Positions 1 through 64,000 of a DNA stretch of 64,000 bases are shown piece by piece. The translations under genes were made by a program, and so were the position numbers. The stretch's first letter is position 1; each line of letters opens with the position of its first letter. The stretch comes from Truepera radiovictrix DSM 17093. GTDB taxonomy: Bacteria > Deinococcota > Deinococci > Deinococcales > Trueperaceae. The stretch spans positions 873,001-937,000 of the forward strand of contig NC_014221.1 in the NCBI RefSeq assembly GCF_000092425.1, in the 5' to 3' direction. The notes below the pieces were generated by a model. That model was not told the DNA's origin. It saw only the letters and a list, made by a program, of their open reading frames with translations, and made no database searches.

Positions 1-660
1 CTCAACGTCAGCCGGGAACTCCACGACCTTCTCGGCATCACCGGCACGTCCGGCTACCTTGTGGGGGACGACCGGACGGTGCTCTTCGCCCAGGTCAACA
101 AAGGGGACTTTAGGGCCTTGGGTAGCGCCGTCGAGAGCTTTTTGCAGCGCGGCCCCGAGGCCGTCACGCCGAGCACGCAACAGCTCCTCCCCATCGGGGA
201 GCCCCTACCGCTGGCGGAGGTCCCGACCGAGCTCCAAGCTGACCTGAGCGAAGCGCTCTCCAAACCCGTTACGTTGGTCTTTCTCTCGGACAGAACCTGG
301 TGCGATACCTGTAAGGATTGGCTAGATCACGCCGACGCCTTTATCGCGTCGTGGCGCGAGCGGGGGTACGGGGTCGTGCTCGTCGAAGGCGGCGGTGAAC
401 GGTTTTCGTTGGAGCGGCTTGCAAATGGCGTTTTGAAGCTTTCAGCCCCTCACCTTCCGGGCTCTCCTACCGAATCACGGGTGCTCTCGAGCTGGGGCAT
501 GACGGGAATTCCTGCAACCTATGTGCTTAAAGACGGCGCCTTGCAGGGTCAAGTCTCGTGGCTCGAGCTCGACATCAACGGCACCGCTTACAAAGACCTC
601 CACTTCCGAGCGTTGGACGAGGTCGTCCAACGTTTGAGTGCTCGAGTAGCCTCACGATGA
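1..660 (+). CDS. Thioredoxin-like protein, 5' end outside window
   Basis: The frame is open from base 1, so the true start lies upstream. 219 codons are visible. A thioredoxin-type motif WCDTCKDW sits at visible codons 100-107, followed about 70 residues later by GIPATYVL, which matches the cis-proline loop of the fold. The first 30 visible residues (GITGTSGYLV) look like the end of a preceding similar domain, so the whole protein may be a tandem thioredoxin-fold protein; this is inference. Its TGA stop overlaps the ATG of the permease gene (ATGA), so it is translationally coupled to an ABC export system and may handle disulfides of an exported peptide or of the permease. Substrate is unknown. 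Confidence 0.75.
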   Translation, partial: LNVSRELHDLLGITGTSGYLVGDDRTVLFAQVNKGDFRALGSAVESFLQRGPEAVTPSTQQLLPIGEPLPLAEVPTELQADLSEALSKPVTLVFLSDRTWCDTCKDWLDHADAFIASWRERGYGVVLVEGGGERFSLERLANGVLKLSAPHLPGSPTESRVLSSWGMTGIPATYVLKDGALQGQVSWLELDINGTAYKDLHFRALDEVVQRLSARVASR

Positions 661-2804
661 AGCGCCCCGCCCTTTTCAGCAACCTCCTCGTTACCCTCCT
701 ACTCGCTATCGTCTACGGACTCACGCTCTATCCTCTAGAGCTGCGCAGCGCCGTTGAGCGCGACCCCGACTACCCCCAGGGCGTTTGGGTCCTCTACCCC
801 GAGGCGTTCGTCGCGCCGCACTCGGCACCCGCCGAGGCGAGAGCGGAGGCGATCCGTGCGCTGGAAGCGGGGCTCGCCGAGGGGAGCTTAGCTCTGGAGA
901 GCGGGCTTTTCTATCTCGCTGGACGCCTGCCCACGGTCTACATCTCCAGTAGCCTTTTGGAGCTGGGGCTCGTGCGCCTCGTCGAGGGGGACGTGCCTGG
1001 TAGCGGGGCGCTCCTCGCGCAGCGCGGCGGCCCCTACGCGCTCGGCGAAGCGACGCCGGAGGGCGTCGTAACGGGTGTCGCTGAACTTCTCTGGAGCCAG
1101 CTCTACGTCACCGACGCAGCGATGCTGAGAAGCGTCGGCGCACTTGCCGAGCTGCCGGAGCCTGCGTTTCTCCGGTTCTACCTGCGCCCCCGAAGCGACG
1201 CCGAGCGCGCACGGGTGCTGGAGGCGGTGCAAGCGTACACCGGCACCACCTACACGGCCCAGCCCCTTTACGAGTTCCTAGCCCAAGACATCTTCGCGCT
1301 CGAGGCGAGGCAGGCGCGGTTGCAACGGCTCGCCGCCGCCCTTCTTTTAGCCTGCACCTTCCTGACGCTCTACGCCGGCGTCGCCGGGCGCTGGTTTAGG
1401 GAGCGTGAGGTCTACCGCACCGAACGCATTTTGGGGCGGCCACGCAGCTACTTTTTAAGACGCTGGCTCTCTGCGAGCCTCGGGCAGTGGGTCTGGGGCG
1501 CGCTGCTCTGCACCCTGTTCTTTCTGGTGTTAGCCGCCCTCCGCGGTCAAAACGTCGGTGAGGTCGCCGCCAGCCTCCTCCCCTGGGGGCTCAGCCTCGC
1601 GCTCTTCGGGACGCTCTCGGCGCTCCTCTTTGCGCTCGCCTCGAGCCGCTTCGCCCTCGCGCGCAGCACCTTGGACGTGCGGCAGACCTGGTTGAGCCAC
1701 CTCGTCCCCGTCTGCACCGGTTTCGTGGTGGTGTTTGGGGTCACCTACCTTTTCAGCGACACCTTGGTGCAGTACGCCGAGAGCGAGCGTGCGGTGCGGG
1801 CGCTAGGCGCTGATCAGGTGTTGGCCGTCACAACACCTGCCGCGCAAACGACATTTAGAAGCGAGCACTGCGCGCCCTTGGAAGTCGCCGCTTGTGCGGC
1901 TTTTGGCACCTCCCGCATCTACTTGTGGGCATCCGACACGGGGCTTCCAGCGACCGTCATAGAGGATGACGACGCACTAGGAAGTATCTTCCGTTTTGAG
2001 CCGCAAAGCGCCGCTGCGCTCCGCATCGACCTCTTGGCGGGGCGCTTCCCGAACGCCGGTGCGAGGGAGGCAGCCATTACTGAAGCAGCTCTAAGTCTCG
2101 TCAGAGAATATGTGCCGGGTTTTGGTCTAGGCTCGGGGCTCGAGTTCGGCTACCGCGTCGTAGGTGTTGTGCGAACACCCCCAGAGACCGACCTAGGCGT
2201 TTTTGAGCCAATCTACCGCGCCGCCATCCTTATCCATCAAGACGCCCCTGACGTTCTCGATGAGTGGTTTCTTTCTCCTACCGGCGAGAGCGGTCTTGTT
2301 CTAGAGCTCTCCGGTCGCGACGACTTGGACGCCGTCAAAGCGAGGGTCCGGCAGCAGATTCGGGACACCGAGTTCTACAGCCCCGCCGCCTACGCGCAGA
2401 CCTTCGCGGCGGGGCTTCGGGGCAGCCTGCTGCGGCTTGCGGGGCTTTTTGCCTTCGCGCTCCTTCTTACGGGGGTCGCCTACGGGCACTTCATCTCGGT
2501 CACGCTCGCTAAGCGCACCATGGAGTTGAGCATCTGGCGACTTTTGGGCATGAACCTGCGCACCCTCAGTCGGCGTTTGCAACGCGAGCTGCTGCCCCTC
2601 CCCTTCTTAAGCGGGCTCTTGGCGTGCGCTCTGGGCAGCCTCCTACTGCTCCTCAGCTACCGCGCCCCGGTCGCCCCCTACGCGCTCCTCTGCGGCCTCG
2701 CGACGACGGGCCTGCTCACCGGGCTCTACAGCTACTTGATCCACCGGAGCGTCCAGGCCATGAGGACACGAGAGGTGGACGCGCTCTACAGGGAGGCGCT
2801 CTAG
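657..2804 (+). CDS. ABC transporter permease, DUF1430/bacteriocin-associated type with FtsX-like C-terminus
   Basis: 715 residues. One N-terminal membrane segment (about 8-26) is followed by a large outside domain (about 30-240), a group of four hydrophobic segments (about 250-400), a second outside domain (about 400-590) and a C-terminal FtsX-like block with TMELSIWRLLGM between hydrophobic segments. This layout and length match the bacteriocin-associated integral membrane proteins found beside lactococcin-972-type ABC ATPases. The second outside domain has two close cysteines (HCAPLEVAACA), notable because the coupled upstream gene is thioredoxin-like. The ATG overlaps the previous stop, and the gene abuts the ATPase gene. 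It probably extrudes or releases a peptide or lipoprotein; the substrate cannot be told. Confidence 0.75.
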   Translation: MKRPALFSNLLVTLLLAIVYGLTLYPLELRSAVERDPDYPQGVWVLYPEAFVAPHSAPAEARAEAIRALEAGLAEGSLALESGLFYLAGRLPTVYISSSLLELGLVRLVEGDVPGSGALLAQRGGPYALGEATPEGVVTGVAELLWSQLYVTDAAMLRSVGALAELPEPAFLRFYLRPRSDAERARVLEAVQAYTGTTYTAQPLYEFLAQDIFALEARQARLQRLAAALLLACTFLTLYAGVAGRWFREREVYRTERILGRPRSYFLRRWLSASLGQWVWGALLCTLFFLVLAALRGQNVGEVAASLLPWGLSLALFGTLSALLFALASSRFALARSTLDVRQTWLSHLVPVCTGFVVVFGVTYLFSDTLVQYAESERAVRALGADQVLAVTTPAAQTTFRSEHCAPLEVAACAAFGTSRIYLWASDTGLPATVIEDDDALGSIFRFEPQSAAALRIDLLAGRFPNAGAREAAITEAALSLVREYVPGFGLGSGLEFGYRVVGVVRTPPETDLGVFEPIYRAAILIHQDAPDVLDEWFLSPTGESGLVLELSGRDDLDAVKARVRQQIRDTEFYSPAAYAQTFAAGLRGSLLRLAGLFAFALLLTGVAYGHFISVTLAKRTMELSIWRLLGMNLRTLSRRLQRELLPLPFLSGLLACALGSLLLLLSYRAPVAPYALLCGLATTGLLTGLYSYLIHRSVQAMRTREVDALYREAL

Positions 2805-3509
2805 ATGCTGCAGCTTCAAGGGGTGGGGTACGCCTATCGCCTCAACGGTCGCCAGGTCAGGGTGCTGCAGGGCGTCACGCACACCTTTGAGCGGGGCAGC
2901 TTCTCGAGCCTCCGCGCCCCGTCGGGCTCGGGAAAGACGACGCTCCTCAACCTGCTGGGTCTGCTGGACACGCCCACGGAGGGCCGTTACCTGGTCGAAG
3001 GCCGGGACACGCGGCACCTCACGGACGCTCAGAAGAGCAGCCTGAGGGCCCGCACCTTCGGCTTTTTGTTCCAGAACTTCCGCCTCATCCCGACCCGTAC
3101 GGTGTTAGAGAACGTCACCTTGGCGCTCGACATCAGCGCGCAGGGGCCCAAGCGGGCGCAGCGGGAGGCGGCTCTAAGGGCGCTCGAGCAGGTCGGCCTA
3201 GCGGGGCGCGCCGAGCACGTCCCTCCGGAGCTGTCGGGCGGCGAAGCGCAGCGGGTCGCGTTTGCTCGGGCGCTCGTCCGGCAACCCGAGGTGCTCCTGG
3301 CCGACGAACCGACCGGCAACTTAGACGCCGCCAACCGCGACCGGCTCCTCGACCTCATCTCGGCCTTTCACGCCCGCGGCGGTACGGTGGTGATGGTCAC
3401 GCACGACGACGTCGCGGCGGCGCGCGCGACGCACCCCTTGCGGCTGGAGGCGCTCATGCCGGCGGCAGCCACCCCCCTCCCGGTGGCGCGCGCCGCCGCT
3501 AGAGGGTAG
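2805..3509 (+). CDS. ABC transporter ATPase, LolD/MacB-like
   Basis: 234 residues with all ATPase motifs: Walker A APSGSGKT (38-45), Q-loop FLFQNFRL, signature LSGGEAQR, Walker B VLLADEP and H-loop VMVTHD. This is the MacB/LolD/lactococcin-972 export branch, normally paired with FtsX-fold permeases such as the one directly upstream (stop TAG and start ATG are adjacent). Its TAG stop lies inside the -35 element proposed for aroG. It powers the upstream permease on the cytoplasmic face. Confidence 0.9.
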   Translation: MLQLQGVGYAYRLNGRQVRVLQGVTHTFERGSFSSLRAPSGSGKTTLLNLLGLLDTPTEGRYLVEGRDTRHLTDAQKSSLRARTFGFLFQNFRLIPTRTVLENVTLALDISAQGPKRAQREAALRALEQVGLAGRAEHVPPELSGGEAQRVAFARALVRQPEVLLADEPTGNLDAANRDRLLDLISAFHARGGTVVMVTHDDVAAARATHPLRLEALMPAAATPLPVARAAARG

Positions 3510-3535
3510 ACACGCCTGAAGCTTTGTGGTATATC
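3507..3535 (+). promoter_or_regulatory. Promoter for the aroG leader transcript
   Basis: TAGACA (3507-3512) and TATATC (3530-3535) are separated by 17 bp. The -10 element ends 6 nt before the ATG of a short leader ORF at 3542, the spacing seen for other leaderless starts in this window. No better promoter fits between the terminator at 3612-3639 and the aroG ribosome binding site, where only 18 nt remain. Confidence 0.55.
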
Positions 3536-3541
3536 CAGCCA

Positions 3542-3583
3542 ATGACTGGCACCGTCTATTTTGCGGGGTATCGGCTCGGCTAG
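3542..3583 (+). CDS. Putative aromatic-rich leader peptide of aroG
   Basis: ATG-initiated 13-codon ORF reading [13 protein letters not shown] and ending in TAG. Three of thirteen residues are aromatic (TAT-TTT at 3557-3562 and TAT at 3569-3571), and the TAT/TTT codons are the less used choices in such a GC-rich genome. It starts 6 nt after a -10-like TATATC, so it would be translated as a leaderless message. It ends 28 nt before an intrinsic terminator that precedes aroG. Role inferred: ribosome position on the Tyr/Phe codons decides whether the terminator forms, as in classical amino acid attenuation. Confidence 0.5.
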
Positions 3584-3611
3584 ACCGGGAGGACCTCGCT
3601 CTGCGCTGGCC

Positions 3612-3639
3612 GCGCCCGGACCCACCGGGCGCTTTTTTT
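3612..3639 (+). terminator. Intrinsic terminator/attenuator before aroG
   Basis: Eight-bp perfect stem GCGCCCGG (3612-3619) with CCGGGCGC (3625-3632), loop ACCCA, then seven T (3633-3639). It lies 100 nt after the ABC ATPase stop and 31 nt before the aroG ATG. ACCGGG (3584-3589) could pair with CCCGG in the 5' arm (3615-3619) as an antiterminator, though this is only 5 bp. It could instead simply end the ABC transcript, but then aroG would lack a promoter. Confidence 0.8.
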
Positions 3640-3669
3640 GTCGCGGGGTGCCAAGGCAAAGGAGCCGAG

Positions 3670-4746
3670 ATGAAAAGGGTTGAAAACCTCAACGTCGCGC
3701 AGCTTCGTCCGCTGCTGCCGCCCGCGCAGCTCAAGCGCGAGCTGCCCGCTTCCGAACGCGTCAACCGCACGGTGAGCGAGGCGCGCGAGGCGGTGCGCGC
3801 GGTGCTGCGCAAACGCGAGGCGCGCCTTTTGGCGATCGTCGGGCCCTGCTCGGTGCATGACGCGGCGGCCGCGCTCGAGTACGCGGAGCGCTTAAGCGCC
3901 CTTAAAGCGCGCCTCGAGGGGCACCTCCTGGTCATCATGCGGGTCTACGTCGACAAACCGCGCACCACGGTCGGGTGGCGGGGGTTTGTCAACGACCCCG
4001 ACATGGACCGCTCGAACGACCTGGAGCGGGGGCTGCGCCGCACCCGTGAACTGTTTCTCAAGATCAACGAGCTCGGGCTGCCGGTCGCGACCGAGGTCCT
4101 AGACCCCTTTCTGCCGCAGTACCTCGACGACCTCATCGCTTGGGGGGCGATCGGCGCGCGCACGACCGAGTCGCAGACCCACCGCGCCATGGTGAGCGGG
4201 CTCTCCATGCCGGTCGGCTTTAAAAACAGCACCGAGGGCAACGTGCAGGTCGCCGTCGACGCGATCGCCGCCGCGAGCGGGCCGCACACCTTTTTGGGGA
4301 TCGACGAGGCGGGGCGGGCGGCCGCCGTCTTTACGACAGGCAACCCCGACGGCCACGTCATCTTGCGCGGCGGGCGCGCGGGCACGAACTACGACGCGGC
4401 GAGCGTCGCCGAAGCGGGCGAGCGGCTGCGCGCCGCCGGTCTCGAGCCCGCGTTGATCGTCGACTGCAGCCACCACAACTCGGGCTACGACCACCGCCGC
4501 CAAGCCCTGGTGTGGCGCGAGGTGCTCGCGCAGCGCGTCGCGGGTAACCGCGACCTGGTCGGACTGATGCTCGAGAGCAACCTCAAGGGGGGCAAGCAGC
4601 GCATCCCCGAGAACTTAAGCGGGCTCGAATACGGCGTGTCGGTCACCGACCCCTGCGTGGGGTGGGAGACGACCGCGGCGCTTCTCGAAGAGGCGCACGA
4701 CGCGCTCGCCCTAGCTGCCGAACCCGAGCTGAGCGCGCCGCGCTGA
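3670..4746 (+). CDS. aroG: 3-deoxy-7-phosphoheptulonate synthase, type I (AroG-like)
   Basis: 358 residues, close to the roughly 350 of the E. coli AroF/G/H family. It condenses phosphoenolpyruvate and erythrose 4-phosphate in the first step of aromatic amino acid synthesis. Visible family motifs are [52 protein letters not shown] and [11 protein letters not shown]. The ATG is preceded by AAAGGAG (3658-3664). The same frame is open upstream from a GTG at 3526, but that stretch holds the terminator and no family similarity, so the ATG is preferred. Regulation by attenuation through the leader at 3542-3639 is likely. Confidence 0.95.
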
Positions 4747-4775
4747 CGGCCCGAGCCAGGGCGCGGCGAACGCGG

Positions 4776-4859
4776 TAGACTCGGCTGGTGAGACGTCTTT
4801 TCGCCACGCCCGCAGCCCCCGCTGGGCTGGCCTCTCGACTGCCAGGTGGGGGCGCGTGA
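4776..4859 (+). CDS. TAGACT promoter box and 23-codon leaderless leader ORF coupled to rsmD
   Basis: TAGACT at 4776-4781 is followed after 6 nt by GTG (4788), which opens a 23-codon ORF (beginning VRRLFATPAA, rich in Ala/Pro/Gly) ending in TGA at 4857-4859. That stop overlaps the rsmD GTG (GTGA at 4856-4859). rsmD has no obvious Shine-Dalgarno sequence, so re-initiation after this leader ORF would explain its translation. The peptide itself resembles nothing I know. Coding coordinates are 4788-4859. Confidence 0.45.
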
Positions 4860-5380
4860 GCCGCCCGCGCATCGTCGGCGGCACCGCGCGGGGGCGTCCC
4901 CTGGAGGTCCCCAAGTCGGGTACCCGCCCGAGCCCCGGTCGGCTGCGCGAAGCGCTCTTTAACATCCTCGCCTTTCGGGTGCGGGGGCGCTTTTTGGATC
5001 TTTACAGCGGCTCCGGGGCGGTCGGGCTCGAGGCCGCCTCGCGCGGTTTCGAGGCGGTCTGCGTCGAGCTGTCGCGGGGGGCGGCCGCGGTGATCCGCAA
5101 AAACGCGCGCGCCCTTGACCTCGACGTCCAGGTCGTCCAGGGCGACGCGCTCGCCTTCGCGCGGGCGCACCCCGGCGCGTTCGAGGTGGTCTTCGCCGCG
5201 CCTCCCTACCCGCTCGAGCTGCGCGAGGTCTTCGCGGCCATCCTCGAGGCTCGACCCTGCAAAGCGGGGGGGCTCTACGTCTTCCAGCACCCCGCCGAGT
5301 TGGGGCTCGTCGGTGAGCGGCGGGTGTACGGTTCAAACGCGCTGACCTTGATCGAAGCGCCCCCCGTCGCTGATGGGTAG
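4856..5380 (+). CDS. rsmD: 16S rRNA (guanine-N2)-methyltransferase RsmD-like
   Basis: 174 residues, a little shorter than typical RsmD (about 185-200). It opens with RIVGGTARGRPLEVP and carries REALFNIL and a SAM-binding loop LDLYSGSGAVGLEA (47-60), all typical of RsmD, which methylates G966 of 16S rRNA in the 30S subunit. The catalytic motif normally written D/N-P-P-F/Y reads AAPPY here (114-118), so the acidic or amide residue is alanine at 115. The GTG start overlaps the stop of a short leader ORF. The next gene starts 8 nt before this stop. Function is inferred from the family; activity is uncertain because of the motif change. Confidence 0.85.
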   Translation: MSRPRIVGGTARGRPLEVPKSGTRPSPGRLREALFNILAFRVRGRFLDLYSGSGAVGLEAASRGFEAVCVELSRGAAAVIRKNARALDLDVQVVQGDALAFARAHPGAFEVVFAAPPYPLELREVFAAILEARPCKAGGLYVFQHPAELGLVGERRVYGSNALTLIEAPPVADG

Positions 5381-6845
5381 GGGGCCGACGGGTAGGGGGC
5401 GCCGGCGGGCCCCGCTGGAGGCTCGGGGCGGGCGCGTCCGCGTCTTTCGCGCGCCGCAGCGACCCCTTAGGGTCCGCTTCTTTCTAGCGGTCGTCGCCTC
5501 GGCGGTGTTCGTCTCGGTGTTAACGGGCGCCATGGTCAACGTCATGCTCCCCGTGATCCGCGCCGAGTTCGGCGCTTCGGCGGCGCAGATCGGCTGGGTC
5601 GTCACCGGCTTTTCGCTCGCTTTCGCCGTCAGCGTCCCCCTGTATGGGCGCGTCTCCGACCTCTACGGGGTGCGGCGGGTGTTCGTCTTCGGCATCGTGG
5701 GGTTTGCCGCCGGGGGGCTTCTCTGCGCGCTCGCGCCGAGCCTGCCGCTGTTGGTCGCCGGGCGCATGCTGCAAGCAACTGGCGGCGCCGCGATCCCGGC
5801 GCTCGCGACCGTGGCGGTCGCCAAGGTGATCCCCCCCGGCGCGCGCGGTGGAGCGCTCGGGCTCGTGTCCTCGAGTATCGGCGCCGCCTCGGCGGTCGGC
5901 CCCATCGTCGGCGGGGTGCTCGGCCAGGCGTTCGGTTGGCGCGCGCTCTTCGTCGGCTCGCTGTCGCTCGCGCTGCTCCTCATCCCCTTTGCGCTGCGGG
6001 CGCTCCCGAGCGACCGTGCTCGGGGCGCGCAGCGCCTCGACCTCCTCGGCGGGGTGCTGTTCGGTCTCGGCGCGGGGCTTTTTCTCTTCGGCATCACGCA
6101 GGGGCAGACGGCGGGGTTCGCGACGTTCCCCGCGTGGGGGAGTTTTCTGGGGGCGGCACTCGCCTGGCTGGGGTTTTTTCGGCGGCTGCACCGCGCCGCC
6201 GCGCCCTTCGTCGCCCCGACGCTTTTTGCCAACCGCGCCTACGTTGCGGCGCTCGCCGTGGGGTTTGGCGCGATGTTCGCGAGCTTTTCGGCGCTCGTCT
6301 TCGTGCCCCTGCTGCTCGTCGAGGAGAACGGTTTGTCGCCGGCGGCCGCCGGGCTCGCGCTCACCCCCGGCGCGGCGGCGCTCGCCCTCCTGTCGCCGCT
6401 CAGCGGCCGGCTCTCGGACCGCGTCGGGGTGCGCCGGCCGATCGTCGCGGGGCTTGCGCTCATGGGCGCGTCGCTGCTGCTGCTGTCGGCAGTCGCCGGC
6501 GGCCCCCCGCTCTGGGTGGTGCTCGGGGTAATGGGGGTGTACGTCGGGTTTGCCTTCGTGCAGTCGCCGGTGAATAATGCGGCTGCCGGCGCGCTCGCCA
6601 AGCGCGACGTCGGGGCGGGCGTCGGGCTCTTCTCGGGGGTCTACTTTTTGGGCGCCGGTTCGGGACCCGCCGCGATGGGGGCGCTTTTGGCCGCGCGCCA
6701 AGAGGCCGCCGGGCTGGCCGTAAACCCCCTCTACCGCTTCGGCGCCGCGCCCTTTTCCGACACCTTTTTGGGGGTCGTGGTGGTGCTCGTGGGGGCGCTC
6801 GTGGCGAGCGCGTGGCTGCGGGAGCGGCCGACGGCGGGCGCTTAG
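5373..6845 (+). CDS. MFS transporter, DHA2 (14-TM drug/proton antiporter) type
   Basis: 490 residues, almost entirely hydrophobic from residue 35 on, with about 14 predicted membrane segments. The N-terminal pattern VLTGAMVNVMLPVIRAEFG, then GWVVTGFSLAFAVSVPLYGRVSDLYGVRR, and motif C-like GLVSSSIGAASAVGPIVGG match the QacA/EmrB/TetL branch that exports drugs by proton antiport. The ATG lies 8 nt inside the end of rsmD, so the two are probably co-transcribed. The first 30 residues are basic and unusual; a later start is possible. Substrate unknown. Confidence 0.8.
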   Translation: MGRGPTGRGRRRAPLEARGGRVRVFRAPQRPLRVRFFLAVVASAVFVSVLTGAMVNVMLPVIRAEFGASAAQIGWVVTGFSLAFAVSVPLYGRVSDLYGVRRVFVFGIVGFAAGGLLCALAPSLPLLVAGRMLQATGGAAIPALATVAVAKVIPPGARGGALGLVSSSIGAASAVGPIVGGVLGQAFGWRALFVGSLSLALLLIPFALRALPSDRARGAQRLDLLGGVLFGLGAGLFLFGITQGQTAGFATFPAWGSFLGAALAWLGFFRRLHRAAAPFVAPTLFANRAYVAALAVGFGAMFASFSALVFVPLLLVEENGLSPAAAGLALTPGAAALALLSPLSGRLSDRVGVRRPIVAGLALMGASLLLLSAVAGGPPLWVVLGVMGVYVGFAFVQSPVNNAAAGALAKRDVGAGVGLFSGVYFLGAGSGPAAMGALLAARQEAAGLAVNPLYRFGAAPFSDTFLGVVVVLVGALVASAWLRERPTAGA

Positions 6846-7048
6846 GGTGGCGCGAGCGCGCGAGCTGCGGCGCTTTGTAGCGCCACGTGTAGCGCCTTGG
6901 CGCGGTGACCGAGTCGGCGACGTGGCCCGCGCCTCTACGCGCGCGCAGGGGTGACGGAGGGCCGGGAAAGGGCGCGTTCGCTGCGGGTTCCGGCCTCAAC
7001 CCATACCCCTTACGTCGGCCGCTTCACGGCCTCTAGGGGCGCGCGTGC

Positions 7049-7054
7049 TAAAAT
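7049..7054 (+). promoter_or_regulatory. -10 element of secA
   Basis: TAAAAT lies 36 nt before the secA start. No clear -35 is seen at 16-18 bp. The intergenic stretch 6846-7048 also holds a small GGCGCT/AGCGCC hairpin just after the MFS gene (without a T tract) but no recognizable gene. Confidence 0.4.
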
Positions 7055-7090
7055 GGAGCGTTTTTTAGGACGCGCCCAAGAGAGGTTTGC

Positions 7091-10045
<2,955 letters not shown>

Positions 10046-10104
10046 GCCTTCTAGCGACCCTTCCCCCTCGCCACCTCACGCGTAGAGATGCGTAAAGAAA
10101 CGTA

Positions 10105-10137
10105 AGCGGGAGCGCCCCGTGGGGCGCTCCCGCTTTT
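10105..10137 (+). terminator. secA terminator
   Basis: A perfect 14-bp inverted repeat, AGCGGGAGCGCCCC (10105-10118) and GGGGCGCTCCCGCT (10121-10134), with T residues at 10134-10137, 60 nt after the secA stop. The stem is symmetric, so it could also act on the minus strand for the small ORF at 10161-10292, although the T/A flank favours the plus strand. Confidence 0.85.
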
Positions 10138-10160
10138 GGTCGCGCGGTGACTTTGGGGCG

Positions 10161-10292
10161 CTAGCGGTTGCGCCCTCTAATGGGCGCGAGGACCCGGCGC
10201 CGCAGGAGCACGGCGAAGTCCGTGAGCAGCGCGGCGCAGGCGAGCAGGTGCAGGGCGACGACCACGGGGGGGACACCGGGAGCGAGGTTCAT
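10161..10292 (-). CDS. Putative small membrane protein
   Basis: 43 codons from an ATG at 10292. The peptide has one hydrophobic stretch (VPPVVVALHLLACAALLTDF) followed by a basic tail (LLRRRVLAPIRGRNR), the layout of a single-span small membrane protein with a cytoplasmic positive end. There is no good Shine-Dalgarno site for the ATG; an in-frame GTG 9 nt upstream is an alternative. It lies antisense in the secA-pyrF gap and has no partner gene. It may be real or chance; I do not recognise a family. Confidence 0.35.
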   Translation of the reverse strand: MNLAPGVPPVVVALHLLACAALLTDFAVLLRRRVLAPIRGRNR

Positions 10293-10425
10293 GGTGCTCA
10301 CATCGTAGGGAGGTCTTCCTCGGCGCGGCGTGAAAAACTTGGTGCCCAAGCGAGATGTGAGCTAAACCCCTTGCCGTGCGCTGTGACGGACGCCCTTGCG
10401 GGGGCGCGGGGCGCACCCACGGGTA

Positions 10426-10431
10426 TATGCT
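10426..10431 (+). promoter_or_regulatory. -10 box of leaderless pyrF
   Basis: TATGCT ends 7 nt before the pyrF ATG at 10439. No Shine-Dalgarno sequence is present between box and start. An in-frame ATG at 10427 falls inside the box and is therefore not the likely start. Confidence 0.5.
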
Positions 10432-10438
10432 GGGCGAC

Positions 10439-11317
10439 ATGACCTTTTTCGAGCGGCTCGCCGCGCGCATTCAGGAGACCGATTCGCGCGTCTGTCTCGG
10501 CATCGACCCCCGCCCCGAAGCGCACCCCCTGACGCACCCCGACCGCTTCGCAGGCGACCCGGCGCAGGTCGCCAAGGCGGCCGTGTACTACTTCCAGGCG
10601 ATCCTCGAGGCGACGGCCCCGTTGGTCGCCTGCGCAAAGCTGCAGGCGGCCTTTTTCGAGGTTTTGGGGATCCCGGGGCTCATTGCGATGGCGCAGCTTA
10701 TCGCCGACCTCAAAGCCAGAGGGGTGCCGGTCATCGTCGACGCCAAACGCGGCGACATCGGTTCGACCGCCGAAGCGTACGCCCGCGCCTACCTGGGTGA
10801 CGGCGTGTTCGGAGCGGACGCGCTCACCGTCAACCCGTACCTCGGGGGGGACGGCCTCGCGCCCTTCGCCGAGCAGGCGGCGCGCGCCGGGCGCGGGGTC
10901 TTCGTGCTCGTGCGCACCTCCAACCCGAGGGCGGCGGAGCTGCAGGACCTCGAGCTTCGGGGTGGCCAGCGGCTCTATGAGCGCGTCGCCGAGAGCGTCG
11001 CTGCGCTCGCCGAAGGGTGCCGCGGCGGCGCGCGCTACGCGCCGGTCGGGGCGGTGGTCGGTGGGACGGCGCCGGAGGCGCTCGCGGCGCTGCGGGCGCG
11101 CCTGCCGCACGTCTGGTTCTTGGTACCGGGGTACGGGGCACAGGGCGGCCGCCCCGAGGGGGTTGCCGGCGCTTTCGACGCCGAGGGGTTGGGCGCGGTG
11201 GTGTCCTCGAGCCGCGCGCTCACCTACTGCAGCGACGGCGCCGACTTCGCCGAGCGCGCGCGCGAGGCGGCCGCCGAGATGCGCCGCGCGATCAACCGGG
11301 CGCTCGGGGGCCGCTGA
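10439..11317 (+). CDS. pyrF: Orotidine 5'-phosphate decarboxylase, subfamily 2
   Basis: 292 residues, last step of UMP synthesis. The longer PyrF type 2 seen in Actinobacteria and Deinococci: CLGIDPRPE near the start, catalytic VIVDAKRGDIGSTAEAYA (about residues 98-115), LTVNPYLGGDGLAPF and VPGYGAQGG near the end. The start chosen is the ATG 7 nt after a TATGCT box. The stop is immediately followed by the stop of the convergent minus-strand gene. No other pyrimidine gene is nearby. Confidence 0.95.
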   Translation: MTFFERLAARIQETDSRVCLGIDPRPEAHPLTHPDRFAGDPAQVAKAAVYYFQAILEATAPLVACAKLQAAFFEVLGIPGLIAMAQLIADLKARGVPVIVDAKRGDIGSTAEAYARAYLGDGVFGADALTVNPYLGGDGLAPFAEQAARAGRGVFVLVRTSNPRAAELQDLELRGGQRLYERVAESVAALAEGCRGGARYAPVGAVVGGTAPEALAALRARLPHVWFLVPGYGAQGGRPEGVAGAFDAEGLGAVVSSSRALTYCSDGADFAERAREAAAEMRRAINRALGGR

Positions 11318-12238
11318 CTACCCCCCCAAAAAGTCGATGATCTCCTTTGGGCTCATGTTGGTGCGCACCTGCGGGAGCAGCCGGAGCAGGGTGGGGATGC
11401 CGACGCTCGGCCCGATAAAGAGGGCGGTGTAGCGCTCCTTGCCGAACACCTCGTGGGCGCGGAAGGTGAGGTAGGCGGTCTCGTCGCCGGCGGGCACCTC
11501 GAAGATCTCTTGCGACAAGGGCGGCACCCCGCCGACGATCACCATGCGCGACTCGTTGGTCGCTAAAAACAGGCGCTCGGCGGTGTCGGCGGGGGCGTAG
11601 ACGTAGTTGGTCAGGGTCGTCGCGCAGGTGCTCAGGCGCTCGAGGGCCGCGCCGATATTCCGGCGCAGGTCGATGGGTTCTTCGGGGGGGTGCAGCACGA
11701 TCATCCGCGGGTAGATGCCGTGGTTGCGCAGGGTCGCCCAGAAGGCGATGCGCGAACCGTCGCGCAGGTCGGCGGCCAGGAGCGCGACGGGTTGCGGGGC
11801 GCGGCTCGCGCCCTCGATGAGCTCGAGGAGCGAGGCGAGGAGCGCTTCGTTGCTCGGCGCCGGTTCGTCGAAGGCGGGCGCCGCGAGCCCGTACCAGTCG
11901 GCGAGGCGCGCCGTCGCGACCCGCCACGCCTCGAGCGAAAACGCCTCGGCGGGCCAGGGGTGCGGCAGCAGCTCGCGGTCGGCGAGGTACGAAAAGGTGT
12001 CGTAGTCGGGGTCGTCGCGCGCTACGGGGAGGTCGATCACGCGCCTTAGAGGCGGGAGCGACGGCTCCAAAAGGTCGAGGGCGCGCTGCAGCAGCTTCGC
12101 GGCGCTGCGGCCGGTGGCCGGTTGGGGAAAGAGCTCCGCGGAGAAGGGGGCGCGCATCTCGGCTTCGCAGCGCTGCGCGAGCGCGAGGTTGGCGAGCAGC
12201 AGGCAGAGGAGCGCCAGAAGGCGCAGGGGGGGACGCAT
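11318..12238 (-). CDS. Secreted protein of unknown function
   Basis: 306 residues beginning with a clear signal peptide (MRPPLRLLALLCLLLANLAL then AQ, a signal peptidase I type site). The mature part is soluble, without membrane segments or repeats that I recognise. The ATG at 12238 is 7 nt downstream of TACACT (complement of 12246-12251), so the message is probably leaderless. An upstream in-frame start would overlap that box. It is convergent with pyrF and followed on the same strand by nothing close. I do not recognise the family. Confidence 0.7.
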   Translation of the reverse strand: MRPPLRLLALLCLLLANLALAQRCEAEMRAPFSAELFPQPATGRSAAKLLQRALDLLEPSLPPLRRVIDLPVARDDPDYDTFSYLADRELLPHPWPAEAFSLEAWRVATARLADWYGLAAPAFDEPAPSNEALLASLLELIEGASRAPQPVALLAADLRDGSRIAFWATLRNHGIYPRMIVLHPPEEPIDLRRNIGAALERLSTCATTLTNYVYAPADTAERLFLATNESRMVIVGGVPPLSQEIFEVPAGDETAYLTFRAHEVFGKERYTALFIGPSVGIPTLLRLLPQVRTNMSPKEIIDFLGG

Positions 12239-12309
12239 AGGCCTGAGTGTAGCCCAAACGCCCCCCGAAAAGGTCACGGGGCGATGTGAAAGCCGTGAAC
12301 GCGTGAAGG

Positions 12310-13197
12310 CTAGGGGCGTTCGGCGGTCCCAGAGAGGGGCACCACGGCGCTAAAGGTCACCGTGTAGCTCGAGGCCGGGGCCGGGGCCGCCCGCCCCGAC
12401 GCCGCGTAGACGCGGGCGATGAGGCTCTGCGGGGCGACGTTCGAGGGCACCGTGTAGGTGCTGCCCGCCGGGTTGTCGCTGGCGATCAGCTCGCGGTCTT
12501 CGGTGTAGACGTCAAAGCGCAGCTCTAAGGGCGCTTCGGTCGCGCTGACGGAGACCTGCGTCACGGGCAGTTCGCTCTGGAAGAAGTCCTCGTCGAGAGC
12601 GACCTCGAGCGCCCCCGTAGCGGTCGCGGTCGCGCCGGTCGGGGGGGTGGGGACGAGCCGCGGGGTCTCCAGGGCGTCGTTGGCCGGTTCGCCGGGGTCC
12701 TCGAAGGGGGCGACAAAGGCGCTCAGCAGAACGGAGCGCTCGTCCGCGCTCTCGAGCTCGAAGGTGAGCGTGCCCGCTGCGCTCGGCAGGGGCAGCGCCA
12801 CGCACGGCCCGCTGCACCGCACCCCCGCGGTCTGCTGCGCCCTCAGGGCGGCGGTGGCAGTGTCGGGGGCGGGGGCGAAAAAGTCGGGGCCGGTGCTCTG
12901 CACGCTCGGGCGACCCTCCTGCAGCGCGCGGAGGCGCACCGCGCCGCCAGCAAGCGGCCCCTCGGGGCCGCGCGTCAGCACGAGGAGCTGGTCGTTGGCG
13001 GCGACCTGCGCCGCTGAGACGCTCACTTCAAGGCGTAGCGGCTCCCCTCGGGGGAGGGTGAGCGCGACCGGCTCCCCGACGCCCTCCCCGGCGCTGACGC
13101 GCACGACCCCGTCGTCGGGGGGGAGGATGACGATCTGACAACCTGCGAGCAGGGCGGCGAGCCCAGCCCAGACGAAGCGGTGACGAGCGCTCGGCAT
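12310..13197 (-). CDS. Lipoprotein with possible PPC-like C-terminal domain
   Basis: 295 residues. The N-terminus has a lipobox, LAALLAGC, so it should be processed by signal peptidase II and anchored by the cysteine. The C-terminal 110 residues (DEDFFQSELPVTQVSVSA to the end) have the short beta-strand pattern of bacterial pre-peptidase C-terminal domains, but I am not sure. The ATG is preceded by GAAAGGA, and TACACT (complement of 13250-13255) is a suitable -10 element. Function unknown; surface or periplasmic. Confidence 0.7.
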   Translation of the reverse strand: MPSARHRFVWAGLAALLAGCQIVILPPDDGVVRVSAGEGVGEPVALTLPRGEPLRLEVSVSAAQVAANDQLLVLTRGPEGPLAGGAVRLRALQEGRPSVQSTGPDFFAPAPDTATAALRAQQTAGVRCSGPCVALPLPSAAGTLTFELESADERSVLLSAFVAPFEDPGEPANDALETPRLVPTPPTGATATATGALEVALDEDFFQSELPVTQVSVSATEAPLELRFDVYTEDRELIASDNPAGSTYTVPSNVAPQSLIARVYAASGRAAPAPASSYTVTFSAVVPLSGTAERP

Positions 13198-13249
13198 GGC
13201 GGTGTCCTTTCGGGGCGCGGCGGCCACGTGACGCTGATCCTAGCGCCCT

Positions 13250-13255
13250 AGTGTA
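13250..13255 (-). promoter_or_regulatory. -10 element of the lipoprotein gene
   Basis: Read on the minus strand the box is TACACT, giving an untranslated leader of about 45 nt that holds a Shine-Dalgarno site. It lies directly after the fakA stop codon. Confidence 0.4.
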
Positions 13256-13276
13256 TCCGGCGCGGCCGCGCTTTTG

Positions 13277-14884
13277 CTACTCGAGCGCCAGCAAGTAGGG
13301 GTAGAGGTCGGGGGCGCCCGGGTGCAGCTCGAGCTCGAGCTTGGGGAAGCGCTCCGAGAGCGCCGCGTGAAACGCCTCAGCCCGTTCGCGCCCGACGACC
13401 GCGTTGTAAAAGAGCGCGCCGATCTCGACGTCGTCGGCGACCCCTTGCAACAGCGCCTCCAAGCACCCCTCCGGCGAGCTCTCGGCGACGGTGAGGCGGC
13501 CGTCGAGAAGGCCGATAAACTGCCCCTCGCTGACCTCGACGCCGTCGACCGTGGCGCTGCGGCTCGCCGTGGTGACCTCGAGGGTGCGGGCGTGCTCGGC
13601 GGCCGCCTGCATCTCGGGCAGGAGCTCCTCGACGCTCGCCGCGTCGTCGAAGAGCACCGCCGCCGCGAGCCCCTGACCGAGGGTGCGGGTCGGCAGCACG
13701 CGCACGTCTTTGTCGGGGACGAGCTCGCGCACCCGCTCGGCGGCCATGATGATGTTTTTGTTGTTGGGCATCACCACGACCTCGCGCGCGCCGACGCTGC
13801 GCACCGCGTCGGCGATGTCCTGCACGCTCGGGTTGTTCGTCTGCCCGCCGCCCACGACGCGCGCGCCGAGGCTGCGGAAGACCTTGGTCACCCCGTGCCC
13901 GGCGCTCACCGCAACGAGCGCGCTTTGGGGCGGTTCGGCGTCGGCGAGGTCGACGCCAGCTAGGATCTCCTGGTGCTGCTCGCTCATGTCCTCGACTTTT
14001 GAGCGCACCATCTTGCCGTAGCGCGCGACCGCCGCGAGCAGCTGTTCGGGCTCCTCGGTGTGGATGTGCCCCTTGACGTACCCCTCGGCGCCGACGACGA
14101 GGAGCGAGTCGCCGAAATCCTTGACGAGCTCCTGGATCTCCTTGGTGGGCACCGTCACGTCCGAGAGCAAAAACTCGGTGCAGAAGCCGAACTCCTGCTC
14201 CTCGAAGGCCTCTTGGGCGCGCGTGGTGATCTTCGGCGGCGGCGGCAGGTCGCGGCCTTCATACGAGGCGATAAGGCCCTCTAGCACGCGTAAAAAGCCC
14301 AGCCCGCCGGAGTCGACCACGCCCGCTTGCTTGAGCATGGGCAGCATGTCGGGCGTCTCTTTGAGCGCTTTCTCCCCGGCGCGCCACGCGTCGCGTAAGA
14401 CGTCTAGGGGGCGGCCCGAAGCCGCCTCGCGCGCCCCTTCGGCCGCGCGCCGCACGACCGTGAGGATGGTGCCCTCGACGGGTTTCATGACAGCGGCGTA
14501 GGCGCTCTTGGTGGCGCTCTGGAGCGCTTCGACGCACGCCTGGGCGCTCAAGCTGGTGTGGCTGCGGATGGCTTCGGAAAACCCTTTAAGCACCTGGCTC
14601 AAGATGACGCCCGAGTTGCCGCGCGCGCCGAGGAGCGACCCGTAGGCGAGGGCGTGGGCAAGCGCGGCCATCGTCTTCGGGCGTTCGTCGCTGAGTTGGC
14701 GCCTGACCGACTGCATGGTGAGGTGCATGTTGGTGCCCGTGTCGCCGTCGGGGACCGGGTAGACGTTGAGGGCGTTGACCTCGTCGACGTAGACGCCGAG
14801 CCAGTCGGTGGCGTAGGCGAAGGCGGTGGCGAGGTCGGCGGCCTCGAGCCGCTCCGGCGAGGTCGCCTGCTTAGCGTCCAGCAC
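13277..14884 (-). CDS. fakA: DAK-domain protein, fatty acid kinase FakA/YloV-like
   Basis: 535 residues, the usual size for FakA. The N-terminal DhaL/DAK2 ATP-binding domain shows NALNVYPVPDGDTGTNMHLT and GARGNSGVILSQ; the middle and C-terminal domains carry EFLLSDV and HIHTEEPEQLL. FakA phosphorylates fatty acids bound to FakB (DegV) proteins for phospholipid synthesis in Firmicutes; a FakB gene is not in this window. The GTG start lies inside the end of the Asp23-family gene (14-nt overlap), the conserved yloU-yloV arrangement. Confidence 0.88.
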   Translation of the reverse strand: MLDAKQATSPERLEAADLATAFAYATDWLGVYVDEVNALNVYPVPDGDTGTNMHLTMQSVRRQLSDERPKTMAALAHALAYGSLLGARGNSGVILSQVLKGFSEAIRSHTSLSAQACVEALQSATKSAYAAVMKPVEGTILTVVRRAAEGAREAASGRPLDVLRDAWRAGEKALKETPDMLPMLKQAGVVDSGGLGFLRVLEGLIASYEGRDLPPPPKITTRAQEAFEEQEFGFCTEFLLSDVTVPTKEIQELVKDFGDSLLVVGAEGYVKGHIHTEEPEQLLAAVARYGKMVRSKVEDMSEQHQEILAGVDLADAEPPQSALVAVSAGHGVTKVFRSLGARVVGGGQTNNPSVQDIADAVRSVGAREVVVMPNNKNIIMAAERVRELVPDKDVRVLPTRTLGQGLAAAVLFDDAASVEELLPEMQAAAEHARTLEVTTASRSATVDGVEVSEGQFIGLLDGRLTVAESSPEGCLEALLQGVADDVEIGALFYNAVVGRERAEAFHAALSERFPKLELELHPGAPDLYPYLLALE

Positions 14885-15323
14885 GGCCGACCCCTACGAC
14901 GTGCACCTTGACCCTGTCGACGGCGACGCCCGCAAACGCCGCCGCGGCGTAGAGCACGCGCTCCTTGACCGACTCGGCGACCGCCGGGATGTTGACCCCG
15001 TAGGCGACCGCGACGTGCAGCGTCACCGCGACCCCGGCGCCTTGACCCTTGGCGGCGCCTTTGGCGGCCTTCGCCGGCCGCGTCACCTCGACGCCCTCGT
15101 CGGCTTGCTGTTTGCCCAGGATCCGCCGCACCCCCTCGCGGAGGTTGGCGGGCGCCATCCCGATCACCCCCGGCACCTCGTGGGCGGCGAGGCCGATCAG
15201 CGTCGCGAGCGCCTCATCGGTGACGTAGAGCTGGTCGACGGCCTCGTCGGCTCGAGCGGCCGGTGGGCGTTGAGGGGGTTGAACGGGCTTGGCGTGCCCC
15301 TCCAACCGCGCTTTTTCTGCCAT
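14871..15323 (-). CDS. Asp23/Gls24 family envelope stress protein (YloU-like)
   Basis: 150 residues. After a variable N-terminus come YVTDEALATLIGLAAHEVPGV and a C-terminal VTLHVAVAYGVNIPAVAESV, both typical of the Asp23 family. It has an internal Ala/Lys-rich insertion (about 95-112). The ATG follows AAGGAG. Promoter box TAGAAT lies at the complement of 15413-15418. It overlaps fakA by 14 nt, matching the Firmicutes yloU-yloV operon, which suggests a shared role in lipid or envelope homeostasis. Confidence 0.85.
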   Translation of the reverse strand: MAEKARLEGHAKPVQPPQRPPAARADEAVDQLYVTDEALATLIGLAAHEVPGVIGMAPANLREGVRRILGKQQADEGVEVTRPAKAAKGAAKGQGAGVAVTLHVAVAYGVNIPAVAESVKERVLYAAAAFAGVAVDRVKVHVVGVGRAGR

Positions 15324-15412
15324 GCTACTCCTTAGGGGCAGGTTGGACCACATGGGTGACTCGGTGCCCTAGGCGGGCACGTGCGTCCCTGTCCCCGTGT
15401 CAGTTTGGGGGT

Positions 15413-15418
15413 ATTCTA
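15413..15418 (-). promoter_or_regulatory. -10 element of the yloU-fakA operon
   Basis: TAGAAT on the minus strand, 90 nt before the ATG. The transcribed leader contains an AAGGAG ribosome binding site but nothing else I recognise. Confidence 0.4.
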
Positions 15419-15465
15419 CCGCAAACGGGGCGTTTTCGGCGCTTTGGGGGCGTCGCCGCGGGCCG

Positions 15466-15777
15466 CTAGCGCTCGAGCCCCTCCCACGCCTCGAGCTCGA
15501 CGCGGCTTTCAGCGACCCGGAAGGTGCCGTGAGCGGCGACAAAATCCCCGACGCGGTAGAGCAGCCCCTCCAACCACACCCGGTCGTGGCTCAGCGCGGT
15601 GGCGCCGATCAGCTCCCAGTCGTGCGCGTCGAGCCCGTCGAGGCGAGCGACGGAGACCGGAAAGCGGCTCTTGAGCTTTTCGGTCACGGGTTTGATGAGT
15701 GAGCGCTTCTCCTTAAGCGACGTGACCCAGGGCGCCTCGAGGCGCGCCAAATAGACGCCGACGTAGATGGTCGCCAC
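15466..15777 (-). CDS. DUF503 (YlxP-like) protein
   Basis: 103 residues, matching the small DUF503 family in length and in the core SLKEKRSLIKPVTEKLKSRF and VARLDGLDAHDW. YlxP-type proteins sit near rbfA/infB in many genomes; their role is unclear. The GTG start is 3 nt after the stop of the upstream gene and is preceded by AGAGG overlapping that stop, so it is the last gene of the PAP2-truA-moaC-DUF1999 run. Confidence 0.85.
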   Translation of the reverse strand: MATIYVGVYLARLEAPWVTSLKEKRSLIKPVTEKLKSRFPVSVARLDGLDAHDWELIGATALSHDRVWLEGLLYRVGDFVAAHGTFRVAESRVELEAWEGLER

Positions 15778-15780
15778 CCT

Positions 15781-16224
15781 CTAGCGCTGCCCCCTCGAGC
15801 CGAGCGTGCGCGCGTAGAGCCGTTCGGGGAGCGCCCGGTAGCGTTTGGCGCCGAGCGCCGCGGCGGCCGCCGCGTCGGCCTCCGGCACCTGCACCCAGAG
15901 GTCATAGACCCCCGCGTCGTAAGCGCTCTTGGTGACCGCCTCTAAAAGCGCCTCGCGGGAGGCGGTGTCCTCGGGGTCGGGGACCGCCAAGCGGTTGACG
16001 TAGACCGTCGGGCGCGCGCCGTTCCAGACGGCTTGCGCGAGCACGAAACCGGTCGCTTCGCCCGCGCGCACCGCCACGAAGGCGTGCCCCGTGCGGACGT
16101 AGAACAGCACGCTGCTGCGGCTTAAGAGCGGCTCGAGCCCGAAGGCTTCGGCGTAACGCCGGTCGAGCTCGGTGAGCGCCTCGTCCTCGGGGCTCAGGGG
16201 GCGCGCGAAGGTCAGGCTCGCCAC
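15781..16224 (-). CDS. DUF1999 (GNAT-fold) protein
   Basis: 147 residues. It resembles the DUF1999 family known mainly from Deinococcus-Thermus, whose T. thermophilus member has an acetyltransferase fold. Visible here: a beta-rich core HAFVAVRAGEATGFVLAQAVW and the conserved TVYVNRLAVPDPEDTASREA. Substrate unknown. GTG start inside the end of moaC (13-nt overlap). Confidence 0.75.
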   Translation of the reverse strand: MASLTFARPLSPEDEALTELDRRYAEAFGLEPLLSRSSVLFYVRTGHAFVAVRAGEATGFVLAQAVWNGARPTVYVNRLAVPDPEDTASREALLEAVTKSAYDAGVYDLWVQVPEADAAAAAALGAKRYRALPERLYARTLGSRGQR

Positions 16225-16673
16225 GGCCCCGACTTTCCGCCCGTTTTGCTGAGCAGTTTCGTCTCGGCGACGACCATCCCCTTGCCGTGGGCTTTAAGCA
16301 TGTCGTATAGGGTGAGCGCGGCGACGCTCGCGGCAACCAGCGCCTCCATCTCGACGCCGGTCTTGCCCGTGACGCGGCAGGTCGCGGTGAAGCGCACCCG
16401 CCCCGTCGCCTCGTCGAGCTCGCCGCGCACCGCGACCTTGCTCAGCGGCAGCGGGTGACAGAGCGGGATGAGCTCGCTCGTGCGTTTGGCAGCCATGATC
16501 CCCGCGAGCTCGGCGACGGCGATGGGGTCGCCCTTGGCGCTCGCCCCCGCTTTGAGCGCCGCCAAGACGGGCGCGGGCAAGAGCAGGCTCGAGCACGCGG
16601 TGGCCTCGCGCACCGTGTCCGCTTTTTCCGAGACGTCCACCATGACGGCGCTGCCGTCTTCAAAATGGGTCAT
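16212..16673 (-). CDS. moaC: Cyclic pyranopterin monophosphate synthase MoaC
   Basis: 153 residues, the normal length. Motifs MVDVSEKADTVREATA, IMAAKRTSELIPLCHPLPL and GVEMEALVAASVAALTLYDM are diagnostic. It works with MoaA in the first stage of molybdenum cofactor synthesis; a likely cofactor user, the oxidoreductase at 62626-63210, is in the window. The ATG at 16673 is 5 nt after TAGAAT (complement of 16679-16684), which overlaps the truA stop, so moaC can be transcribed as a leaderless message as well as from the upstream genes. Confidence 0.95.
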   Translation of the reverse strand: MTHFEDGSAVMVDVSEKADTVREATACSSLLLPAPVLAALKAGASAKGDPIAVAELAGIMAAKRTSELIPLCHPLPLSKVAVRGELDEATGRVRFTATCRVTGKTGVEMEALVAASVAALTLYDMLKAHGKGMVVAETKLLSKTGGKSGPWRA

Positions 16674-16681
16674 GGTTGATT

Positions 16682-17464
16682 CTACTCCGCGTCCTCGGCG
16701 CGCGTCCCCCACGGTTCGTACCCCGCTTCGGCGAAGTAGAGCCCGTGCGGCGGCGCGTTCGGTCCGGCGCGGCGGCGGTCGCGCGCGGCGAGCAGAGCGG
16801 ACACGTCCTCCGGAGCCAGCTTGCCCTCGCCGACCCACAGGAGCGTGCCGACCACGGCGCGCACCATGTTGCGCAAAAAACCGTCGGCGGCGATGTCTAA
16901 GGTAAGGTCGGGGCCAGCGGCCCCGAGGCGGCACCGGTAGACCGTGCGCACCGTCGTGCGCGACTCTTGGGTGGCGAGCGCGGCGAAGTCGCGCGTCCCC
17001 TCGAAACGGGGAGCGGCGCGCTGCATGGCCTCTAGGTCGAGCGCTCCCGGCACGAAGAGGACGCGGCGCCGCTCCAACGCCGACCCGGCGCGCGACGCCC
17101 GCAGGAGCCGCATCCGGTACAGGTAGCGGCGGTAGCAGCAGCTAAACTGCGCCTCGAAGCTCCGCGGCACCTCCTCGGCGTGCAGCACCCGCACGTCCGG
17201 CGGGAGGCGGGCGTTGAGCGCCGCCGGCACCTTGGCGACGGGGATGCGGTCGTCGGTGTCGTAGTGCGCGACCATCGCGAGCGCGTGCACGCCCGCGTCG
17301 GTGCGGCCCGCAGCGTGCGCTTTGGGTCTGGCGCCGGGGAGGGTGGCGAGCGCCGCCTCGAGCACCCCCTGCACCGTGCGCACGGGGTGCGCCGCGCCCG
17401 CTTGCACCTGCCAACCGAAAAAGTCGGTGCCGTCGAACTCGAGGGTCAGCTTAATCCGCCGCAC
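16682..17464 (-). CDS. truA: tRNA pseudouridine(38-40) synthase TruA
   Basis: 260 residues. Catalytic motif AGRTDAGVHA (aspartate near 57) and LTLEFDGTDFFGWQ at the start are characteristic; FLRNMVRAVVGTLLWVG lies near the end. It isomerises uridines 38-40 of the tRNA anticodon stem. GTG start overlapping the end of the PAP2 gene by 14 nt. Confidence 0.95.
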   Translation of the reverse strand: MRRIKLTLEFDGTDFFGWQVQAGAAHPVRTVQGVLEAALATLPGARPKAHAAGRTDAGVHALAMVAHYDTDDRIPVAKVPAALNARLPPDVRVLHAEEVPRSFEAQFSCCYRRYLYRMRLLRASRAGSALERRRVLFVPGALDLEAMQRAAPRFEGTRDFAALATQESRTTVRTVYRCRLGAAGPDLTLDIAADGFLRNMVRAVVGTLLWVGEGKLAPEDVSALLAARDRRRAGPNAPPHGLYFAEAGYEPWGTRAEDAE

Positions 17465-18332
17465 GCACCACCTTGACGCGGGGCCACACCCAGCTCACCA
17501 GCGCGGGCACGAGCAGCAGACCGGCGTAGCCGATCACCAGGTAGCGCGCGAAGCCCCCCAGGGGGTCGCGCTTGAGCGCTTCGGGCAGCAGCAGGCTCGA
17601 GAGAAGAAGCGCAGCGAACACCAACGCGACGCCGAAAGCGGCGGCGACGAGGCGCTGCCAGAGCGCTCTGGGCGGCGCGTAGGGGGCCAAAAGGGGCGCG
17701 GTCAAAAAGGCGGCGAGCGCCCCCAAGATGAGGTCGGGCTCGAGCCCAGGGGGCGGCAGCAGCAGCATGAGCGCGAGCGGCGCGAGCACCCCGAGCGCCA
17801 CGCGCGCCCCTTTAGGGACGCCCTGTAAGCGTCCCCAGAGGGGCTCCGCGGCGCGCACGAGCCCTAAAAAGAGCGCGCCGAGGGCGAGCCCGCCTAGCAC
17901 GTCGGCGAGCACGTGCACCCCCAGATAGAGGCGCGAAAGCGAGACGAGGGCGACGAGGGCGAGCGCGAGCGCCCAGAACCAACGGCGGCGCAGCCACAGG
18001 GCGGCGTAGCCCCAGAAGGTCAGGCTGCTCTGCGCGTGCGCGCTCGGAAACCCGGGTCCGAGCGCCCCGGCGACCGCCTCGGGGGTGCGGCCGAGCGCGG
18101 GGTCGAGCTCAAAGGGCCGCGGCGTGCCCACGAGCCCCTTGAGGTGAAAGTTTACGAAAAAGGTGACCAGGACGAAGACCCCCAACCGCTGCCCGAGGCG
18201 CGCGTCGAGCGCCAAGTAGACGCTAAGTAGCAGCACGATGTACGCCCCTTCCGACCCAAGGTCGGTGACGAGCTGAAAAAAGCGGTCGAGGGCGGGGGAG
18301 GCGAAGCTCTGCAGAAAAAGAACCGTGTCCAC
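17451..18332 (-). CDS. PAP2-family membrane phosphatase
   Basis: 293 residues with about nine hydrophobic segments. The three parts of the phosphatidic acid phosphatase motif are visible: KGLVGTPRP, GFPSAHAQSS (PSAH in place of the common PSGH) and SRLYLGVHVLADVLGG. It probably dephosphorylates a lipid phosphate such as undecaprenyl pyrophosphate. The C-terminal 120 residues add further membrane segments. The chosen GTG (18332) fits the first membrane segment; the frame is open further upstream but that part is basic and low in complexity. Confidence 0.8.
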   Translation of the reverse strand: MDTVLFLQSFASPALDRFFQLVTDLGSEGAYIVLLLSVYLALDARLGQRLGVFVLVTFFVNFHLKGLVGTPRPFELDPALGRTPEAVAGALGPGFPSAHAQSSLTFWGYAALWLRRRWFWALALALVALVSLSRLYLGVHVLADVLGGLALGALFLGLVRAAEPLWGRLQGVPKGARVALGVLAPLALMLLLPPPGLEPDLILGALAAFLTAPLLAPYAPPRALWQRLVAAAFGVALVFAALLLSSLLLPEALKRDPLGGFARYLVIGYAGLLLVPALVSWVWPRVKVVRAAD

Positions 18333-18563
18333 GTCTGTACCCTTACCGTACCCTTCTCGCGACCCTCGGCGACACCCTGAAGTCACCCTGAAGTGCGGTG
18401 GCGGCGCGGGCGCTTCGCCGACGCTCACCGAAGCGCCCAAGGAGCGCTGGCGCGGGGGTGCCCCCGGTGCCCCGCTGATTGTAGCACCTGCTAAGCAGGC
18501 GCCCCGCACCGACCCGAACGCGTAACGCGGCGCGCAAGTGACGGCGTTACAAACAATGCTTTT

Positions 18564-18606
18564 ACATGTCCTTCACATGTTGTCTTTAGCTTCGGCTCCC
18601 TAAAAT
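18564..18606 (+). promoter_or_regulatory. Promoter with ACATGT repeats upstream of the NEW3-ABC operon
   Basis: TAAAAT (18601-18606) is preceded by TTGTCT (18580-18585) with 15 bp between. Two copies of the palindrome ACATGT (18564-18569 and 18575-18580), 11 bp apart and so on one helix face, end at the -35 element. This AT-rich patch stands out from its surroundings and may be an operator. Operator role is inference. Confidence 0.4.
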
Positions 18607-18680
18607 CATCTCGGAACAACGCCCGAGTTTGCCGTCTCTCAAACGAATGGGGCGTTTTCACGTCATGCCGGAGGTTATCT

Positions 18681-19859
18681 GTGAACCGCTTTCCTTCGTC
18701 GCTGCTGCCTGTGTTGTGCGGTTTTCTCATCCTAGGGGGGGCGTCTGCGCAGCCGCAAGACGCCGAGGCGCCCCAGACGGACTACCGCGGGCTGGCGCTC
18801 ACCACCCCCTTTCCAGCTACGAGCGTGAGCCTAGAGGAGACGACGACGCTTGAACTCACCGTGCGCAACTACGGTCTGCCGCCGCAGCTGCTCGACCTCA
18901 CGGTGAGCGAGGCGCCCGAGGGGTGGACGGTGACCTTTTTGGGCAACGGGGTGCCCGTCAAGCAGGTGCAGGTCGGCCCCGACGAGAGCGTGGAGCTCAG
19001 TTTGCAGGTCGAACCCCCCGCCGAGGCGGAGCCGGGCGACTACACCCTGACGCTGCGCGCCGAAGGGGAGGGGGTGAGCGACGAGCTGCCGCTCACGCTC
19101 ACCCTCGCGCAGCTTCTGCCGCCGCGCCTGAGTTTGACGAGCGAGCTGCCCGCGCTGCGGGGGGGGCCGACGACGTCGTTTACCTTTAACGTCCGCCTGC
19201 AAAACGAGAGCAGCACCGACGCCACCGCCACCTTGCAGGCGCAGACGCCCCCTGGGTTTAGCGTGGCGTTTCGCAGCGGCGGCAACGAGGTCACGAGCAT
19301 CCCGGTCGCGGCGGGGGAGACGCAGTCGTTAAGCGTTGAGGTGTCGCCGCCGCCGAACGTCACCGCGGGCGACTACGAGGTGCTGGTGCAGGCGACCTCG
19401 GAGCGGGCGCAGGCCGAGCTGCCGCTGGGCTTAGAGATCACCGGGCGACCCGAACTGAACCTCACGAGCGTCGACGGGGTGCTCTCGGCGCGGGCCGCTA
19501 TCGGTCAGAGCACGCCGCTGCAGCTTGTCGTGCTGAATACCGGCAGCGCCCCCGCCGAAGACGTGTCGTTTTCGGCGACCACGCCCGACGGGTGGACGGC
19601 GACCTTCGAACCCGAGACGCTGCCGCGCCTCGAGCCGGGCCAGCAGGAGCAGGTGCGGCTCAACCTCACCCCGGCGGAGAACGCGATCGCCGGCGACTAC
19701 GTCCTGACGCTGCGGGCCTCGGGCGAAGGGCTCTCGGAGTCGGCGGACTTTCGCATCACCACCACCACCTCGACGCTCTGGGGTGGGGTCGCCGTGGCGG
19801 TCATCGCCGTCGCGCTCCTCGTGATGGGGGGCGCCGTGGCCCGCTTCGGGAGGCGGTAG
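18681..19859 (+). CDS. NEW3-domain membrane-anchored protein
   Basis: 392 residues: signal peptide (to about 24, ASA then QPQDA), three Ig-like beta domains and a single C-terminal membrane segment (about 366-387) ending ARFGRR. The repeats share [27 protein letters not shown], and later copies with [19 protein letters not shown], the pattern of the NPCBM-associated NEW3 domain. It should sit outside the membrane. GTG start with GGAGG 9 nt before. It is directly followed by an ABC ATPase and permease of NosF/NosY type, so it is probably the exposed partner of that transporter. Confidence 0.8.
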
Positions 19860-19879
19860 GGGTGCGCGCGGAGGCGTCT

Positions 19880-20890
19880 ATGGCCCCCGCGGCGCCTGCG
19901 GTGCGCGTCGCACCCGCGAGCGCCGCGGCGCCGGTGATCGAGGCCGAGGGGCTCAGCAAGCGTTACGGCACTTTCGTCGCCGTCGCGGGGCTTGACCTGC
20001 GCGTCGCGCCGGGGGAGGTCTACGGGCTTTTAGGCCCCAACGGTTCGGGGAAGACGACGACGATCCTCATGCTCTTGGGGCTCACCGAACCGAGCGGGGG
20101 GCGGGTGCGGGTGCTCGGCTTCGACCCCGCTCGCGAACCGCTCGAGGTCAAACGCCGGGTCGGCTACCTGCCGGACGCGGTAGGGTTTTACGACGACCTC
20201 TCCGCCCGCGAGAACCTGCGCTACAGCGCCCGCTTGATGGGGTTGCCGCGGGCCGAGCGCGAGGGGCGGATCGAGGCGGTGCTCACGCGTATGGGGCTCG
20301 CCGAGGTCGCCGACAAACGCGTCGGGGCCTTTTCGCGGGGGATGCGCCAGCGTCTGGGGCTCGCCGAGGTGCTCCTCAAAGCCCCGCAGGTGGCCGTGCT
20401 CGACGAGCCGACCGCCAGCTTGGACCCGAGCTCGGCGGACGAGTTTTTAGACCTCATCCGCTCGCTTAAAGCCGAAGGCATCACCGTGCTGCTCTCCTCG
20501 CACCTGCTGCACCAGGTGCAGGCGGTGTGCGACCGCGTCGGGCTCTTTCGCGCGGGGCGGCTCGAGCTCGAGGGCACCGTCGAGGCGCTGTCGCAGCGGG
20601 TGTTGGGGAGCGCTTATCACATCGAGGTCGAAGCCCACGGGGAAGCGGTCGAGGCGGCTCTCAGGGGCGTGCCGGGGGTGCTGGGGGTCGAGCGCCGCGG
20701 CGCGGGGCGCTACCGCGCCGCGGCGCGCACCGATCTGCGCCCGCAGCTCGCCGCGGCGGTCGCGGGGTGCGGGGGGGCGCTCTACGGGTTGCAGCTCGAG
20801 GCGCGTTCGCTCGACGAGGTCTACGCCCACCACTTCGGGCGCGCGGGGCGCGCCGCGCACCCCGAGGAGGTCGGTCGTGGCGTCGCTTAG
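19880..20890 (+). CDS. ABC transporter ATPase, NosF/CcmA-like
   Basis: 336 residues. Walker [11 protein letters not shown] (near 58-67), signature [16 protein letters not shown] (the SRGMRQR form typical of the ABC-2 export ATPases), Walker [15 protein letters not shown] and H-loop [10 protein letters not shown]. An extra C-terminal domain of about 90 residues follows, as in drug and copper-site (NosF) ATPases. ATG chosen because GGAGG precedes it; an in-frame GTG at 19862 is possible. Coupled to the permease by a 14-nt overlap. Confidence 0.88.
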
Positions 20891-21845
20891 CCGCTCCCGG
20901 CGCGGCAGCCCCTGGACGGGGCTCGGCGCGGTCGTCGGTAAAGAGCTCGCCGACCACTTCGCGAGCGTGCGGGTGCGGCTTCTAGAGGGGCTCGTGCTGC
21001 TCACCGCGCTCGGCACCGTCTACGCCGCTACCCAGGCGCTTCGCGGCGCCGACCCGAACACCTTCCCCTTTTTGCAGCTCTTTACCGCCGCCCAGGAGCC
21101 GCTGCCGTCGTTCGTGGCGTTTTTGGGCTTTCTGGTCCCCTTGATGGCCATCGCCCTCGGCTTCGACGCGGTCAACAGCGAGTTCGGCCGCCGCACCCTC
21201 AGCCGCCTGCTCTCACACCCCATCTACCGCGACGCGCTCCTTTTCGGCAAGTTCGTAGCGGGTCTTTTAACCCTCCTCATCACCCTGCTCGCGCTCTGGC
21301 TGCTGGTCGTCGGCATGGGGATCTTTTTCCTCGGCGCCCCGCCCAGCCTCGAGGAGATCGCGCGCAGCCTCCTTTTTCTCGTGGCGACGCTCGCCTACGC
21401 GGGGGTGTGGTTGGCGCTGGCGCTGCTCTTTTCGGTGCTCTTCCGGCAGAGCGCGACCTCGGCGATGGCCGCGCTCGCCGTGTGGCTGCTTTTCGCCGTG
21501 TTCTGGCCCCTGCTCGTTTCGCTCATCGTGCCCCTCGCGCAACCGCTACAAGCGCAAGACCCCTTGGGCGCCGCCCTCGCGCAAGCGCGGCTCGAGGACG
21601 CCCTGGCGCGCCTGTCGCCCAACACGCTTTTCAGCGAGAGCACGCTCGTGCTGCTCAACCCCGCGACCCGCACTCTCGGACCGGTGCTCTTTAGCCAGCT
21701 CCAGGGGGCGCTGGTCGGGGCGCCTTTGCCCCTGGGGCAGAGTCTGCTCCTCATCTGGCCGCAGCTGACGGGGCTCATAGCCGCCACCATCCTCCTCTTT
21801 ACCCTCGCCTACGTGCTCTTTCAGCGGCAGGAGATCCGCGCGTAA
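20877..21845 (+). CDS. ABC-2 type permease, NosY-like
   Basis: 322 residues with about six membrane segments. The N-terminus [20 protein letters not shown] and the [35 protein letters not shown] segment are typical of NosY-like ABC-2 permeases. GTG start within the ATPase gene. Together with the NEW3 protein it forms a three-gene export system. The cargo is not evident; nos genes are absent. Confidence 0.85.
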
Positions 21846-21870
21846 CGGGGGGCGCGCAGCGCGTGCCAGG

Positions 21871-22740
21871 TTACGCGTCGCTGCTCGGCGGTGCGGGTCG
21901 GGACAAGGCGTGGCGGACCTGCACAGTGACCGATAGGCTCGAGTCGCCCCCCCCGCGCCGCAGCCCGCGCACGGGCGGCAGGTCGTCGTAGTCGCGCCCG
22001 TGTCCGATCTTGACGTGCGCGGGCGACACCAAGCAGCCGTTCGTGGGGTCGAAGCCGACCCAACCGCTCCCCGGCAAAAAGGCTTCAACCCAGGCGTGCG
22101 ACGCCTCCGCCCCGATAAGCCGCTCGTCGCCGCGAGGTTTTGAGTGGATGTAGCCCGAAACGTAGCGCGCGGGGATGCCGGAGCTGCGGCACAGCGCCAA
22201 CATGGCGTGCGCGAAATCTTGACAGACGCCCGAAGCGTGCTGGGCGAAGTCAGCGAGCGGCGTGTTCACGTCCGTAGCGTCGGGGGCGTAGGTAAAGCGC
22301 CCGTGCAGGTAGCTAGTCATGGCGCTCACGTAGCCCACGAGGTCGCCCTCCGGGTCTAGAGGCAGCGCCCCGAAGACGCGGTGCCAGTTCTCGTTGAGGG
22401 GCACGCGCGCGGTCGGGGCTAAAAACTCGAAGAAGCGGTGGCGCAGCTCCGGCAGCGTCCGGGCGCTCACCGCCAGAGGGGCCGGCGTCTCGTAGGTGAC
22501 GACCGTGGAACGTGCGGTGATCACCAGCTCCGTGTGGTCGTGGGGCAGGTGAAAGTGGTGGATGAGGTTGTCGAAGCGGTCGCGGTGGGTCCTGACGGTC
22601 ACCTTGGGGGCGATGTCCAACTCGAACGCCAGGCGCGTCTGCCGGTGGTCGTCGGTGGGCTGCAGCCAGAGTTCGTTAAACGAATCCCAGGCGGGCTGGC
22701 TGTAGCGGTAGTGGGTGGTGTGGGTGACGTCCAGGACCAT
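21871..22740 (-). CDS. Transglutaminase-like cysteine protease family protein
   Basis: 289 residues. An N-terminal beta domain (THTTHYRYSQPAWDSFNELWLQP) of the bacterial transglutaminase-like N region is followed by a core with the catalytic triad: Cys in ASGVCQDFAHAML, His in EASHAWVEAFLPG and Asp in WVGFDPTNGC. No signal peptide, so cytosolic. TATACT lies 9 nt before the ATG on the minus strand, a little farther than in other leaderless starts here. Substrate unknown; such proteins often accompany circularly permuted ATP-grasp and alpha-E genes, none of which is beside it. Confidence 0.85.
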   Translation of the reverse strand: MVLDVTHTTHYRYSQPAWDSFNELWLQPTDDHRQTRLAFELDIAPKVTVRTHRDRFDNLIHHFHLPHDHTELVITARSTVVTYETPAPLAVSARTLPELRHRFFEFLAPTARVPLNENWHRVFGALPLDPEGDLVGYVSAMTSYLHGRFTYAPDATDVNTPLADFAQHASGVCQDFAHAMLALCRSSGIPARYVSGYIHSKPRGDERLIGAEASHAWVEAFLPGSGWVGFDPTNGCLVSPAHVKIGHGRDYDDLPPVRGLRRGGGDSSLSVTVQVRHALSRPAPPSSDA

Positions 22741-22804
22741 CGTGGCGCGAGTATAGCAGCCGCGCTTGGAGCGCAGCTTGGGCGCGCGAACAACCGACGA
22801 GGTG

Positions 22805-24358
22805 CTACATCCCGAACACCAGCGGCGCGAGCACGAGCATGGCGAGGAAGATCACTGTGATGCTGAGCAGGTTCATAAAGAGCCCCGCGCGGATCATGTC
22901 GCGGATGTCGAGGTCGTCGTAGGCGAAGACGATGGCGTTGGGTGGGGTCGCGACCGGCATCATGAAAGCCATGGAGGCGGCGACGGCGACCGGTACGACC
23001 AGCAGCAAAGGCGACTGCCCCAAACCGACCGCCACGGCCCCCATGATGGGCAAAAAGGTCGCGGCGGTCGCCGTGTTCGAGGTCAGCTCGGTCAAAAAGA
23101 CGATGACCGCCGTGACGATCAGCACCACCCACCAGATGCTCACCCCCTGCAACCCGCTCACGCCGTCGCCGATGGCCTCGGCGAGCCCCGTGGAGCCAAA
23201 AGCGCCCGCGAGCGCGAGCCCGCCGCCAAAGAGCAAGAGCACCCCCCAGGGGATCTCCTGCGCTTCGCGCCAGGTGAGCGTAAAGCCTTCGCGGCGCGAC
23301 ACGGGGATAGCGAAAAGGAGCGTCGCGGCTATTAGCGCGACTGTCGTGTCGGAGAGCGTCAGGCCCGTCCAGGTGCTGAGGAGCGGGCGGAACATCCAGG
23401 CGAGCGCGGTTGCCACAAAGACGCCCAGCACGATCTTCTCGCCGCGGTTCATGGTGCCTAGTGCCCGGATGTCCTCGCGGATCTTGTCGCCCGCAGCGCC
23501 GAGCTCCAACCCCCGGACGGGGAAGGCCACGCGCGTGAGCCAGAGCCACCCCAAGGGCAGCATGACGAGCAGCAGGGGCACCCCGAGGGCCATCCAACGC
23601 GCGAAGGAGACCTCGAGCCCGTAGGTGCTCGCCAAAAAGCTCGCCATGAGCGTGTTGGGGGGCGTGCCGATAAGCGTCCCGACCCCGCCGATAGACGCGC
23701 CGTAGGCGATCGAAAGCATGAGCGCCACGCCGAAGTTGCGCACCTGGCTCCGGTCGGCGAGGTGCTGTTTGAGGTAGTCGATGAGCGAGATGCCGACCGC
23801 GAACATCATCACCGCCGTGGCGGTGTTGGAGATCCACATCGACAAAAACGCCGTCGCCGCGGTGAAGCCGGCTACGATGCCCGCGGGGCTCGTGCCGATG
23901 AGCCGCACGATGTTGAGCGCGATGCGCCGGTGCAGCCCCCAGCGCTGCATCGCCGCGGCGATGAAAAAGCCGCCCATAAAGAGGAAGATAATCGGGTTCG
24001 CGTAGTTCGCCGCCGTCTCCCCCTCGGGGGCGATGCCCAAAAGCGGCATAAAGGGGAGCGGCAGCAGGGCGGTCGCCGCGAGCGGGACGACCTCGGAGAG
24101 CCACCACAGGACCATCCAGGCGGTCAACCCGACGAGCCGCCACGCGGGTTCGGGGAGCCCCGCGGGTGCGGCGATCAGGAGCGGCAGCAGCGCCAGCAGC
24201 GGCCCCGCGATGAGCAGGGCGAGTTTGCCGCCGCCCGCACCCCGCGGCCGCTGCCCCTCGCGCTCGACCTCCTGCAACCGGTCGCCGCTGTCGATACGCC
24301 CCTCCCGCTGCGGGTACACCCCGACCTGCTCGCCCCGGACGTTGTTCCTGTCGTCCAC
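22805..24358 (-). CDS. DASS-family (SLC13) sodium:anion symporter
   Basis: 517 residues. After a hydrophilic N-terminus of about 50 residues come at least eleven membrane segments. Two SNT motifs are present, MWISNTATAVMM and LTELTSNTATAATF, which bind sodium and substrate in this family, each followed by a conserved proline segment (GTPPNTLM and ATPPNAIVF). Substrates in the family are dicarboxylates, citrate or sulfate. The GTG at 24358 has GGAGG 8 nt before it, and TAGAGT (complement of 24391-24396) is a good -10. The frame remains open far upstream, but that part overlaps the DUF72 gene and is not family-like. Confidence 0.85.
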   Translation of the reverse strand: MDDRNNVRGEQVGVYPQREGRIDSGDRLQEVEREGQRPRGAGGGKLALLIAGPLLALLPLLIAAPAGLPEPAWRLVGLTAWMVLWWLSEVVPLAATALLPLPFMPLLGIAPEGETAANYANPIIFLFMGGFFIAAAMQRWGLHRRIALNIVRLIGTSPAGIVAGFTAATAFLSMWISNTATAVMMFAVGISLIDYLKQHLADRSQVRNFGVALMLSIAYGASIGGVGTLIGTPPNTLMASFLASTYGLEVSFARWMALGVPLLLVMLPLGWLWLTRVAFPVRGLELGAAGDKIREDIRALGTMNRGEKIVLGVFVATALAWMFRPLLSTWTGLTLSDTTVALIAATLLFAIPVSRREGFTLTWREAQEIPWGVLLLFGGGLALAGAFGSTGLAEAIGDGVSGLQGVSIWWVVLIVTAVIVFLTELTSNTATAATFLPIMGAVAVGLGQSPLLLVVPVAVAASMAFMMPVATPPNAIVFAYDDLDIRDMIRAGLFMNLLSITVIFLAMLVLAPLVFGM

Positions 24359-24390
24359 CCTAGTGTCCTCCCGGCTGAGTTGTGACGGCG

Positions 24391-24396
24391 ACTCTA
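24391..24396 (-). promoter_or_regulatory. -10 element of the DASS transporter gene
   Basis: TAGAGT on the minus strand with a leader of about 25 nt that includes GGAGG. Confidence 0.4.
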
Positions 24397-24529
24397 GCAC
24401 GGCGCCGCAACGAGCAGCGGCGTTGTTCGCGCGCGCGGTATACACCTCGCTGCGGGTGGGCGTACGCGCAGCTGGCGACGTGTACGCGCGGGGCTCCCAT
24501 GCGGCGCGCGCCGCGGCGTAGGCTGGAGC

Positions 24530-25336
24530 ATGGAACTCTACCTGGGCACCGGCGGCTACAGCAACGACGACTGGGTTGGGCTGTTCTACCCCGAAGGCAC
24601 CAAGCCGGGCGACTATCTCGCTCACTACGCGGCGCACTTTAACGCGGTCGAACTCAACAGCTCGTTTTACAACATCCCCGGGACGAAAGCCTTCGCGGGG
24701 ATGCTCAAAAAGAGCGAGGCGCGACTTCGCTTCGCCGTCAAACTCCACCAGAGCATGACGCACACCCGCGACGCCGACGCGGAGCTCTACGGACGCCTTT
24801 TCGAGTCGGTCGCGCCGCTCCGCGAGGCGGGGATGCTGGGGCCCTTTCTGGCGCAGTTCCCCTACTCGTTTCACCGGACGCCCGAAAACCGCCGCTACCT
24901 CAAGGGCCTCACCGACCGCTTTGCGGAAGCCGGCGAGGCGCTGGCGGTGGAGTTTCGCACCGCCGAGTGGCACGTGCCGGAGGTGTATGAAGCGTTCGCC
25001 AGAGCGGGGCTGATCGCGGTCAGCGTCGACTACCCGCAGCTCCCCAAGCTGCCCCCGCCGGAGCTGCTGGTGACCTCGAGCACCGCTTATATCCGGCTGC
25101 ACGGGCGCAACGAGGACACATGGTACGGCGGCAAGAGCGCCGCCGAGCGCCACGACTACCGCTACACCCCGGACGAGCTGCGGCCGTGGGTGAGCGCTGT
25201 TGTGGCGCAAGCGGAGCGGCTCGAGCAGGTCTACGTGTTTTTCCAAAACACCACCAAGGGCCACGCGCTCAAAAACCTGGCGATGCTCAAAGAGCTCTTC
25301 GCCGAGCACGACGTCGACGCGCCCATCTCGCTCTAG
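24530..25336 (+). CDS. DUF72 (YecE-like) protein
   Basis: 268 residues, standard length. Family features: LYLGTGGYSNDDWVGLFYPEGTK, FNAVELNSSFY, RFAVKLHQSMTH, and VYVFFQNTTKGHALKN near the end, a TIM-barrel family of unknown activity. The ATG lies 5 nt after TAGGCT (24519-24524) with GGAG overlapping, so it is probably leaderless. It precedes mutS by 81 nt but mutS has its own box. Confidence 0.9.
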   Translation: MELYLGTGGYSNDDWVGLFYPEGTKPGDYLAHYAAHFNAVELNSSFYNIPGTKAFAGMLKKSEARLRFAVKLHQSMTHTRDADAELYGRLFESVAPLREAGMLGPFLAQFPYSFHRTPENRRYLKGLTDRFAEAGEALAVEFRTAEWHVPEVYEAFARAGLIAVSVDYPQLPKLPPPELLVTSSTAYIRLHGRNEDTWYGGKSAAERHDYRYTPDELRPWVSAVVAQAERLEQVYVFFQNTTKGHALKNLAMLKELFAEHDVDAPISL

Positions 25337-25405
25337 GGGGCGAGGTGCGGGTCCGCGAACCAGTCTGCTGCAAGCTGCGCGTTCTAGCGTCCTTTCGGGG
25401 GGCGG

Positions 25406-25411
25406 TATCAT
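25406..25411 (+). promoter_or_regulatory. -10 box of leaderless mutS
   Basis: TATCAT followed after 6 nt by the mutS ATG; no Shine-Dalgarno sequence lies between them. Confidence 0.45.
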
Positions 25412-25417
25412 GGCGCC

Positions 25418-27949
25418 ATGACGCTTAAGGGTGAGGGAAAAGGGCCGCTACCACCGCTTCTAGCTCAGTACGTGGAGCTGCGCGAGCGCTACCCCGACTA
25501 CCTGGTGCTCTTTCAGGTCGGCGACTTTTACGAGACCTTCGGCGAGGACGCCGAGCGGCTCGCGCGCGCGATCAACATCACCCTGACGCACAAGACGAGC
25601 AAGGACTTCGTCACGCCGATGGCGGGGATCCCGGTGCGGAGCGCCGACAGCTACCTCGAAAAGCTCCTGGCCCAAAACATCTGCGTGGCGATCGCCGACC
25701 AGCTCGAGAGCCCAGCCGATGCCGACGGCCTGGTGAGGCGCGACGTCACCCAGCTCATCACCCCCGGCACCGTCACCGATGACAAACTCCTGCGCCCCGA
25801 CGCGACCTATCTGGCGGCGGTCGCGACCGGCGAGGGTTACGGTTTGGCGCTTCTAGACCTCTCGACCGGCGAGTTTCGCGGCACCCAGCTCTACAGCAAA
25901 GCGGCGCTCTTCGACGAGCTGCGCCGCTACCGCCCCGCCGAGCTCCTCTTGGCCCCCGAGCTGCACGCCCAGGAGAGCTTTCGCGAGGGGTGCTGCGAGC
26001 GCTTTTCGGTGATGGTGACGCGCGGGCGCTTCGACGAGAGCGAGGCGCAAGGGGCGCTCGCTGGGCACTTCGGCGCGCTCCCGACGGGGCTGGATACGGC
26101 GGCGCTCTTGCGGGCCGCCGGGGCGGTGCTCTCGTACGCGCGCCACACCCAGCGCGGGAAGCTACCCCAGGTCACGCGCTTCGTGCGCTACGACCCGAGC
26201 GCCTACATGCAGCTCGGCGAGACGGCGCTCGCCACCTTGGAGGTCTTTCGCACCGCGCACGCTGCGCTCGGCGAGGGGGGGCGTACGCTCCTCAGCATCC
26301 TCGACGCGACCCGCACGGCGCCGGGCCGGCGGCTGCTGCAGGCGTGGCTGCGCCACCCGCTGCTCGACCGCGAGCTCATCGAGGCGCGCTTAGGCGCCGT
26401 CGAGGCGTTTGTTCAGGACGGGGTGCTGCGCCGCGAGGTGCGCAAAGCGCTCTTTAAGATGCACGACCTCGAGCGCCTCGCCTCGAAGCTCGTCACGGAG
26501 CGCGCGAACGCCCGCGACCTCTGCGCCCTGGCGCGCTCGCTGGCGCTCGTCCCGGAGCTGAGGCGACTCCTCGGCGCTCGCGGCGAACGGGCGCTCGCGG
26601 CGCTCGGCGAGCGCCTGCGCGTCCCCGAGGGGGTGTGCGAGCGCGTCGGGGCGGCGTTGGTCGATGACCCGCCGCTCAAGATCACCGAGGGCGGCCTTAT
26701 CCGCAGCGGCTTCGACCGCGAGCTCGACGGTCTGCGCGCGCGGGCCGAGGACGCGCGCGCGTGGATCGCCGCCCTGGAGGCCGAGGAGCGCGCCGCGACG
26801 GGGATCCCCACGCTCAAGATCGGCTTCAACGGGGTTTTCGGCTACTACCTCGAGGTCACCCGCCCCTATCTCGAGCGCGTGCCGCCGAGCTACCGCGCCG
26901 TGCAGACGTTAAAGGACCGGCAGCGCTACGTCCGCGACGACCTGCGCGAGCGCGAGCGGGAGATTCTGCGCTTCGAGGCGGCCGCCAAGGGCCGCGAGTA
27001 CGAGGTCTTCGGCCTCCTGCGCGGCGAGCTCGCCGCCGCGGCCGACGCGGTGCGCGACCTCGGCGCGGCCTTGGCCGAGCTCGACGTCTACAGCGCGCTC
27101 GCCGAGGTGGCCGCCGAGGGCCGCTTCTGCCGCCCCACCTTCTCCGAGGGGGCGCTCGAGATCCGCGCGGGGCGGCACCCGGTGGTCGAGCGCTTTCACC
27201 CCTTTATCCCCAACGACCTCACCATGTCGCCGAGTGAGCGGCTGCTGATCCTCACCGGCCCTAATATGTCGGGCAAGTCGACCTATTTGCGGCAGAGCGC
27301 GCTTATTGCGCTGCTCGCGCAGATCGGTTCGTTCGTCCCGGCCGAGAGGGCCGTGCTGCCGCTCTTTGAGCGCATCTACACCCGCATCGGCGCGTCGGAC
27401 GACATCGCGGGGGGGCGCAGCACCTTCATGGTCGAGATGAGCGAGCTTGCCACCATTTTGCAGAACGCCACCCCCAAGAGCCTCGTGCTTTTAGACGAGA
27501 TCGGGCGCGGGACGAGCACCTTCGACGGCCTCGCGCTCGCCTGGGCGGCGGCGGAGTACCTCGAGGCGCGCACCGGCGCCTACGTCCTCTTCGCCACCCA
27601 CTACTTCGAGCTGACCGCCCTCGAGGGGCGGCTCGCGAGCGCGCGCAACCTGCACGTCGCCGCCAAAGAGGAGGCAGGGGGGCTGACCTTCTACCACCAG
27701 GTCCTGCCGGGACCGGCGTCGAAAGCCTACGGGCTCGAGGTCGCCAAACTCGCGGGCGTCCCCGCGAAGGTTTTAGCGCGCGCCCGCGCCCTTTTAGAGG
27801 GGCTCGAGGCGACCCGCAACGACCAAGCCAAAGGGGTGGTCGACGCGCTGTTGGCGGTCGACGTCAGCCGCCTGTCGCCCCTTGAAGCGCTCCAGCTCCT
27901 TTACGAGCTGCAAGACCGCGCGCGCGGCCTGGCGCCGCAACCCACGTAA
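25418..27949 (+). CDS. mutS: DNA mismatch repair protein MutS
   Basis: 843 residues, near the E. coli length. The mismatch-reading Phe-x-Glu is in GDFYETF (F37, E39). The ATPase domain has Walker A LTGPNMSGKSTYLRQ (about 610-624), the STFMVEMSE segment, Walker B LVLLDEIGRGTSTFDG and ATHYFEL. The C-terminal end is short. It recognises mispairs and recruits MutL. TAA stop and the mutL ATG overlap (TAATG), so the two are translated together. Confidence 0.98.
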   Translation: MTLKGEGKGPLPPLLAQYVELRERYPDYLVLFQVGDFYETFGEDAERLARAINITLTHKTSKDFVTPMAGIPVRSADSYLEKLLAQNICVAIADQLESPADADGLVRRDVTQLITPGTVTDDKLLRPDATYLAAVATGEGYGLALLDLSTGEFRGTQLYSKAALFDELRRYRPAELLLAPELHAQESFREGCCERFSVMVTRGRFDESEAQGALAGHFGALPTGLDTAALLRAAGAVLSYARHTQRGKLPQVTRFVRYDPSAYMQLGETALATLEVFRTAHAALGEGGRTLLSILDATRTAPGRRLLQAWLRHPLLDRELIEARLGAVEAFVQDGVLRREVRKALFKMHDLERLASKLVTERANARDLCALARSLALVPELRRLLGARGERALAALGERLRVPEGVCERVGAALVDDPPLKITEGGLIRSGFDRELDGLRARAEDARAWIAALEAEERAATGIPTLKIGFNGVFGYYLEVTRPYLERVPPSYRAVQTLKDRQRYVRDDLREREREILRFEAAAKGREYEVFGLLRGELAAAADAVRDLGAALAELDVYSALAEVAAEGRFCRPTFSEGALEIRAGRHPVVERFHPFIPNDLTMSPSERLLILTGPNMSGKSTYLRQSALIALLAQIGSFVPAERAVLPLFERIYTRIGASDDIAGGRSTFMVEMSELATILQNATPKSLVLLDEIGRGTSTFDGLALAWAAAEYLEARTGAYVLFATHYFELTALEGRLASARNLHVAAKEEAGGLTFYHQVLPGPASKAYGLEVAKLAGVPAKVLARARALLEGLEATRNDQAKGVVDALLAVDVSRLSPLEALQLLYELQDRARGLAPQPT

Positions 27950-29625
27950 TGGCGCCGATCCGCCGCCTGCCCCCCGAGGTGGTGCGCGAGATCGCCGCCG
28001 GCGAGGTCGTCACCGCGCCCGCGGACGTCCTCAAAGAGCTCCTGGAGAACGCCCTCGACGCCGGCGCCACGCGCCTCGAGGTGGCCCTGGATGGGGGCGG
28101 CACCGAGCGCGTCGCCGTGCGCGACAACGGCGCCGGCATCCCCGCAGCGGAGCTGCCGCGCGCGGTCGAAGCGCACAGCACCTCGAAGCTCTCGGGGGAG
28201 GACGCCGGGGCCGCTTTGCGCGCGCTCTGCACCCTGGGGTTTCGGGGGGAGGGGCTCTACGCCATCCGCCACGCCGCGCGGCTCTGCTTGACGAGCCGCC
28301 CCGCAGCGCAGCTCGGTGGCGCCTCGTTGGAGGCCTTTGGCGACGAGGTCGCGCTCCGCACCCACCCCGCCCCGCAGGGGACGCTCGCGGTGGTGACCGA
28401 CCTCTTCGCGCGGCTTCCGGCGCGCCGCGCCGCGCTGGGGTCGGCGAGCGCCGAAAGCCGGCGCGCGCTCGCGCTCCTGTCGCGCTACCTCCTGCACCAC
28501 CCGCACCTGCACGTCAGCCTCGAGCAAGACGGTGAGACCCGTTGGCGCTACGCCGGGGGCGGGTTTCGCGAGGCCGTCAAGTTCCTCTGGGGAGCGGTGA
28601 CGGCCAACCGCCTGCTCGGCGTCGCCGCCGAAGGGGAGGGGTACGCGCTCGCGGGGCTCCTCTCGCGCCCCGAGCTCTCCCGCCCGCGGCGCGACCGCCT
28701 GCTGCTAGCCGTCAACGGGCGCCCGGTCGAGTGGGACGAGGAGCTCCTCAAAGCCGTCACCCACGCCTACCGCGAGCTGCTCCGCGCCGGGCACTTCCCC
28801 GTCGGCGTCCTCAACCTCACCGTGCCCCCCGAGCAGGTGCTGGTCAACACCGCGCCCGACAAGAGCCGCGTGCGCTTTTTGGCGCCCGAAGCGCTCGCCG
28901 CGTTTTTGCGCGAGGCCGTGCGGGCGACCCTAGGCGCCAACCCCTTGGCGCCGAGCCTGCCGGAGCTGCAGGCGCCGCCGGCGCTCTTCGCGGCGCCGCG
29001 CCACCGCTTCCCGGCGCTGCGCTACCTCGGGGTCTACCGCGAGCTCTACCTGCTCGCCGAGGGCGAGGGGCAGCTCTGGGTCGTCGACCAGCACGCGGCC
29101 CACGAGCGGGTGCTCTTCGAGGAGCTGGAGCGCCGCTACCGCCAAGAGCCCCCCGTCGAGCTCCCCGCCCCCGAGCTGCTGCCCCTCTCACCGGAGGAGG
29201 AGGCGACCTACGCGGCGCGCCGCGAGGCGCTCCGCGCCGCCGGGCTCGAGCTCGAGCCCTTCGGCGGCGGCCGCTACCGCGTGCGGCGCGTACCCGCCTT
29301 TTTGCTCGGCCACCCCGAGCTGCTCCCCGGCGTCGTCAGCGGCGCCCTCGGCCGCCGCGGGGCCGACGAGGCGTGGCGCGCGGTCCTCGCGCGGCTCGCC
29401 TGCTTGCCCGCGATCAAAGCGGGGCGCACCCTAAAGGACCCGCAGGCGCTGCTCGACGCGCTCGCGCGCTGCGAGACGCCCTGGGCTTGCCCCCACGGCC
29501 GCCCGACGGCGCTGGTTTTAAGCGAGCTCGAGCTCGCGCGCCGCTTCGGTCGGCGGGGGGTGCGGGCGGTGCCCGCGGCGCCCCCTGACACCCCCGAGGT
29601 GCCGCTGGCGCTGCAGCCAGAGTAG
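27949..29625 (+). CDS. mutL: DNA mismatch repair endonuclease MutL
   Basis: 558 residues. GHKL ATPase motifs ELLENALDAGAT, VRDNGAGI and GFRGEGLYAI occupy the N-terminal half. The C-terminal half keeps the metal-dependent nicking motif DQHAAHERVLFEE (near 381-393) and CPHGRPT, so it belongs to the endonuclease class found in bacteria lacking MutH. A proline/alanine-poor short linker joins the halves. Start overlaps the mutS stop. Confidence 0.97.
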   Translation: MAPIRRLPPEVVREIAAGEVVTAPADVLKELLENALDAGATRLEVALDGGGTERVAVRDNGAGIPAAELPRAVEAHSTSKLSGEDAGAALRALCTLGFRGEGLYAIRHAARLCLTSRPAAQLGGASLEAFGDEVALRTHPAPQGTLAVVTDLFARLPARRAALGSASAESRRALALLSRYLLHHPHLHVSLEQDGETRWRYAGGGFREAVKFLWGAVTANRLLGVAAEGEGYALAGLLSRPELSRPRRDRLLLAVNGRPVEWDEELLKAVTHAYRELLRAGHFPVGVLNLTVPPEQVLVNTAPDKSRVRFLAPEALAAFLREAVRATLGANPLAPSLPELQAPPALFAAPRHRFPALRYLGVYRELYLLAEGEGQLWVVDQHAAHERVLFEELERRYRQEPPVELPAPELLPLSPEEEATYAARREALRAAGLELEPFGGGRYRVRRVPAFLLGHPELLPGVVSGALGRRGADEAWRAVLARLACLPAIKAGRTLKDPQALLDALARCETPWACPHGRPTALVLSELELARRFGRRGVRAVPAAPPDTPEVPLALQPE

Positions 29626-29684
29626 GGCCGGGCGATGCCAGGTTTTTCGCAGCTCGCACCCCGCCCCCATAGGATAGTAGAGGG

Positions 29685-29729
29685 GTGCCGCGACCCCGCT
29701 ACCGCCTCGCCGCGCGAGAACCCCGATGA
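29685..29729 (+). CDS. Possible 14-codon leader ORF of the pseudo-receiver gene
   Basis: GTG at 29685 opens a 14-codon basic peptide (VPRPRYRLAAREPR) whose TGA overlaps the downstream ATG (ATGA at 29726-29729). TAGGAT (29670-29675) lies 9 nt before the GTG. The arrangement repeats that seen at rsmD, but the box spacing is weaker. Confidence 0.25.
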   Translation: MPRPRYRLAAREPR

Positions 29730-30550
29730 ACGTCCTTGTGGTGACGGCCGACGACCCTCAGGCGCGAGCGCTCTGGGCGCGCTTTTACAAACGCCTGCTC
29801 GGCGATCTCGTCTTCCGGCACGCGAGCAGCGTCCCCGAAGCGCTCGCGCAGATGCGCGCCGAGCTCCCCGACGTCGTGGTGAGCGCTCGGGAGACCGGCG
29901 GCGTCGGGGCGCTCGAGGTGTTGCAGCGCGTGCGGGGGGAGACCAAACTCCGCGAGGTGCCCCTCATCCTGCTCGATGAGGCGCTCTTAGGCCGCCTGTC
30001 GCCCTCGCGCCTCGAGGCGATCCTCGCCGCCGACGCCCACCCCGCCGACGTGCTCGAGGCGGCCTTTACGCTGCTCATTACCAACGGCCGCTTTCGCGAG
30101 GCGGCGCGCGCCCCCCACGCGCCCAGCGACGCCGGCCACCCCTCACGCGGCTGCGCCTTAGCGCGGCGCCACTACGCCCCGCGCGGCCGCGAGGTCAAGG
30201 TGAGCGGCACGCTCGAGGTGATGTCGCTCTTTGACCTCGTCTTGTCGCTGACGCAAAAGCGCAACTCGGGGCGCCTCTACCTGCTGCTAGCGGGCGTCGA
30301 GGCACTTTTGGTCTTTCAGCAGGGGCGCTTCGTCCACGCCGAATACGAACAGGAGACGGGCGAAACGGCCCTGCTGCACATCTTTTTGGAGGCCGAGCGC
30401 CACCCCGAGGCGGAGTTTTTCTTCGAACCCTCTCCCCCGTTGCCGCAGGAGGGGATGACGCTCCACGCACCCGTGCAGGAGCTGCTCCTCAAGGTCGCCG
30501 TGGCCCTCGACCACCGGCGTAACGTCGCCGCTCCAGGGGTGCAAACGTAG
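29726..30550 (+). CDS. Pseudo-receiver plus DUF4388 (PATAN) protein
   Basis: 274 residues. Residues 1-120 have the receiver fold pattern (MNVLVVTADDPQAR, LPDVVVSARETGG, LREVPLILLDE), but serine replaces the phosphorylated aspartate in VVVSA, and the conserved lysine is not clear. Residues about 158-265 match DUF4388/PATAN (SGTLEVMSLFDLVLSLTQKRNSGRLYLL and FQQGRFVHAEYEQETGETALLHI), a module common in signalling proteins of Deinococci and Myxobacteria. Likely a phosphorylation-independent adaptor in the cytoplasm. Between the two is a variable basic linker. Confidence 0.75.
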   Translation: MNVLVVTADDPQARALWARFYKRLLGDLVFRHASSVPEALAQMRAELPDVVVSARETGGVGALEVLQRVRGETKLREVPLILLDEALLGRLSPSRLEAILAADAHPADVLEAAFTLLITNGRFREAARAPHAPSDAGHPSRGCALARRHYAPRGREVKVSGTLEVMSLFDLVLSLTQKRNSGRLYLLLAGVEALLVFQQGRFVHAEYEQETGETALLHIFLEAERHPEAEFFFEPSPPLPQEGMTLHAPVQELLLKVAVALDHRRNVAAPGVQT

Positions 30551-30576
30551 CTCCCGTAAGCTAGATGGCGCTGCGA

Positions 30577-30614
30577 TAGACTAAAGACGCTCCCTTGACG
30601 GGCAGCGTCAAGGG
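30577..30614 (+). promoter_or_regulatory. Promoter box and hairpin before the YihY gene
   Basis: TAGACT (30577-30582) is followed by a perfect 9-bp inverted repeat CCCTTGACG (30592-30600) / CGTCAAGGG (30606-30614) with a 5-nt loop and no T tract. If TAGACT is the -10 element the hairpin forms the very start of the transcript. Confidence 0.4.
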
Positions 30615-30697
30615 GCCTACTTGCAGCCTAGAGCGCGTGAGCAAAGCCGCTGTGCCTTCACGCCGCGCTCTTGGCGTCTCGCTGAAGGAGACGTTCT

Positions 30698-31561
30698 GTG
30701 GACGTGTTGCGTATCTTTAGCCGCGCTGCGATGGTCTGGTCGTCGCACAACGCACCCCGCTTGGGGGCGGCGCTGGCTTTTTACACCGTGCTGTCGCTTG
30801 CACCGCTCCTTTTCGTCGCGGTCGGGATGACGAGCGTCTTTCTGAGCCAAGCGGAGGTGCAAGCGGGGATCATCGCCCAAGTCAGCCGCGCGGTCGGCGA
30901 GGAAAACGCTGCGATCATCGCGGTGCTCGAGTTGCTCTTTCGCAACATCTTCGACGCCTACGCTCGGCCGACGACCGGGGTGCTCGCCTCGCTCGGCGGT
31001 TTTGCGGGGGTGCTCTTCGGCGCTTCGCTCGTGCTCCTCGAGCTGCGCGCGTCCTTAAACACCATCTGGGGGATCCAGGCGGAGGTCGCCTCGAAACGCG
31101 AGGGCGTGTTGCGCTTTCTGAAAAACCGCGTTATCTCGGTGCTGATGGTTTTCGGCCTCGGCTTTTCGCTGCTCGTGCTCGTTGTGCTCAACACCTACCT
31201 CAGCGCGTCGGCGGCGCTTTTGCAGGGCCGGGTGCCGGTGGTGATGCTGCAACGCCTCGAGACGACCCTCAGCCTGGGCCTCATCTTCGCCTTTTTCCTC
31301 TTTGTCTTTAAAGTGCTGCCTTCTGCCAAGGTGCAGTGGCGCGAGGTGTGGCTAGGGGCGCTGGTGAGCACCCTGCTCTTCGCCTTCGGGCGCTACCTCA
31401 TCGGGGCGTACCTCGCCAACAGCGCCCTGAGCAGCGCCTACGGGGCGGCGGGGTCGTTCGTGCTGGTCTTGCTGTTTGTCTTCTACTCCGCGCAGATCCT
31501 CTTTTTCGGCGCGGCCTTGTGCCGCGCGCAGCGCGAGCGGGCGCGCGTCTACCCGGCTTAG
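30698..31561 (+). CDS. YihY/BrkB-family membrane protein
   Basis: 287 residues with six membrane segments. Family marks: NAPRLGAALAFYTVLSLAPLLF at the start, GFAGVLFGASLVLLELRASLNTIWGI in the middle and ANSALSSAYGAAGSFVLVLLFVFYSAQILFFGAAL near the end. The GTG is preceded by AAGGAG. The TAG stop overlaps the stop of the convergent minus-strand gene. Function of this family is not established (once called ribonuclease BN in error). Confidence 0.9.
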   Translation: MDVLRIFSRAAMVWSSHNAPRLGAALAFYTVLSLAPLLFVAVGMTSVFLSQAEVQAGIIAQVSRAVGEENAAIIAVLELLFRNIFDAYARPTTGVLASLGGFAGVLFGASLVLLELRASLNTIWGIQAEVASKREGVLRFLKNRVISVLMVFGLGFSLLVLVVLNTYLSASAALLQGRVPVVMLQRLETTLSLGLIFAFFLFVFKVLPSAKVQWREVWLGALVSTLLFAFGRYLIGAYLANSALSSAYGAAGSFVLVLLFVFYSAQILFFGAALCRAQRERARVYPA

Positions 31562-31899
31562 GGGCGCCAGTTCAGGCGGCTCCAGCCGACGAGGTCGTCG
31601 ACGAGTTGATGGCTCGCGAGGTTGAGGGCCACCGCGCCGGGGTCGCGCCCGTGCTGCGCGCGGTAGACCGCCTGCAGGTGCACCTTGACGCGCTCCCGAA
31701 ACGGCTCGAGCCCCAGCACCTCGCCCCCTTGGCGCTCGTCGTCGCCCGCCCAGCGCGCCTCGAAACCGCCGCGGTCGCCGAGCCCCAAGCCGCGACGCGA
31801 GAGCGTCACCGCACATACGCCCAAGGGGGTGCGCACGAGGTAGTGCTCGGCAGCACCCGCCTGCGCGCCGCTAGGGGTGTCGTCGGGGGGACGCTCCAC
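31558..31899 (-). CDS. Hypothetical protein
   Basis: 113 residues, soluble. It contains LVRTPLGVCAVTLSRRGLGLGDRGGFEARW and a C-terminal helix NLASHQLVDDLVGWSRLNWRP. The GTG lies 5 nt after TAACCT (complement of 31905-31910), consistent with a leaderless message. Its stop overlaps that of the convergent YihY gene. I do not recognise it. Confidence 0.6.
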   Translation of the reverse strand: MERPPDDTPSGAQAGAAEHYLVRTPLGVCAVTLSRRGLGLGDRGGFEARWAGDDERQGGEVLGLEPFRERVKVHLQAVYRAQHGRDPGAVALNLASHQLVDDLVGWSRLNWRP

Positions 31900-31936
31900 A
31901 CCCTAGGTTAGCACCGGTAGAACCTCGCGCGTACGC

Positions 31937-32010
31937 TACACTAACGGTGAGCTAAGCGCCCTCCACGTTTTAGCACCCAGTCAGGACGCCCCGAGAGGAC
32001 GGGGGCGTCC
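31937..32010 (+). promoter_or_regulatory. Promoter box and leader hairpin of deoC
   Basis: TACACT (31937-31942) is a likely -10. About 40 nt downstream is a 9-bp stem, GGACGCCCC (31984-31992) with GGGGCGTCC (32002-32010), and then GAGGAG before the deoC ATG. The hairpin has no T tract and may act on translation or stability. Confidence 0.35.
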
Positions 32011-32029
32011 GCGCGAGCGAGGAGACCCC

Positions 32030-33052
32030 ATGACGGTTCAAGAGACCCCACAAGCAACCCCGAACGGTACGCCGGACGCTGCCTCCTACCCTGCCTTTCA
32101 CCCCACCCACGGGGTTCGCAACCCCGGCACGGCGCTCGAGCTCGACTGGGTGCGCGGCGCCCAGGTCAACCGGAGCGCCGTCGAGCGCCGCGTCGCCACG
32201 CTCCCCGGGCGCCGCACCGTGAAAAACGTTCACCAGGCCGCGTGGCTCCTCAAAGCGGTGAGCTGCATCGACCTCACCACCCTCGCCGGCGACGACACGC
32301 CGGGCCGCGTGCGGCGCCTCTGCGCCAAAGCGCGCCGCCCCGTGCGCGAGGACCTCCTAGAGGCGCTCGGGATGACGGGGCTTACCGTCGGCGCGGTCTG
32401 CGTCTACCCCACGATGGTGCCCCACGCGGTGCGCGCGCTCTCCGGCTCCGGCGTTCCCGTCGCGTCGGTCGCGACGGGTTTTCCGGCGGGGCTCACGCCC
32501 ATGCCCCAGCGCCTGGAGGAGATCCGCTACGCCGTCGCCGAGGGGGCGGCTGAGATCGACATCGTCGTGACGCGCGCGTTCGTGTTGACCGGGGACTGGG
32601 AAGCCTTGTACGACGAAGTCAGGACCTTCCGTGAGGCCTGCGGCGAGGCGCACCTCAAAGCCATTTTGGCAACGGGCGAGCTCGGCACTCTGCGCAACGT
32701 CTACAAGGCGTCCTTGGTCGCCATGATGGCCGGGGCGGACTTTATCAAGACCTCGACCGGCAAGGAGGCCGAGAACGCCACCCCGGAGGTGAGCCTGGTC
32801 ATGGTGCGCGCCATCCGCGACTACCTGGAGCGCACGGGCTACGAGGTCGGGTTTAAACCCGCCGGGGGCATCCGCACGGCCAAAGAGGCGCTCTTGTGGC
32901 TCTCGCTGACGAAAGAGGAGCTGGGGCGGGCGTGGCTCGAGCCCGGACGCTTCCGCTTCGGCGCGAGCAGCCTTTTGGGTGATATCGAACGGCAGCTCGA
33001 GCACTTCGTCACCGGGCGCTACTCGGCCGCGTACCGGCACCCGCTAGCGTGA
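32030..33052 (+). CDS. deoC: Deoxyribose-phosphate aldolase, long (animal-type) form
   Basis: 340 residues, much longer than the roughly 220-250 of common bacterial DeoC. It cleaves 2-deoxyribose 5-phosphate to acetaldehyde and glyceraldehyde 3-phosphate. The core GEAHLKAILATGELGTLRNVYKAS and ADFIKTSTGKEAENAT with the Schiff-base lysine, then VGFKPAGGIRTAKEAL and FGASSLLGDIERQ, resemble vertebrate DERA from memory more than short bacterial enzymes. ATG follows GAGGAG. The aldehyde dehydrogenase downstream could oxidise the acetaldehyde. A TA-like pair starts 10 nt after the stop. Confidence 0.93.
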   Translation: MTVQETPQATPNGTPDAASYPAFHPTHGVRNPGTALELDWVRGAQVNRSAVERRVATLPGRRTVKNVHQAAWLLKAVSCIDLTTLAGDDTPGRVRRLCAKARRPVREDLLEALGMTGLTVGAVCVYPTMVPHAVRALSGSGVPVASVATGFPAGLTPMPQRLEEIRYAVAEGAAEIDIVVTRAFVLTGDWEALYDEVRTFREACGEAHLKAILATGELGTLRNVYKASLVAMMAGADFIKTSTGKEAENATPEVSLVMVRAIRDYLERTGYEVGFKPAGGIRTAKEALLWLSLTKEELGRAWLEPGRFRFGASSLLGDIERQLEHFVTGRYSAAYRHPLA

Positions 33053-33062
33053 GGAGGCTGGC

Positions 33063-33317
33063 ATGACGGTAAAAGAGCGTGTGATGAGGCGTATTGAACA
33101 GCTGGATGAGGCGCAGTTAGAGCAGCTCGAACGCGGCTTGTTGGAGCAATGTGAACATCACGCGAACGCCATCACGCCGGAGTTGGCGGAGGAGTTTCAG
33201 CTGCTCGAGGAGCTCGCCGCTCCGATGAGCGAGCCTGACCGCCAAGCGTTTGAGGCGTCGGTGCGCCGCCGACCGCTCTTTGGCGGCAGAAGCTTGGACC
33301 TCGAGCCTGACGTTTGA
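33063..33317 (+). CDS. Putative antitoxin of a VapBC-like pair
   Basis: 84 residues, mostly acidic helices: ERVMRRIEQLDEAQLEQLERGLLEQ, then PELAEEFQLLEELAAPMSEPDRQAFEASVRRRP. No DNA-binding ribbon or AbrB motif is obvious, so the antitoxin class is not assigned. Strong ribosome binding site GAGGAGG before the ATG. Its TGA overlaps the ATG of the PIN-domain toxin (TGATG), the usual coupling of toxin-antitoxin pairs. Confidence 0.65.
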   Translation: MTVKERVMRRIEQLDEAQLEQLERGLLEQCEHHANAITPELAEEFQLLEELAAPMSEPDRQAFEASVRRRPLFGGRSLDLEPDV

Positions 33318-33715
33318 TGGTCACGCTCGATACCAACGTCGTCTCAGCGCTTATTACCGGCCACGAGGAGGTGGTCGCGCGGTGGAAGCAAGCGCGCCTG
33401 GCTGGCGCGCAGGTAAAGCTCAACGCCATCAGCTACTACGAGATGCGGCGGGGGTTGGTTCTGCCCCGCTTCGCACGCAAGTTCGCAGCTTTCGAGCGCT
33501 TGGTCAGCCTACAGGGCTTGTTGCTGCTCGACCGCCCTGCTTTGGATGTCGCCGCGAGCATCTATCAAGACCTCCGCAGTAGGGGTACCCTTTTGGAGGA
33601 CGCTGACATCTTGATTGCGGCTGTTGCCCTTGCGAACGGAGCGACCCTTGCCACCCGTAACCTCAAACACTTCTCCCGTATTGAGGGACTCAAGCTCGAG
33701 TCCTGGGAGGCGTAG
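33317..33715 (+). CDS. PIN-domain ribonuclease toxin, VapC-like
   Basis: 132 residues. The PIN active-site acids are in VTLDTNVVSALI (Asp 5), ISYYEMRRG (Glu) and LLEDADILIAAVAL (Asp), with ATRNLKHFSRIEGLKLESW at the end. VapC toxins cut tRNA or rRNA. The ATG overlaps the antitoxin stop. The acetyltransferase gene starts immediately after its TAG. No stress-specific promoter is visible, so it is probably read from the deoC transcript. Confidence 0.88.
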   Translation: MVTLDTNVVSALITGHEEVVARWKQARLAGAQVKLNAISYYEMRRGLVLPRFARKFAAFERLVSLQGLLLLDRPALDVAASIYQDLRSRGTLLEDADILIAAVALANGATLATRNLKHFSRIEGLKLESWEA

Positions 33716-34285
33716 GTGTTCGCCATGCGCATTGACGAAGGGCTCGAGCTGCGCCTTTTGGAGCAGCGGCACGCGAGGGCGCTCTACGACCTGACGACAG
33801 CCAACCGCGCCCACCTGCGCCCCTACTTGCCGTGGGTGGACAAGCTCGAGTCGGTGCGCGGGACGGAAGCCTTTATCAGGTCGGGGCTCGAGCAGTTCGC
33901 GCGCGGCGACGGCTTTCAAGCGGGTATCTACCACCGCGGGGCGCTCGCCGGGATGTGCGGCCTGCACTACATCCGCCCGGACACGCGCCGCACCGAGATC
34001 GGCTACTGGCTCGCCGAGGCGGCGCAGGGCCAGGGTATCGTGACGCGGGTCTGCGCGGGCCTCTGCGCGTACGCCTTTGAGGAATTGGGCCTTCACCGCG
34101 TCGAGATCCGCTGCCACCCCGGCAACGCCAGGAGCCGCGCCGTGCCCGAGCGCCTGGGGTTTACCGAGGAGGGCATTTTGCGCGGGGTCGACAAGCTCGC
34201 TTCGGGGTGGGCGGACTGGGTGGTCTACGGGCTTTTGGAGGACGAGTGGCGGGCCCGAAACGGGGCGGGCGCCGTTCTAGAATGA
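33716..34285 (+). CDS. GNAT acetyltransferase, RimJ/RimL type
   Basis: 189 residues. RimJ/RimL features: LEQRHARALYDLTTANRAHLRPYLPWVD, EIGYWLAEAAQGQGIVTRV (acetyl-CoA loop), LHRVEIRCHPGNARSRAVPERLGFTEEG and DWVVYGLLEDEW. It may acetylate ribosomal-protein or other N-termini or small molecules. GTG directly after the vapC stop has GGGAGG 5 nt before it; an in-frame ATG at 33725 is possible. Confidence 0.88.
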   Translation: MFAMRIDEGLELRLLEQRHARALYDLTTANRAHLRPYLPWVDKLESVRGTEAFIRSGLEQFARGDGFQAGIYHRGALAGMCGLHYIRPDTRRTEIGYWLAEAAQGQGIVTRVCAGLCAYAFEELGLHRVEIRCHPGNARSRAVPERLGFTEEGILRGVDKLASGWADWVVYGLLEDEWRARNGAGAVLE

Positions 34286-34408
34286 GCGCACGGCGGGTTA
34301 GGTGGTCGGGGAGGTCGCGGTGGAGGTCAGAAAAGCGTTCGGCACAGTTGGCGGGGGCGGCCTCGAGGGGTTGCTCGCCATGCGCGGTGAGGTGCGGGAC
34401 TGAGCCAC

Positions 34409-34748
34409 CTGGACACGATCCGTGTCGTGCCGCTCTGCACGCTCGAGGCAACGCGTGGGGACGTAGAGGCGTTTTTGCGCAGCCAACCCCTTGACCGCTT
34501 GACGGTAAGCCGCTGGGTGGATGCGCGTCTGCGCGCGCGACGCGCTGATGAGGCGGTTCGGTGAGCACGTGGAGACCACCTCTTGCACGTGTGTCCCGAC
34601 GTTTGCCGACGCCGACCTTGCGGCGACCCTCCTCCTTGCCGCCATTGACAACGCGCGACGTCCCCTCGACACGCTCGGCAAAACCCCTCTTCGCGCCGCG
34701 CAGGCGCTCGGCGTCGCCGCGAGCGATGCCGGGATAGGAGCCCCATGA
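34409..34748 (+). pseudogene. Possible decayed reading frame between the acetyltransferase and aldehyde dehydrogenase genes
   Basis: The 459 nt from 34286 to 34744 contain no intact recognisable gene. A protein-like frame runs 34409-34563 (VVPLCTLEATRGDVEAFLRS and onward) without a good start, and a second frame, open from ATG 34521 to TGA 34748 (75 codons, including ADADLAATLLLAAIDNARRP), continues after a shift of frame. The last TGA overlaps the aldehyde dehydrogenase ATG (ATGA). This looks like a frameshifted remnant or a small coupled gene starting at 34521. I do not recognise a family. Confidence 0.3.
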
Positions 34749-37183
34749 CGGTAGACAACCCCACCGTAAAGGATATCTTCGACACGATGGACTACGGCCC
34801 CGCCCCCGAGAGCGCCGCGAGCGCCGTCGCGTGGCTTGAGCGCCACGGGCGCACCTTCGACCTCTTTATCGGCGGCGCGTTCGTGAGGTCAGCCTCCGAA
34901 GAGCGCTTCGACGTCATCAACCCAGCGACCAGGGAGGTCTTGGCGAGGGTCTCGCAGGCGGGCGAACAGGACGTGGACGCGGCGGTCGCGGCGGCGCGCA
35001 AAGCCTTCGGGCCGTGGTCGGCGCTCTCTGGGCACGCGCGCGCCCGCTACCTCTACGCGCTCGCTCGGGGCGTGCAGCGGCACTCGAGGCTCTTTGCCGT
35101 CCTTGAAACCCTCGACAACGGTAAACCGATCCGCGAGACGCGCGACCTAGACCTCCCTCTCGTCGCCCGGCACTTCTACCACCACGCGGGTTGGGCGCAG
35201 CTTAGAGACACCGAGCTTGTGGGCTACGAGAGCGTCGGCGTGTGCGGCCAGATCATCCCCTGGAACTTCCCGCTGCTGATGCTCGCCTGGAAGGTCGCGC
35301 CAGCGCTCGCGATGGGCAACACCGTGGTGCTCAAACCCGCCGAATTCACTCCCTTGACCGCCCTGCTCTTCGCCGAACTCTGCCAGGAGGTCGGGCTGCC
35401 GCCGGGGGTCGTCAACATCGTCACCGGCGACGGGCGCACGGGCGAACTGCTCGTCGCCCACCCGGACGTCGACAAGCTCGCCTTTACGGGGTCGACCGAA
35501 GTCGGCAAGCTCATCCGCGAGAAGACGGCGGGGAGCGGTAAAAAGCTCTCCCTGGAGCTAGGCGGCAAGTCGCCCTTTATCGTCTTCGACGACGCCGACC
35601 TAGACAGCGCCGTCGAGGGGGTCGTCGACGCCATCTGGTTTAACCAGGGGCAGGTCTGCTGCGCGGGCTCGAGGCTGCTCGTTCAGGAGGGCGTGGCCGA
35701 GCGGATGACGCACAAGCTCCGCGAGCGCATGGAGCGGTTGCGCGTCGGCTCGCCGCTCGACAAAGCCGTGGACATGGGGGCCATCGTGGCGCCGGTGCAG
35801 CTCGAAAAGATCGCCCGCTTGGTCGAGCAGGGCAAGGCCGAGGGGGCGACCTGCTACCAACCCTCGTGGGCGGTACCCGAAGAGGGCCTCTTCTACCCCC
35901 CGACGCTCTTTACGAACGCCCACCCCGCCTCCACGGTCGCGCAGGTCGAGATCTTCGGCCCCGTGATCGCCAGCACCACCTTCCGCACCCCCGCCGAGGC
36001 GGTCGAGCTCGCCAACCACACCCGCTACGGGCTGGCCGCCTCGGTGTGGACGGAGAACGTCAACCTGGCCCTCGACGTCGCCCCCAAACTCAAAGCGGGG
36101 GTGGTGTGGATCAACTGCACGAACCTCTTCGACGCGGCCTCGGGCTTCGGCGGTTACAAGGAGTCGGGCTTCGGCCGCGAGGGGGGGCGCGAGGGGCTCT
36201 TCGAGTACCTGGTGCCGAGCTGGGAGAAGAGGCAGAAGTCAGAAGTCAGGAGCCAGAAGTCAGGAGGTAGGCGTCAAGCGACCTCGGAGGGTTCAGAGTC
36301 CACGGCAGATGAGACCCTGCCGAGCTTCGGGATGCCGCCCATCGACCGCACGCCGAAGCTCTACATCGGCGGCAAGCAGGTGCGGCCCGACTCGGGCTAC
36401 AGCCTCCCCGTCTTTGACGCCAAAGGCAACCTCGTCGGGGAGGTCGGCGAGGGCAACCGCAAGGACGTTCGCAACGCCGTCGAGGCCGCGCGCAAGGCGT
36501 CGGGTTGGACAAAGGCGACGGCGCACGCTAGGGCCCAGGTGCTCTACTACCTCGGCGAAAACCTCGCGGCGCGCGCCCCCGAGTTCGCGGCGCGGCTCTC
36601 GCAGCTCACCGGGGCCTCGAGGCGAGCGGCCGAAGCGGAGGTCGAGGCGGCTATCGAGCGCATCTTCTTCTACGCCGCTTACAGTGACAAGTACGACGGC
36701 GCCGTGCACGCGACCCCGGTGCGCAACGTCACCCTCGCCATGCTCGAGCCCCTGGGCGTCGTCGGGGTGGTCTGCCCGGACGAGGCGCCCTTGCTGAGCC
36801 TTCTGTCGCTCACGTTGCCCCTCATCGCCCTCGGCAACCGCGTGGTGGCCGTCCCGAGCGAGCGCTACCCGCTCCTAGCGACCGACCTCTACACGGTTCT
36901 GGATACCTCCGACGTGCCGGGCGGGGTGCTGAACCTCGTCACGGGGCCCCGTGACGCGCTCACGAAGACGCTAGCTGAGCACGACGAGGTGGACGCGCTT
37001 TGGTACGTCGGCACCGCCGAGGGGAGCGCGCTGGTCGAGCGGGCGTCGGTGGGCAACCTCAAAAGGACGTGGGTGAATGACGGCTACGCGCGCGACTGGT
37101 TCGACCCCGTGCAGGCCCAGGGGGGGGAGTATCTGCGGCGCGCGGTGCAGGTGAAGAATATCTGGGTGCCGTATGGGGAGTAA
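34745..37183 (+). CDS. Aldehyde dehydrogenase with a fused second, half-length ALDH domain
   Basis: 812 residues. Domain 1 (about 30-495) is a complete NAD(P)-dependent enzyme: IPWNFPLLMLAWK, FTGSTEVGKLI, catalytic glutamate in LELGGKSP (E271) and cysteine in GQVCCAGSR (C305). A linker (about 496-530) is encoded partly by heptamer repeats. Domain 2 (about 535-812) resembles the NAD-binding half only (YIGGKQVRPDSGYSLPV, MLEPLGVVGVVCPDEAP, VLNLVTG) and has no catalytic cysteine region. In other bacteria deoC is followed by two separate ALDH genes; here they appear joined. ATG preceded by ATAGGAG. Likely oxidises acetaldehyde from DeoC. Confidence 0.9.
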   Translation: MTVDNPTVKDIFDTMDYGPAPESAASAVAWLERHGRTFDLFIGGAFVRSASEERFDVINPATREVLARVSQAGEQDVDAAVAAARKAFGPWSALSGHARARYLYALARGVQRHSRLFAVLETLDNGKPIRETRDLDLPLVARHFYHHAGWAQLRDTELVGYESVGVCGQIIPWNFPLLMLAWKVAPALAMGNTVVLKPAEFTPLTALLFAELCQEVGLPPGVVNIVTGDGRTGELLVAHPDVDKLAFTGSTEVGKLIREKTAGSGKKLSLELGGKSPFIVFDDADLDSAVEGVVDAIWFNQGQVCCAGSRLLVQEGVAERMTHKLRERMERLRVGSPLDKAVDMGAIVAPVQLEKIARLVEQGKAEGATCYQPSWAVPEEGLFYPPTLFTNAHPASTVAQVEIFGPVIASTTFRTPAEAVELANHTRYGLAASVWTENVNLALDVAPKLKAGVVWINCTNLFDAASGFGGYKESGFGREGGREGLFEYLVPSWEKRQKSEVRSQKSGGRRQATSEGSESTADETLPSFGMPPIDRTPKLYIGGKQVRPDSGYSLPVFDAKGNLVGEVGEGNRKDVRNAVEAARKASGWTKATAHARAQVLYYLGENLAARAPEFAARLSQLTGASRRAAEAEVEAAIERIFFYAAYSDKYDGAVHATPVRNVTLAMLEPLGVVGVVCPDEAPLLSLLSLTLPLIALGNRVVAVPSERYPLLATDLYTVLDTSDVPGGVLNLVTGPRDALTKTLAEHDEVDALWYVGTAEGSALVERASVGNLKRTWVNDGYARDWFDPVQAQGGEYLRRAVQVKNIWVPYGE
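36233..36267 (+). repeat. Five tandem CAGRAGN heptamers inside the ALDH linker
   Basis: Units are CAGAAGT, CAGAAGT, CAGGAGC, CAGAAGT and CAGGAGG, read in frame as part of a Lys/Arg/Ser/Gln-rich linker. The same unit type forms the hairpin at 42343-42414. Base composition differs from the flanking GC-rich code. Confidence 0.8.
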
Positions 37184-37225
37184 ACTTGGGAGACGATATT
37201 AAGATGCTTGTTTCGTTCCCGGGCG

Positions 37226-38233
37226 CTAACGCAGCAAGAACCCCTCGCCCACCGCGTCATCGGGCTCGACGACCCACTGGCAAAAGCCGGTGATGTGGGC
37301 GCTGCCGCTCACTTCGGGGACCACGGCGGGAAGGTCCCCCACGGTCGTCTCGCTAAGCACCCTGCCCGTAAAGACCGTCCCCAAGATGCTCTCGTTGACG
37401 AAGGTCTGGCCGAGCGCGAGACGCCCCCGCGCGTAGAGCTGCGCCATGCGCCCCGCCGTGCCGGTGCCGGTCGGGGAGCGGTCGACCTCGCGGTCGGCGA
37501 ACACGCAGATGTTGGCCTGGTCCGAACCCTCGTGCCGCGGCGGGCCGCCGATGATGGTGCCGTAGAGGCCGCGCAGCGCGGGCTCCTCGGGGTGAACGAC
37601 CTCGAGCGTCGCCTCGACCGCCCGCTTCACCTCGTCGCCGAGCTGCACGAGCGCGCGGGTGTTCTCTGGTCGCACCGCTAGCCCCGCTTGCGCCCCGTCC
37701 AGATAGGCGTAGAACGCGCCGCCGAAGGCGATGTCCAGGGTCAGCTCGCCGAAGCTGGGCGTCACGACCGTGAGGTCGCGCGCGTACAAAAACGACGGCA
37801 CGTTGCGAAAGCGCACGCCCGACGCCTTGCGGCCGTCCCACGCCACGAAGGCCTCGATAAAACCCGCCGGGGAGTCGATGCCGACGCGCGTCTCGGGCGT
37901 TTGCGCGCTCACCATGCCCGTCGCCACGGCCACGGTCGCTACCGCGATGATGCCGTGGCCGCACATGGTGCTGTAGCCCTCGTTGTGCATAAAGATCACC
38001 CCGAAGTCGGCCTCCGGGGTGACGGGTGGGGTCACGTAGCAGCCGTACATGTCGGCGTGCCCGCGCGGTTCCCACATCAGGCTGCGGCGCACCCCATCCA
38101 AGTTGTCGCGCACCCAGCGGCGCTTTTCGAGCATCGTCGCGCCGGGGATGAGGGGGATGCCTGCCGTGACGATGCGCAGCGGTTCGCCGGCGGTGTGGGC
38201 GTCGATGGTGGTGTAGGTGCGGCGAAACTCCAT
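37226..38233 (-). CDS. Proline racemase family protein, probable trans-L-3-hydroxyproline dehydratase
   Basis: 335 residues, cytosolic. The first active-site residue is cysteine 91 in TMCGHG; the second, cysteine in racemases (PCGTG), is threonine here (SPTGTG, T255). A Cys/Thr pair is the mark of trans-L-3-hydroxyproline dehydratases, including the human one, rather than proline racemase or 4-hydroxyproline epimerase. DAHTAGEPLRIV at the N-terminus is family-typical. The ATG lies 6 nt after TATACT (complement of 38240-38245), so it is leaderless. It is divergent from the Gfo/Idh/MocA pair. Specificity is inferred from the two residues only. Confidence 0.8.
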   Translation of the reverse strand: MEFRRTYTTIDAHTAGEPLRIVTAGIPLIPGATMLEKRRWVRDNLDGVRRSLMWEPRGHADMYGCYVTPPVTPEADFGVIFMHNEGYSTMCGHGIIAVATVAVATGMVSAQTPETRVGIDSPAGFIEAFVAWDGRKASGVRFRNVPSFLYARDLTVVTPSFGELTLDIAFGGAFYAYLDGAQAGLAVRPENTRALVQLGDEVKRAVEATLEVVHPEEPALRGLYGTIIGGPPRHEGSDQANICVFADREVDRSPTGTGTAGRMAQLYARGRLALGQTFVNESILGTVFTGRVLSETTVGDLPAVVPEVSGSAHITGFCQWVVEPDDAVGEGFLLR

Positions 38234-38343
38234 GCGAGCAGTATAGACGCCCGGAGCCGTTGGCAAACGCCGTAGCCGGGCGGTAAGCTCGGCTAACGCT
38301 GCACAAGGAGGGCGCCGCGAGGGGCGTCCGAAGGAGGCTCGTC

Positions 38344-39372
38344 ATGCGCGTTGGGATCGTCGGGGCTGGAACGATGGGCCGAGTTCACGCGGCCGCCTGG
38401 TCGCAGACGGAAGCGGAGCTCGTAGGGGTGACCGCGCTCGAGCCCACCTCGAGCGCCGCGCTCGCCGAGCGTTACCGCGCGCGGGCCTTTGCGAGTTACG
38501 AGGAGCTGCTGCGTGAGGTCGACGTCGTCGACCTCTGCGTGCCGACCGACCTTCACTGCGCGATGACCCTACGGGCCGCGGCGGCGGGCAAGCACGTGGT
38601 GTGCGAAAAGCCGCTCGCGCTCTCTTTAAGTGACGGGGAGCGCATGATCGGCGCTTGCGAGGCGGCCGGGGTACGCCTTTTCGTAGCGATGGTGGTGCGC
38701 TTTTTCCCGCAGTACGCGCTCGCCGCGCGCGCGGTGCAGGCGCTCGAGCTGGGCACGCTCGGGGTGCTGCGCCTCAAACGCGTCTCCTACCCGCCGCAGG
38801 TTTTAGACAACTGGTTCGCCGACCCCGCGCGTTCGGGGGGGATGCTGGTCGACCTGATGATCCACGACCTCGACTACGCCCGCTGGCTCGCGGGGCCCGT
38901 GACGCGCATTTTTGCCAAGTCGGTGCGTTCGCAGCGGGCGGGGCCCGGCGCTGCAGAAAGCGAGGCGGGGGGCGCGCGCGCCGACTACGCCCTCGTCACG
39001 CTGCGCCACGAGAGCGGGGCGATGTCGCTGATCGAGGGGGGGTGGGCGCACCCGCCGGGGGTCTTTCGCACGGGGTTCGACCTCGCGGGCTCGAGCGGCG
39101 TGCTCGAGTGGCGCTCTGAAGACACCGAGACCATCCGCCCCTACCTGTACCCCACGGCGGACGCGCGGGACGTCGCCGGCGTCGGGGTGCCGACTTCGGC
39201 GCTCCTGGAAGATCCCTACAGCGCCGAAATCCGGCACGTGTATGAGGCGCTCGCGAGCGGCGCGCCCTTTCGCGTGACGGCCGAGGAGGCGCTAGAGGCG
39301 CTGCGGCTCGCGCTGGCCGCGCAGCGTTCGCTCGAGACCGGCCGCCCCGTACACCCGCAGGAGGTCGCGTGA
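38344..39372 (+). CDS. Gfo/Idh/MocA family oxidoreductase
   Basis: 342 residues. N-terminal Rossmann domain with VGIVGAGTMGRVHAAAW, VVDLCVPTDLHCAM and GKHVVCEKPLALS; C-terminal domain with DLMIHDLDYARWL, the usual catalytic His/Asp region of the family. NAD(P)-dependent oxidation of a sugar or polyol is expected. AAGGAGG precedes the ATG. Its TGA overlaps the start of a second family member, so the two form an operon. Confidence 0.88.
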   Translation: MRVGIVGAGTMGRVHAAAWSQTEAELVGVTALEPTSSAALAERYRARAFASYEELLREVDVVDLCVPTDLHCAMTLRAAAAGKHVVCEKPLALSLSDGERMIGACEAAGVRLFVAMVVRFFPQYALAARAVQALELGTLGVLRLKRVSYPPQVLDNWFADPARSGGMLVDLMIHDLDYARWLAGPVTRIFAKSVRSQRAGPGAAESEAGGARADYALVTLRHESGAMSLIEGGWAHPPGVFRTGFDLAGSSGVLEWRSEDTETIRPYLYPTADARDVAGVGVPTSALLEDPYSAEIRHVYEALASGAPFRVTAEEALEALRLALAAQRSLETGRPVHPQEVA

Positions 39373-40382
39373 TGCCGCGCGCGCCGCTGCGGATCGGTAT
39401 CCTGAGCCTCGCGCACGTGCACGCCGACGGGTACGCGCGGCTGCTGCTGGAGCGCCCCGACGTTCGCTTCGTCGGCGTTTCAGACGACGACCCACAGCGC
39501 GGGGCGCGGGCTGAACAGGCCTTCGGCGTGCGCTGGTTTGCGCGCCACGAGGACCTGCTCGCCGAAGGTCTCGACGGCGTCCTGATCTGCTCGGAAAACG
39601 CCCTGCACCGCGCGCACGTCGCGTTGGCCGCGGCGGCGGGCGCGCACGTGCTGTGCGAAAAACCCATCGCGACCACCCTGGAGGACGCCGAGGCGATGCG
39701 CGCGGCCTGCGCGCGCGCAGGGGTGCGCTTTATGACCGCTTTCCCCATGCGCTTCGACGCTTCGGTGCGCGCCGCCAAAGATCTCTTGGCGCGCGGCGAC
39801 CTCGGCGAGCTCTACGCGGTCAACGGGATCAACCATAGTGAGAACCCCAGAGGGCACCGCGCCTGGTTTGCGCAGCGCGACCTCGCCGGTGGCGGCGCCG
39901 TGATGGACCACACCGTTCACCTCGTCGACCTCCTGCGCTGGTATACGGGGAGCGAGGTGCGCGAGGTCTACGCGGAGGTCGCCAACCCCTTCGACCCCGA
40001 GGTGGACGTGGACACCGCCGGGATCGTCACGCTGACCTTCGGCAGCGGGCTTTTTGCCGCCGTAGACTGCTCTTGGAGCCGCCCCGCCGGGATCTATCCG
40101 CGCTGGGGGCACCTCAAGATGGAGCTCGTCGGCGCGCGCGGCGTGGTTTCAGTCGACGCGTTCGGGCAGTACGCCACCCGCTTTGGCGGCACGGCCAGCC
40201 GTCCGGTGACGTGGCACAACTGGGGGAGCGACCCGAACCGCGCGATGTTGGCGGCGTTTTTAGAGAGCGTCCGCGAGGCTCAAGAGCCGCCGGTGACGTG
40301 GCGAGACGGGTACGAAGCGCTCAAGGTGGCGCTGGCGTGTTACGCGTCGGCGGCGCGGGCGCAGCCCGTAGCCCTTGGGTAG
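39372..40382 (+). CDS. Gfo/Idh/MocA family oxidoreductase
   Basis: 336 residues from the ATG overlapping the previous stop (TGATG); a GTG codon just before is also in frame. The nucleotide-binding N-terminus reads RIGILSLAHVHADGYARLL, lacking the usual GxGxxG, then LICSENALHRAHV and VLCEKPIATTLEDAE. The C-terminal domain has VMDHTVHLVDLLRWY. SLAHVHA marks a subfamily found in sugar catabolic clusters. Substrate unknown; the minus-strand sugar ABC importer is convergent with it. Confidence 0.86.
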   Translation: MPRAPLRIGILSLAHVHADGYARLLLERPDVRFVGVSDDDPQRGARAEQAFGVRWFARHEDLLAEGLDGVLICSENALHRAHVALAAAAGAHVLCEKPIATTLEDAEAMRAACARAGVRFMTAFPMRFDASVRAAKDLLARGDLGELYAVNGINHSENPRGHRAWFAQRDLAGGGAVMDHTVHLVDLLRWYTGSEVREVYAEVANPFDPEVDVDTAGIVTLTFGSGLFAAVDCSWSRPAGIYPRWGHLKMELVGARGVVSVDAFGQYATRFGGTASRPVTWHNWGSDPNRAMLAAFLESVREAQEPPVTWRDGYEALKVALACYASAARAQPVALG

Positions 40383-40583
40383 CTCGAGCGGCGGCCTTCG
40401 CGCCTCGTAGGAGCGGCTGGGGGGCACAACCGCTTCACGACTGGCTGCCGTTACCCTCTCGGGACATGCGTGCTCGACGGAAAACGCGCGCGTCGGGGCG
40501 GTGTGTGTACGGGCACGCACATCTGCACATCTGGCGTCTGGGGTGGGCTCGAGCGGCCGCCGCGTGGGGCCGGTTCGGGAGGC

Positions 40584-41408
40584 TCACTTCACCGACCCCG
40601 CCGTCAACCCTCGGATGAGCTGCCTGGAAAAGAGCACGTAGAGGACGATCACCGGCACCATCGCCAGCGTCAGGGCGGCGAGCACCGCGTTCCAGTCATT
40701 GATGTACTGGCCCAAGAAGACCTGCGCGCCCAGGATGACCGTCTTGGTGCGCTCGGCGGGCGCCAAAATGAGCGGGAACCAGAGGTCGTTCCAGATGGGG
40801 ATCATGTTAAAGACCGCCACCGTGCCCAGCGCGGGGCGCACGAGCGGCAGCACGAGGGCGTAGATGCGGTACTCGCTGGCGCCGTCGATGCGGGCGGCGT
40901 CCTTGAGGTCCTTGGGGACCTGGCGCATGAACTGCGTCAGGATAAAGACCGCCAGTGGAATCCCCGCCGCCGCGTAGACCAGGATGAGCGCTAGGAGCGT
41001 GTTGGTGAGCCCGAGACGCACCATCATCTGCAGCAGGCTGACTGTGCCTAAGCGGATGGGCACCATGATGCCCAGGGCGAGGTAGAGCCCCAGGAGGGTG
41101 TTGCCGGGGAAGGGGTACTCGGCGAGCGCAAAGGCGGCCATCGAACTTACCCAGAGGATGAGGGCGAGCGAGGCGAGTGTGACGACGAGGCTGTTGCGGA
41201 AGTACAGGGGGAAGTCCGCCCCGCCGAGCACCGTCCGGTAGCCCGCGAGGTCCCAGGTTTCGGGTGTCGGCGGCGCGTAGGGGGTGCGGAAGATGGCCAA
41301 GCGTCCCTTGAACGAGTTGACGATCACGAGCACTACGGGGAAGAGCGCCAGCGCGGTGTAGAAGAGCAGCACCGTGTGCGCGGCCAGGGTCGCGGCGGGG
41401 CGCTTCAC
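40584..41408 (-). CDS. Carbohydrate ABC transporter permease, MalG-like
   Basis: 274 residues, six membrane segments. The EAA loop near the end of the conserved region is KDLKDAARIDGASEYRIYALVLPLVRPA. It pairs with the upstream MalF-like permease. GTG start overlaps that gene's stop (GTGA). No ATPase follows: after the stop is a 200-nt convergent gap (40383-40583) with no gene and no T-rich terminator. A shared MsmX/UgpC-like ATPase encoded elsewhere is expected. Confidence 0.92.
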   Translation of the reverse strand: MKRPAATLAAHTVLLFYTALALFPVVLVIVNSFKGRLAIFRTPYAPPTPETWDLAGYRTVLGGADFPLYFRNSLVVTLASLALILWVSSMAAFALAEYPFPGNTLLGLYLALGIMVPIRLGTVSLLQMMVRLGLTNTLLALILVYAAAGIPLAVFILTQFMRQVPKDLKDAARIDGASEYRIYALVLPLVRPALGTVAVFNMIPIWNDLWFPLILAPAERTKTVILGAQVFLGQYINDWNAVLAALTLAMVPVIVLYVLFSRQLIRGLTAGSVK

Positions 41409-42334
41409 AGCTCGATCCGCTGCAGGCGGCGTTGGTAGCCGAAGAGGTACACGAGCACGCCCGAGAGGATGACCAGCAGCATCACCCCCGCGATCGTAGC
41501 GCCCATCGTGGGGTTGCCGGGTTGGAGCTGAAAGCCGAAAAAGGTGCGGAAGAAGAGGGTGCCCATGATGTCGGTCGAGAAGTTGGGGCCGGCGATGGCG
41601 CGCTGGGTGGTGTAGATGAGGTCGAAGGCGTTGAAGTTGCCCACGAAGGTGAGCACCGAGACGATGCCCACGGTGGGCAGGATGAGCGGGAACTGGACGC
41701 GCCAGAACACCCCCCAGGCGGTCGCGCCGTCGACCCTAGCGGCCTCTAAAAGTTCATCGGGGATGCCGACGAGGGCCGCGAGAAAGAGCATCATCGGGAT
41801 GCCGACGTTTTGCCAGACCGACACCAGCGACAACGTCACGAGCGCCGTCGACTCCTGACCGAGCCACGGTTGGTTGAGGTGCTCGAGGCCGAAAAGGCCC
41901 AAAACGTCGCCGGAGATGCCCCACAAGGGGCTTAAGATAAGGCGCCAGATAAAGCCGATGAGGACGACCGAGAGCACCGTGGGGGTAAAGATCAGCGTGC
42001 GGTAGACCGCGCGGCCGCGCACCAGCTTCGACGAGAGCAGAACCGCTAGAGAGAGCCCCACGGGGTTTTGCACGAGCATGTGGATGGCGAAAAAGAGGAC
42101 GTTGTTGGAAAGCGCGTTCAGAAGTTGCGGCGCCCACTGCGGGTGCGAGAGGAGCGTGCGGTAGTTCTGCAACCCGACGAAAGCCAGCCCCCGAGCGCCC
42201 CCCTCCTCGACTGTCGGCGCGAAGAGGCTGAGCCGTAGGGAGTCCAGCAGCGGATAGATCATAAAGGCCGTGTAGAGCAGCACGGCGGGGGCCAAGAAGA
42301 CGAGGATGTGGACGGGGAAGGGTCTGCGGCGCAT
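41405..42334 (-). CDS. Carbohydrate ABC transporter permease, MalF-like
   Basis: 309 residues, six membrane segments with LVFLAPAVLLYTAFMIYPLLDSLRLS at the start and EAA loop DELLEAARVDGATAWGVFWRVQFPLILP. The ATG has no Shine-Dalgarno site in front of it; the sequence there is the arm of the heptamer hairpin at 42343-42414. Translation may be coupled to, or limited by, that structure. Confidence 0.92.
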   Translation of the reverse strand: MRRRPFPVHILVFLAPAVLLYTAFMIYPLLDSLRLSLFAPTVEEGGARGLAFVGLQNYRTLLSHPQWAPQLLNALSNNVLFFAIHMLVQNPVGLSLAVLLSSKLVRGRAVYRTLIFTPTVLSVVLIGFIWRLILSPLWGISGDVLGLFGLEHLNQPWLGQESTALVTLSLVSVWQNVGIPMMLFLAALVGIPDELLEAARVDGATAWGVFWRVQFPLILPTVGIVSVLTFVGNFNAFDLIYTTQRAIAGPNFSTDIMGTLFFRTFFGFQLQPGNPTMGATIAGVMLLVILSGVLVYLFGYQRRLQRIEL

Positions 42335-42342
42335 GGGGTAAG

Positions 42343-42414
42343 CAGAAGTCAGTAGCCAGTAGTCAGAAGTCAGTAGGGTTTATTTTGACTTCTGACTACT
42401 GAATGCTGGCTACT
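42343..42414 (-). repeat. Heptamer-repeat hairpin between binding-protein and permease genes
   Basis: On the plus strand the left arm is five heptamers (CAGAAGT, CAGTAGC, CAGTAGT, CAGAAGT, CAGTAGG; 42343-42377). The right arm contains TGACTTCTGACTACT (42386-42400), which pairs perfectly over 15 bp with 42358-42372, and GGCTACT (42408-42414), which pairs with 42351-42357 after a 7-nt bulge. It starts 3 nt beyond the binding-protein stop codon. In other sugar operons such structures protect the binding-protein mRNA and lower permease expression. Confidence 0.8.
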
Positions 42415-42417
42415 AGT

Positions 42418-43668
42418 CTACTCTCCCTGCTGCGGCTCGTACCAAGCCTCGAGCCCCGCCTGCACCGTCTGCGCCGCCTCTTGCGGGGTGATCTCGCCGT
42501 TTAACAGCCGCGCGGAGACGTTCCAGAGCTGGTTCTCGTTGTTCGGCTCGCCGCGCGAGAGGATCTGGTAGCTCGAGCGGATGGTCGATGCGCACTCGCC
42601 GCGCCAGCTCACGAACTCTTGGGCCAAGGGGTCTTGAAGCGTCACCTCGTGGTTCGAGAGCGGGAAAAAGCCGGGGAGCGCGTTTGCGTAGAGCTCGGCA
42701 AATTCGGGCGTGGTCATCCACTCCAAAAAGAGGCGCGCGGCCTCCTGATTGGGGCTAGCGGCGTTTAGGCCCATGCCGATGTCCGTGTGGTCGCTGATAA
42801 AGCAGTCCTCTTGGCCTTCGGGCGGGGGCGGGCGAAAGGCGCCCATGGGGAAGGGGGCCTGCTGGTTGAAGACCGAGATGTCCCACGAGCCCGCCGGGTA
42901 GACCGCGCCCATCCCGAGGGTAAAGGCGGCCTGCGCGTCGGGGTAGGTGGTCGCCTGGTAGCCGTTCATCAGAAAGGGCCGCCACGCGGCGAGCGCTTCA
43001 AACGCCGCCAAAAAGCCGCCCTCGTCGTAGCCGATGGTGCCGTCGATGAGGCCCCGCCGCCCCTCTTCGCCGCGCCAGTAGTTCGGACCGATGTTCTGGT
43101 AGCCCATGGTGGCCGCTTCCCACTGGTCGGCGGTGCCCATGATGAGGGGTTCGTAGGCGCCGCTCTCGCGAACCGTCTGCAGCAGGCTCAGGAACTCCTC
43201 GTAAGTCTGCGGCTCAGAAAGGCCTAACTCGGCGAAGATGTCCTGGTTGTAGATAAAACCGTGGATGACCGAAGCCATGGGGACGCAGAAGACGTCGGAG
43301 CCGTCGTCGGTGATCCAGGCGCTCTTGGCGACGTCCGAAAAGTTCTCCATACCGGGGAGGTCGTTTAAGGGGGCGAGGTGCCCCCTCTGAAAGAGGTCCA
43401 AGGAGACGTCGAAGGGGCGGCAGGTGATGAGGTCGCCCGCGCTGCCCGCCTCGAGCTTGGAGTTAAGCACCGCGTTGTACTCCGCCGGAGCCGACGGCGC
43501 GAAGGTCACCTGGATGTCTGGGTAGCGCGCGTTAAAGGCGGGGATGATGGTCTCTTGCCAGACCGTGAGGTCGTCGTTACGCCAGCTCTCGATGGTGAGG
43601 CTTCCGCTCTGAGCGAGCGCGGCGCCGAGCAGGGTAGAGCAGAGGACGAGGCCGAGGCGAAGCTTCAT
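42418..43668 (-). CDS. Sugar ABC transporter substrate-binding protein
   Basis: 416 residues. Signal peptide MKLRLGLVLCSTLLGAALA then QSG. The mature protein has the family-1 pattern: LTIESWRNDDLTVWQETIIPAFNARYPDIQ, GDLITCRPFDVSLDLFQRG, and WMTTPEFAELYANALPGFFP. ATG preceded by GGAGGG. Promoter box TAGAGT (complement of 43701-43706). The two permeases follow after the hairpin. Ligand unknown; neighbouring Gfo/Idh/MocA enzymes suggest a cyclitol or modified sugar. Confidence 0.92.
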   Translation of the reverse strand: MKLRLGLVLCSTLLGAALAQSGSLTIESWRNDDLTVWQETIIPAFNARYPDIQVTFAPSAPAEYNAVLNSKLEAGSAGDLITCRPFDVSLDLFQRGHLAPLNDLPGMENFSDVAKSAWITDDGSDVFCVPMASVIHGFIYNQDIFAELGLSEPQTYEEFLSLLQTVRESGAYEPLIMGTADQWEAATMGYQNIGPNYWRGEEGRRGLIDGTIGYDEGGFLAAFEALAAWRPFLMNGYQATTYPDAQAAFTLGMGAVYPAGSWDISVFNQQAPFPMGAFRPPPPEGQEDCFISDHTDIGMGLNAASPNQEAARLFLEWMTTPEFAELYANALPGFFPLSNHEVTLQDPLAQEFVSWRGECASTIRSSYQILSRGEPNNENQLWNVSARLLNGEITPQEAAQTVQAGLEAWYEPQQGE

Positions 43669-43700
43669 AGACCCTCCTATAGATCTGTGAGCTGGCCTCT

Positions 43701-43760
43701 ACTCTACGCTTTTGCCCGCGCGCTCGCTAGATGTGGCTCTGTAGCGATGGCCCTGTAGCG
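43701..43760 (-). promoter_or_regulatory. Promoter with tandem 14-bp repeats upstream of the sugar ABC operon
   Basis: TAGAGT on the minus strand (43701-43706) serves as -10. Farther upstream, two adjacent 14-bp direct repeats match at 12 of 14 positions (plus strand GTGGCTCTGTAGCG at 43733-43746 and ATGGCCCTGTAGCG at 43747-43760). They overlap or flank the -35 zone, where no good -35 hexamer is seen, as for an activator site. No regulator gene is adjacent. Confidence 0.4.
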
Positions 43761-43839
43761 CGCCGAAGTGGGGTGTCGGGGCAGCTTGAGCGGTACCCAG
43801 GTTCGCCTCGAGCGCCCCGCGACACCCTAGCGAGCCCCG

Positions 43840-45207
43840 TTACAAAAGAGCCGCGACCCTCTCGGCGGCCGCCTCGCCAGTGCGCACCGCCCCCTCGAAA
43901 AAGCCGGGCCAGCGCTCGGCCACCTCCGTACCCGCCCAGTGGATGCTGCCGACGGGGGCGGCGAGCGCTTCGCCGAAAGACGTCCACACGCCGGGCGGCA
44001 TAAAGGCGGTGTAGCCCCCGCCGGTCCACGGGTCGCTCGTCCAGTCGGCTTCGTCGTAGGCGATGGGGGAGAGGGCCTCATCGCCGAAATAGCGGGCGAG
44101 GTCGGCGAGGATGGCGGCGCGGCGGTCGCTCTCGTTGAGCTGCCGCCACGCGTGGTAGCGGTGGCCGTAGACGAACGCCGCGATGACCCCGACGTCGCCT
44201 GCAAGCTCGGAGCTGTCGGCGCACAGCTCGACCCAGCCGCTATTGCCGATGCCGGTCCCGACAAGCCCTCGGTCGCGCCAGAAGGGGCGGTCGTAGGCGA
44301 CCAGCAGTTTGGCGCAGGTGCCCATCGGCATGCGCTGGGTGAGCTGGCTGCGAAGCGGCGGCAGCGGCGGGTCGTAGGCGATCCGGCCGGCCAGGTGCGG
44401 GGGCATGGCGACGATGGCGAACCGTGCGGCGTAGCGGCCGCGGGGCGTCTCGAGCGTAACGCCCGCGCCGTCTTGGCGCGCGCGCAAGACCGGTTCGCCC
44501 GTACGGACGCGTTCGGCAAACGCTGCGGCGATCTTCGCGGGGAGCTGCCCCGCTCCGCCGCGCAGGAGCTCGGCTTCCGGGTACTCGGCTTGCGAGGCCA
44601 CGCGGTGGCCCCAGAGGACGTGGAGCAGCGACACCTGCTCCGGTTCGGCGCACCCCGTGCCGACCGCTCGAGCCATGTAGGAAAAGTACCAGTTGCCGAA
44701 CGCCGTGCGGGTGTTTTCACCGATCCACTGCGCGAAGGTCACGGCGTCGAGCTTGCGGGTGAGGTCGTTCGAGCGCGGATGCTCCGGTTCCAGACGCGCC
44801 GCTAGGGCGTCGAAGCGGGCCCACGCGTCGATCGCGTCGCTCCAATCCCCTTCCGGAACGCCCGGGGGGAGCCCCTCGAAAAACCCCTGAAAAAACCCCT
44901 CGAACTCGTAGCGTTGGTCGCCGAAGATGAGCACCTTGCGCCCCTGCGACGGTGAGGGGAAGCGCTCGACACCGTACTCGCTTAAAAGCGCACAGAAGCG
45001 CTCTTGGGTGGGGCCGACCCACTGCCCCCCCCAGTCGACCCACCCCCCCGAGGGCAGCGCGCGGCCGTACATCCGGCCGCCTATGCGGTCTCGCGCCTCG
45101 AGCACCAGCACGGAGGCGCCGGCGCGGTGCAGGTTGCGAGCGGCGACGAGGCCGGCGAGTCCGGCGCCGACGACGATGCAGTCGTATGTCGGTGTGTCTG
45201 TGGGCAA
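43840..45207 (-). CDS. Flavin monoamine oxidase family protein
   Basis: About 455 residues from a TTG at 45207. FAD-binding CIVVGAGLAGLVAARNLHRAG and ARDRIGGRM near the N-terminus; GSIHWAGTEVAERWPGFFEGAVRTGEAAA at the C-terminus closes the FAD site, as in MAO and putrescine oxidase. It oxidises an amine with production of hydrogen peroxide; substrate unknown. AAAGGAG is 8 nt before this TTG and only 2 nt before another in-frame TTG at 45213, so 45207 is preferred. TAGGCT (complement of 45265-45270) may be its -10. The cysteine usually carrying covalent FAD in animal MAO is not evident. Confidence 0.88.
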   Translation of the reverse strand: MPTDTPTYDCIVVGAGLAGLVAARNLHRAGASVLVLEARDRIGGRMYGRALPSGGWVDWGGQWVGPTQERFCALLSEYGVERFPSPSQGRKVLIFGDQRYEFEGFFQGFFEGLPPGVPEGDWSDAIDAWARFDALAARLEPEHPRSNDLTRKLDAVTFAQWIGENTRTAFGNWYFSYMARAVGTGCAEPEQVSLLHVLWGHRVASQAEYPEAELLRGGAGQLPAKIAAAFAERVRTGEPVLRARQDGAGVTLETPRGRYAARFAIVAMPPHLAGRIAYDPPLPPLRSQLTQRMPMGTCAKLLVAYDRPFWRDRGLVGTGIGNSGWVELCADSSELAGDVGVIAAFVYGHRYHAWRQLNESDRRAAILADLARYFGDEALSPIAYDEADWTSDPWTGGGYTAFMPPGVWTSFGEALAAPVGSIHWAGTEVAERWPGFFEGAVRTGEAAAERVAALL

Positions 45208-45398
45208 CGTCAAGGCTCCTTTCCACGGATCGCGCGCCCACCCCGACCCCACGCGGTTTTCCAGAGCCTAACAGGTGGTGTGCCGGCTCAAGTTGGCGGG
45301 CGCCTACATCGGGCGTGCGGCGAGCCATAAGGCGCGCGTCGGGTAACGCGGCGTCCGACCGTCCCGCGTGGCGGTCGGCGCGCCTAGGGCTTTGGCGC

Positions 45399-46490
45399 CT
45401 AGAGGCCGAGCGCGCGCCGCCCGACAAGCTCCAAAGCCGCGTCACCCGAGGGGGGGTGCATGAGCCCCGCCCGGACGTCGCGGAAAAGGCGTTCTAAAGG
45501 CAGCTCCGGTCCGAGGCTGGCGCCGCCTGCGAGGCGCAGCGCCGCTTCGGTGACCCAGAGCGCCGCCTCGATTGCGACGTGCTTGGCGGCGACGACGCGG
45601 GGGTAAAACGCCTCCCGGTCGCCCTCACCCGTCCAGGCGTGGGCGGTCGCGACGAGGAGGGTGCGCGCGGCGGCGAGCCGCACCGCCATCTCGCCGAGCT
45701 GCCGCTGAATGGTGGGGAGCGTGGCGATGGGGCGGCCGAGCGCGGTCGGCACGCGCTCCAGGGCGTAGCGCGCGGCGGCCTCCTGCGCCGCGAAGGCGGT
45801 GCCCAGGTAGGTCGCGGCGATCAGGGTCGGGAACCAGAGGTTGGGACCGGCGCGCCCCTCGGCGACGAGGTGCGAGACGGGGACGCGCACCCGGTCGAAA
45901 AAGACGTCGTCCGAGTTGCTGGCGCGCAGGCTGAGGCCGCCCCCCCAGGTGCGTTTCCAGCGGACGCCGGGGAGGTGGTTGGGGAGCCAGAGGGTGCGCG
46001 CTTGTTCGTCGAGGGTGACCCGCACGAGCAGGTGCTCGAGCCGCTCCCCGCCCGTGACCCACGTCTTGTGGCCCGTGACGACGAGCGCGTCCCCCTCGCG
46101 CACGGCCTCGGTCTGCGGCAACCCGCCGCGCGACGGCGACCCGAGCTGCGGTTCGCTGGCCGCGGCGTTAAAGAGCTCGCCCCGCACGGCGCGCTCGCAG
46201 AACTCGGGGGCGAGCTCCCCCCAAGCGCCGGTCTCGAGCGCGTGCCCGAAGAGGTGGAGCTGCATGGCGGCTACCAGGGCGGTTGAGGTGCTGCCCTCAG
46301 CCAGCGCGAGCTGCGCTTCGGTGCAGACGCCCAGAGAAGCGCCCGCGCCGCCGTAGCGTGCGGGCACCGAGAGCGCCAAGTAGCCCGACCCCTTGAGGTC
46401 GGCGACGTCCGCCTCGGGGAGCTCGCCTTGCTGGTCGGCCTCGGCGGCCCGCGCCGCGAACCCCCGTGCGAGCGCCCCTGCGAGCGCCAC
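45399..46490 (-). CDS. Acyl-CoA dehydrogenase family protein
   Basis: 363 residues. Helical N-terminal domain with GSGYLALSVPARYGGAGASLGV, middle beta domain with AASEPQLGSPSRGGL and VTGHKTWVTGGE, and C-terminal helices. Lengths and the absence of the typical ERLWGA end suggest a dehydrogenase or FMN monooxygenase-like subfamily (DszC-like) rather than fatty-acid beta oxidation. The catalytic glutamate is not obvious. GTG start lies 18 nt after the oxidoreductase stop, with no clear Shine-Dalgarno site. Confidence 0.8.
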   Translation of the reverse strand: MALAGALARGFAARAAEADQQGELPEADVADLKGSGYLALSVPARYGGAGASLGVCTEAQLALAEGSTSTALVAAMQLHLFGHALETGAWGELAPEFCERAVRGELFNAAASEPQLGSPSRGGLPQTEAVREGDALVVTGHKTWVTGGERLEHLLVRVTLDEQARTLWLPNHLPGVRWKRTWGGGLSLRASNSDDVFFDRVRVPVSHLVAEGRAGPNLWFPTLIAATYLGTAFAAQEAAARYALERVPTALGRPIATLPTIQRQLGEMAVRLAAARTLLVATAHAWTGEGDREAFYPRVVAAKHVAIEAALWVTEAALRLAGGASLGPELPLERLFRDVRAGLMHPPSGDAALELVGRRALGL

Positions 46491-46507
46491 GGGGTCGCCC
46501 GTTCGGT

Positions 46508-47506
46508 TCAGGGCCGCCCCTCGTCGGCGCGCCGCGCGGCGCGCAAGAGCGCCTCGATGACGCGGAGGTTGGCCGCCGCGTCGCTGACGGGGTAGGGGAC
46601 CGGGGCGCCCGTCAGGGCGCTCTCGGCGAACGCCTCGGCCATGAGGGTGAACTTGTTCGCGCCCGCGACCGTGTGGACCCGCTCCTCGGTCGTCTTGCCC
46701 CGATGCGTGCGCCGCTCGAGGATCGTCGTCTCCGCTTCGCCCACGCTAAAGGGCGCCTCGAGCCGCAGCGTCCCTTCGGTGCCGGTGAGCTCGAGCACGT
46801 CGCGGCGCGCAGCGGTGAGCGCGCAGTCAAAAGACGCCGTCACCCCGCCCGGAAAGCGCAGCAGCCCCGACAAGCTCCCGTCGACGCCCCCCTCAAAGCT
46901 CGCGAAGGCCGCGACCTGCACGGGTTCGGCGCCGGCGAGCGTGCGGCTCGCGTTGACGCAGTAGCAGCCCACGTCATAGAGGGCGCCGCCGCCGAGCTCG
47001 GCCTGCCAGCGGATGTCCTGGCGGTTGTCCAGCCGAAACGAGAAGGCGCTGCAGATCGCCCTTAGCTCCCCGATGGTGCCCGCCGCGAGCAGCTCTTGCA
47101 GCGCTCGAAACCGCGGGTGGAAGCGGTACATAAACGCCTCCATCACCGCAAGGCCCGCGCTAGCGGCGGCGCGGCCGATCTCGAGGCACGCGCTCGCCGT
47201 GACGCCGAGCGGTTTCTCGCAGAGCACGTGTTTGCCGGCGGCTAGGCTCGCAAGCGCCCACGGTTTGTGCAGGGTGTTGGGTAAGGGGATGTAGACCGCG
47301 TCGACCTCGGGCGAGGCTAAGAGCGCCTCGTACGAGCCGAACGCCTGCGGGATGCCGAGCGCGCCGGCGGCCTCCCTGGCCCGCGCCTCGTCGCGGCTCG
47401 CGAGCGCGACGACCTCGCCGTTACGCGCCCTTTGCAGCGCCGGGACGACCGACTTGAGCCCGATGCGCGCGGTGCTCAGCACCCCCCAGCGGAGTTTCTC
47501 TGCCAC
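46508..47506 (-). CDS. Gfo/Idh/MocA family oxidoreductase
   Basis: 332 residues, third member of this family in the window. LRWGVLSTARIGLKSVVPAL, VYIPLPNTLHKPWALASLAAGKHVLCEKPLG and GGALYDVGCYCVNASRTL resemble the dihydrodiol dehydrogenase/xylose dehydrogenase subgroup. GTG start preceded by AGGAGG. It forms an operon with the acyl-CoA dehydrogenase-like gene. Confidence 0.88.
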   Translation of the reverse strand: MAEKLRWGVLSTARIGLKSVVPALQRARNGEVVALASRDEARAREAAGALGIPQAFGSYEALLASPEVDAVYIPLPNTLHKPWALASLAAGKHVLCEKPLGVTASACLEIGRAAASAGLAVMEAFMYRFHPRFRALQELLAAGTIGELRAICSAFSFRLDNRQDIRWQAELGGGALYDVGCYCVNASRTLAGAEPVQVAAFASFEGGVDGSLSGLLRFPGGVTASFDCALTAARRDVLELTGTEGTLRLEAPFSVGEAETTILERRTHRGKTTEERVHTVAGANKFTLMAEAFAESALTGAPVPYPVSDAAANLRVIEALLRAARRADEGRP

Positions 47507-47577
47507 ACGAAACCTCCTGCAAAGAGCTTACACCGCCCCGGTAACCCGCAGGTCCAAGCGTTGGTCGGCGACGAACC

Positions 47578-48342
47578 TCAGGGCGTGGTGGCGCGGTAGG
47601 GCGGGTCGTTTGGTGTAGGTGGCGTGGGCGTGTCGCCGCCGCTCGTGGCGGCGCGCTCGATGAGGCCGAGCGCGCGCGGCAGCAGCTCGGGGGCGTCGCT
47701 TTCGAGTACGGGTACCCGCAGCTCGCGGGCGGCCGCCTCGAGCCCGGCTTGCAGCGCGCGGATCTCCTCGAAGCAGCCCAGATAGCGCGCCGCCGCGCGT
47801 TGTCCAAAAGTTTCCTGGGCGCGCGCCAGGAAGCGGCGGCGATGTTCGTCTGCCGAACGCACGACGAGCAGCAAGGGGACGCTTAGGACGTTCCGGCGGG
47901 GCTGCGGTAGCAGTCCGGGGACGAGGTGTACGCCCTCGACGATCAGGGCGGCGCGCTCACACGCGGCCCGCTCGACGACCGCCTGCAGCCCGAGGGCGAC
48001 CTGGGTCGCTTGAACCCGAAACCCAGCCATCACGCGCTCGGGGGCGGCGTTACCGGGGGACGCGAGGACCGCACAGGCTTCAAAGCTCGAGGCGTAAAGC
48101 GCCGCCATCTGCTGCGGCGAGGTCAGCGCGCGCATGATCTGACGCACGGTGTCGCTCGAGATGACCCGGTAGATGCCGAGCCGCTGCGCCAACGCCGCCG
48201 CCAGCTGCGATTTGCCGCTGCCGCTGACGCCGCCGATCAGAAGGTGTAGGGGTGGCGCTTCGAGACTGGGGTCAGCGCCTAGGGTGGAAGGACGAAGCGG
48301 GGCGAGGTGATGCTGGTAGGGGGGCGAGCGGTGCGTAGCCAT
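47578..48342 (-). CDS. P-loop kinase, 2-phosphoglycerate kinase-like
   Basis: 254 residues. LLIGGVSGSGKSQLAAALAQRL (P-loop 37-45), ISSDTVRQIMRALTSPQQ, and ALIVEGVHLVPGLL match 2-phosphoglycerate kinase and related small-molecule kinases. In thermophiles this enzyme makes 2,3-bisphosphoglycerate for cyclic compatible solutes; here the substrate is uncertain. ATG preceded by GGAGG. The C-terminus ends in a Pro/Thr-rich tail. Confidence 0.75.
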   Translation of the reverse strand: MATHRSPPYQHHLAPLRPSTLGADPSLEAPPLHLLIGGVSGSGKSQLAAALAQRLGIYRVISSDTVRQIMRALTSPQQMAALYASSFEACAVLASPGNAAPERVMAGFRVQATQVALGLQAVVERAACERAALIVEGVHLVPGLLPQPRRNVLSVPLLLVVRSADEHRRRFLARAQETFGQRAAARYLGCFEEIRALQAGLEAAARELRVPVLESDAPELLPRALGLIERAATSGGDTPTPPTPNDPPYRATTP

Positions 48343-48463
48343 GAGAACCTCCGGTAGAGGCGCCGGTAGGGGGCGTGGTGGGGGAGGGGCGCTGGGCCGG
48401 CGTCGCCCACCGACGTCACGCGCGCCGACGCGGTGGCGTTGTCGGCTCGGGTCGCCAGCGGCG

Positions 48464-49198
48464 CTAGCCGCTGGCGACCTCCCAGCTGACTTCGGTCACG
48501 CTCGGCTCCAAACTGAGCCGCCCGACGAGCTGCTCGAGGACGGCGTCGGCGCGGCCTTGGGTGACGAGGCGGGCGCGCACGCGCACCTGTTCGGTGTTTT
48601 CGACGTCGCGGCTGCGCAGGTTGCGGATCCTTAGGGGGCTGCCGCTCAGCATCTGCAAGAGGAGCGCCCGCACGTGCGCCTCTTGGGGGGCGACCGAGAC
48701 GATCTCGATGGTGTAGCCCGTCTCGACCTCGCTGTCACTAAGCGGTTGCCGGTCGATGCGCCGCGCGAGCGGGCGCAAGAGCACGTTGGCGAGCAGCACC
48801 ACCAGAGCGGCCATAAGCGCCGGGATGACAAATCCCGAACCCGCCAAGACCCCGACGGCGGCGGCGCCCCAGAGCGTGGCGGCGGTGTTGAGGCCGCGCA
48901 CGCTGGCGCCGTCGCGGATGATCACCCCAGCGCCCAAAAAGCCGATACCGGAGACCACCTGTGCGGCGACCCGCGTGGGGCTCGCGTCGCCGTCTATAAA
49001 GAGCGGCAGCGACACGAACGAGGCGGCCCCGACCGAAACGAGCGCGTTGGTGCGGAGCCCAGCCATGCGCTGCCGCCACTGGCGCTCCAGACCGATGGTG
49101 GCGCCGAGCGCTAGGGCCAAAAGGAGCTTGAGAAAGAACTGCGCGTAGGGGTGCGCAAAAGCCGCCCCTAGCGTTGCGGAAAGGTCAAAAGGCGTCAC
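48464..49198 (-). CDS. MgtC/SapB family protein
   Basis: 244 residues. N-terminal membrane part with LLALALGATIGLERQWRQRMAGLRTNALVSVGAA and VSGIGFLGAGVIIRDGASVRGLNTAATLW, the MgtC signature, then a soluble ACT-like C-terminal domain (about 150-240). MgtC proteins aid growth at low magnesium. GTG preceded by AAGGAGG. -10 box TAAGCT lies about 45 nt upstream on the minus strand. It follows the magnesium channel gene mgtE. Confidence 0.92.
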   Translation of the reverse strand: MTPFDLSATLGAAFAHPYAQFFLKLLLALALGATIGLERQWRQRMAGLRTNALVSVGAASFVSLPLFIDGDASPTRVAAQVVSGIGFLGAGVIIRDGASVRGLNTAATLWGAAAVGVLAGSGFVIPALMAALVVLLANVLLRPLARRIDRQPLSDSEVETGYTIEIVSVAPQEAHVRALLLQMLSGSPLRIRNLRSRDVENTEQVRVRARLVTQGRADAVLEQLVGRLSLEPSVTEVSWEVASG

Positions 49199-49483
49199 AG
49201 CGCACCTCCTTGGGTCAGAGGGTCGAGAACGACCGCTGTTAGCTTACTGTTTGGCGCCGGTGCGCAGCGCCGGGCGTGAGCGCGGTGGCGTAGAGGGCGA
49301 CCGACGCGGACGCTCGGGCCCCGTGCCAACAGGCGCGCAGCTTCTTACGCTGCCGCTCGTAGCTTGCGCGTTTTGCCGAGAGGGGCTCTCTGCGCGCCCA
49401 GCTCTGCGAAGGCGCCTCCGGCCTCCGGCATGTGCCAGCGGCCTAGCACGGCGAGCGGCCACGGCCCGTGATCGCGCGCTAGC
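49199..49483 (-). promoter_or_regulatory. 285-nt mgtE-mgtC gap with the mgtC promoter
   Basis: No gene. TAAGCT (minus strand, near 49240-49245) is a likely -10. Several short GC-rich hairpins are present, but no M-box conserved segments and no T-rich terminator are seen. Confidence 0.3.
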
Positions 49484-50911
49484 CTAGAGGAGCGCAAGGG
49501 CGCCGAGCGCCGCTTCGACACCCCCCTCGCCGACGCCGATCAGCGCCGAGACCAGGTAGAAGTAGAGGGCCAAGCCGACAAAGTCCTTGATGGTGGTGAT
49601 AAAGGGGTCGGCGCCGGGGGCGTGGTCGAGCCCGAGCTTGACCATCAGCCAGGGCAGCAAAAAGCCGAGCAACGTGGCGAACGTCACCACCGTGGCGATC
49701 GACACGCCGACCGCGACGCCGAGCTGCGGGACGCCGTTGGGCGCGCCCTGCCAGAAGTAGGCAGCAGCGCCCGCGACGAGCCCCAAGACGAGGCCCATGA
49801 TGGCGCCGATAGCGACCTCGCGCCCCAAGTGGCGCCCGAAGCGGCGCAGATCGATGTGGCCGAGCGCGAGCCCGCGCGCGAAGATGGTCGTCGACTGGGT
49901 GCCGACGTTGCCGCCCATGTCCATCACCAGAGGGATAAAGACGGCCGCGGCGATGACCGCCTCGAGGATCTCCTCGAAACGGTCGATCAGCCCGCCTACC
50001 GCCAGCCCACCGGCGAGCGTCACCAGCAGAAACAGGATGCGCACCCGCACGGGGTACCAGACGCTCCCTTGGGTGAGGCGTTGGCTGTTGACCTCGTCTT
50101 TGCGGCGAGTCAGGTCGCCCACCCCGGCTTTCCAGTACATCGTCTCCGACGCCTCCTCCTCGAGCAGATCGACGACGTCGTCGAAGGTAATAGCCCCGAC
50201 GAGCCGCCCCTCGGCGTCGGTGACGGCCAGGGCGGGGAGGCGGTGGCGTTTGAGGAGGGTCGCTGCGCGCAGGCGGTCGTCGTGCGCGCGGACGTAGACC
50301 TCCGGCGCCTCGACGAGGTGGCGAACTGGCGCCTGGGGGTCGGCTTTGAGGAGGCGACCGGCTTGGATAAAGCCCTGGTAAAAGCGCCCCTCGTCGATGA
50401 CGAAGACCACCCCGAGCTGCTCGCCGCTTAAGGGGCTGCTCCGCAGCGAGGCGAGCGCCGCGCCGACGGTGGTGTCCATGCGCACGGCGTGGTAGTAGGG
50501 GCTCATCTCGCGCCCGGCGCTCTCTTCGGGGTAGCCGAGCAGCTCGTTGACGACCCGCCGCGCGTCGGGGCTCAACCCGGCGATGAGGCGTTTGGCGACC
50601 TTGGCGGGCAGCTCGTCAAAGAGGCGCATGCGCTCGTCGGGCTCGAGCGCCTCTAAAAGCGGCAGCACCTCGGGGTCCTCCATCCCGCGCACGAGCGCCG
50701 CCTGGTCGCGCGGTTCGAGGCGCTCGAAAACGACGATGGCGCGGTCTTTGGGGAGGAGCCGAAAGGCGATGACCTGCTCTTTGGGCTCGAGCGTGGGCAG
50801 CAGCTCGGTGAGTTGGTCGGTGCTGGTCTGGGCGAGGCGCTCTTTAAGGGTCTGTAGCTGAACGGCGCTGACGCGCGTACCGGCGAGGGTGCGGATGTCG
50901 GGTTGCGTCAT
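49484..50911 (-). CDS. mgtE: Magnesium transporter MgtE
   Basis: 475 residues. Order of domains as in T. thermophilus MgtE: N-domain (about 20-125, LLPTLEPKEQVIAFRLLPKDRA), two CBS domains (about 130-255), a connecting helix and five membrane segments with MDMGGNVGTQSTTIFARGLALG, the pore-lining motif with conserved aspartate region, and HAPGADPFITTIKDFVGLALYF at the last segments. A magnesium-gated channel in the cytoplasmic membrane. ATG preceded by GGAGGT. A long leader precedes it. Confidence 0.96.
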   Translation of the reverse strand: MTQPDIRTLAGTRVSAVQLQTLKERLAQTSTDQLTELLPTLEPKEQVIAFRLLPKDRAIVVFERLEPRDQAALVRGMEDPEVLPLLEALEPDERMRLFDELPAKVAKRLIAGLSPDARRVVNELLGYPEESAGREMSPYYHAVRMDTTVGAALASLRSSPLSGEQLGVVFVIDEGRFYQGFIQAGRLLKADPQAPVRHLVEAPEVYVRAHDDRLRAATLLKRHRLPALAVTDAEGRLVGAITFDDVVDLLEEEASETMYWKAGVGDLTRRKDEVNSQRLTQGSVWYPVRVRILFLLVTLAGGLAVGGLIDRFEEILEAVIAAAVFIPLVMDMGGNVGTQSTTIFARGLALGHIDLRRFGRHLGREVAIGAIMGLVLGLVAGAAAYFWQGAPNGVPQLGVAVGVSIATVVTFATLLGFLLPWLMVKLGLDHAPGADPFITTIKDFVGLALYFYLVSALIGVGEGGVEAALGALALL

Positions 50912-51166
50912 GGGTGACCTCCGTCGACGTGAGGGCCCTGCAGCCCTCTTGGGCGGGGTCACGCCCGCGCAGTGTCAGTAGCTAGACAGCACCTAGCAGC
51001 GCACACCCCCGAAAGGGCCGCAGGGTCGGCGTTGGGTTGTTACCAGACGTGAAGGCGGTTTGGCGTCCGAACTGTGCGGTTCGTCTTGCAACGCGTGTCG
51101 GCTCCTTTCTGTGGGGGTTGGCCTAAAGCCTTTGTTAGGGTAGTCACTCGTCGGCGCGGGTGTCAA
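50912..51166 (-). promoter_or_regulatory. mgtE promoter and long 5' leader
   Basis: TTGACA (complement of 51161-51166) and TACCCT (complement of 51137-51142) with an 18-bp spacer form the best promoter in the window. The transcript leader is about 215 nt. It lacks recognisable M-box segments. It contains AAAGGAG and, 11 nt later, a TTG-initiated 32-codon frame (starting LQDEPHSSDAKPP, so acidic and proline-containing), and a GAGGGC/GCCCTC hairpin near the ribosome binding site. The 150 nt on to 51316 hold nothing else except the galK promoter box. Confidence 0.6.
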
Positions 51167-51304
51167 GCCCAGATGGACTTTGGGCTCTGACCTTGGGCTC
51201 TGGGGCGTCTCTGGAGTTGCCGTATAGATGCCGCTCTGCGCCGCTCTCTTGGCCCAGAGGGCCCGCGCCGCCGTAAGCTCGCCTCACAGCCGTTCGCGGC
51301 GCGG

Positions 51305-51310
51305 TAGAGT
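51305..51310 (+). promoter_or_regulatory. -10 box of leaderless galK
   Basis: TAGAGT ends 6 nt before the GTG at 51317 (an ATG follows directly in frame at 51320). Confidence 0.5.
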
Positions 51311-51316
51311 GAGCGC

Positions 51317-52482
<1,166 letters not shown>

Positions 52483-52486
<4 letters not shown>

Positions 52487-53457
52487 GCCCGCGTCCGCGC
52501 GCGCCGCGCCAGAAAGCGGCGTTTGGGGGGTGGCGCTGCGGTCTCGGCGAAAGCGGCGCGCAGCGCTTCGGCGTCGAGCTCGCGCCCGATCACCACGAGC
52601 TGCGAGCGGCCGTCGGCCGGTTCGGGGAGCAGGGTGAGGTTTAAAACGTCGCGCACCGCCTGCACGAGGAGGCGCTGCTTGGCGCCCTGGAGGCTCACGA
52701 AGCCTTTCGTGCGCAGGATGCGGTCGGGTTGGCTGAGGATAAAGGTCTCGAGAAAGCGGTTGAGCGCCCCCCGCTCGAGCGCCGCTTCGCCGGTGAGCAC
52801 GAGGCTCCGGAGCCCCGGCGTGTGGGCGGTCGCGTGCTCCGGGCGCCACGCCGGGGCGAACAGCTCGGCGCCGAGGAGCGCTGCGGGCAAGACGCGGCCG
52901 TGCTCGGCCTCGAGCACTGCGGCGAGCGGGTTGAGTTTGGCGATGATCAATCGCGCCCGCGTCCGCTCGGCCTCGCCGACGGCGTCGCACTTGTTGAGCA
53001 CGACGACGCTCGCGTAGGCGAGCTGCAGCGCCCCCTCGGGGGAGCTCTGCACGGTCTTTTCGAGGTTGCGGGCGTCGGCGACCCCGACGAGCGCGCGCAG
53101 CTCGAAGAGCGCCTTGACGTAGGGGTCGAGGATGGTCTGGGCGACGGGTACGGGGTCGGCGACGCCGGAGAGCTCGACTAAGATGTGCTCGGGCGGGTCG
53201 TCGCGCAGGCCCAGTTTGATGAGCGCGTCGACGAGGTCGTCGCGGCCGAAGCAGCAGAGGCAGCCGTTGGCGAGCTCGGTGACGCCGCCCTGCTCGAGCG
53301 TCTCGATAAGCGCGCCGTCGACCCCGAGCGTACCGAACTCGTTGACGATGACGCCGAAGCGCGCCCCCCCCGACGCCAACAGGTGGTTGACCAGGGTGGT
53401 TTTACCGGCGCCCAAAAAGCCGCCGATGACCGAGACCGGAATGCGCCGCTTAAGCAT
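52483..53457 (-). CDS. COG0523 GTPase, zinc metallochaperone/CobW-like
   Basis: 324 residues. Walker A GGFLGAGKT (12-20), metal-binding CLCC (66-69), switch region ILVELSGVADPVPVAQTI, guanine motif VVLNKCDAV, and the C-terminal CobW domain with RILRTKGFVSLQGAKQRLLVQ. Its place beside znu genes and away from cobalamin genes suggests the zinc-related subgroup (ZNG1/YciC-like). ATG with GAGGT before it; GTG 6 nt upstream is an alternative. It lies 41 nt after the YibE/F gene, possibly in one operon; TTGACA within the end of that gene (complement of 53489-53494) could give a separate promoter. Confidence 0.85.
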
Positions 53458-53498
53458 GGGCACCTCGCGTAGGTATTTGAGAAAGGCTTGTCAAGAGG

Positions 53499-54731
53499 TT
53501 ACTTGCCGCGGCCGCGCAGACTCGCCTCGCGGCGCCTTAAGAGCGCCTGCGCCGCCGCTTCGGGGTCGCGGGGGGGTTGCAGGTCGAACTGCCGCGCGCG
53601 TTGCAGCTCCCCCCCGGCGGGGTGGGCGTGCAGGTTGAGCTCGCCGCGGCGCAGCGCGAGCTTGTCGCCGCGGAACATCAGGGCGGCGATAAAGGTCGTC
53701 AGGGGCACCGCCAAGATCAGCCCGACCGACCCGACGAGCGTGTGCACCACCTCGGAGGCGACGAACTCGAAGTTGAGCGCCCGCGTGAGGGTAAAGTCGT
53801 TGACGCTTAGCAGCACGAGCAGCGGGAGTGCGGCGCCCGTGTAGGCGAGCACGAGGGTGTTGACCAAAGAGCCGACGTGGTCGACCCCGACGTTCATCCC
53901 GCGGGTGTAGAGCTCGCGCAGCGAAAAGCTCGGGTTGACGTGGGCGAGCTCGCGCACGACGCTCGCCTGCACGATGGTGATGTCGGTGAGCGCCCCTAAA
54001 GCGCCGATGAGGAGCCCCGCGAGCAGCAGCCCGCGCAGGTCGACCTGCGCTGCGACCACGGCGATCGAGAGCGCTTCGTCGCTGCCTAGGCCGGTGAGGT
54101 AGGCCGCGCGGGTAAAGAGGACGCCCAAGACCATCGTGACGATAACGGCGACGAAGGTTCCCAAAAGGGCGGCCGTGGTGCTCCACGAAACGCCGTGGAC
54201 GAAGTAGATGGCGAGCACCAGCATGCCGCCGACCCCGAGCAAAGACACCACCATGGGGTTCCACCCCGCGAGGATGGCGGGGACGACGAAGGCGATGGCG
54301 ATCAGGAGGCTCGAGCCCGTCGCCAGCACCGCCCGAAACCCCTTGCCGCGCGCGATGGCGGTAGCGACCACCAGAAAGAGCGCGAGCAGCCAGCCGAGCG
54401 CCGGGCGGCGCACCCAGTCCGAGACCACGTACCGCACCCCGCCCTCCGGATGCGGGGCGTAGTAGAGCTCGACCCATTCGCCGACGCGGTACGCGGGCAG
54501 GTCGAAGTTGGGAGCGCCGGCGCCGTCGGGGAGCGGGGTGGGGAGCTCGGCCTCGACGGTCTCGCCGCTGCGCAGCGTTACGGTCGCGCGCTCGCCTAGC
54601 GCGACGATGCGGCCCTCGACGAAGCCGACGTCGCGGCGGGTGTCCGGGGCTGCGGGGGAGGCGGCCCACCCCACCGCGAGCCCGCACCACAGGTAGAGCC
54701 AGAGGGGCAGGGAGAGGAGGCGAAGCGACAT
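53499..54731 (-). CDS. YibE/F family membrane protein
   Basis: 410 residues: signal peptide or first membrane segment, a short outside beta domain (about 25-110), then seven or eight membrane segments with VVAAQVDLRGLLLAGLLIGALGALTDITIVQAS and FEFVASEVVHTLVGSVGLILAVPLTTFIAAL, the YibE/F signature. Transport role unknown. The ATG is 7 nt after TAAACT (complement of 54739-54744), so leaderless. It is divergent from rpmB; the palindrome at 54821-54836 is in the shared intergenic region. A charged Arg/Gln-rich tail follows the last segment. Confidence 0.85.
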   Translation of the reverse strand: MSLRLLSLPLWLYLWCGLAVGWAASPAAPDTRRDVGFVEGRIVALGERATVTLRSGETVEAELPTPLPDGAGAPNFDLPAYRVGEWVELYYAPHPEGGVRYVVSDWVRRPALGWLLALFLVVATAIARGKGFRAVLATGSSLLIAIAFVVPAILAGWNPMVVSLLGVGGMLVLAIYFVHGVSWSTTAALLGTFVAVIVTMVLGVLFTRAAYLTGLGSDEALSIAVVAAQVDLRGLLLAGLLIGALGALTDITIVQASVVRELAHVNPSFSLRELYTRGMNVGVDHVGSLVNTLVLAYTGAALPLLVLLSVNDFTLTRALNFEFVASEVVHTLVGSVGLILAVPLTTFIAALMFRGDKLALRRGELNLHAHPAGGELQRARQFDLQPPRDPEAAAQALLRRREASLRGRGK

Positions 54732-54804
54732 GCAGGGCAGTTTAGCAGAGCCCTAGATGAAGCGCCTTAGGCGTGAGCCGTTGGGTTAGCGTGTCGGGTG
54801 GCGC

Positions 54805-54836
54805 TAGACAGCCACCTAAATGATAACGTAGTATCA
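54805..54836 (+). promoter_or_regulatory. rpmB-znu promoter overlapped by a Zur-like palindrome
   Basis: TAGACA (54805-54810) and TAGTAT (54829-54834) are 18 bp apart. The -10 lies inside TGATAACGTAGTATCA (54821-54836), an interrupted palindrome with perfect TGATA/TATCA ends. The AT-rich TGATA...TATCA form resembles operators of Fur-family zinc regulators, and the downstream genes are zinc-uptake genes. Binding by Zur is inference. Confidence 0.6.
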
Positions 54837-54884
54837 ACAAGCGAGGAGGGCGCCGTGCTTCGCCCCAACCGAAAAGGAGACGTT

Positions 54885-55151
54885 ATGCCCAAAGTGTGCG
54901 CCGTCACCGGCAGACGAACCCGCCGCTTAACGACCAGCAGACGCCGCGGCTCCGCCAAGAGAAAGGGTGGGGTCGGCCTGAAAAAGGTCGGCGTTCACAC
55001 GCGGACGCAGCGGCCGAACCTGCAGAAAAAGACCCTGTGGCTCGGGGGTCGGGCGCAGCGCGTGTGGCTGAGCGCCAAGGCGCTCCGCAGCCTCGACCCG
55101 ACCCTGCTCGCGCCGCCGCTACGCGCCGAGCGCCGAGCTGGTGGCCGATAG
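54885..55151 (+). CDS. rpmB: 50S ribosomal protein L28
   Basis: 88 residues. MPKVCAVTGRRTRR at the start, GGVGLKKVGVHTRTQRPNLQKKTLW, and RVWLSAKALRSLDP at the end match Deinococcus-type L28. Only one cysteine remains, so it is a zinc-free form. ATG preceded by AAAGGAG. A GTG at 54855 with GAGGAGG is also in frame and would add ten residues. Co-transcription with znuA (41 nt downstream) suggests a role in zinc economy, where zinc-free ribosomal proteins replace zinc-containing ones. Confidence 0.95.
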   Translation: MPKVCAVTGRRTRRLTTSRRRGSAKRKGGVGLKKVGVHTRTQRPNLQKKTLWLGGRAQRVWLSAKALRSLDPTLLAPPLRAERRAGGR

Positions 55152-55192
55152 ATGCCTGCGTTGCCGATCCCGCCGCGTTTTTGGAGGAACCG

Positions 55193-56095
55193 ATGACACG
55201 AACCCTGTTGGGCCTGCTGCTGGCCCTGAGTCTCGCGCTGAGCGCCGTCGGGGTGGCGCAGGGGGAGCGCCCCGTGGTGGTGGCGTCCATGCACCCGCAC
55301 TACGACCTTATCCGGCAGATCACGGCTGGGGAGGCGGAGGTTGTGCGCCTGCTGCCCATCGGCGCCTCGCCCCACACCTTCGACCCGACGCCGCGCGACG
55401 TCGCGCGCGTCGGCGCGGCCGACCTGGTGATCTTTAACGGCGGCGTCGACGCGTGGCTGCACAACCTGGTGGCGGCCTCGGGGACGGACGCGCCGCTGCT
55501 CGAGCTGATGGCGGTGTTGGACCTCGACGCAGCAGCCGAGGGGGCGCGCCCCCGCGACCGTGGTGTTGGGGACGACCACCGCGGCGTCAACCCCCACGTC
55601 TGGCTCGACCCCGTGCTGATGGCGCAGGCCGTACCGCACTTCGTCGACGCGCTCGCCGCAGTCGACCCGGCGCGCGAAGCGCTCTACCGCGCCAACGGCG
55701 AGGCGCTCGTCGCCGACCTCGAGGCGCTGCACGCCGAACTCACCGAGATCTTGGCGCCAGTTGCCGGCGCGCCCTTCGTCCCCTTTCACGACGCCTGGCC
55801 CTACTTTACGGCGCGCTACGGGCTCGAGCAGGTCGTGGTCATCGAACCCGCCCCCGGGCGCGAACCGACCCCGAGCTACCTCGCCGAAGCGCTCGCGCTC
55901 ATCGAAGCGAGCGGCGCGCGCGCGATCTTTAACGAGGTGCAGCTGCCCGCCCGCCCCGCCGAGGTTTTAGCCGAGCAAGCCGGCGTCGCGCTCTACACCC
56001 TCGACCCCGAAGGGGGGGGGACGAGCGACGAGGAGACCTACCAGGCGTTCATGCGCGACAACGCGCGCACCATCGCCGAGGCGCTGTCGCGGTAG
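55193..56095 (+). CDS. znuA: Zinc ABC transporter substrate-binding protein ZnuA-like
   Basis: 300 residues. Signal peptide (to about 23, VGVAQG). Metal ligands of the cluster A-I family: VVASMHPHYDLI (His), IGASPHTFDPTPRD (His), NPHVWLDP (His) and, near the end, YTLDPEGGG (Asp). The histidine-rich loop is short (DRGVGDDHRG). Zinc rather than manganese is inferred from His ligands and context. ATG with GGAGG 8 nt before. Confidence 0.9.
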   Translation: MTRTLLGLLLALSLALSAVGVAQGERPVVVASMHPHYDLIRQITAGEAEVVRLLPIGASPHTFDPTPRDVARVGAADLVIFNGGVDAWLHNLVAASGTDAPLLELMAVLDLDAAAEGARPRDRGVGDDHRGVNPHVWLDPVLMAQAVPHFVDALAAVDPAREALYRANGEALVADLEALHAELTEILAPVAGAPFVPFHDAWPYFTARYGLEQVVVIEPAPGREPTPSYLAEALALIEASGARAIFNEVQLPARPAEVLAEQAGVALYTLDPEGGGTSDEETYQAFMRDNARTIAEALSR

Positions 56096-56155
56096 CGCGT
56101 TGGGGCGCTCTGGCAGCTTCGACCTCCGCGCACCGAACGGGATAAGCTAAGCCGC

Positions 56156-56899
56156 GTGACCTCCCCCGACCGCCCCCCGCTTCACTTCCACCACGTCAGC
56201 GTCCGCTTCGGCGAGGCGGAGGTGCTCAGCGACATCTCGTTTGACCTCTGCGCGGGGGCGTTTTTGGCCCTCGTGGGCCCCAACGGGGCGGGCAAATCGA
56301 CCTTGATCAAGGTCGCTTTGGGGCTCGTTACCCCACATAGCGGGCACGCGGCGCTCTTCGGCGCGGCGGCGGGGCGGCACCCCGAGCGCATCGGCTACGT
56401 GCCGCAGCTTAAAACGTTTGACCGCACCTTTCCGGCTTCGGTGCTCGAGCTCGTCGTCTCGGGGCTGCGCCGGAGCTGGCCGGCGCGCGTCCAGAAGCGC
56501 GAACGCGACGCGGCGCGCTTGGCGCTCGAGCAGGTCGGTGCGGGGCACCTCGCCCTCAAACACCTCCCCAAGCTCTCCGGCGGGGAGCTGCAGCGCGCCT
56601 TTCTAGCCCGCGCCCTCGTCCGCCGCCCCCAGCTCGTCTTGCTCGACGAACCGGCGACCGGGGTCGACTTCCTGGCCGAACACGACCTCTACGACCTTTT
56701 AGAGCGCTACCAACGGGAGACGGGCGCCACGGTCGCGATGATCACCCACGACCTCGCCGCCGCGCGCTACCACGCGACCCACGTCGCGGTCCTCAACCGG
56801 CGGCTGCACGGCTTCGGTCCCCCCGCCGAGGTCTTCGCCGGCGACGCCCTGACGCGCGCTTTCGGCCACCTCGGCCACCCGCACAAGCTCGCGGTGTAG
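56156..56899 (+). CDS. znuC: Zinc ABC transporter ATPase ZnuC-like
   Basis: 247 residues. Walker A LVGPNGAGKSTL (39-50), signature LSGGELQRAFLARALV, Walker B LVLLDEPATGVD, H-loop MITHDLAA. The GTG lies 7 nt after TAAGCT (56143-56148) with no Shine-Dalgarno site, so it can also be made from its own leaderless message besides read-through from rpmB-znuA. Confidence 0.92.
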   Translation: MTSPDRPPLHFHHVSVRFGEAEVLSDISFDLCAGAFLALVGPNGAGKSTLIKVALGLVTPHSGHAALFGAAAGRHPERIGYVPQLKTFDRTFPASVLELVVSGLRRSWPARVQKRERDAARLALEQVGAGHLALKHLPKLSGGELQRAFLARALVRRPQLVLLDEPATGVDFLAEHDLYDLLERYQRETGATVAMITHDLAAARYHATHVAVLNRRLHGFGPPAEVFAGDALTRAFGHLGHPHKLAV

Positions 56900-57058
56900 C
56901 GCGCTGTGGCGTTGTGGCGACCCGGTGCGGCACGCAGCGGCGCGCCGGCCGTAGCGATGAGCGTTAGTGCTACGCTGACCGGTGGCCTCGACCGGGGCGC
57001 CACGACGACCCCTCAGGCCTCCAAACCAAACGCCTCCGTGCACCTAGAGGAAACCGAT

Positions 57059-57871
57059 ATGCTCGCCGAACTCATCGACGTCTTTCAGCTCCCCTTTATG
57101 CAGCGCGCGCTCCTCGCGGGGCTTCTCGTCGCGCTCATGTGCGGCGTGTTGGGGGTTTTCGTGGTGCAGCGGGGGCTGTCGTTTTTGGGCGACGGCCTCG
57201 CCCACGCGGCCTTCGGGGGGGTAGCTCTGGGGCTTTTGCTCGGGGTCGAGCAGCCTCTGTGGGTGGCGCTCGCCTTTACCCTGGTGGCCTCGCTCGGCAT
57301 CGCTTGGGTGCGCGACCACACGCGGCTCTCGTCGGACACGGCGATCGGCATCTTTTTCGCGGTCTCGGTGGCGCTGGGCGTGATGTTTATCAGCTTCGAG
57401 ACGCAGTTTAACGTCGACGCCTGGCACCTGCTCTTCGGTTCGATCCTGGGTATCGGCCAGCAGGAGCTGCGCCTCATCGCGGGGCTCGCGCCGCTCTCGT
57501 TGGGGCTCTTGGCGCTGCTATGGAGCCACCTCGCCTACGCGACCTTCGACGCCGAGCTCGCGCAGACCGACGGGGTGCGGGTGCGCGGCCTCGAGTACCT
57601 GCTCTTTGCCCTCGCGGCGGTGGTGATCGTCGCTTCGGTGCGGGTCGTCGGGGCGATCCTGATCGCCGCCTACTTGGTCATCCCCGCCGCGAGCGCGCGC
57701 CTCGTGACCCGCTCGCTTTTCAGCATGACGCTCCTGAGCGCCCTCCTAGGGGTGTTCAGCACCGCCTTCGGCCTCGGCGCCTCGTACGTTTTGGAGGTGC
57801 CTTCGGGGAGCACCATCATCTTGACGCAGGCGCTGCTCTTTCTCGCCGCGGCGCTCGCCTCGCGGCGTTAG
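57059..57871 (+). CDS. znuB: Zinc ABC transporter permease ZnuB-like
   Basis: 270 residues with eight membrane segments: VALMCGVLGVFVVQRGLSFLGDGLAHAAFGGVALG and VRVVGAILIAAYLVIPAASARLV are diagnostic for the ABC-3 family. ATG follows AGAGG. The 159-nt gap to znuC has no gene; its frame is open upstream but without family similarity. Confidence 0.92.
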   Translation: MLAELIDVFQLPFMQRALLAGLLVALMCGVLGVFVVQRGLSFLGDGLAHAAFGGVALGLLLGVEQPLWVALAFTLVASLGIAWVRDHTRLSSDTAIGIFFAVSVALGVMFISFETQFNVDAWHLLFGSILGIGQQELRLIAGLAPLSLGLLALLWSHLAYATFDAELAQTDGVRVRGLEYLLFALAAVVIVASVRVVGAILIAAYLVIPAASARLVTRSLFSMTLLSALLGVFSTAFGLGASYVLEVPSGSTIILTQALLFLAAALASRR

Positions 57872-57939
57872 CGGGTGTCGCGCGCGCCTCCATGCGCTAA
57901 ACTCCAATCTGCCGGGGGTGCGGTGCCGTAAACTCACGC

Positions 57940-58254
57940 ATGGCGTATCGGCAGATTGCAGAACACCACATAGGCACGGGGGCGGTGCCGGGTATCCAGC
58001 GCTTTTACCGCTGCCCCAACCGCTACGGCGCGATCGTCTTTCAAGAACCGCTCTCGGGACCTTCTGCGCGGCTCCTCGTGACCCCGGTGTACTTCGAGGG
58101 GGACAGCGAGGACGACTACCGCGTCCTCTCGAGCGACAGAGCGACCGAGGGCCGCTCCGACGACCTCTTGCGCCCCGCCTTCGTCACCTCGCAAGCGGAG
58201 GTCGAGGCGCTTTTAGATGAGCTCAGCCGTCTACCCGAGGAGGAACCGCGATGA
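57940..58254 (+). CDS. Hypothetical protein
   Basis: 104 residues, soluble. Starts MAYRQIAEHHIGTG, then a beta-rich GAIVFQEPLSGPSARLLVTPVYFEG and an acidic helical end. ATG is 5 nt after TAAACT (57929-57934), leaderless. Coupled by ATGA overlap to the next small gene. Not recognised. Confidence 0.65.
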   Translation: MAYRQIAEHHIGTGAVPGIQRFYRCPNRYGAIVFQEPLSGPSARLLVTPVYFEGDSEDDYRVLSSDRATEGRSDDLLRPAFVTSQAEVEALLDELSRLPEEEPR

Positions 58255-58466
58255 ACCAGCTTAGCCGTGAGGACTTTTTTGCCCTGCCGCTCGAGGAGAT
58301 CGAGGGCCGCACCGGCCTCCCCGCCCCGCAAGGCGCCGACGAAGCGGAGCTGCAGGCGTACCGTGAACGCGCCTGGAGGAGTTACAAGCTCGACGTCGCC
58401 AACCGCGAGGAGTGGGTCGGTATCGAGGGGGAAAACGTCGGCCCGGCCGAGGACGAGACGCTCTAG
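58251..58466 (+). CDS. Hypothetical protein
   Basis: 71 residues, acidic (many Glu/Asp). NQLSREDFFALPLEEIEGRTG then AYRERAWRSYKLDVANREEWVG. ATG overlaps the stop of the preceding gene and GAGGA precedes it. The pair may form a complex. Not recognised. Confidence 0.6.
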   Translation: MNQLSREDFFALPLEEIEGRTGLPAPQGADEAELQAYRERAWRSYKLDVANREEWVGIEGENVGPAEDETL

Positions 58467-58823
58467 CGACGACACCCGCCAGGGCTCGAGGCGCCACTTA
58501 GCACTAGGGCCCACCCTGCGCGCCGAGGTGACCGAACCCCTCGGCGCGCAGCCCTTGGGCAACGCTAAAGCACCCCTGCGGCCCCTTCGGGGAGGTCGGC
58601 AACGACCAGAAATCGTCAGGAAGGTCTCAGCCGCCCCTGAAAGCGGAGGCGTAGCGGAAACCGCGCGCTCCGGGAAGTCGGCGAAGGCGTGCGGCGAACG
58701 CTTTTGCCGCCGCTAATGCCGCCCTGGGCCAGGACGAGCGTGCGCTCGGCCCGACGCAGCCAGCCTCTATACGCGTCATGGTCGGGTCACACGCTGGTCT
58801 AGTAGGCGGCGCGCCCCAAAAAA
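58467..58823. other. Gene-free stretch with an 11-bp inverted repeat
   Basis: No convincing gene on either strand. At 58518-58549 there is a perfect inverted repeat, GCGCGCCGAGG and CCTCGGCGCGC, with a 10-nt loop and no T tract, 51 nt after the preceding stop. Open frames on the minus strand here are low in complexity and do not resemble proteins. Confidence 0.4.
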
Positions 58824-58846
58824 ACCGTCCGGAGGGTGTCCGGACG
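58817..58846 (-). terminator. Terminator of the WGxxGxxG gene
   Basis: Perfect 9-bp stem CCGTCCGGA / TCCGGACGG (58824-58832 and 58838-58846), followed on the minus strand by seven T (complement of 58817-58823), 28 nt after the stop codon. Confidence 0.85.
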
Positions 58847-58873
58847 GCCTCTGCGTTCGGTGTTTGGGGTTGG

Positions 58874-59158
58874 TTAACGCCTGGTCCCGTCGACCACGAC
58901 GTTGCGGTCGCCGCCGCGGCCGCGGCCCGTGAGCCCCGCCAACCCGAGCAGGCCGAAGAGCCCGATCCAACCCCACCCGCCGCCGGTGCCCTGCGTCGTG
59001 GTCGTGGTCGCGGGCGCAGCAGGGGCGGTCGTGGTCGTCTCTTGGACGTTCGTGCCGGTCGTCCCCGTCGTCCCGGCGGCGTGGGCTGCGGGGAGCCCGA
59101 CGAAGAGCAAGCTGAGTGCGAGGGCGCCATTGCGGCAGGTTTTTTGCAGCGTGGTCAT
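58874..59158 (-). CDS. WGxxGxxG-type small exported protein
   Basis: 94 residues. Signal peptide (NGALALSLLFVGLPAAHAA), a Thr/Gly/Pro-rich spacer (about 30-60) and a C-terminal hydrophobic WGWIGLFGLLGLAGLTGR with a basic end. This is the layout of the WGxxGxxG family, in which the tail resembles a protein-sorting signal. ATG preceded by GGGAGG. It is a single-gene unit with its own terminator. Processing enzyme not in view. Confidence 0.8.
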   Translation of the reverse strand: MTTLQKTCRNGALALSLLFVGLPAAHAAGTTGTTGTNVQETTTTAPAAPATTTTTQGTGGGWGWIGLFGLLGLAGLTGRGRGGDRNVVVDGTRR

Positions 59159-59237
59159 GGTTGCCTCCCTTGGGTTTACCCTAGACGAGGTAGGGGAGCG
59201 CGGTGTGTACTGCGCCTCACACTGCTGCTGCGCCCGC

Positions 59238-61052
59238 TCAACCGGGGACGGGCTCGTTGACGAGCCGGGGCCAGAGCGCGTCGACTTTGCGCTTGACGGC
59301 TTCTGTCATGGTGATCTTTTCGGGCCAGCCGCGGTGAAACCCCTCCTCGGGGAGCTTGGGCGTGCCGTCCATCACGAACACCGGTCCGCTCGGCCCCGTT
59401 AAGACCTCGACGTCGCGCTCCGGGTCGATGTTGTTGAGAAGCGTCCAGATGCAGTCTTCAAAGTCTGCGGGGTCGGTCTCGTGGTCGAGCACGGCAATCA
59501 GCCGCACCCCGGTGGCTTCGGGCTGCGCGGCGGCCCACGCCCCGAGCTCCCGACCCTGCCCCGCGCGCTGTTTGTGGGTGGTCAAAAACCAGAAGCCGCC
59601 GGCGAGCTGGTGCTGCCGCGACACCGCTTCGTGTGTGGGGAGCTCCGCTTGTGAGCGCGTTTCGTTCGGCGTCCAGGCGGCGTTCGCCCCCTCCTCGTCG
59701 TGTTTGCGGGTGCCGTCTACGATCAGCTTGCTGCCGTAGCTCCACGAGCGGCTCGAGTGGTCGAGCACATCGATGGGCCCCTTGGCGAACTGCGAATCCC
59801 GCCCCGGCACGGCGTTTTGGAGAACCGTGCGCCAGAACGCGAGGTGCTCTTGCGGCTTGACCTTTTCGTCGGTCACCAGCAGCACCTTGGCGAACATCAT
59901 CTGCCCCAGACCCAGCAGGCCGTTGGCGACCTTGTAGGCTTGTCCCGGGTACTCTTTGTTGATGACCACGTTGACCAGGTTGTGGGCGATGCCGGCGGGG
60001 GGCATGTGATAGTCCACGATTTCGGGCAAGATGAGCTGCGCGGGTACCAGAAAGATGCGCTCTGAAGCCTCGATGAGGTAGGCGTCCTCCATCGGTGGGC
60101 GGCCCACGATCGTCGCCGGGTAGAGGGGGCGCTCGCGCATGGTGATGGCCGTAACGTGAAAGACCGGATAGAGGTCAGAAAGCGTGTAGAAGCCGGTGTG
60201 GTCGCCGAAGGGCCCCTCGGGGCGCCAGGGCTCTTCGGGGTCGACGTAACCCTCTAAAACGAACTCGGCGTTCGCGGGCACCTCGAGGTCGACCGTGAGG
60301 GCTTTGGTCAGCTCGATCGAGCGCCCGCGCAAAAAGCCCGTGAGTGAAAACTCGTTGATCCCCGGAATGGGCGGGATGGGGGCGGTGGCGGCGTAGGTGA
60401 GCGCGGGGTCGCCGCCTAATGCGACGGCCACCTCGAGCCGACGCCCCAGCCGCTTGGCCTTTTCAAGGTGCTTCGCGCCCGTCTTGTGCCGCTGCCAGTG
60501 CATCCCGGTGGTCGCGCGGTCGTAGACCTGCATCCGGTACATGCCGATGTTCGGCTCGCCCGTCTCGGGGTCTTTGGAGATGACCAAGGGCAGGGTGATA
60601 AAGGGCCCGCCGTCTTGGGGCCAACACGTGAGGATGGGGAGCTTGGTGAGGTCGACCTCGTCCCCGCGCCACACGACCTCCTGGACGGGGCCGCCCCGCA
60701 CGCGCTTGGGCGGCAGCGAGGCCAACTCTTTGAGTTTGGGCAGGTTCGAGGCGAGCCCCAAAAGGCCGCCGCCCAGCTTGACCTCGGTGAGGTTGCGGAT
60801 GCGCTCGCCGATGGCGTCGAGGCTTTTGGCGCCCAGTGCCAGCGCCATACGCTCACGGGTGCCGTAGAGCCCGATCACCAGCGGGAAGTCCTTACCGGCG
60901 ACATTTTCAAACAGCAAAGCGGGGCCGCCCGTCTTCACCATGCGGTCGGCGATCTCGGTGATCTCGAGCTCCGCCGAGACGCTTTCGCGAATCCGCAGCA
61001 GTTCGCCGCGGCGCTCGAGTTCGGCTACGAAGCTCTGCAGGTCGGTGTACAT
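59238..61052 (-). CDS. UbiD-family decarboxylase, menaquinone (futalosine) pathway type
   Basis: 604 residues, longer than E. coli UbiD (497) and like the SCO4490-type menaquinone biosynthesis decarboxylases. Features: TDLQSFVAELERRGELLRI, NIGMYRMQVYDRATTGMHWQRHKTGAKH (prenyl-FMN/metal region), FVLEGYVDPEEPWRPEGPFGDHTGFYT with catalytic Glu, and IVDYHMPPAGIAHNLVNVVINKEYPGQA. It needs prenylated FMN from UbiX, not seen here. ATG is 6 nt after TATCCT (complement of 61059-61064), leaderless. Confidence 0.9.
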   Translation of the reverse strand: MYTDLQSFVAELERRGELLRIRESVSAELEITEIADRMVKTGGPALLFENVAGKDFPLVIGLYGTRERMALALGAKSLDAIGERIRNLTEVKLGGGLLGLASNLPKLKELASLPPKRVRGGPVQEVVWRGDEVDLTKLPILTCWPQDGGPFITLPLVISKDPETGEPNIGMYRMQVYDRATTGMHWQRHKTGAKHLEKAKRLGRRLEVAVALGGDPALTYAATAPIPPIPGINEFSLTGFLRGRSIELTKALTVDLEVPANAEFVLEGYVDPEEPWRPEGPFGDHTGFYTLSDLYPVFHVTAITMRERPLYPATIVGRPPMEDAYLIEASERIFLVPAQLILPEIVDYHMPPAGIAHNLVNVVINKEYPGQAYKVANGLLGLGQMMFAKVLLVTDEKVKPQEHLAFWRTVLQNAVPGRDSQFAKGPIDVLDHSSRSWSYGSKLIVDGTRKHDEEGANAAWTPNETRSQAELPTHEAVSRQHQLAGGFWFLTTHKQRAGQGRELGAWAAAQPEATGVRLIAVLDHETDPADFEDCIWTLLNNIDPERDVEVLTGPSGPVFVMDGTPKLPEEGFHRGWPEKITMTEAVKRKVDALWPRLVNEPVPG

Positions 61053-61177
61053 GCCCCTAGGATACGGGTGGCGGGCGCGCGCGCGCGTCGTGTGAGAAGG
61101 CTGGGTGCGGCCTTTCGGTGTCAGGGCGGCCCCTCGGTGCCAGGGCGGCGCGTGCGGGGTGGTGCCGGGGGGCGGGG

Positions 61178-61183
61178 TAGACT
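61178..61183 (+). promoter_or_regulatory. -10 box of leaderless maf
   Basis: TAGACT ends 7 nt before the maf GTG; no Shine-Dalgarno sequence between them. Confidence 0.5.
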
Positions 61184-61190
61184 CTAGAGC

Positions 61191-61766
61191 GTGAGCAACC
61201 CCCCCATCATCCTGGCGAGCGCTTCGCCGCGGCGCCGCGAGCTGCTGCAGAACCTGGGCCTACACTTCGACGTGATCCCCGCCGACATCGATGAAACGCA
61301 CGGCCCCGACGAAACCCCTTTCGAGCTCGTGCGCCGCCTGAGCGTTACCAAGGCCGAGGCGGTAGCGCGGCGCTACCCGGACGCGCTCGTGATCGCCGCC
61401 GACACGCTCGTCGTGCTGCGCGGCGAGATTTTAGGCAAACCCAAGGATCGGGAGCAAAACCGCGACTTTATCGCGCGGCTCTCGGGCCGCACCCACGAGG
61501 TCTTCACCGGACACGCGCTCCGACGCGGTGAAGGGCGCGCCGAGCGGGTCGTCAGGACCGCCGTGCGCTTTCGCAAGCTCACCGACGACGAGATCGACCG
61601 CTACGTGGCGACCGGCGAAGGGCTCGACAAAGCGGGCGGTTACGCCGTGCAGGGCCGCGGCGCGGCGCTCGTGCGCGAGGTGCGCGGCTGCTACTTTAGC
61701 GTCGTCGGGCTTGGGGTGGCGACGGTGGTGGCGCTCGGCCGCGAGCTAGGGGTGACGCTCGTCTAG
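61191..61766 (+). CDS. maf: Maf-family nucleoside triphosphate pyrophosphatase
   Basis: 191 residues. LASASPRRRELLQNLGLHFDVIPADIDE at the start, VIAADTLVVL with the catalytic Asp, GKPKD, and GGYAVQGRGAALV. YhdE-like members hydrolyse dTTP, UTP and modified nucleotides. GTG start after the TAGACT box. Confidence 0.95.
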   Translation: MSNPPIILASASPRRRELLQNLGLHFDVIPADIDETHGPDETPFELVRRLSVTKAEAVARRYPDALVIAADTLVVLRGEILGKPKDREQNRDFIARLSGRTHEVFTGHALRRGEGRAERVVRTAVRFRKLTDDEIDRYVATGEGLDKAGGYAVQGRGAALVREVRGCYFSVVGLGVATVVALGRELGVTLV

Positions 61767-61811
61767 GGGGCGCCGCGGTGCCCCCGCGCGCGTTGCGCTA
61801 GCGCGGGCCGC

Positions 61812-61817
61812 TATGCT
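61812..61817 (+). promoter_or_regulatory. -10 element of rpsT
   Basis: TATGCT, about 75 nt before the start. The leader has a short GGCCCG/CGGGCC stem and an AAAGGAG site. Confidence 0.4.
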
Positions 61818-61891
61818 AGAGTCAAAAGGTTGACGGCCCGACCCGGGCCAAAGAGCGCGAAACCCGAAGACGCTGACCCCAAAGGAGCATC

Positions 61892-62176
61892 ATGGCAAGA
61901 AACCCGTCGGCAATGAAGTACCACCGCCAGTCGCAAAAAGCCAGGGCGAAAAACCGCGCCGCGAAGAGCACCATCCGCACCTTCGGCAAAAAAGCCGTCG
62001 AGGCGGCCGAGCGGGGCGACCTGGAGGCCGCCGCGAAGTTTCAGCGCGTGACGGTGAGCCTCATCGACCGCGCCGCGAAGGGCTCGACGCTGCACAAAAA
62101 CGCCGCGGCGCGGCGCAAGTCGCGCCTCGCTAGGCGCCTCAACAAGCTCGCCGCTGAGCAGGCGCAAGCGGGCTAG
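61892..62176 (+). CDS. rpsT: 30S ribosomal protein S20
   Basis: 94 residues, strongly basic. [30 protein letters not shown] and [23 protein letters not shown] are typical of S20, which binds 16S rRNA at the base of the 30S body. ATG preceded by AAAGGAG; a single-gene unit with its own promoter and terminator. Confidence 0.96.
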
Positions 62177-62192
62177 CGCGCCCCAAAAACGA

Positions 62193-62218
62193 CCCCGAGC
62201 GCAGCGCTCGGGGTTTTT
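62193..62218 (+). terminator. rpsT terminator
   Basis: CCCCGAGC (62193-62200) and GCTCGGGG (62206-62213), 5-nt loop, then TTTTT (62214-62218), 16 nt after the rpsT stop. Confidence 0.9.
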
Positions 62219-62263
62219 ACGTGGAGGTGTCCACGGTAGCGCCACGCGCCGCTGCGACCCGCG

Positions 62264-62596
62264 CTAACCGTCGTCCTTACAGGGGTCGTGACCCCAATTC
62301 ATGAGCGAGTAGCGCCAGTTGCTCTCCTTGGGGTCTCCCTCGGGCCGCTGCGCTAAGTGGCGTTTGATGTAACCGACCACGCGGCGCATGTGCGCTCGGT
62401 CCTCGTCGGTGAGTTCAGCCTTCTTCTTGCGTTTGATGCTGAGGATGCGCCTGCCGGAGGCGTGTCCCTTGGACTCGCCGTTCCCATCTTTTTGACCGAC
62501 CGACTTTGAAGCGTCGGTCTCGAGCCACCGCTCTAGCTCCTTGGGTTGCATGTTGACGAGTTCGGCGAACTCACGCTCGACATCCTCTTGTGCCAT
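62264..62596 (-). CDS. DUF3140 protein
   Basis: 110 residues. EFAELVNMQPKELERWLET, SVGQKDGNGESKGHASGRRI, MRRVVGYIKRHLAQRP and WRYSLMNWGHDP match the DUF3140 family, known from Actinobacteria and others; function unknown. ATG (or GTG one codon upstream) preceded by AGGAGG. Confidence 0.85.
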   Translation of the reverse strand: MAQEDVEREFAELVNMQPKELERWLETDASKSVGQKDGNGESKGHASGRRILSIKRKKKAELTDEDRAHMRRVVGYIKRHLAQRPEGDPKESNWRYSLMNWGHDPCKDDG

Positions 62597-62625
62597 CACC
62601 CCTCCTGTCGCGGCGGTAGCCCGCG

Positions 62626-63210
62626 TTAGCTGTAGCGCTCTTCGCGAAAGGGGTCGCCGCGCCTATGGTAGCCGTTGCGCTCCCAAAACCCCGGCCGGTC
62701 CCCCCGCATGAACTCGATCCCGGAGAGCCACTTGGCGCTCTTCCAGGCGTAGAGGTGCGGGATCACCGCGCGCACCGGTCCGCCGTGGTCGACCGGGATG
62801 GGCTGCCCTTCGAGCTTGTGCGCGATCAGGCAGCCGTCCGCCAAAAAGTCCTCGAGCGCGAGGTTGGTGGTATAACCGCCGTAGCAGTGCAGCATCACGT
62901 GCGTCGCTTCGGGGTGGACCGCGAGGTGCCGTATCAGCTCGGTCGTCAGCACCCCCGTCCAGCTCACGCCCAGCTTCGACCAGTGCGTCACGCAGTGAAA
63001 GTCCCTGGTGATGCGCGTCTGCGGCAGGGCGAGGAGCGCCTCCCACGAGAGGGTCGTCTCTTCGGCGAGCCCGAAGATGCGCAGCTCAAAGGTCGCCTCG
63101 CTGACGCGCGGGGTAGGACCGTAGGTCATCACGGGAAAGCGCTCCGTCACGCTCTGTCCCGGGGGCACGTTGGAGCTGGCGGGCGCCTTGTGGAAGATCT
63201 TGCCGAGCAT
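62626..63210 (-). CDS. Molybdopterin-dependent oxidoreductase, sulfite oxidase fold, small form
   Basis: 194 residues without signal peptide. The molybdenum-ligand cysteine is in RDFHCVTHWSKLG, then WTGVLTTELIRH, and GPVRAVIPHLYAWKSAKWLSGIEFM, as in YedY/MsrP-like proteins. It lacks heme and dimerisation domains, so it is the minimal cytoplasmic type. ATG is 5 nt after TAGCTT (complement of 63216-63221), perhaps leaderless. moaC in this window supplies the cofactor path. Electron partner unknown. Confidence 0.88.
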   Translation of the reverse strand: MLGKIFHKAPASSNVPPGQSVTERFPVMTYGPTPRVSEATFELRIFGLAEETTLSWEALLALPQTRITRDFHCVTHWSKLGVSWTGVLTTELIRHLAVHPEATHVMLHCYGGYTTNLALEDFLADGCLIAHKLEGQPIPVDHGGPVRAVIPHLYAWKSAKWLSGIEFMRGDRPGFWERNGYHRRGDPFREERYS

Positions 63211-63298
63211 GGTTCAAGCTAGCACGGCGCCCGGCGCGCAACCTTGCTCTAGTCGACGCTTTGAGCGGCCCCGCCGAAGGGTGCGCGGAACGGGGGCG

Positions 63299-63304
63299 TA
63301 TACT
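63299..63304 (+). promoter_or_regulatory. -10 box of leaderless trmJ-like gene
   Basis: TATACT ends 6 nt before the GTG at 63311. Confidence 0.5.
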
Positions 63305-63310
63305 AGCGGC

Positions 63311-64000
63311 GTGGGTGCGCTGCGTATCGTGCTTGTTCGGCCCAAAGACCCCGCGAACGTCGGTGCGGCCGCGCGGGCGATGAAAAACTTTGGCCTCGGC
63401 GACCTCCACCTTGTCGCGCCACAGCGCCCCATCGGTCGGCGCGCCTACGCGCTCGCCTCGCACGCCCAGGACGTGCTGCAGCGTGCCGTGGAGCATGAGA
63501 GCGTCGCCGAAGCCCTAAAGGGTTGCACGCTGGTACTCGGGACGACTGCGAGGGAGCGCCGGGAGGGGCGGATGTACACGCCCCGAGAGGCCGCGCAGAC
63601 GCTCACACCGGAGGGGCTCGCGGTCCTTTTCGGCCCCGAGGACTTCGGCCTCAGCAACGACGACCTCAAGCACTGCCAGGGCTACATCCGCATCCCGACC
63701 GCCGCCTACGCTTCGCTCAACCTGGCTCAAGCGGTGCAGCTCGTCGCTTACGAGTGGTTTGTCACCTCGCAGGAGCAGCCCCCCCCGAGCCCCCCGGAGG
63801 AGCGTGCCGCGCGGGAGCTGCTCGAGGGGATGTACGACCACCTCCTCAAGACCCTGCACCTGATCGGTTACACCGACGCCCAACGCCAGGGGAGCGCCGA
63901 GCGGCTCTTTCGCGCCATCTTCGACCGCGCCGACCTGAGCGCGCGCGAGGTCGCCGCGCTCCGCGGCCTCTGGCGCCAGGTGGCGTGGGCCGTGACGCGG
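63311..64000 (+). CDS. TrmJ-like SPOUT RNA methyltransferase, 3' end outside window
   Basis: 230 codons without a stop up to the window edge. LRIVLVRPKDPANVGAAARAMKNFG at the start, LGTTARERREGR, and the knot motifs LAVLFGPEDFGLSNDDL and IRIPTAAYASLNLAQAVQ are typical of TrmJ, which 2'-O-methylates position 32 of tRNA. The C-terminal helical dimer region (YDHLLKTLHLIGYTD) is mostly present, so only a few codons are missing. GTG start chosen from the TATACT box and the family's usual N-terminus. Confidence 0.9.
   Translation, partial: MGALRIVLVRPKDPANVGAAARAMKNFGLGDLHLVAPQRPIGRRAYALASHAQDVLQRAVEHESVAEALKGCTLVLGTTARERREGRMYTPREAAQTLTPEGLAVLFGPEDFGLSNDDLKHCQGYIRIPTAAYASLNLAQAVQLVAYEWFVTSQEQPPPSPPEERAARELLEGMYDHLLKTLHLIGYTDAQRQGSAERLFRAIFDRADLSAREVAALRGLWRQVAWAVTR

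Follow-up and report, generated by a model that had tools for sequence, protein, structure and literature searches.

Introduction

In Escherichia coli a dispersed extragenic repeat (REP) makes up the structure between malE and malF. This stem stabilises malE: it keeps 3'-to-5' exonucleases off the malE mRNA once the transcript has been cleaved downstream, with half-lives of 3.5 against 1 min (PMC5927463); differential decay of the malE-malF mRNA is also the subject of a 1987 Cell paper cited there (ref. 8 in PMC5927463). Repeats of another kind are the intergenic arrays of the heptamer GGGAATC in Xanthomonas, where 70-75 inverted convergent pairs per genome are capable of forming stem-loops, and where the arrays lie on average 28 nt from the upstream gene, nearer than to the downstream one, and are under-represented between divergent genes; no regulatory role was found for them, their function is given as unknown, and replacement of an older hairpin is not described (PMC4692102). 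A further heptamer, TAACTGA, forms intergenic arrays in marine Beggiatoaceae, cyanobacteria and Bacteroidetes, almost all of them direct repeats (169 sets and one indirect); the gaps that hold them seldom have Shine-Dalgarno (SD) sites, and these repeats are predicted to be unstructured and were proposed to act near start codons (PMC4679880).

Here we describe a junction in Truepera radiovictrix that has features of all three systems. It shares with the malE-malF REP its location between a binding-protein gene and a malF-type gene, a strong RNA stem that needs no U-tract and an expected excess of binding protein, but the REP is a palindrome, whereas the present element is an inverted tandem heptamer with a predicted fold, and it belongs to another phylum. 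Similar to the Xanthomonas repeats it consists of tandem 7-nt units that are dispersed genome-wide, mostly intergenic, closer to the upstream gene, present in some inverted pairs and few between divergent genes; however, the unit is CAGNAGY rather than GGGAATC/GGGANTN and has none of the quadruplex-capable G-tracts of the latter. With TAACTGA it has in common intergenic heptamer arrays and a patchy occurrence over distant phyla, the difference being that those repeats are almost all direct and are predicted to be unstructured. Our literature search returned nothing relevant on this heptamer sequence and no paper on repeats in Truepera.

Results

The window, by which we mean the whole stretch of 64,000 nt that was analysed, lies in a genome that is a single contig of 3,260,398 bp. 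On its minus strand a solute-binding protein gene (42418-43668; SBP_bac_1/SBP_bac_8 by Pfam) is followed by a malF-type permease gene (41405-42334) and a malG-type permease gene (40584-41408), both BPD_transp_1 by Pfam and overlapping each other by 4 nt. Between the first two genes is a gap of 83 nt (42335-42417, minus strand) that is made nearly throughout of inverted CAGNAGY heptamers, five on the plus strand and at least three on the minus strand, and that is predicted to form an RNA hairpin in the sense strand. The foldback begins 3 nt past the TAG stop of the binding-protein gene, exactly where the original prediction had placed it, and its final heptamer-like unit stops a few nucleotides short of the malF ATG. 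No SD site was found ahead of this ATG (CTGCTTACCCCATG), which agrees with the earlier proposal that the array replaces the site, but the point is a weak one: an SD-like motif precedes just 17 of the 53 mechanically called genes of the window, so that its absence at malF is not unusual, although malF of the congener (G001) is preceded by AAGGA.

In the mRNA the 5' arm (42386-42414) has the CAGTAGY orientation on the minus strand, and the 3' arm is formed by five tandem CAGNAGY units read on the plus strand (42343-42377), the final one being CAGTAGG. The segments CAGTAGTCAGAAGTCA (42357-42372) and TGACTTCTGACTACTG (42386-42401) are perfectly complementary over 16 bp. RNAfold arranges the stem as 14 + 9 bp around a 7-nt bulge, which is one additional heptamer of degenerate sequence in the 5' arm (CAGCATT, minus strand, about 42400-42406), with a 13-nt hairpin loop (42373-42385, minus strand) and an outer 7-bp helix that extends into the stop codon of the binding-protein gene. 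As RNA the gap has a minimum free energy of -40.8 kcal/mol, compared with -19.7 +/- 3.0 for shuffled sequences (z = -7.07; 0 of 200 equally stable), and among the 15 same-strand gaps of 55-300 nt between mechanically called genes in the window this junction is the only one with z < -3. The heptamer foldback had thus been described correctly to within a base or two, bulge included, its perfect part being one base pair longer than the 15 bp first given.

The stem is followed by GACTTCTGCTTACC, with no T-run, and a terminator scan did not detect the hairpin. A strong stem thus separates the binding-protein stop from the permease start, as at malE-malF, and it is not the GC-rich stem with an immediate U-tract that defines an intrinsic terminator. 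Rfam covariance models gave no match in 40300-44000 up to E = 1, and a known RNA family was accordingly discarded as the identity of the element. When arm matching was compared with that of arms swapped among the foldbacks of this genome, the focal pair ranked 3 of 20 and the mean rank was 0.53, so that arm-to-arm covariation as a sign of selected pairing was not found in this genome; the corresponding mean rank of 0.32 in other phyla is confounded by genome-specific repeat variants. As the arms are not clearly better matched than swapped ones, their pairing could simply follow from inverted copies of a single repeat without selection.

The array was expected to be built from a dispersed repeat, and this expectation was confirmed. 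The window contains 10 heptamer pairs where 1.2 would be expected, a count reached in 0 of 100 shuffles, and a 21-mer pattern of three units has 163 matches genome-wide with up to three mismatches and 70 with at most one, compared with 5 and 0, respectively, for the reversed control. We studied 29 arrays in the stretches around them, using gene calls from a codon-position GC rule, which makes individual array-to-gene distances approximate; 27 lie outside called genes. Foldbacks make up 11 of the 29, all with a folding energy of -32 kcal/mol or below; 10 of them are intergenic between same-strand genes, where they often take up the whole gap or run into the stop codon upstream. Their neighbours include accB-accC (biotin carrier and biotin carboxylase), ybaB-recR, a zinc peptidase gene with rsmB, and a DAHP synthase gene with a 4Fe-4S protein gene, and since these gene pairs are unrelated the repeat is not specific to transporters. 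A second array in the window (36226-36274, plus strand) is tandem only and lies in the gene of a two-domain aldehyde dehydrogenase (ORF 34745-37183), where it codes for a portion of the linker between the domains (KRQKSEVRSQKSGGRRQ); the linker of relatives is unrelated. Another heptamer, GCMATGA, is also present in this genome as short tandem copies.

The three-unit pattern (at most one mismatch) has no match in 37 of 40 relatives, among them the congener. Another member of the family (G010) has 14 such matches, in arrays of a single orientation and with no foldbacks; several of these arrays lie just ahead of a gene start and not past a stop. At array sites with matchable flanks the congener has 11, 56 and 125 bp where T. 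radiovictrix has 87, 151 and 182 bp, and the accB-accC gap, which holds a CAGNAGY foldback in this species, is 20-25 bp in four relatives. These comparisons indicate that the CAGNAGY repeat is young in this species. In the congener the accB-accC gap is likewise occupied by a foldback, in this case of inverted GCMATGA units, which differ in sequence from CAGNAGY. We also noted a segment of about 7.7 kb (L068:661-8414, genome about 1250160-1257913) that corresponds to about 0.5 kb in the congener and contains three heptamer arrays together with genes that have matches in other members of the family, and it resembles an island here or a loss in the congener. A relative of the same order (G033) has a different tandem heptamer, CGGATAACGGATAACGGATAACGG, just downstream of its malF-type gene.

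A RAYT-like transposase was considered as the mobiliser of the repeat, since REP elements are short palindromes that flank a dedicated Y1_Tnp gene of this type. The genome has 11 Y1_Tnp (IS200-like) genes, at 600741, 1012653, 1283072 and 8 other places, which fall into one set of 7 and one of 3 with the same score in each, plus a single gene, and the congener has none. No heptamers were found within 1.5 kb of three copies examined, and at another copy (766862) an array lies 1.3 kb away. Across 41 genomes Y1_Tnp is present in 4 of 4 with any heptamer match and in 7 of 37 with none (Fisher p = 0.003), the same test giving p = 0.07 when only genomes with at least 10 matches are counted. Since the copies examined have no heptamers beside them and many Y1_Tnp carriers have none at all, we did not adopt the transposase as mobiliser, and the link stands as a weak association.

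The orthologous binding-protein/malF junction could be resolved in 11 relatives (two further loci, L039 and L044, were left out as unresolvable). In 10 of the 11 a strong hairpin lies shortly past the binding-protein stop, and except in close species pairs the sequences of these hairpins are unrelated both to one another and to the heptamer. In the relatives the first 80 nt of the junction have a median z of -3.06. For the final 80 nt of the binding-protein gene z is near zero (paired Wilcoxon p = 0.01, own genome excluded), as it is for other same-strand gaps of our window (p = 0.001). A T-run follows the stem in at least two relatives (G001 and G028), whose hairpins may therefore be leaky terminators, and is absent in several others, as it is in T. 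radiovictrix. That hairpins of unrelated sequence recur in 10 of 11 relatives suggests that the structure has been kept while the sequence was replaced, and the simplest account would be that this junction needs a hairpin, supplied here by the heptamer foldback.

Foldbacks of this type also occur far outside the genus. The exact CAGTAGY foldback pattern picks out 101 stretches in the GTDB genome collection and, in addition, 11 viral contigs; the record titles of the former name members of Planctomycetota, Chloroflexi, Acidobacteria, Verrucomicrobia, Bacteroidetes, Actinomycetota and others, a list that is a sample rather than a census, because the pattern was taken from this genome and requires T in the first unit. 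In 18 of 19 of these genomes that we examined the tandem pattern has at least 8 matches, and up to 496, with few or none for the control in most; Chryseolinea serpens (G055) is one example of a genome rich in CAGTAGY foldbacks. The repeats of G048, G050, G051, G054, G056 and G059 are less specific, as their control counts are appreciable. Outside called genes lie 99 of 102 foldbacks, compared with 18% of random segments. Where genes were called on both sides, 63 of 89 foldbacks are between same-strand, 20 between convergent and 6 between divergent genes, the last being under-represented (6/89 vs 52/293, p = 0.01). The median distance to the upstream stop is 14 nt and that to the downstream start 33 nt; in the same-strand gaps the upstream stop is the nearer of the two in 49 of 63 cases (p = 3.5e-6) and lies within 33 nt in 57 of 63 (49% expected, p = 2e-12), although these counts are not fully independent, since several foldbacks stem from the same genomes.

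Discussion

Taken together, the comparisons presented here incline us to the view that at this junction a foldback of a dispersed heptamer has replaced an older 3' hairpin and protects the binding-protein mRNA in the manner of the malE-malF REP. In the polycistronic mRNA a long stem would form right after the stop codon of the binding-protein gene. Because this stem has no U-tract, efficient termination of transcription would not be expected; instead it would block 3'-to-5' exonucleases once the permease part of the message has been cleaved, and the binding-protein mRNA would consequently outlive that of the permeases. As the hairpin sits in the same place as that of malE-malF and has a comparable structure, likewise with no U-tract, we infer the same effect, and the repeat has probably assumed the task, carried out in E. 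coli by another repeat, of protecting the upstream message. If the hairpin forms in the cell it may thus protect this message and give rise to an excess of binding protein over permease.

The role in expression suggested by the original prediction is supported in part: the position fits differential expression, a hairpin is kept in relatives, and E. coli malE-malF is a junction of the same type. What did not survive is the idea of the repeat as a dedicated stoichiometry device, since the same foldbacks occur at accB-accC, ybaB-recR and the zinc-peptidase gene/rsmB pair. That they also separate genes for which unequal dosage is not known to be required counts against the protection reading itself; control of stoichiometry by the hairpin, a reasonable idea for this junction, would, if it is exerted, be a property of the junction rather than of the repeat.

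Three other explanations bear on the same observations. The heptamers could be repeat DNA of a selfish or mutational kind that has spread by some process and persists just after stop codons, where it does least harm, with the fold as a by-product and no effect on expression. This would agree with their species-specific spread (70 matches here and 14 in one member of the family, as against none in the congener), with array sites at which the congener has a shorter gap or an empty one (e.g. 11 bp against 87 and 56 against 151), with an accB-accC gap of only 20-25 bp in four relatives, and with the unrelated neighbour genes, the arms that show no special matching and the one array in a coding linker. 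However, spread alone does not explain a hairpin of unrelated sequence at this junction in 10 of 11 relatives, and in several phyla the foldbacks sit close to the upstream stop rather than anywhere in the gap, and we consider this explanation unlikely.

The remaining two retain an effect on expression and move it to another step. A leaky terminator, at which polymerase is partly halted so that less permease message is made, would have the identical outcome of less permease, and the stems followed by a T-run in G001 and G028 could be read in this way; yet in T. radiovictrix the stem is followed by GACTTCTGCTTACC, the terminator scan was negative, and several relatives lack the T-run too, which makes such a function here quite improbable. 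Alternatively, the stem may act on translation, restricting ribosome access beside the malF start or enforcing coupling, similar to what has been proposed for the Beggiatoaceae TAACTGA heptamers. The array does end a few nucleotides before the malF ATG, with no SD site, and SD sites are also rare in the repeat-bearing gaps of Beggiatoaceae (PMC4679880), but SD-like sites are uncommon in our window in any case (17/53) and in the cross-phylum set it is mostly the upstream stop, not the downstream start, that lies nearer to the foldback (49/63, p = 3.5e-6), so that we give this possibility little credence.

Inverted heptamer pairs after genes are already known from Xanthomonas (PMC4692102), as are patchy cross-phylum heptamers from Beggiatoaceae and others (PMC4679880). 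As far as the searched literature shows, the CAGNAGY heptamer, the post-stop foldback form in several phyla and the replacement of an older binding-protein/permease hairpin are new. Extending the argument beyond Truepera, we can tentatively suggest, as a possibility still on the doubtful side, that heptamer foldbacks are interchangeable gene-end elements in several phyla, with different heptamers independently colonising the same junctions and supplying a 3' hairpin whose structure is conserved as its sequence is replaced. With Term-seq or RNA-seq data this gene-end hypothesis can be tested directly on the CAGTAGY foldbacks found just after stops across phyla. Heptamer repeats in bacteria have long been noted with no agreed function, and the comparison of orthologs at this locus suggests one: a hairpin built from the repeat occupies the spot of the unrelated hairpins of relatives, at the type of junction where differential mRNA decay is best understood.
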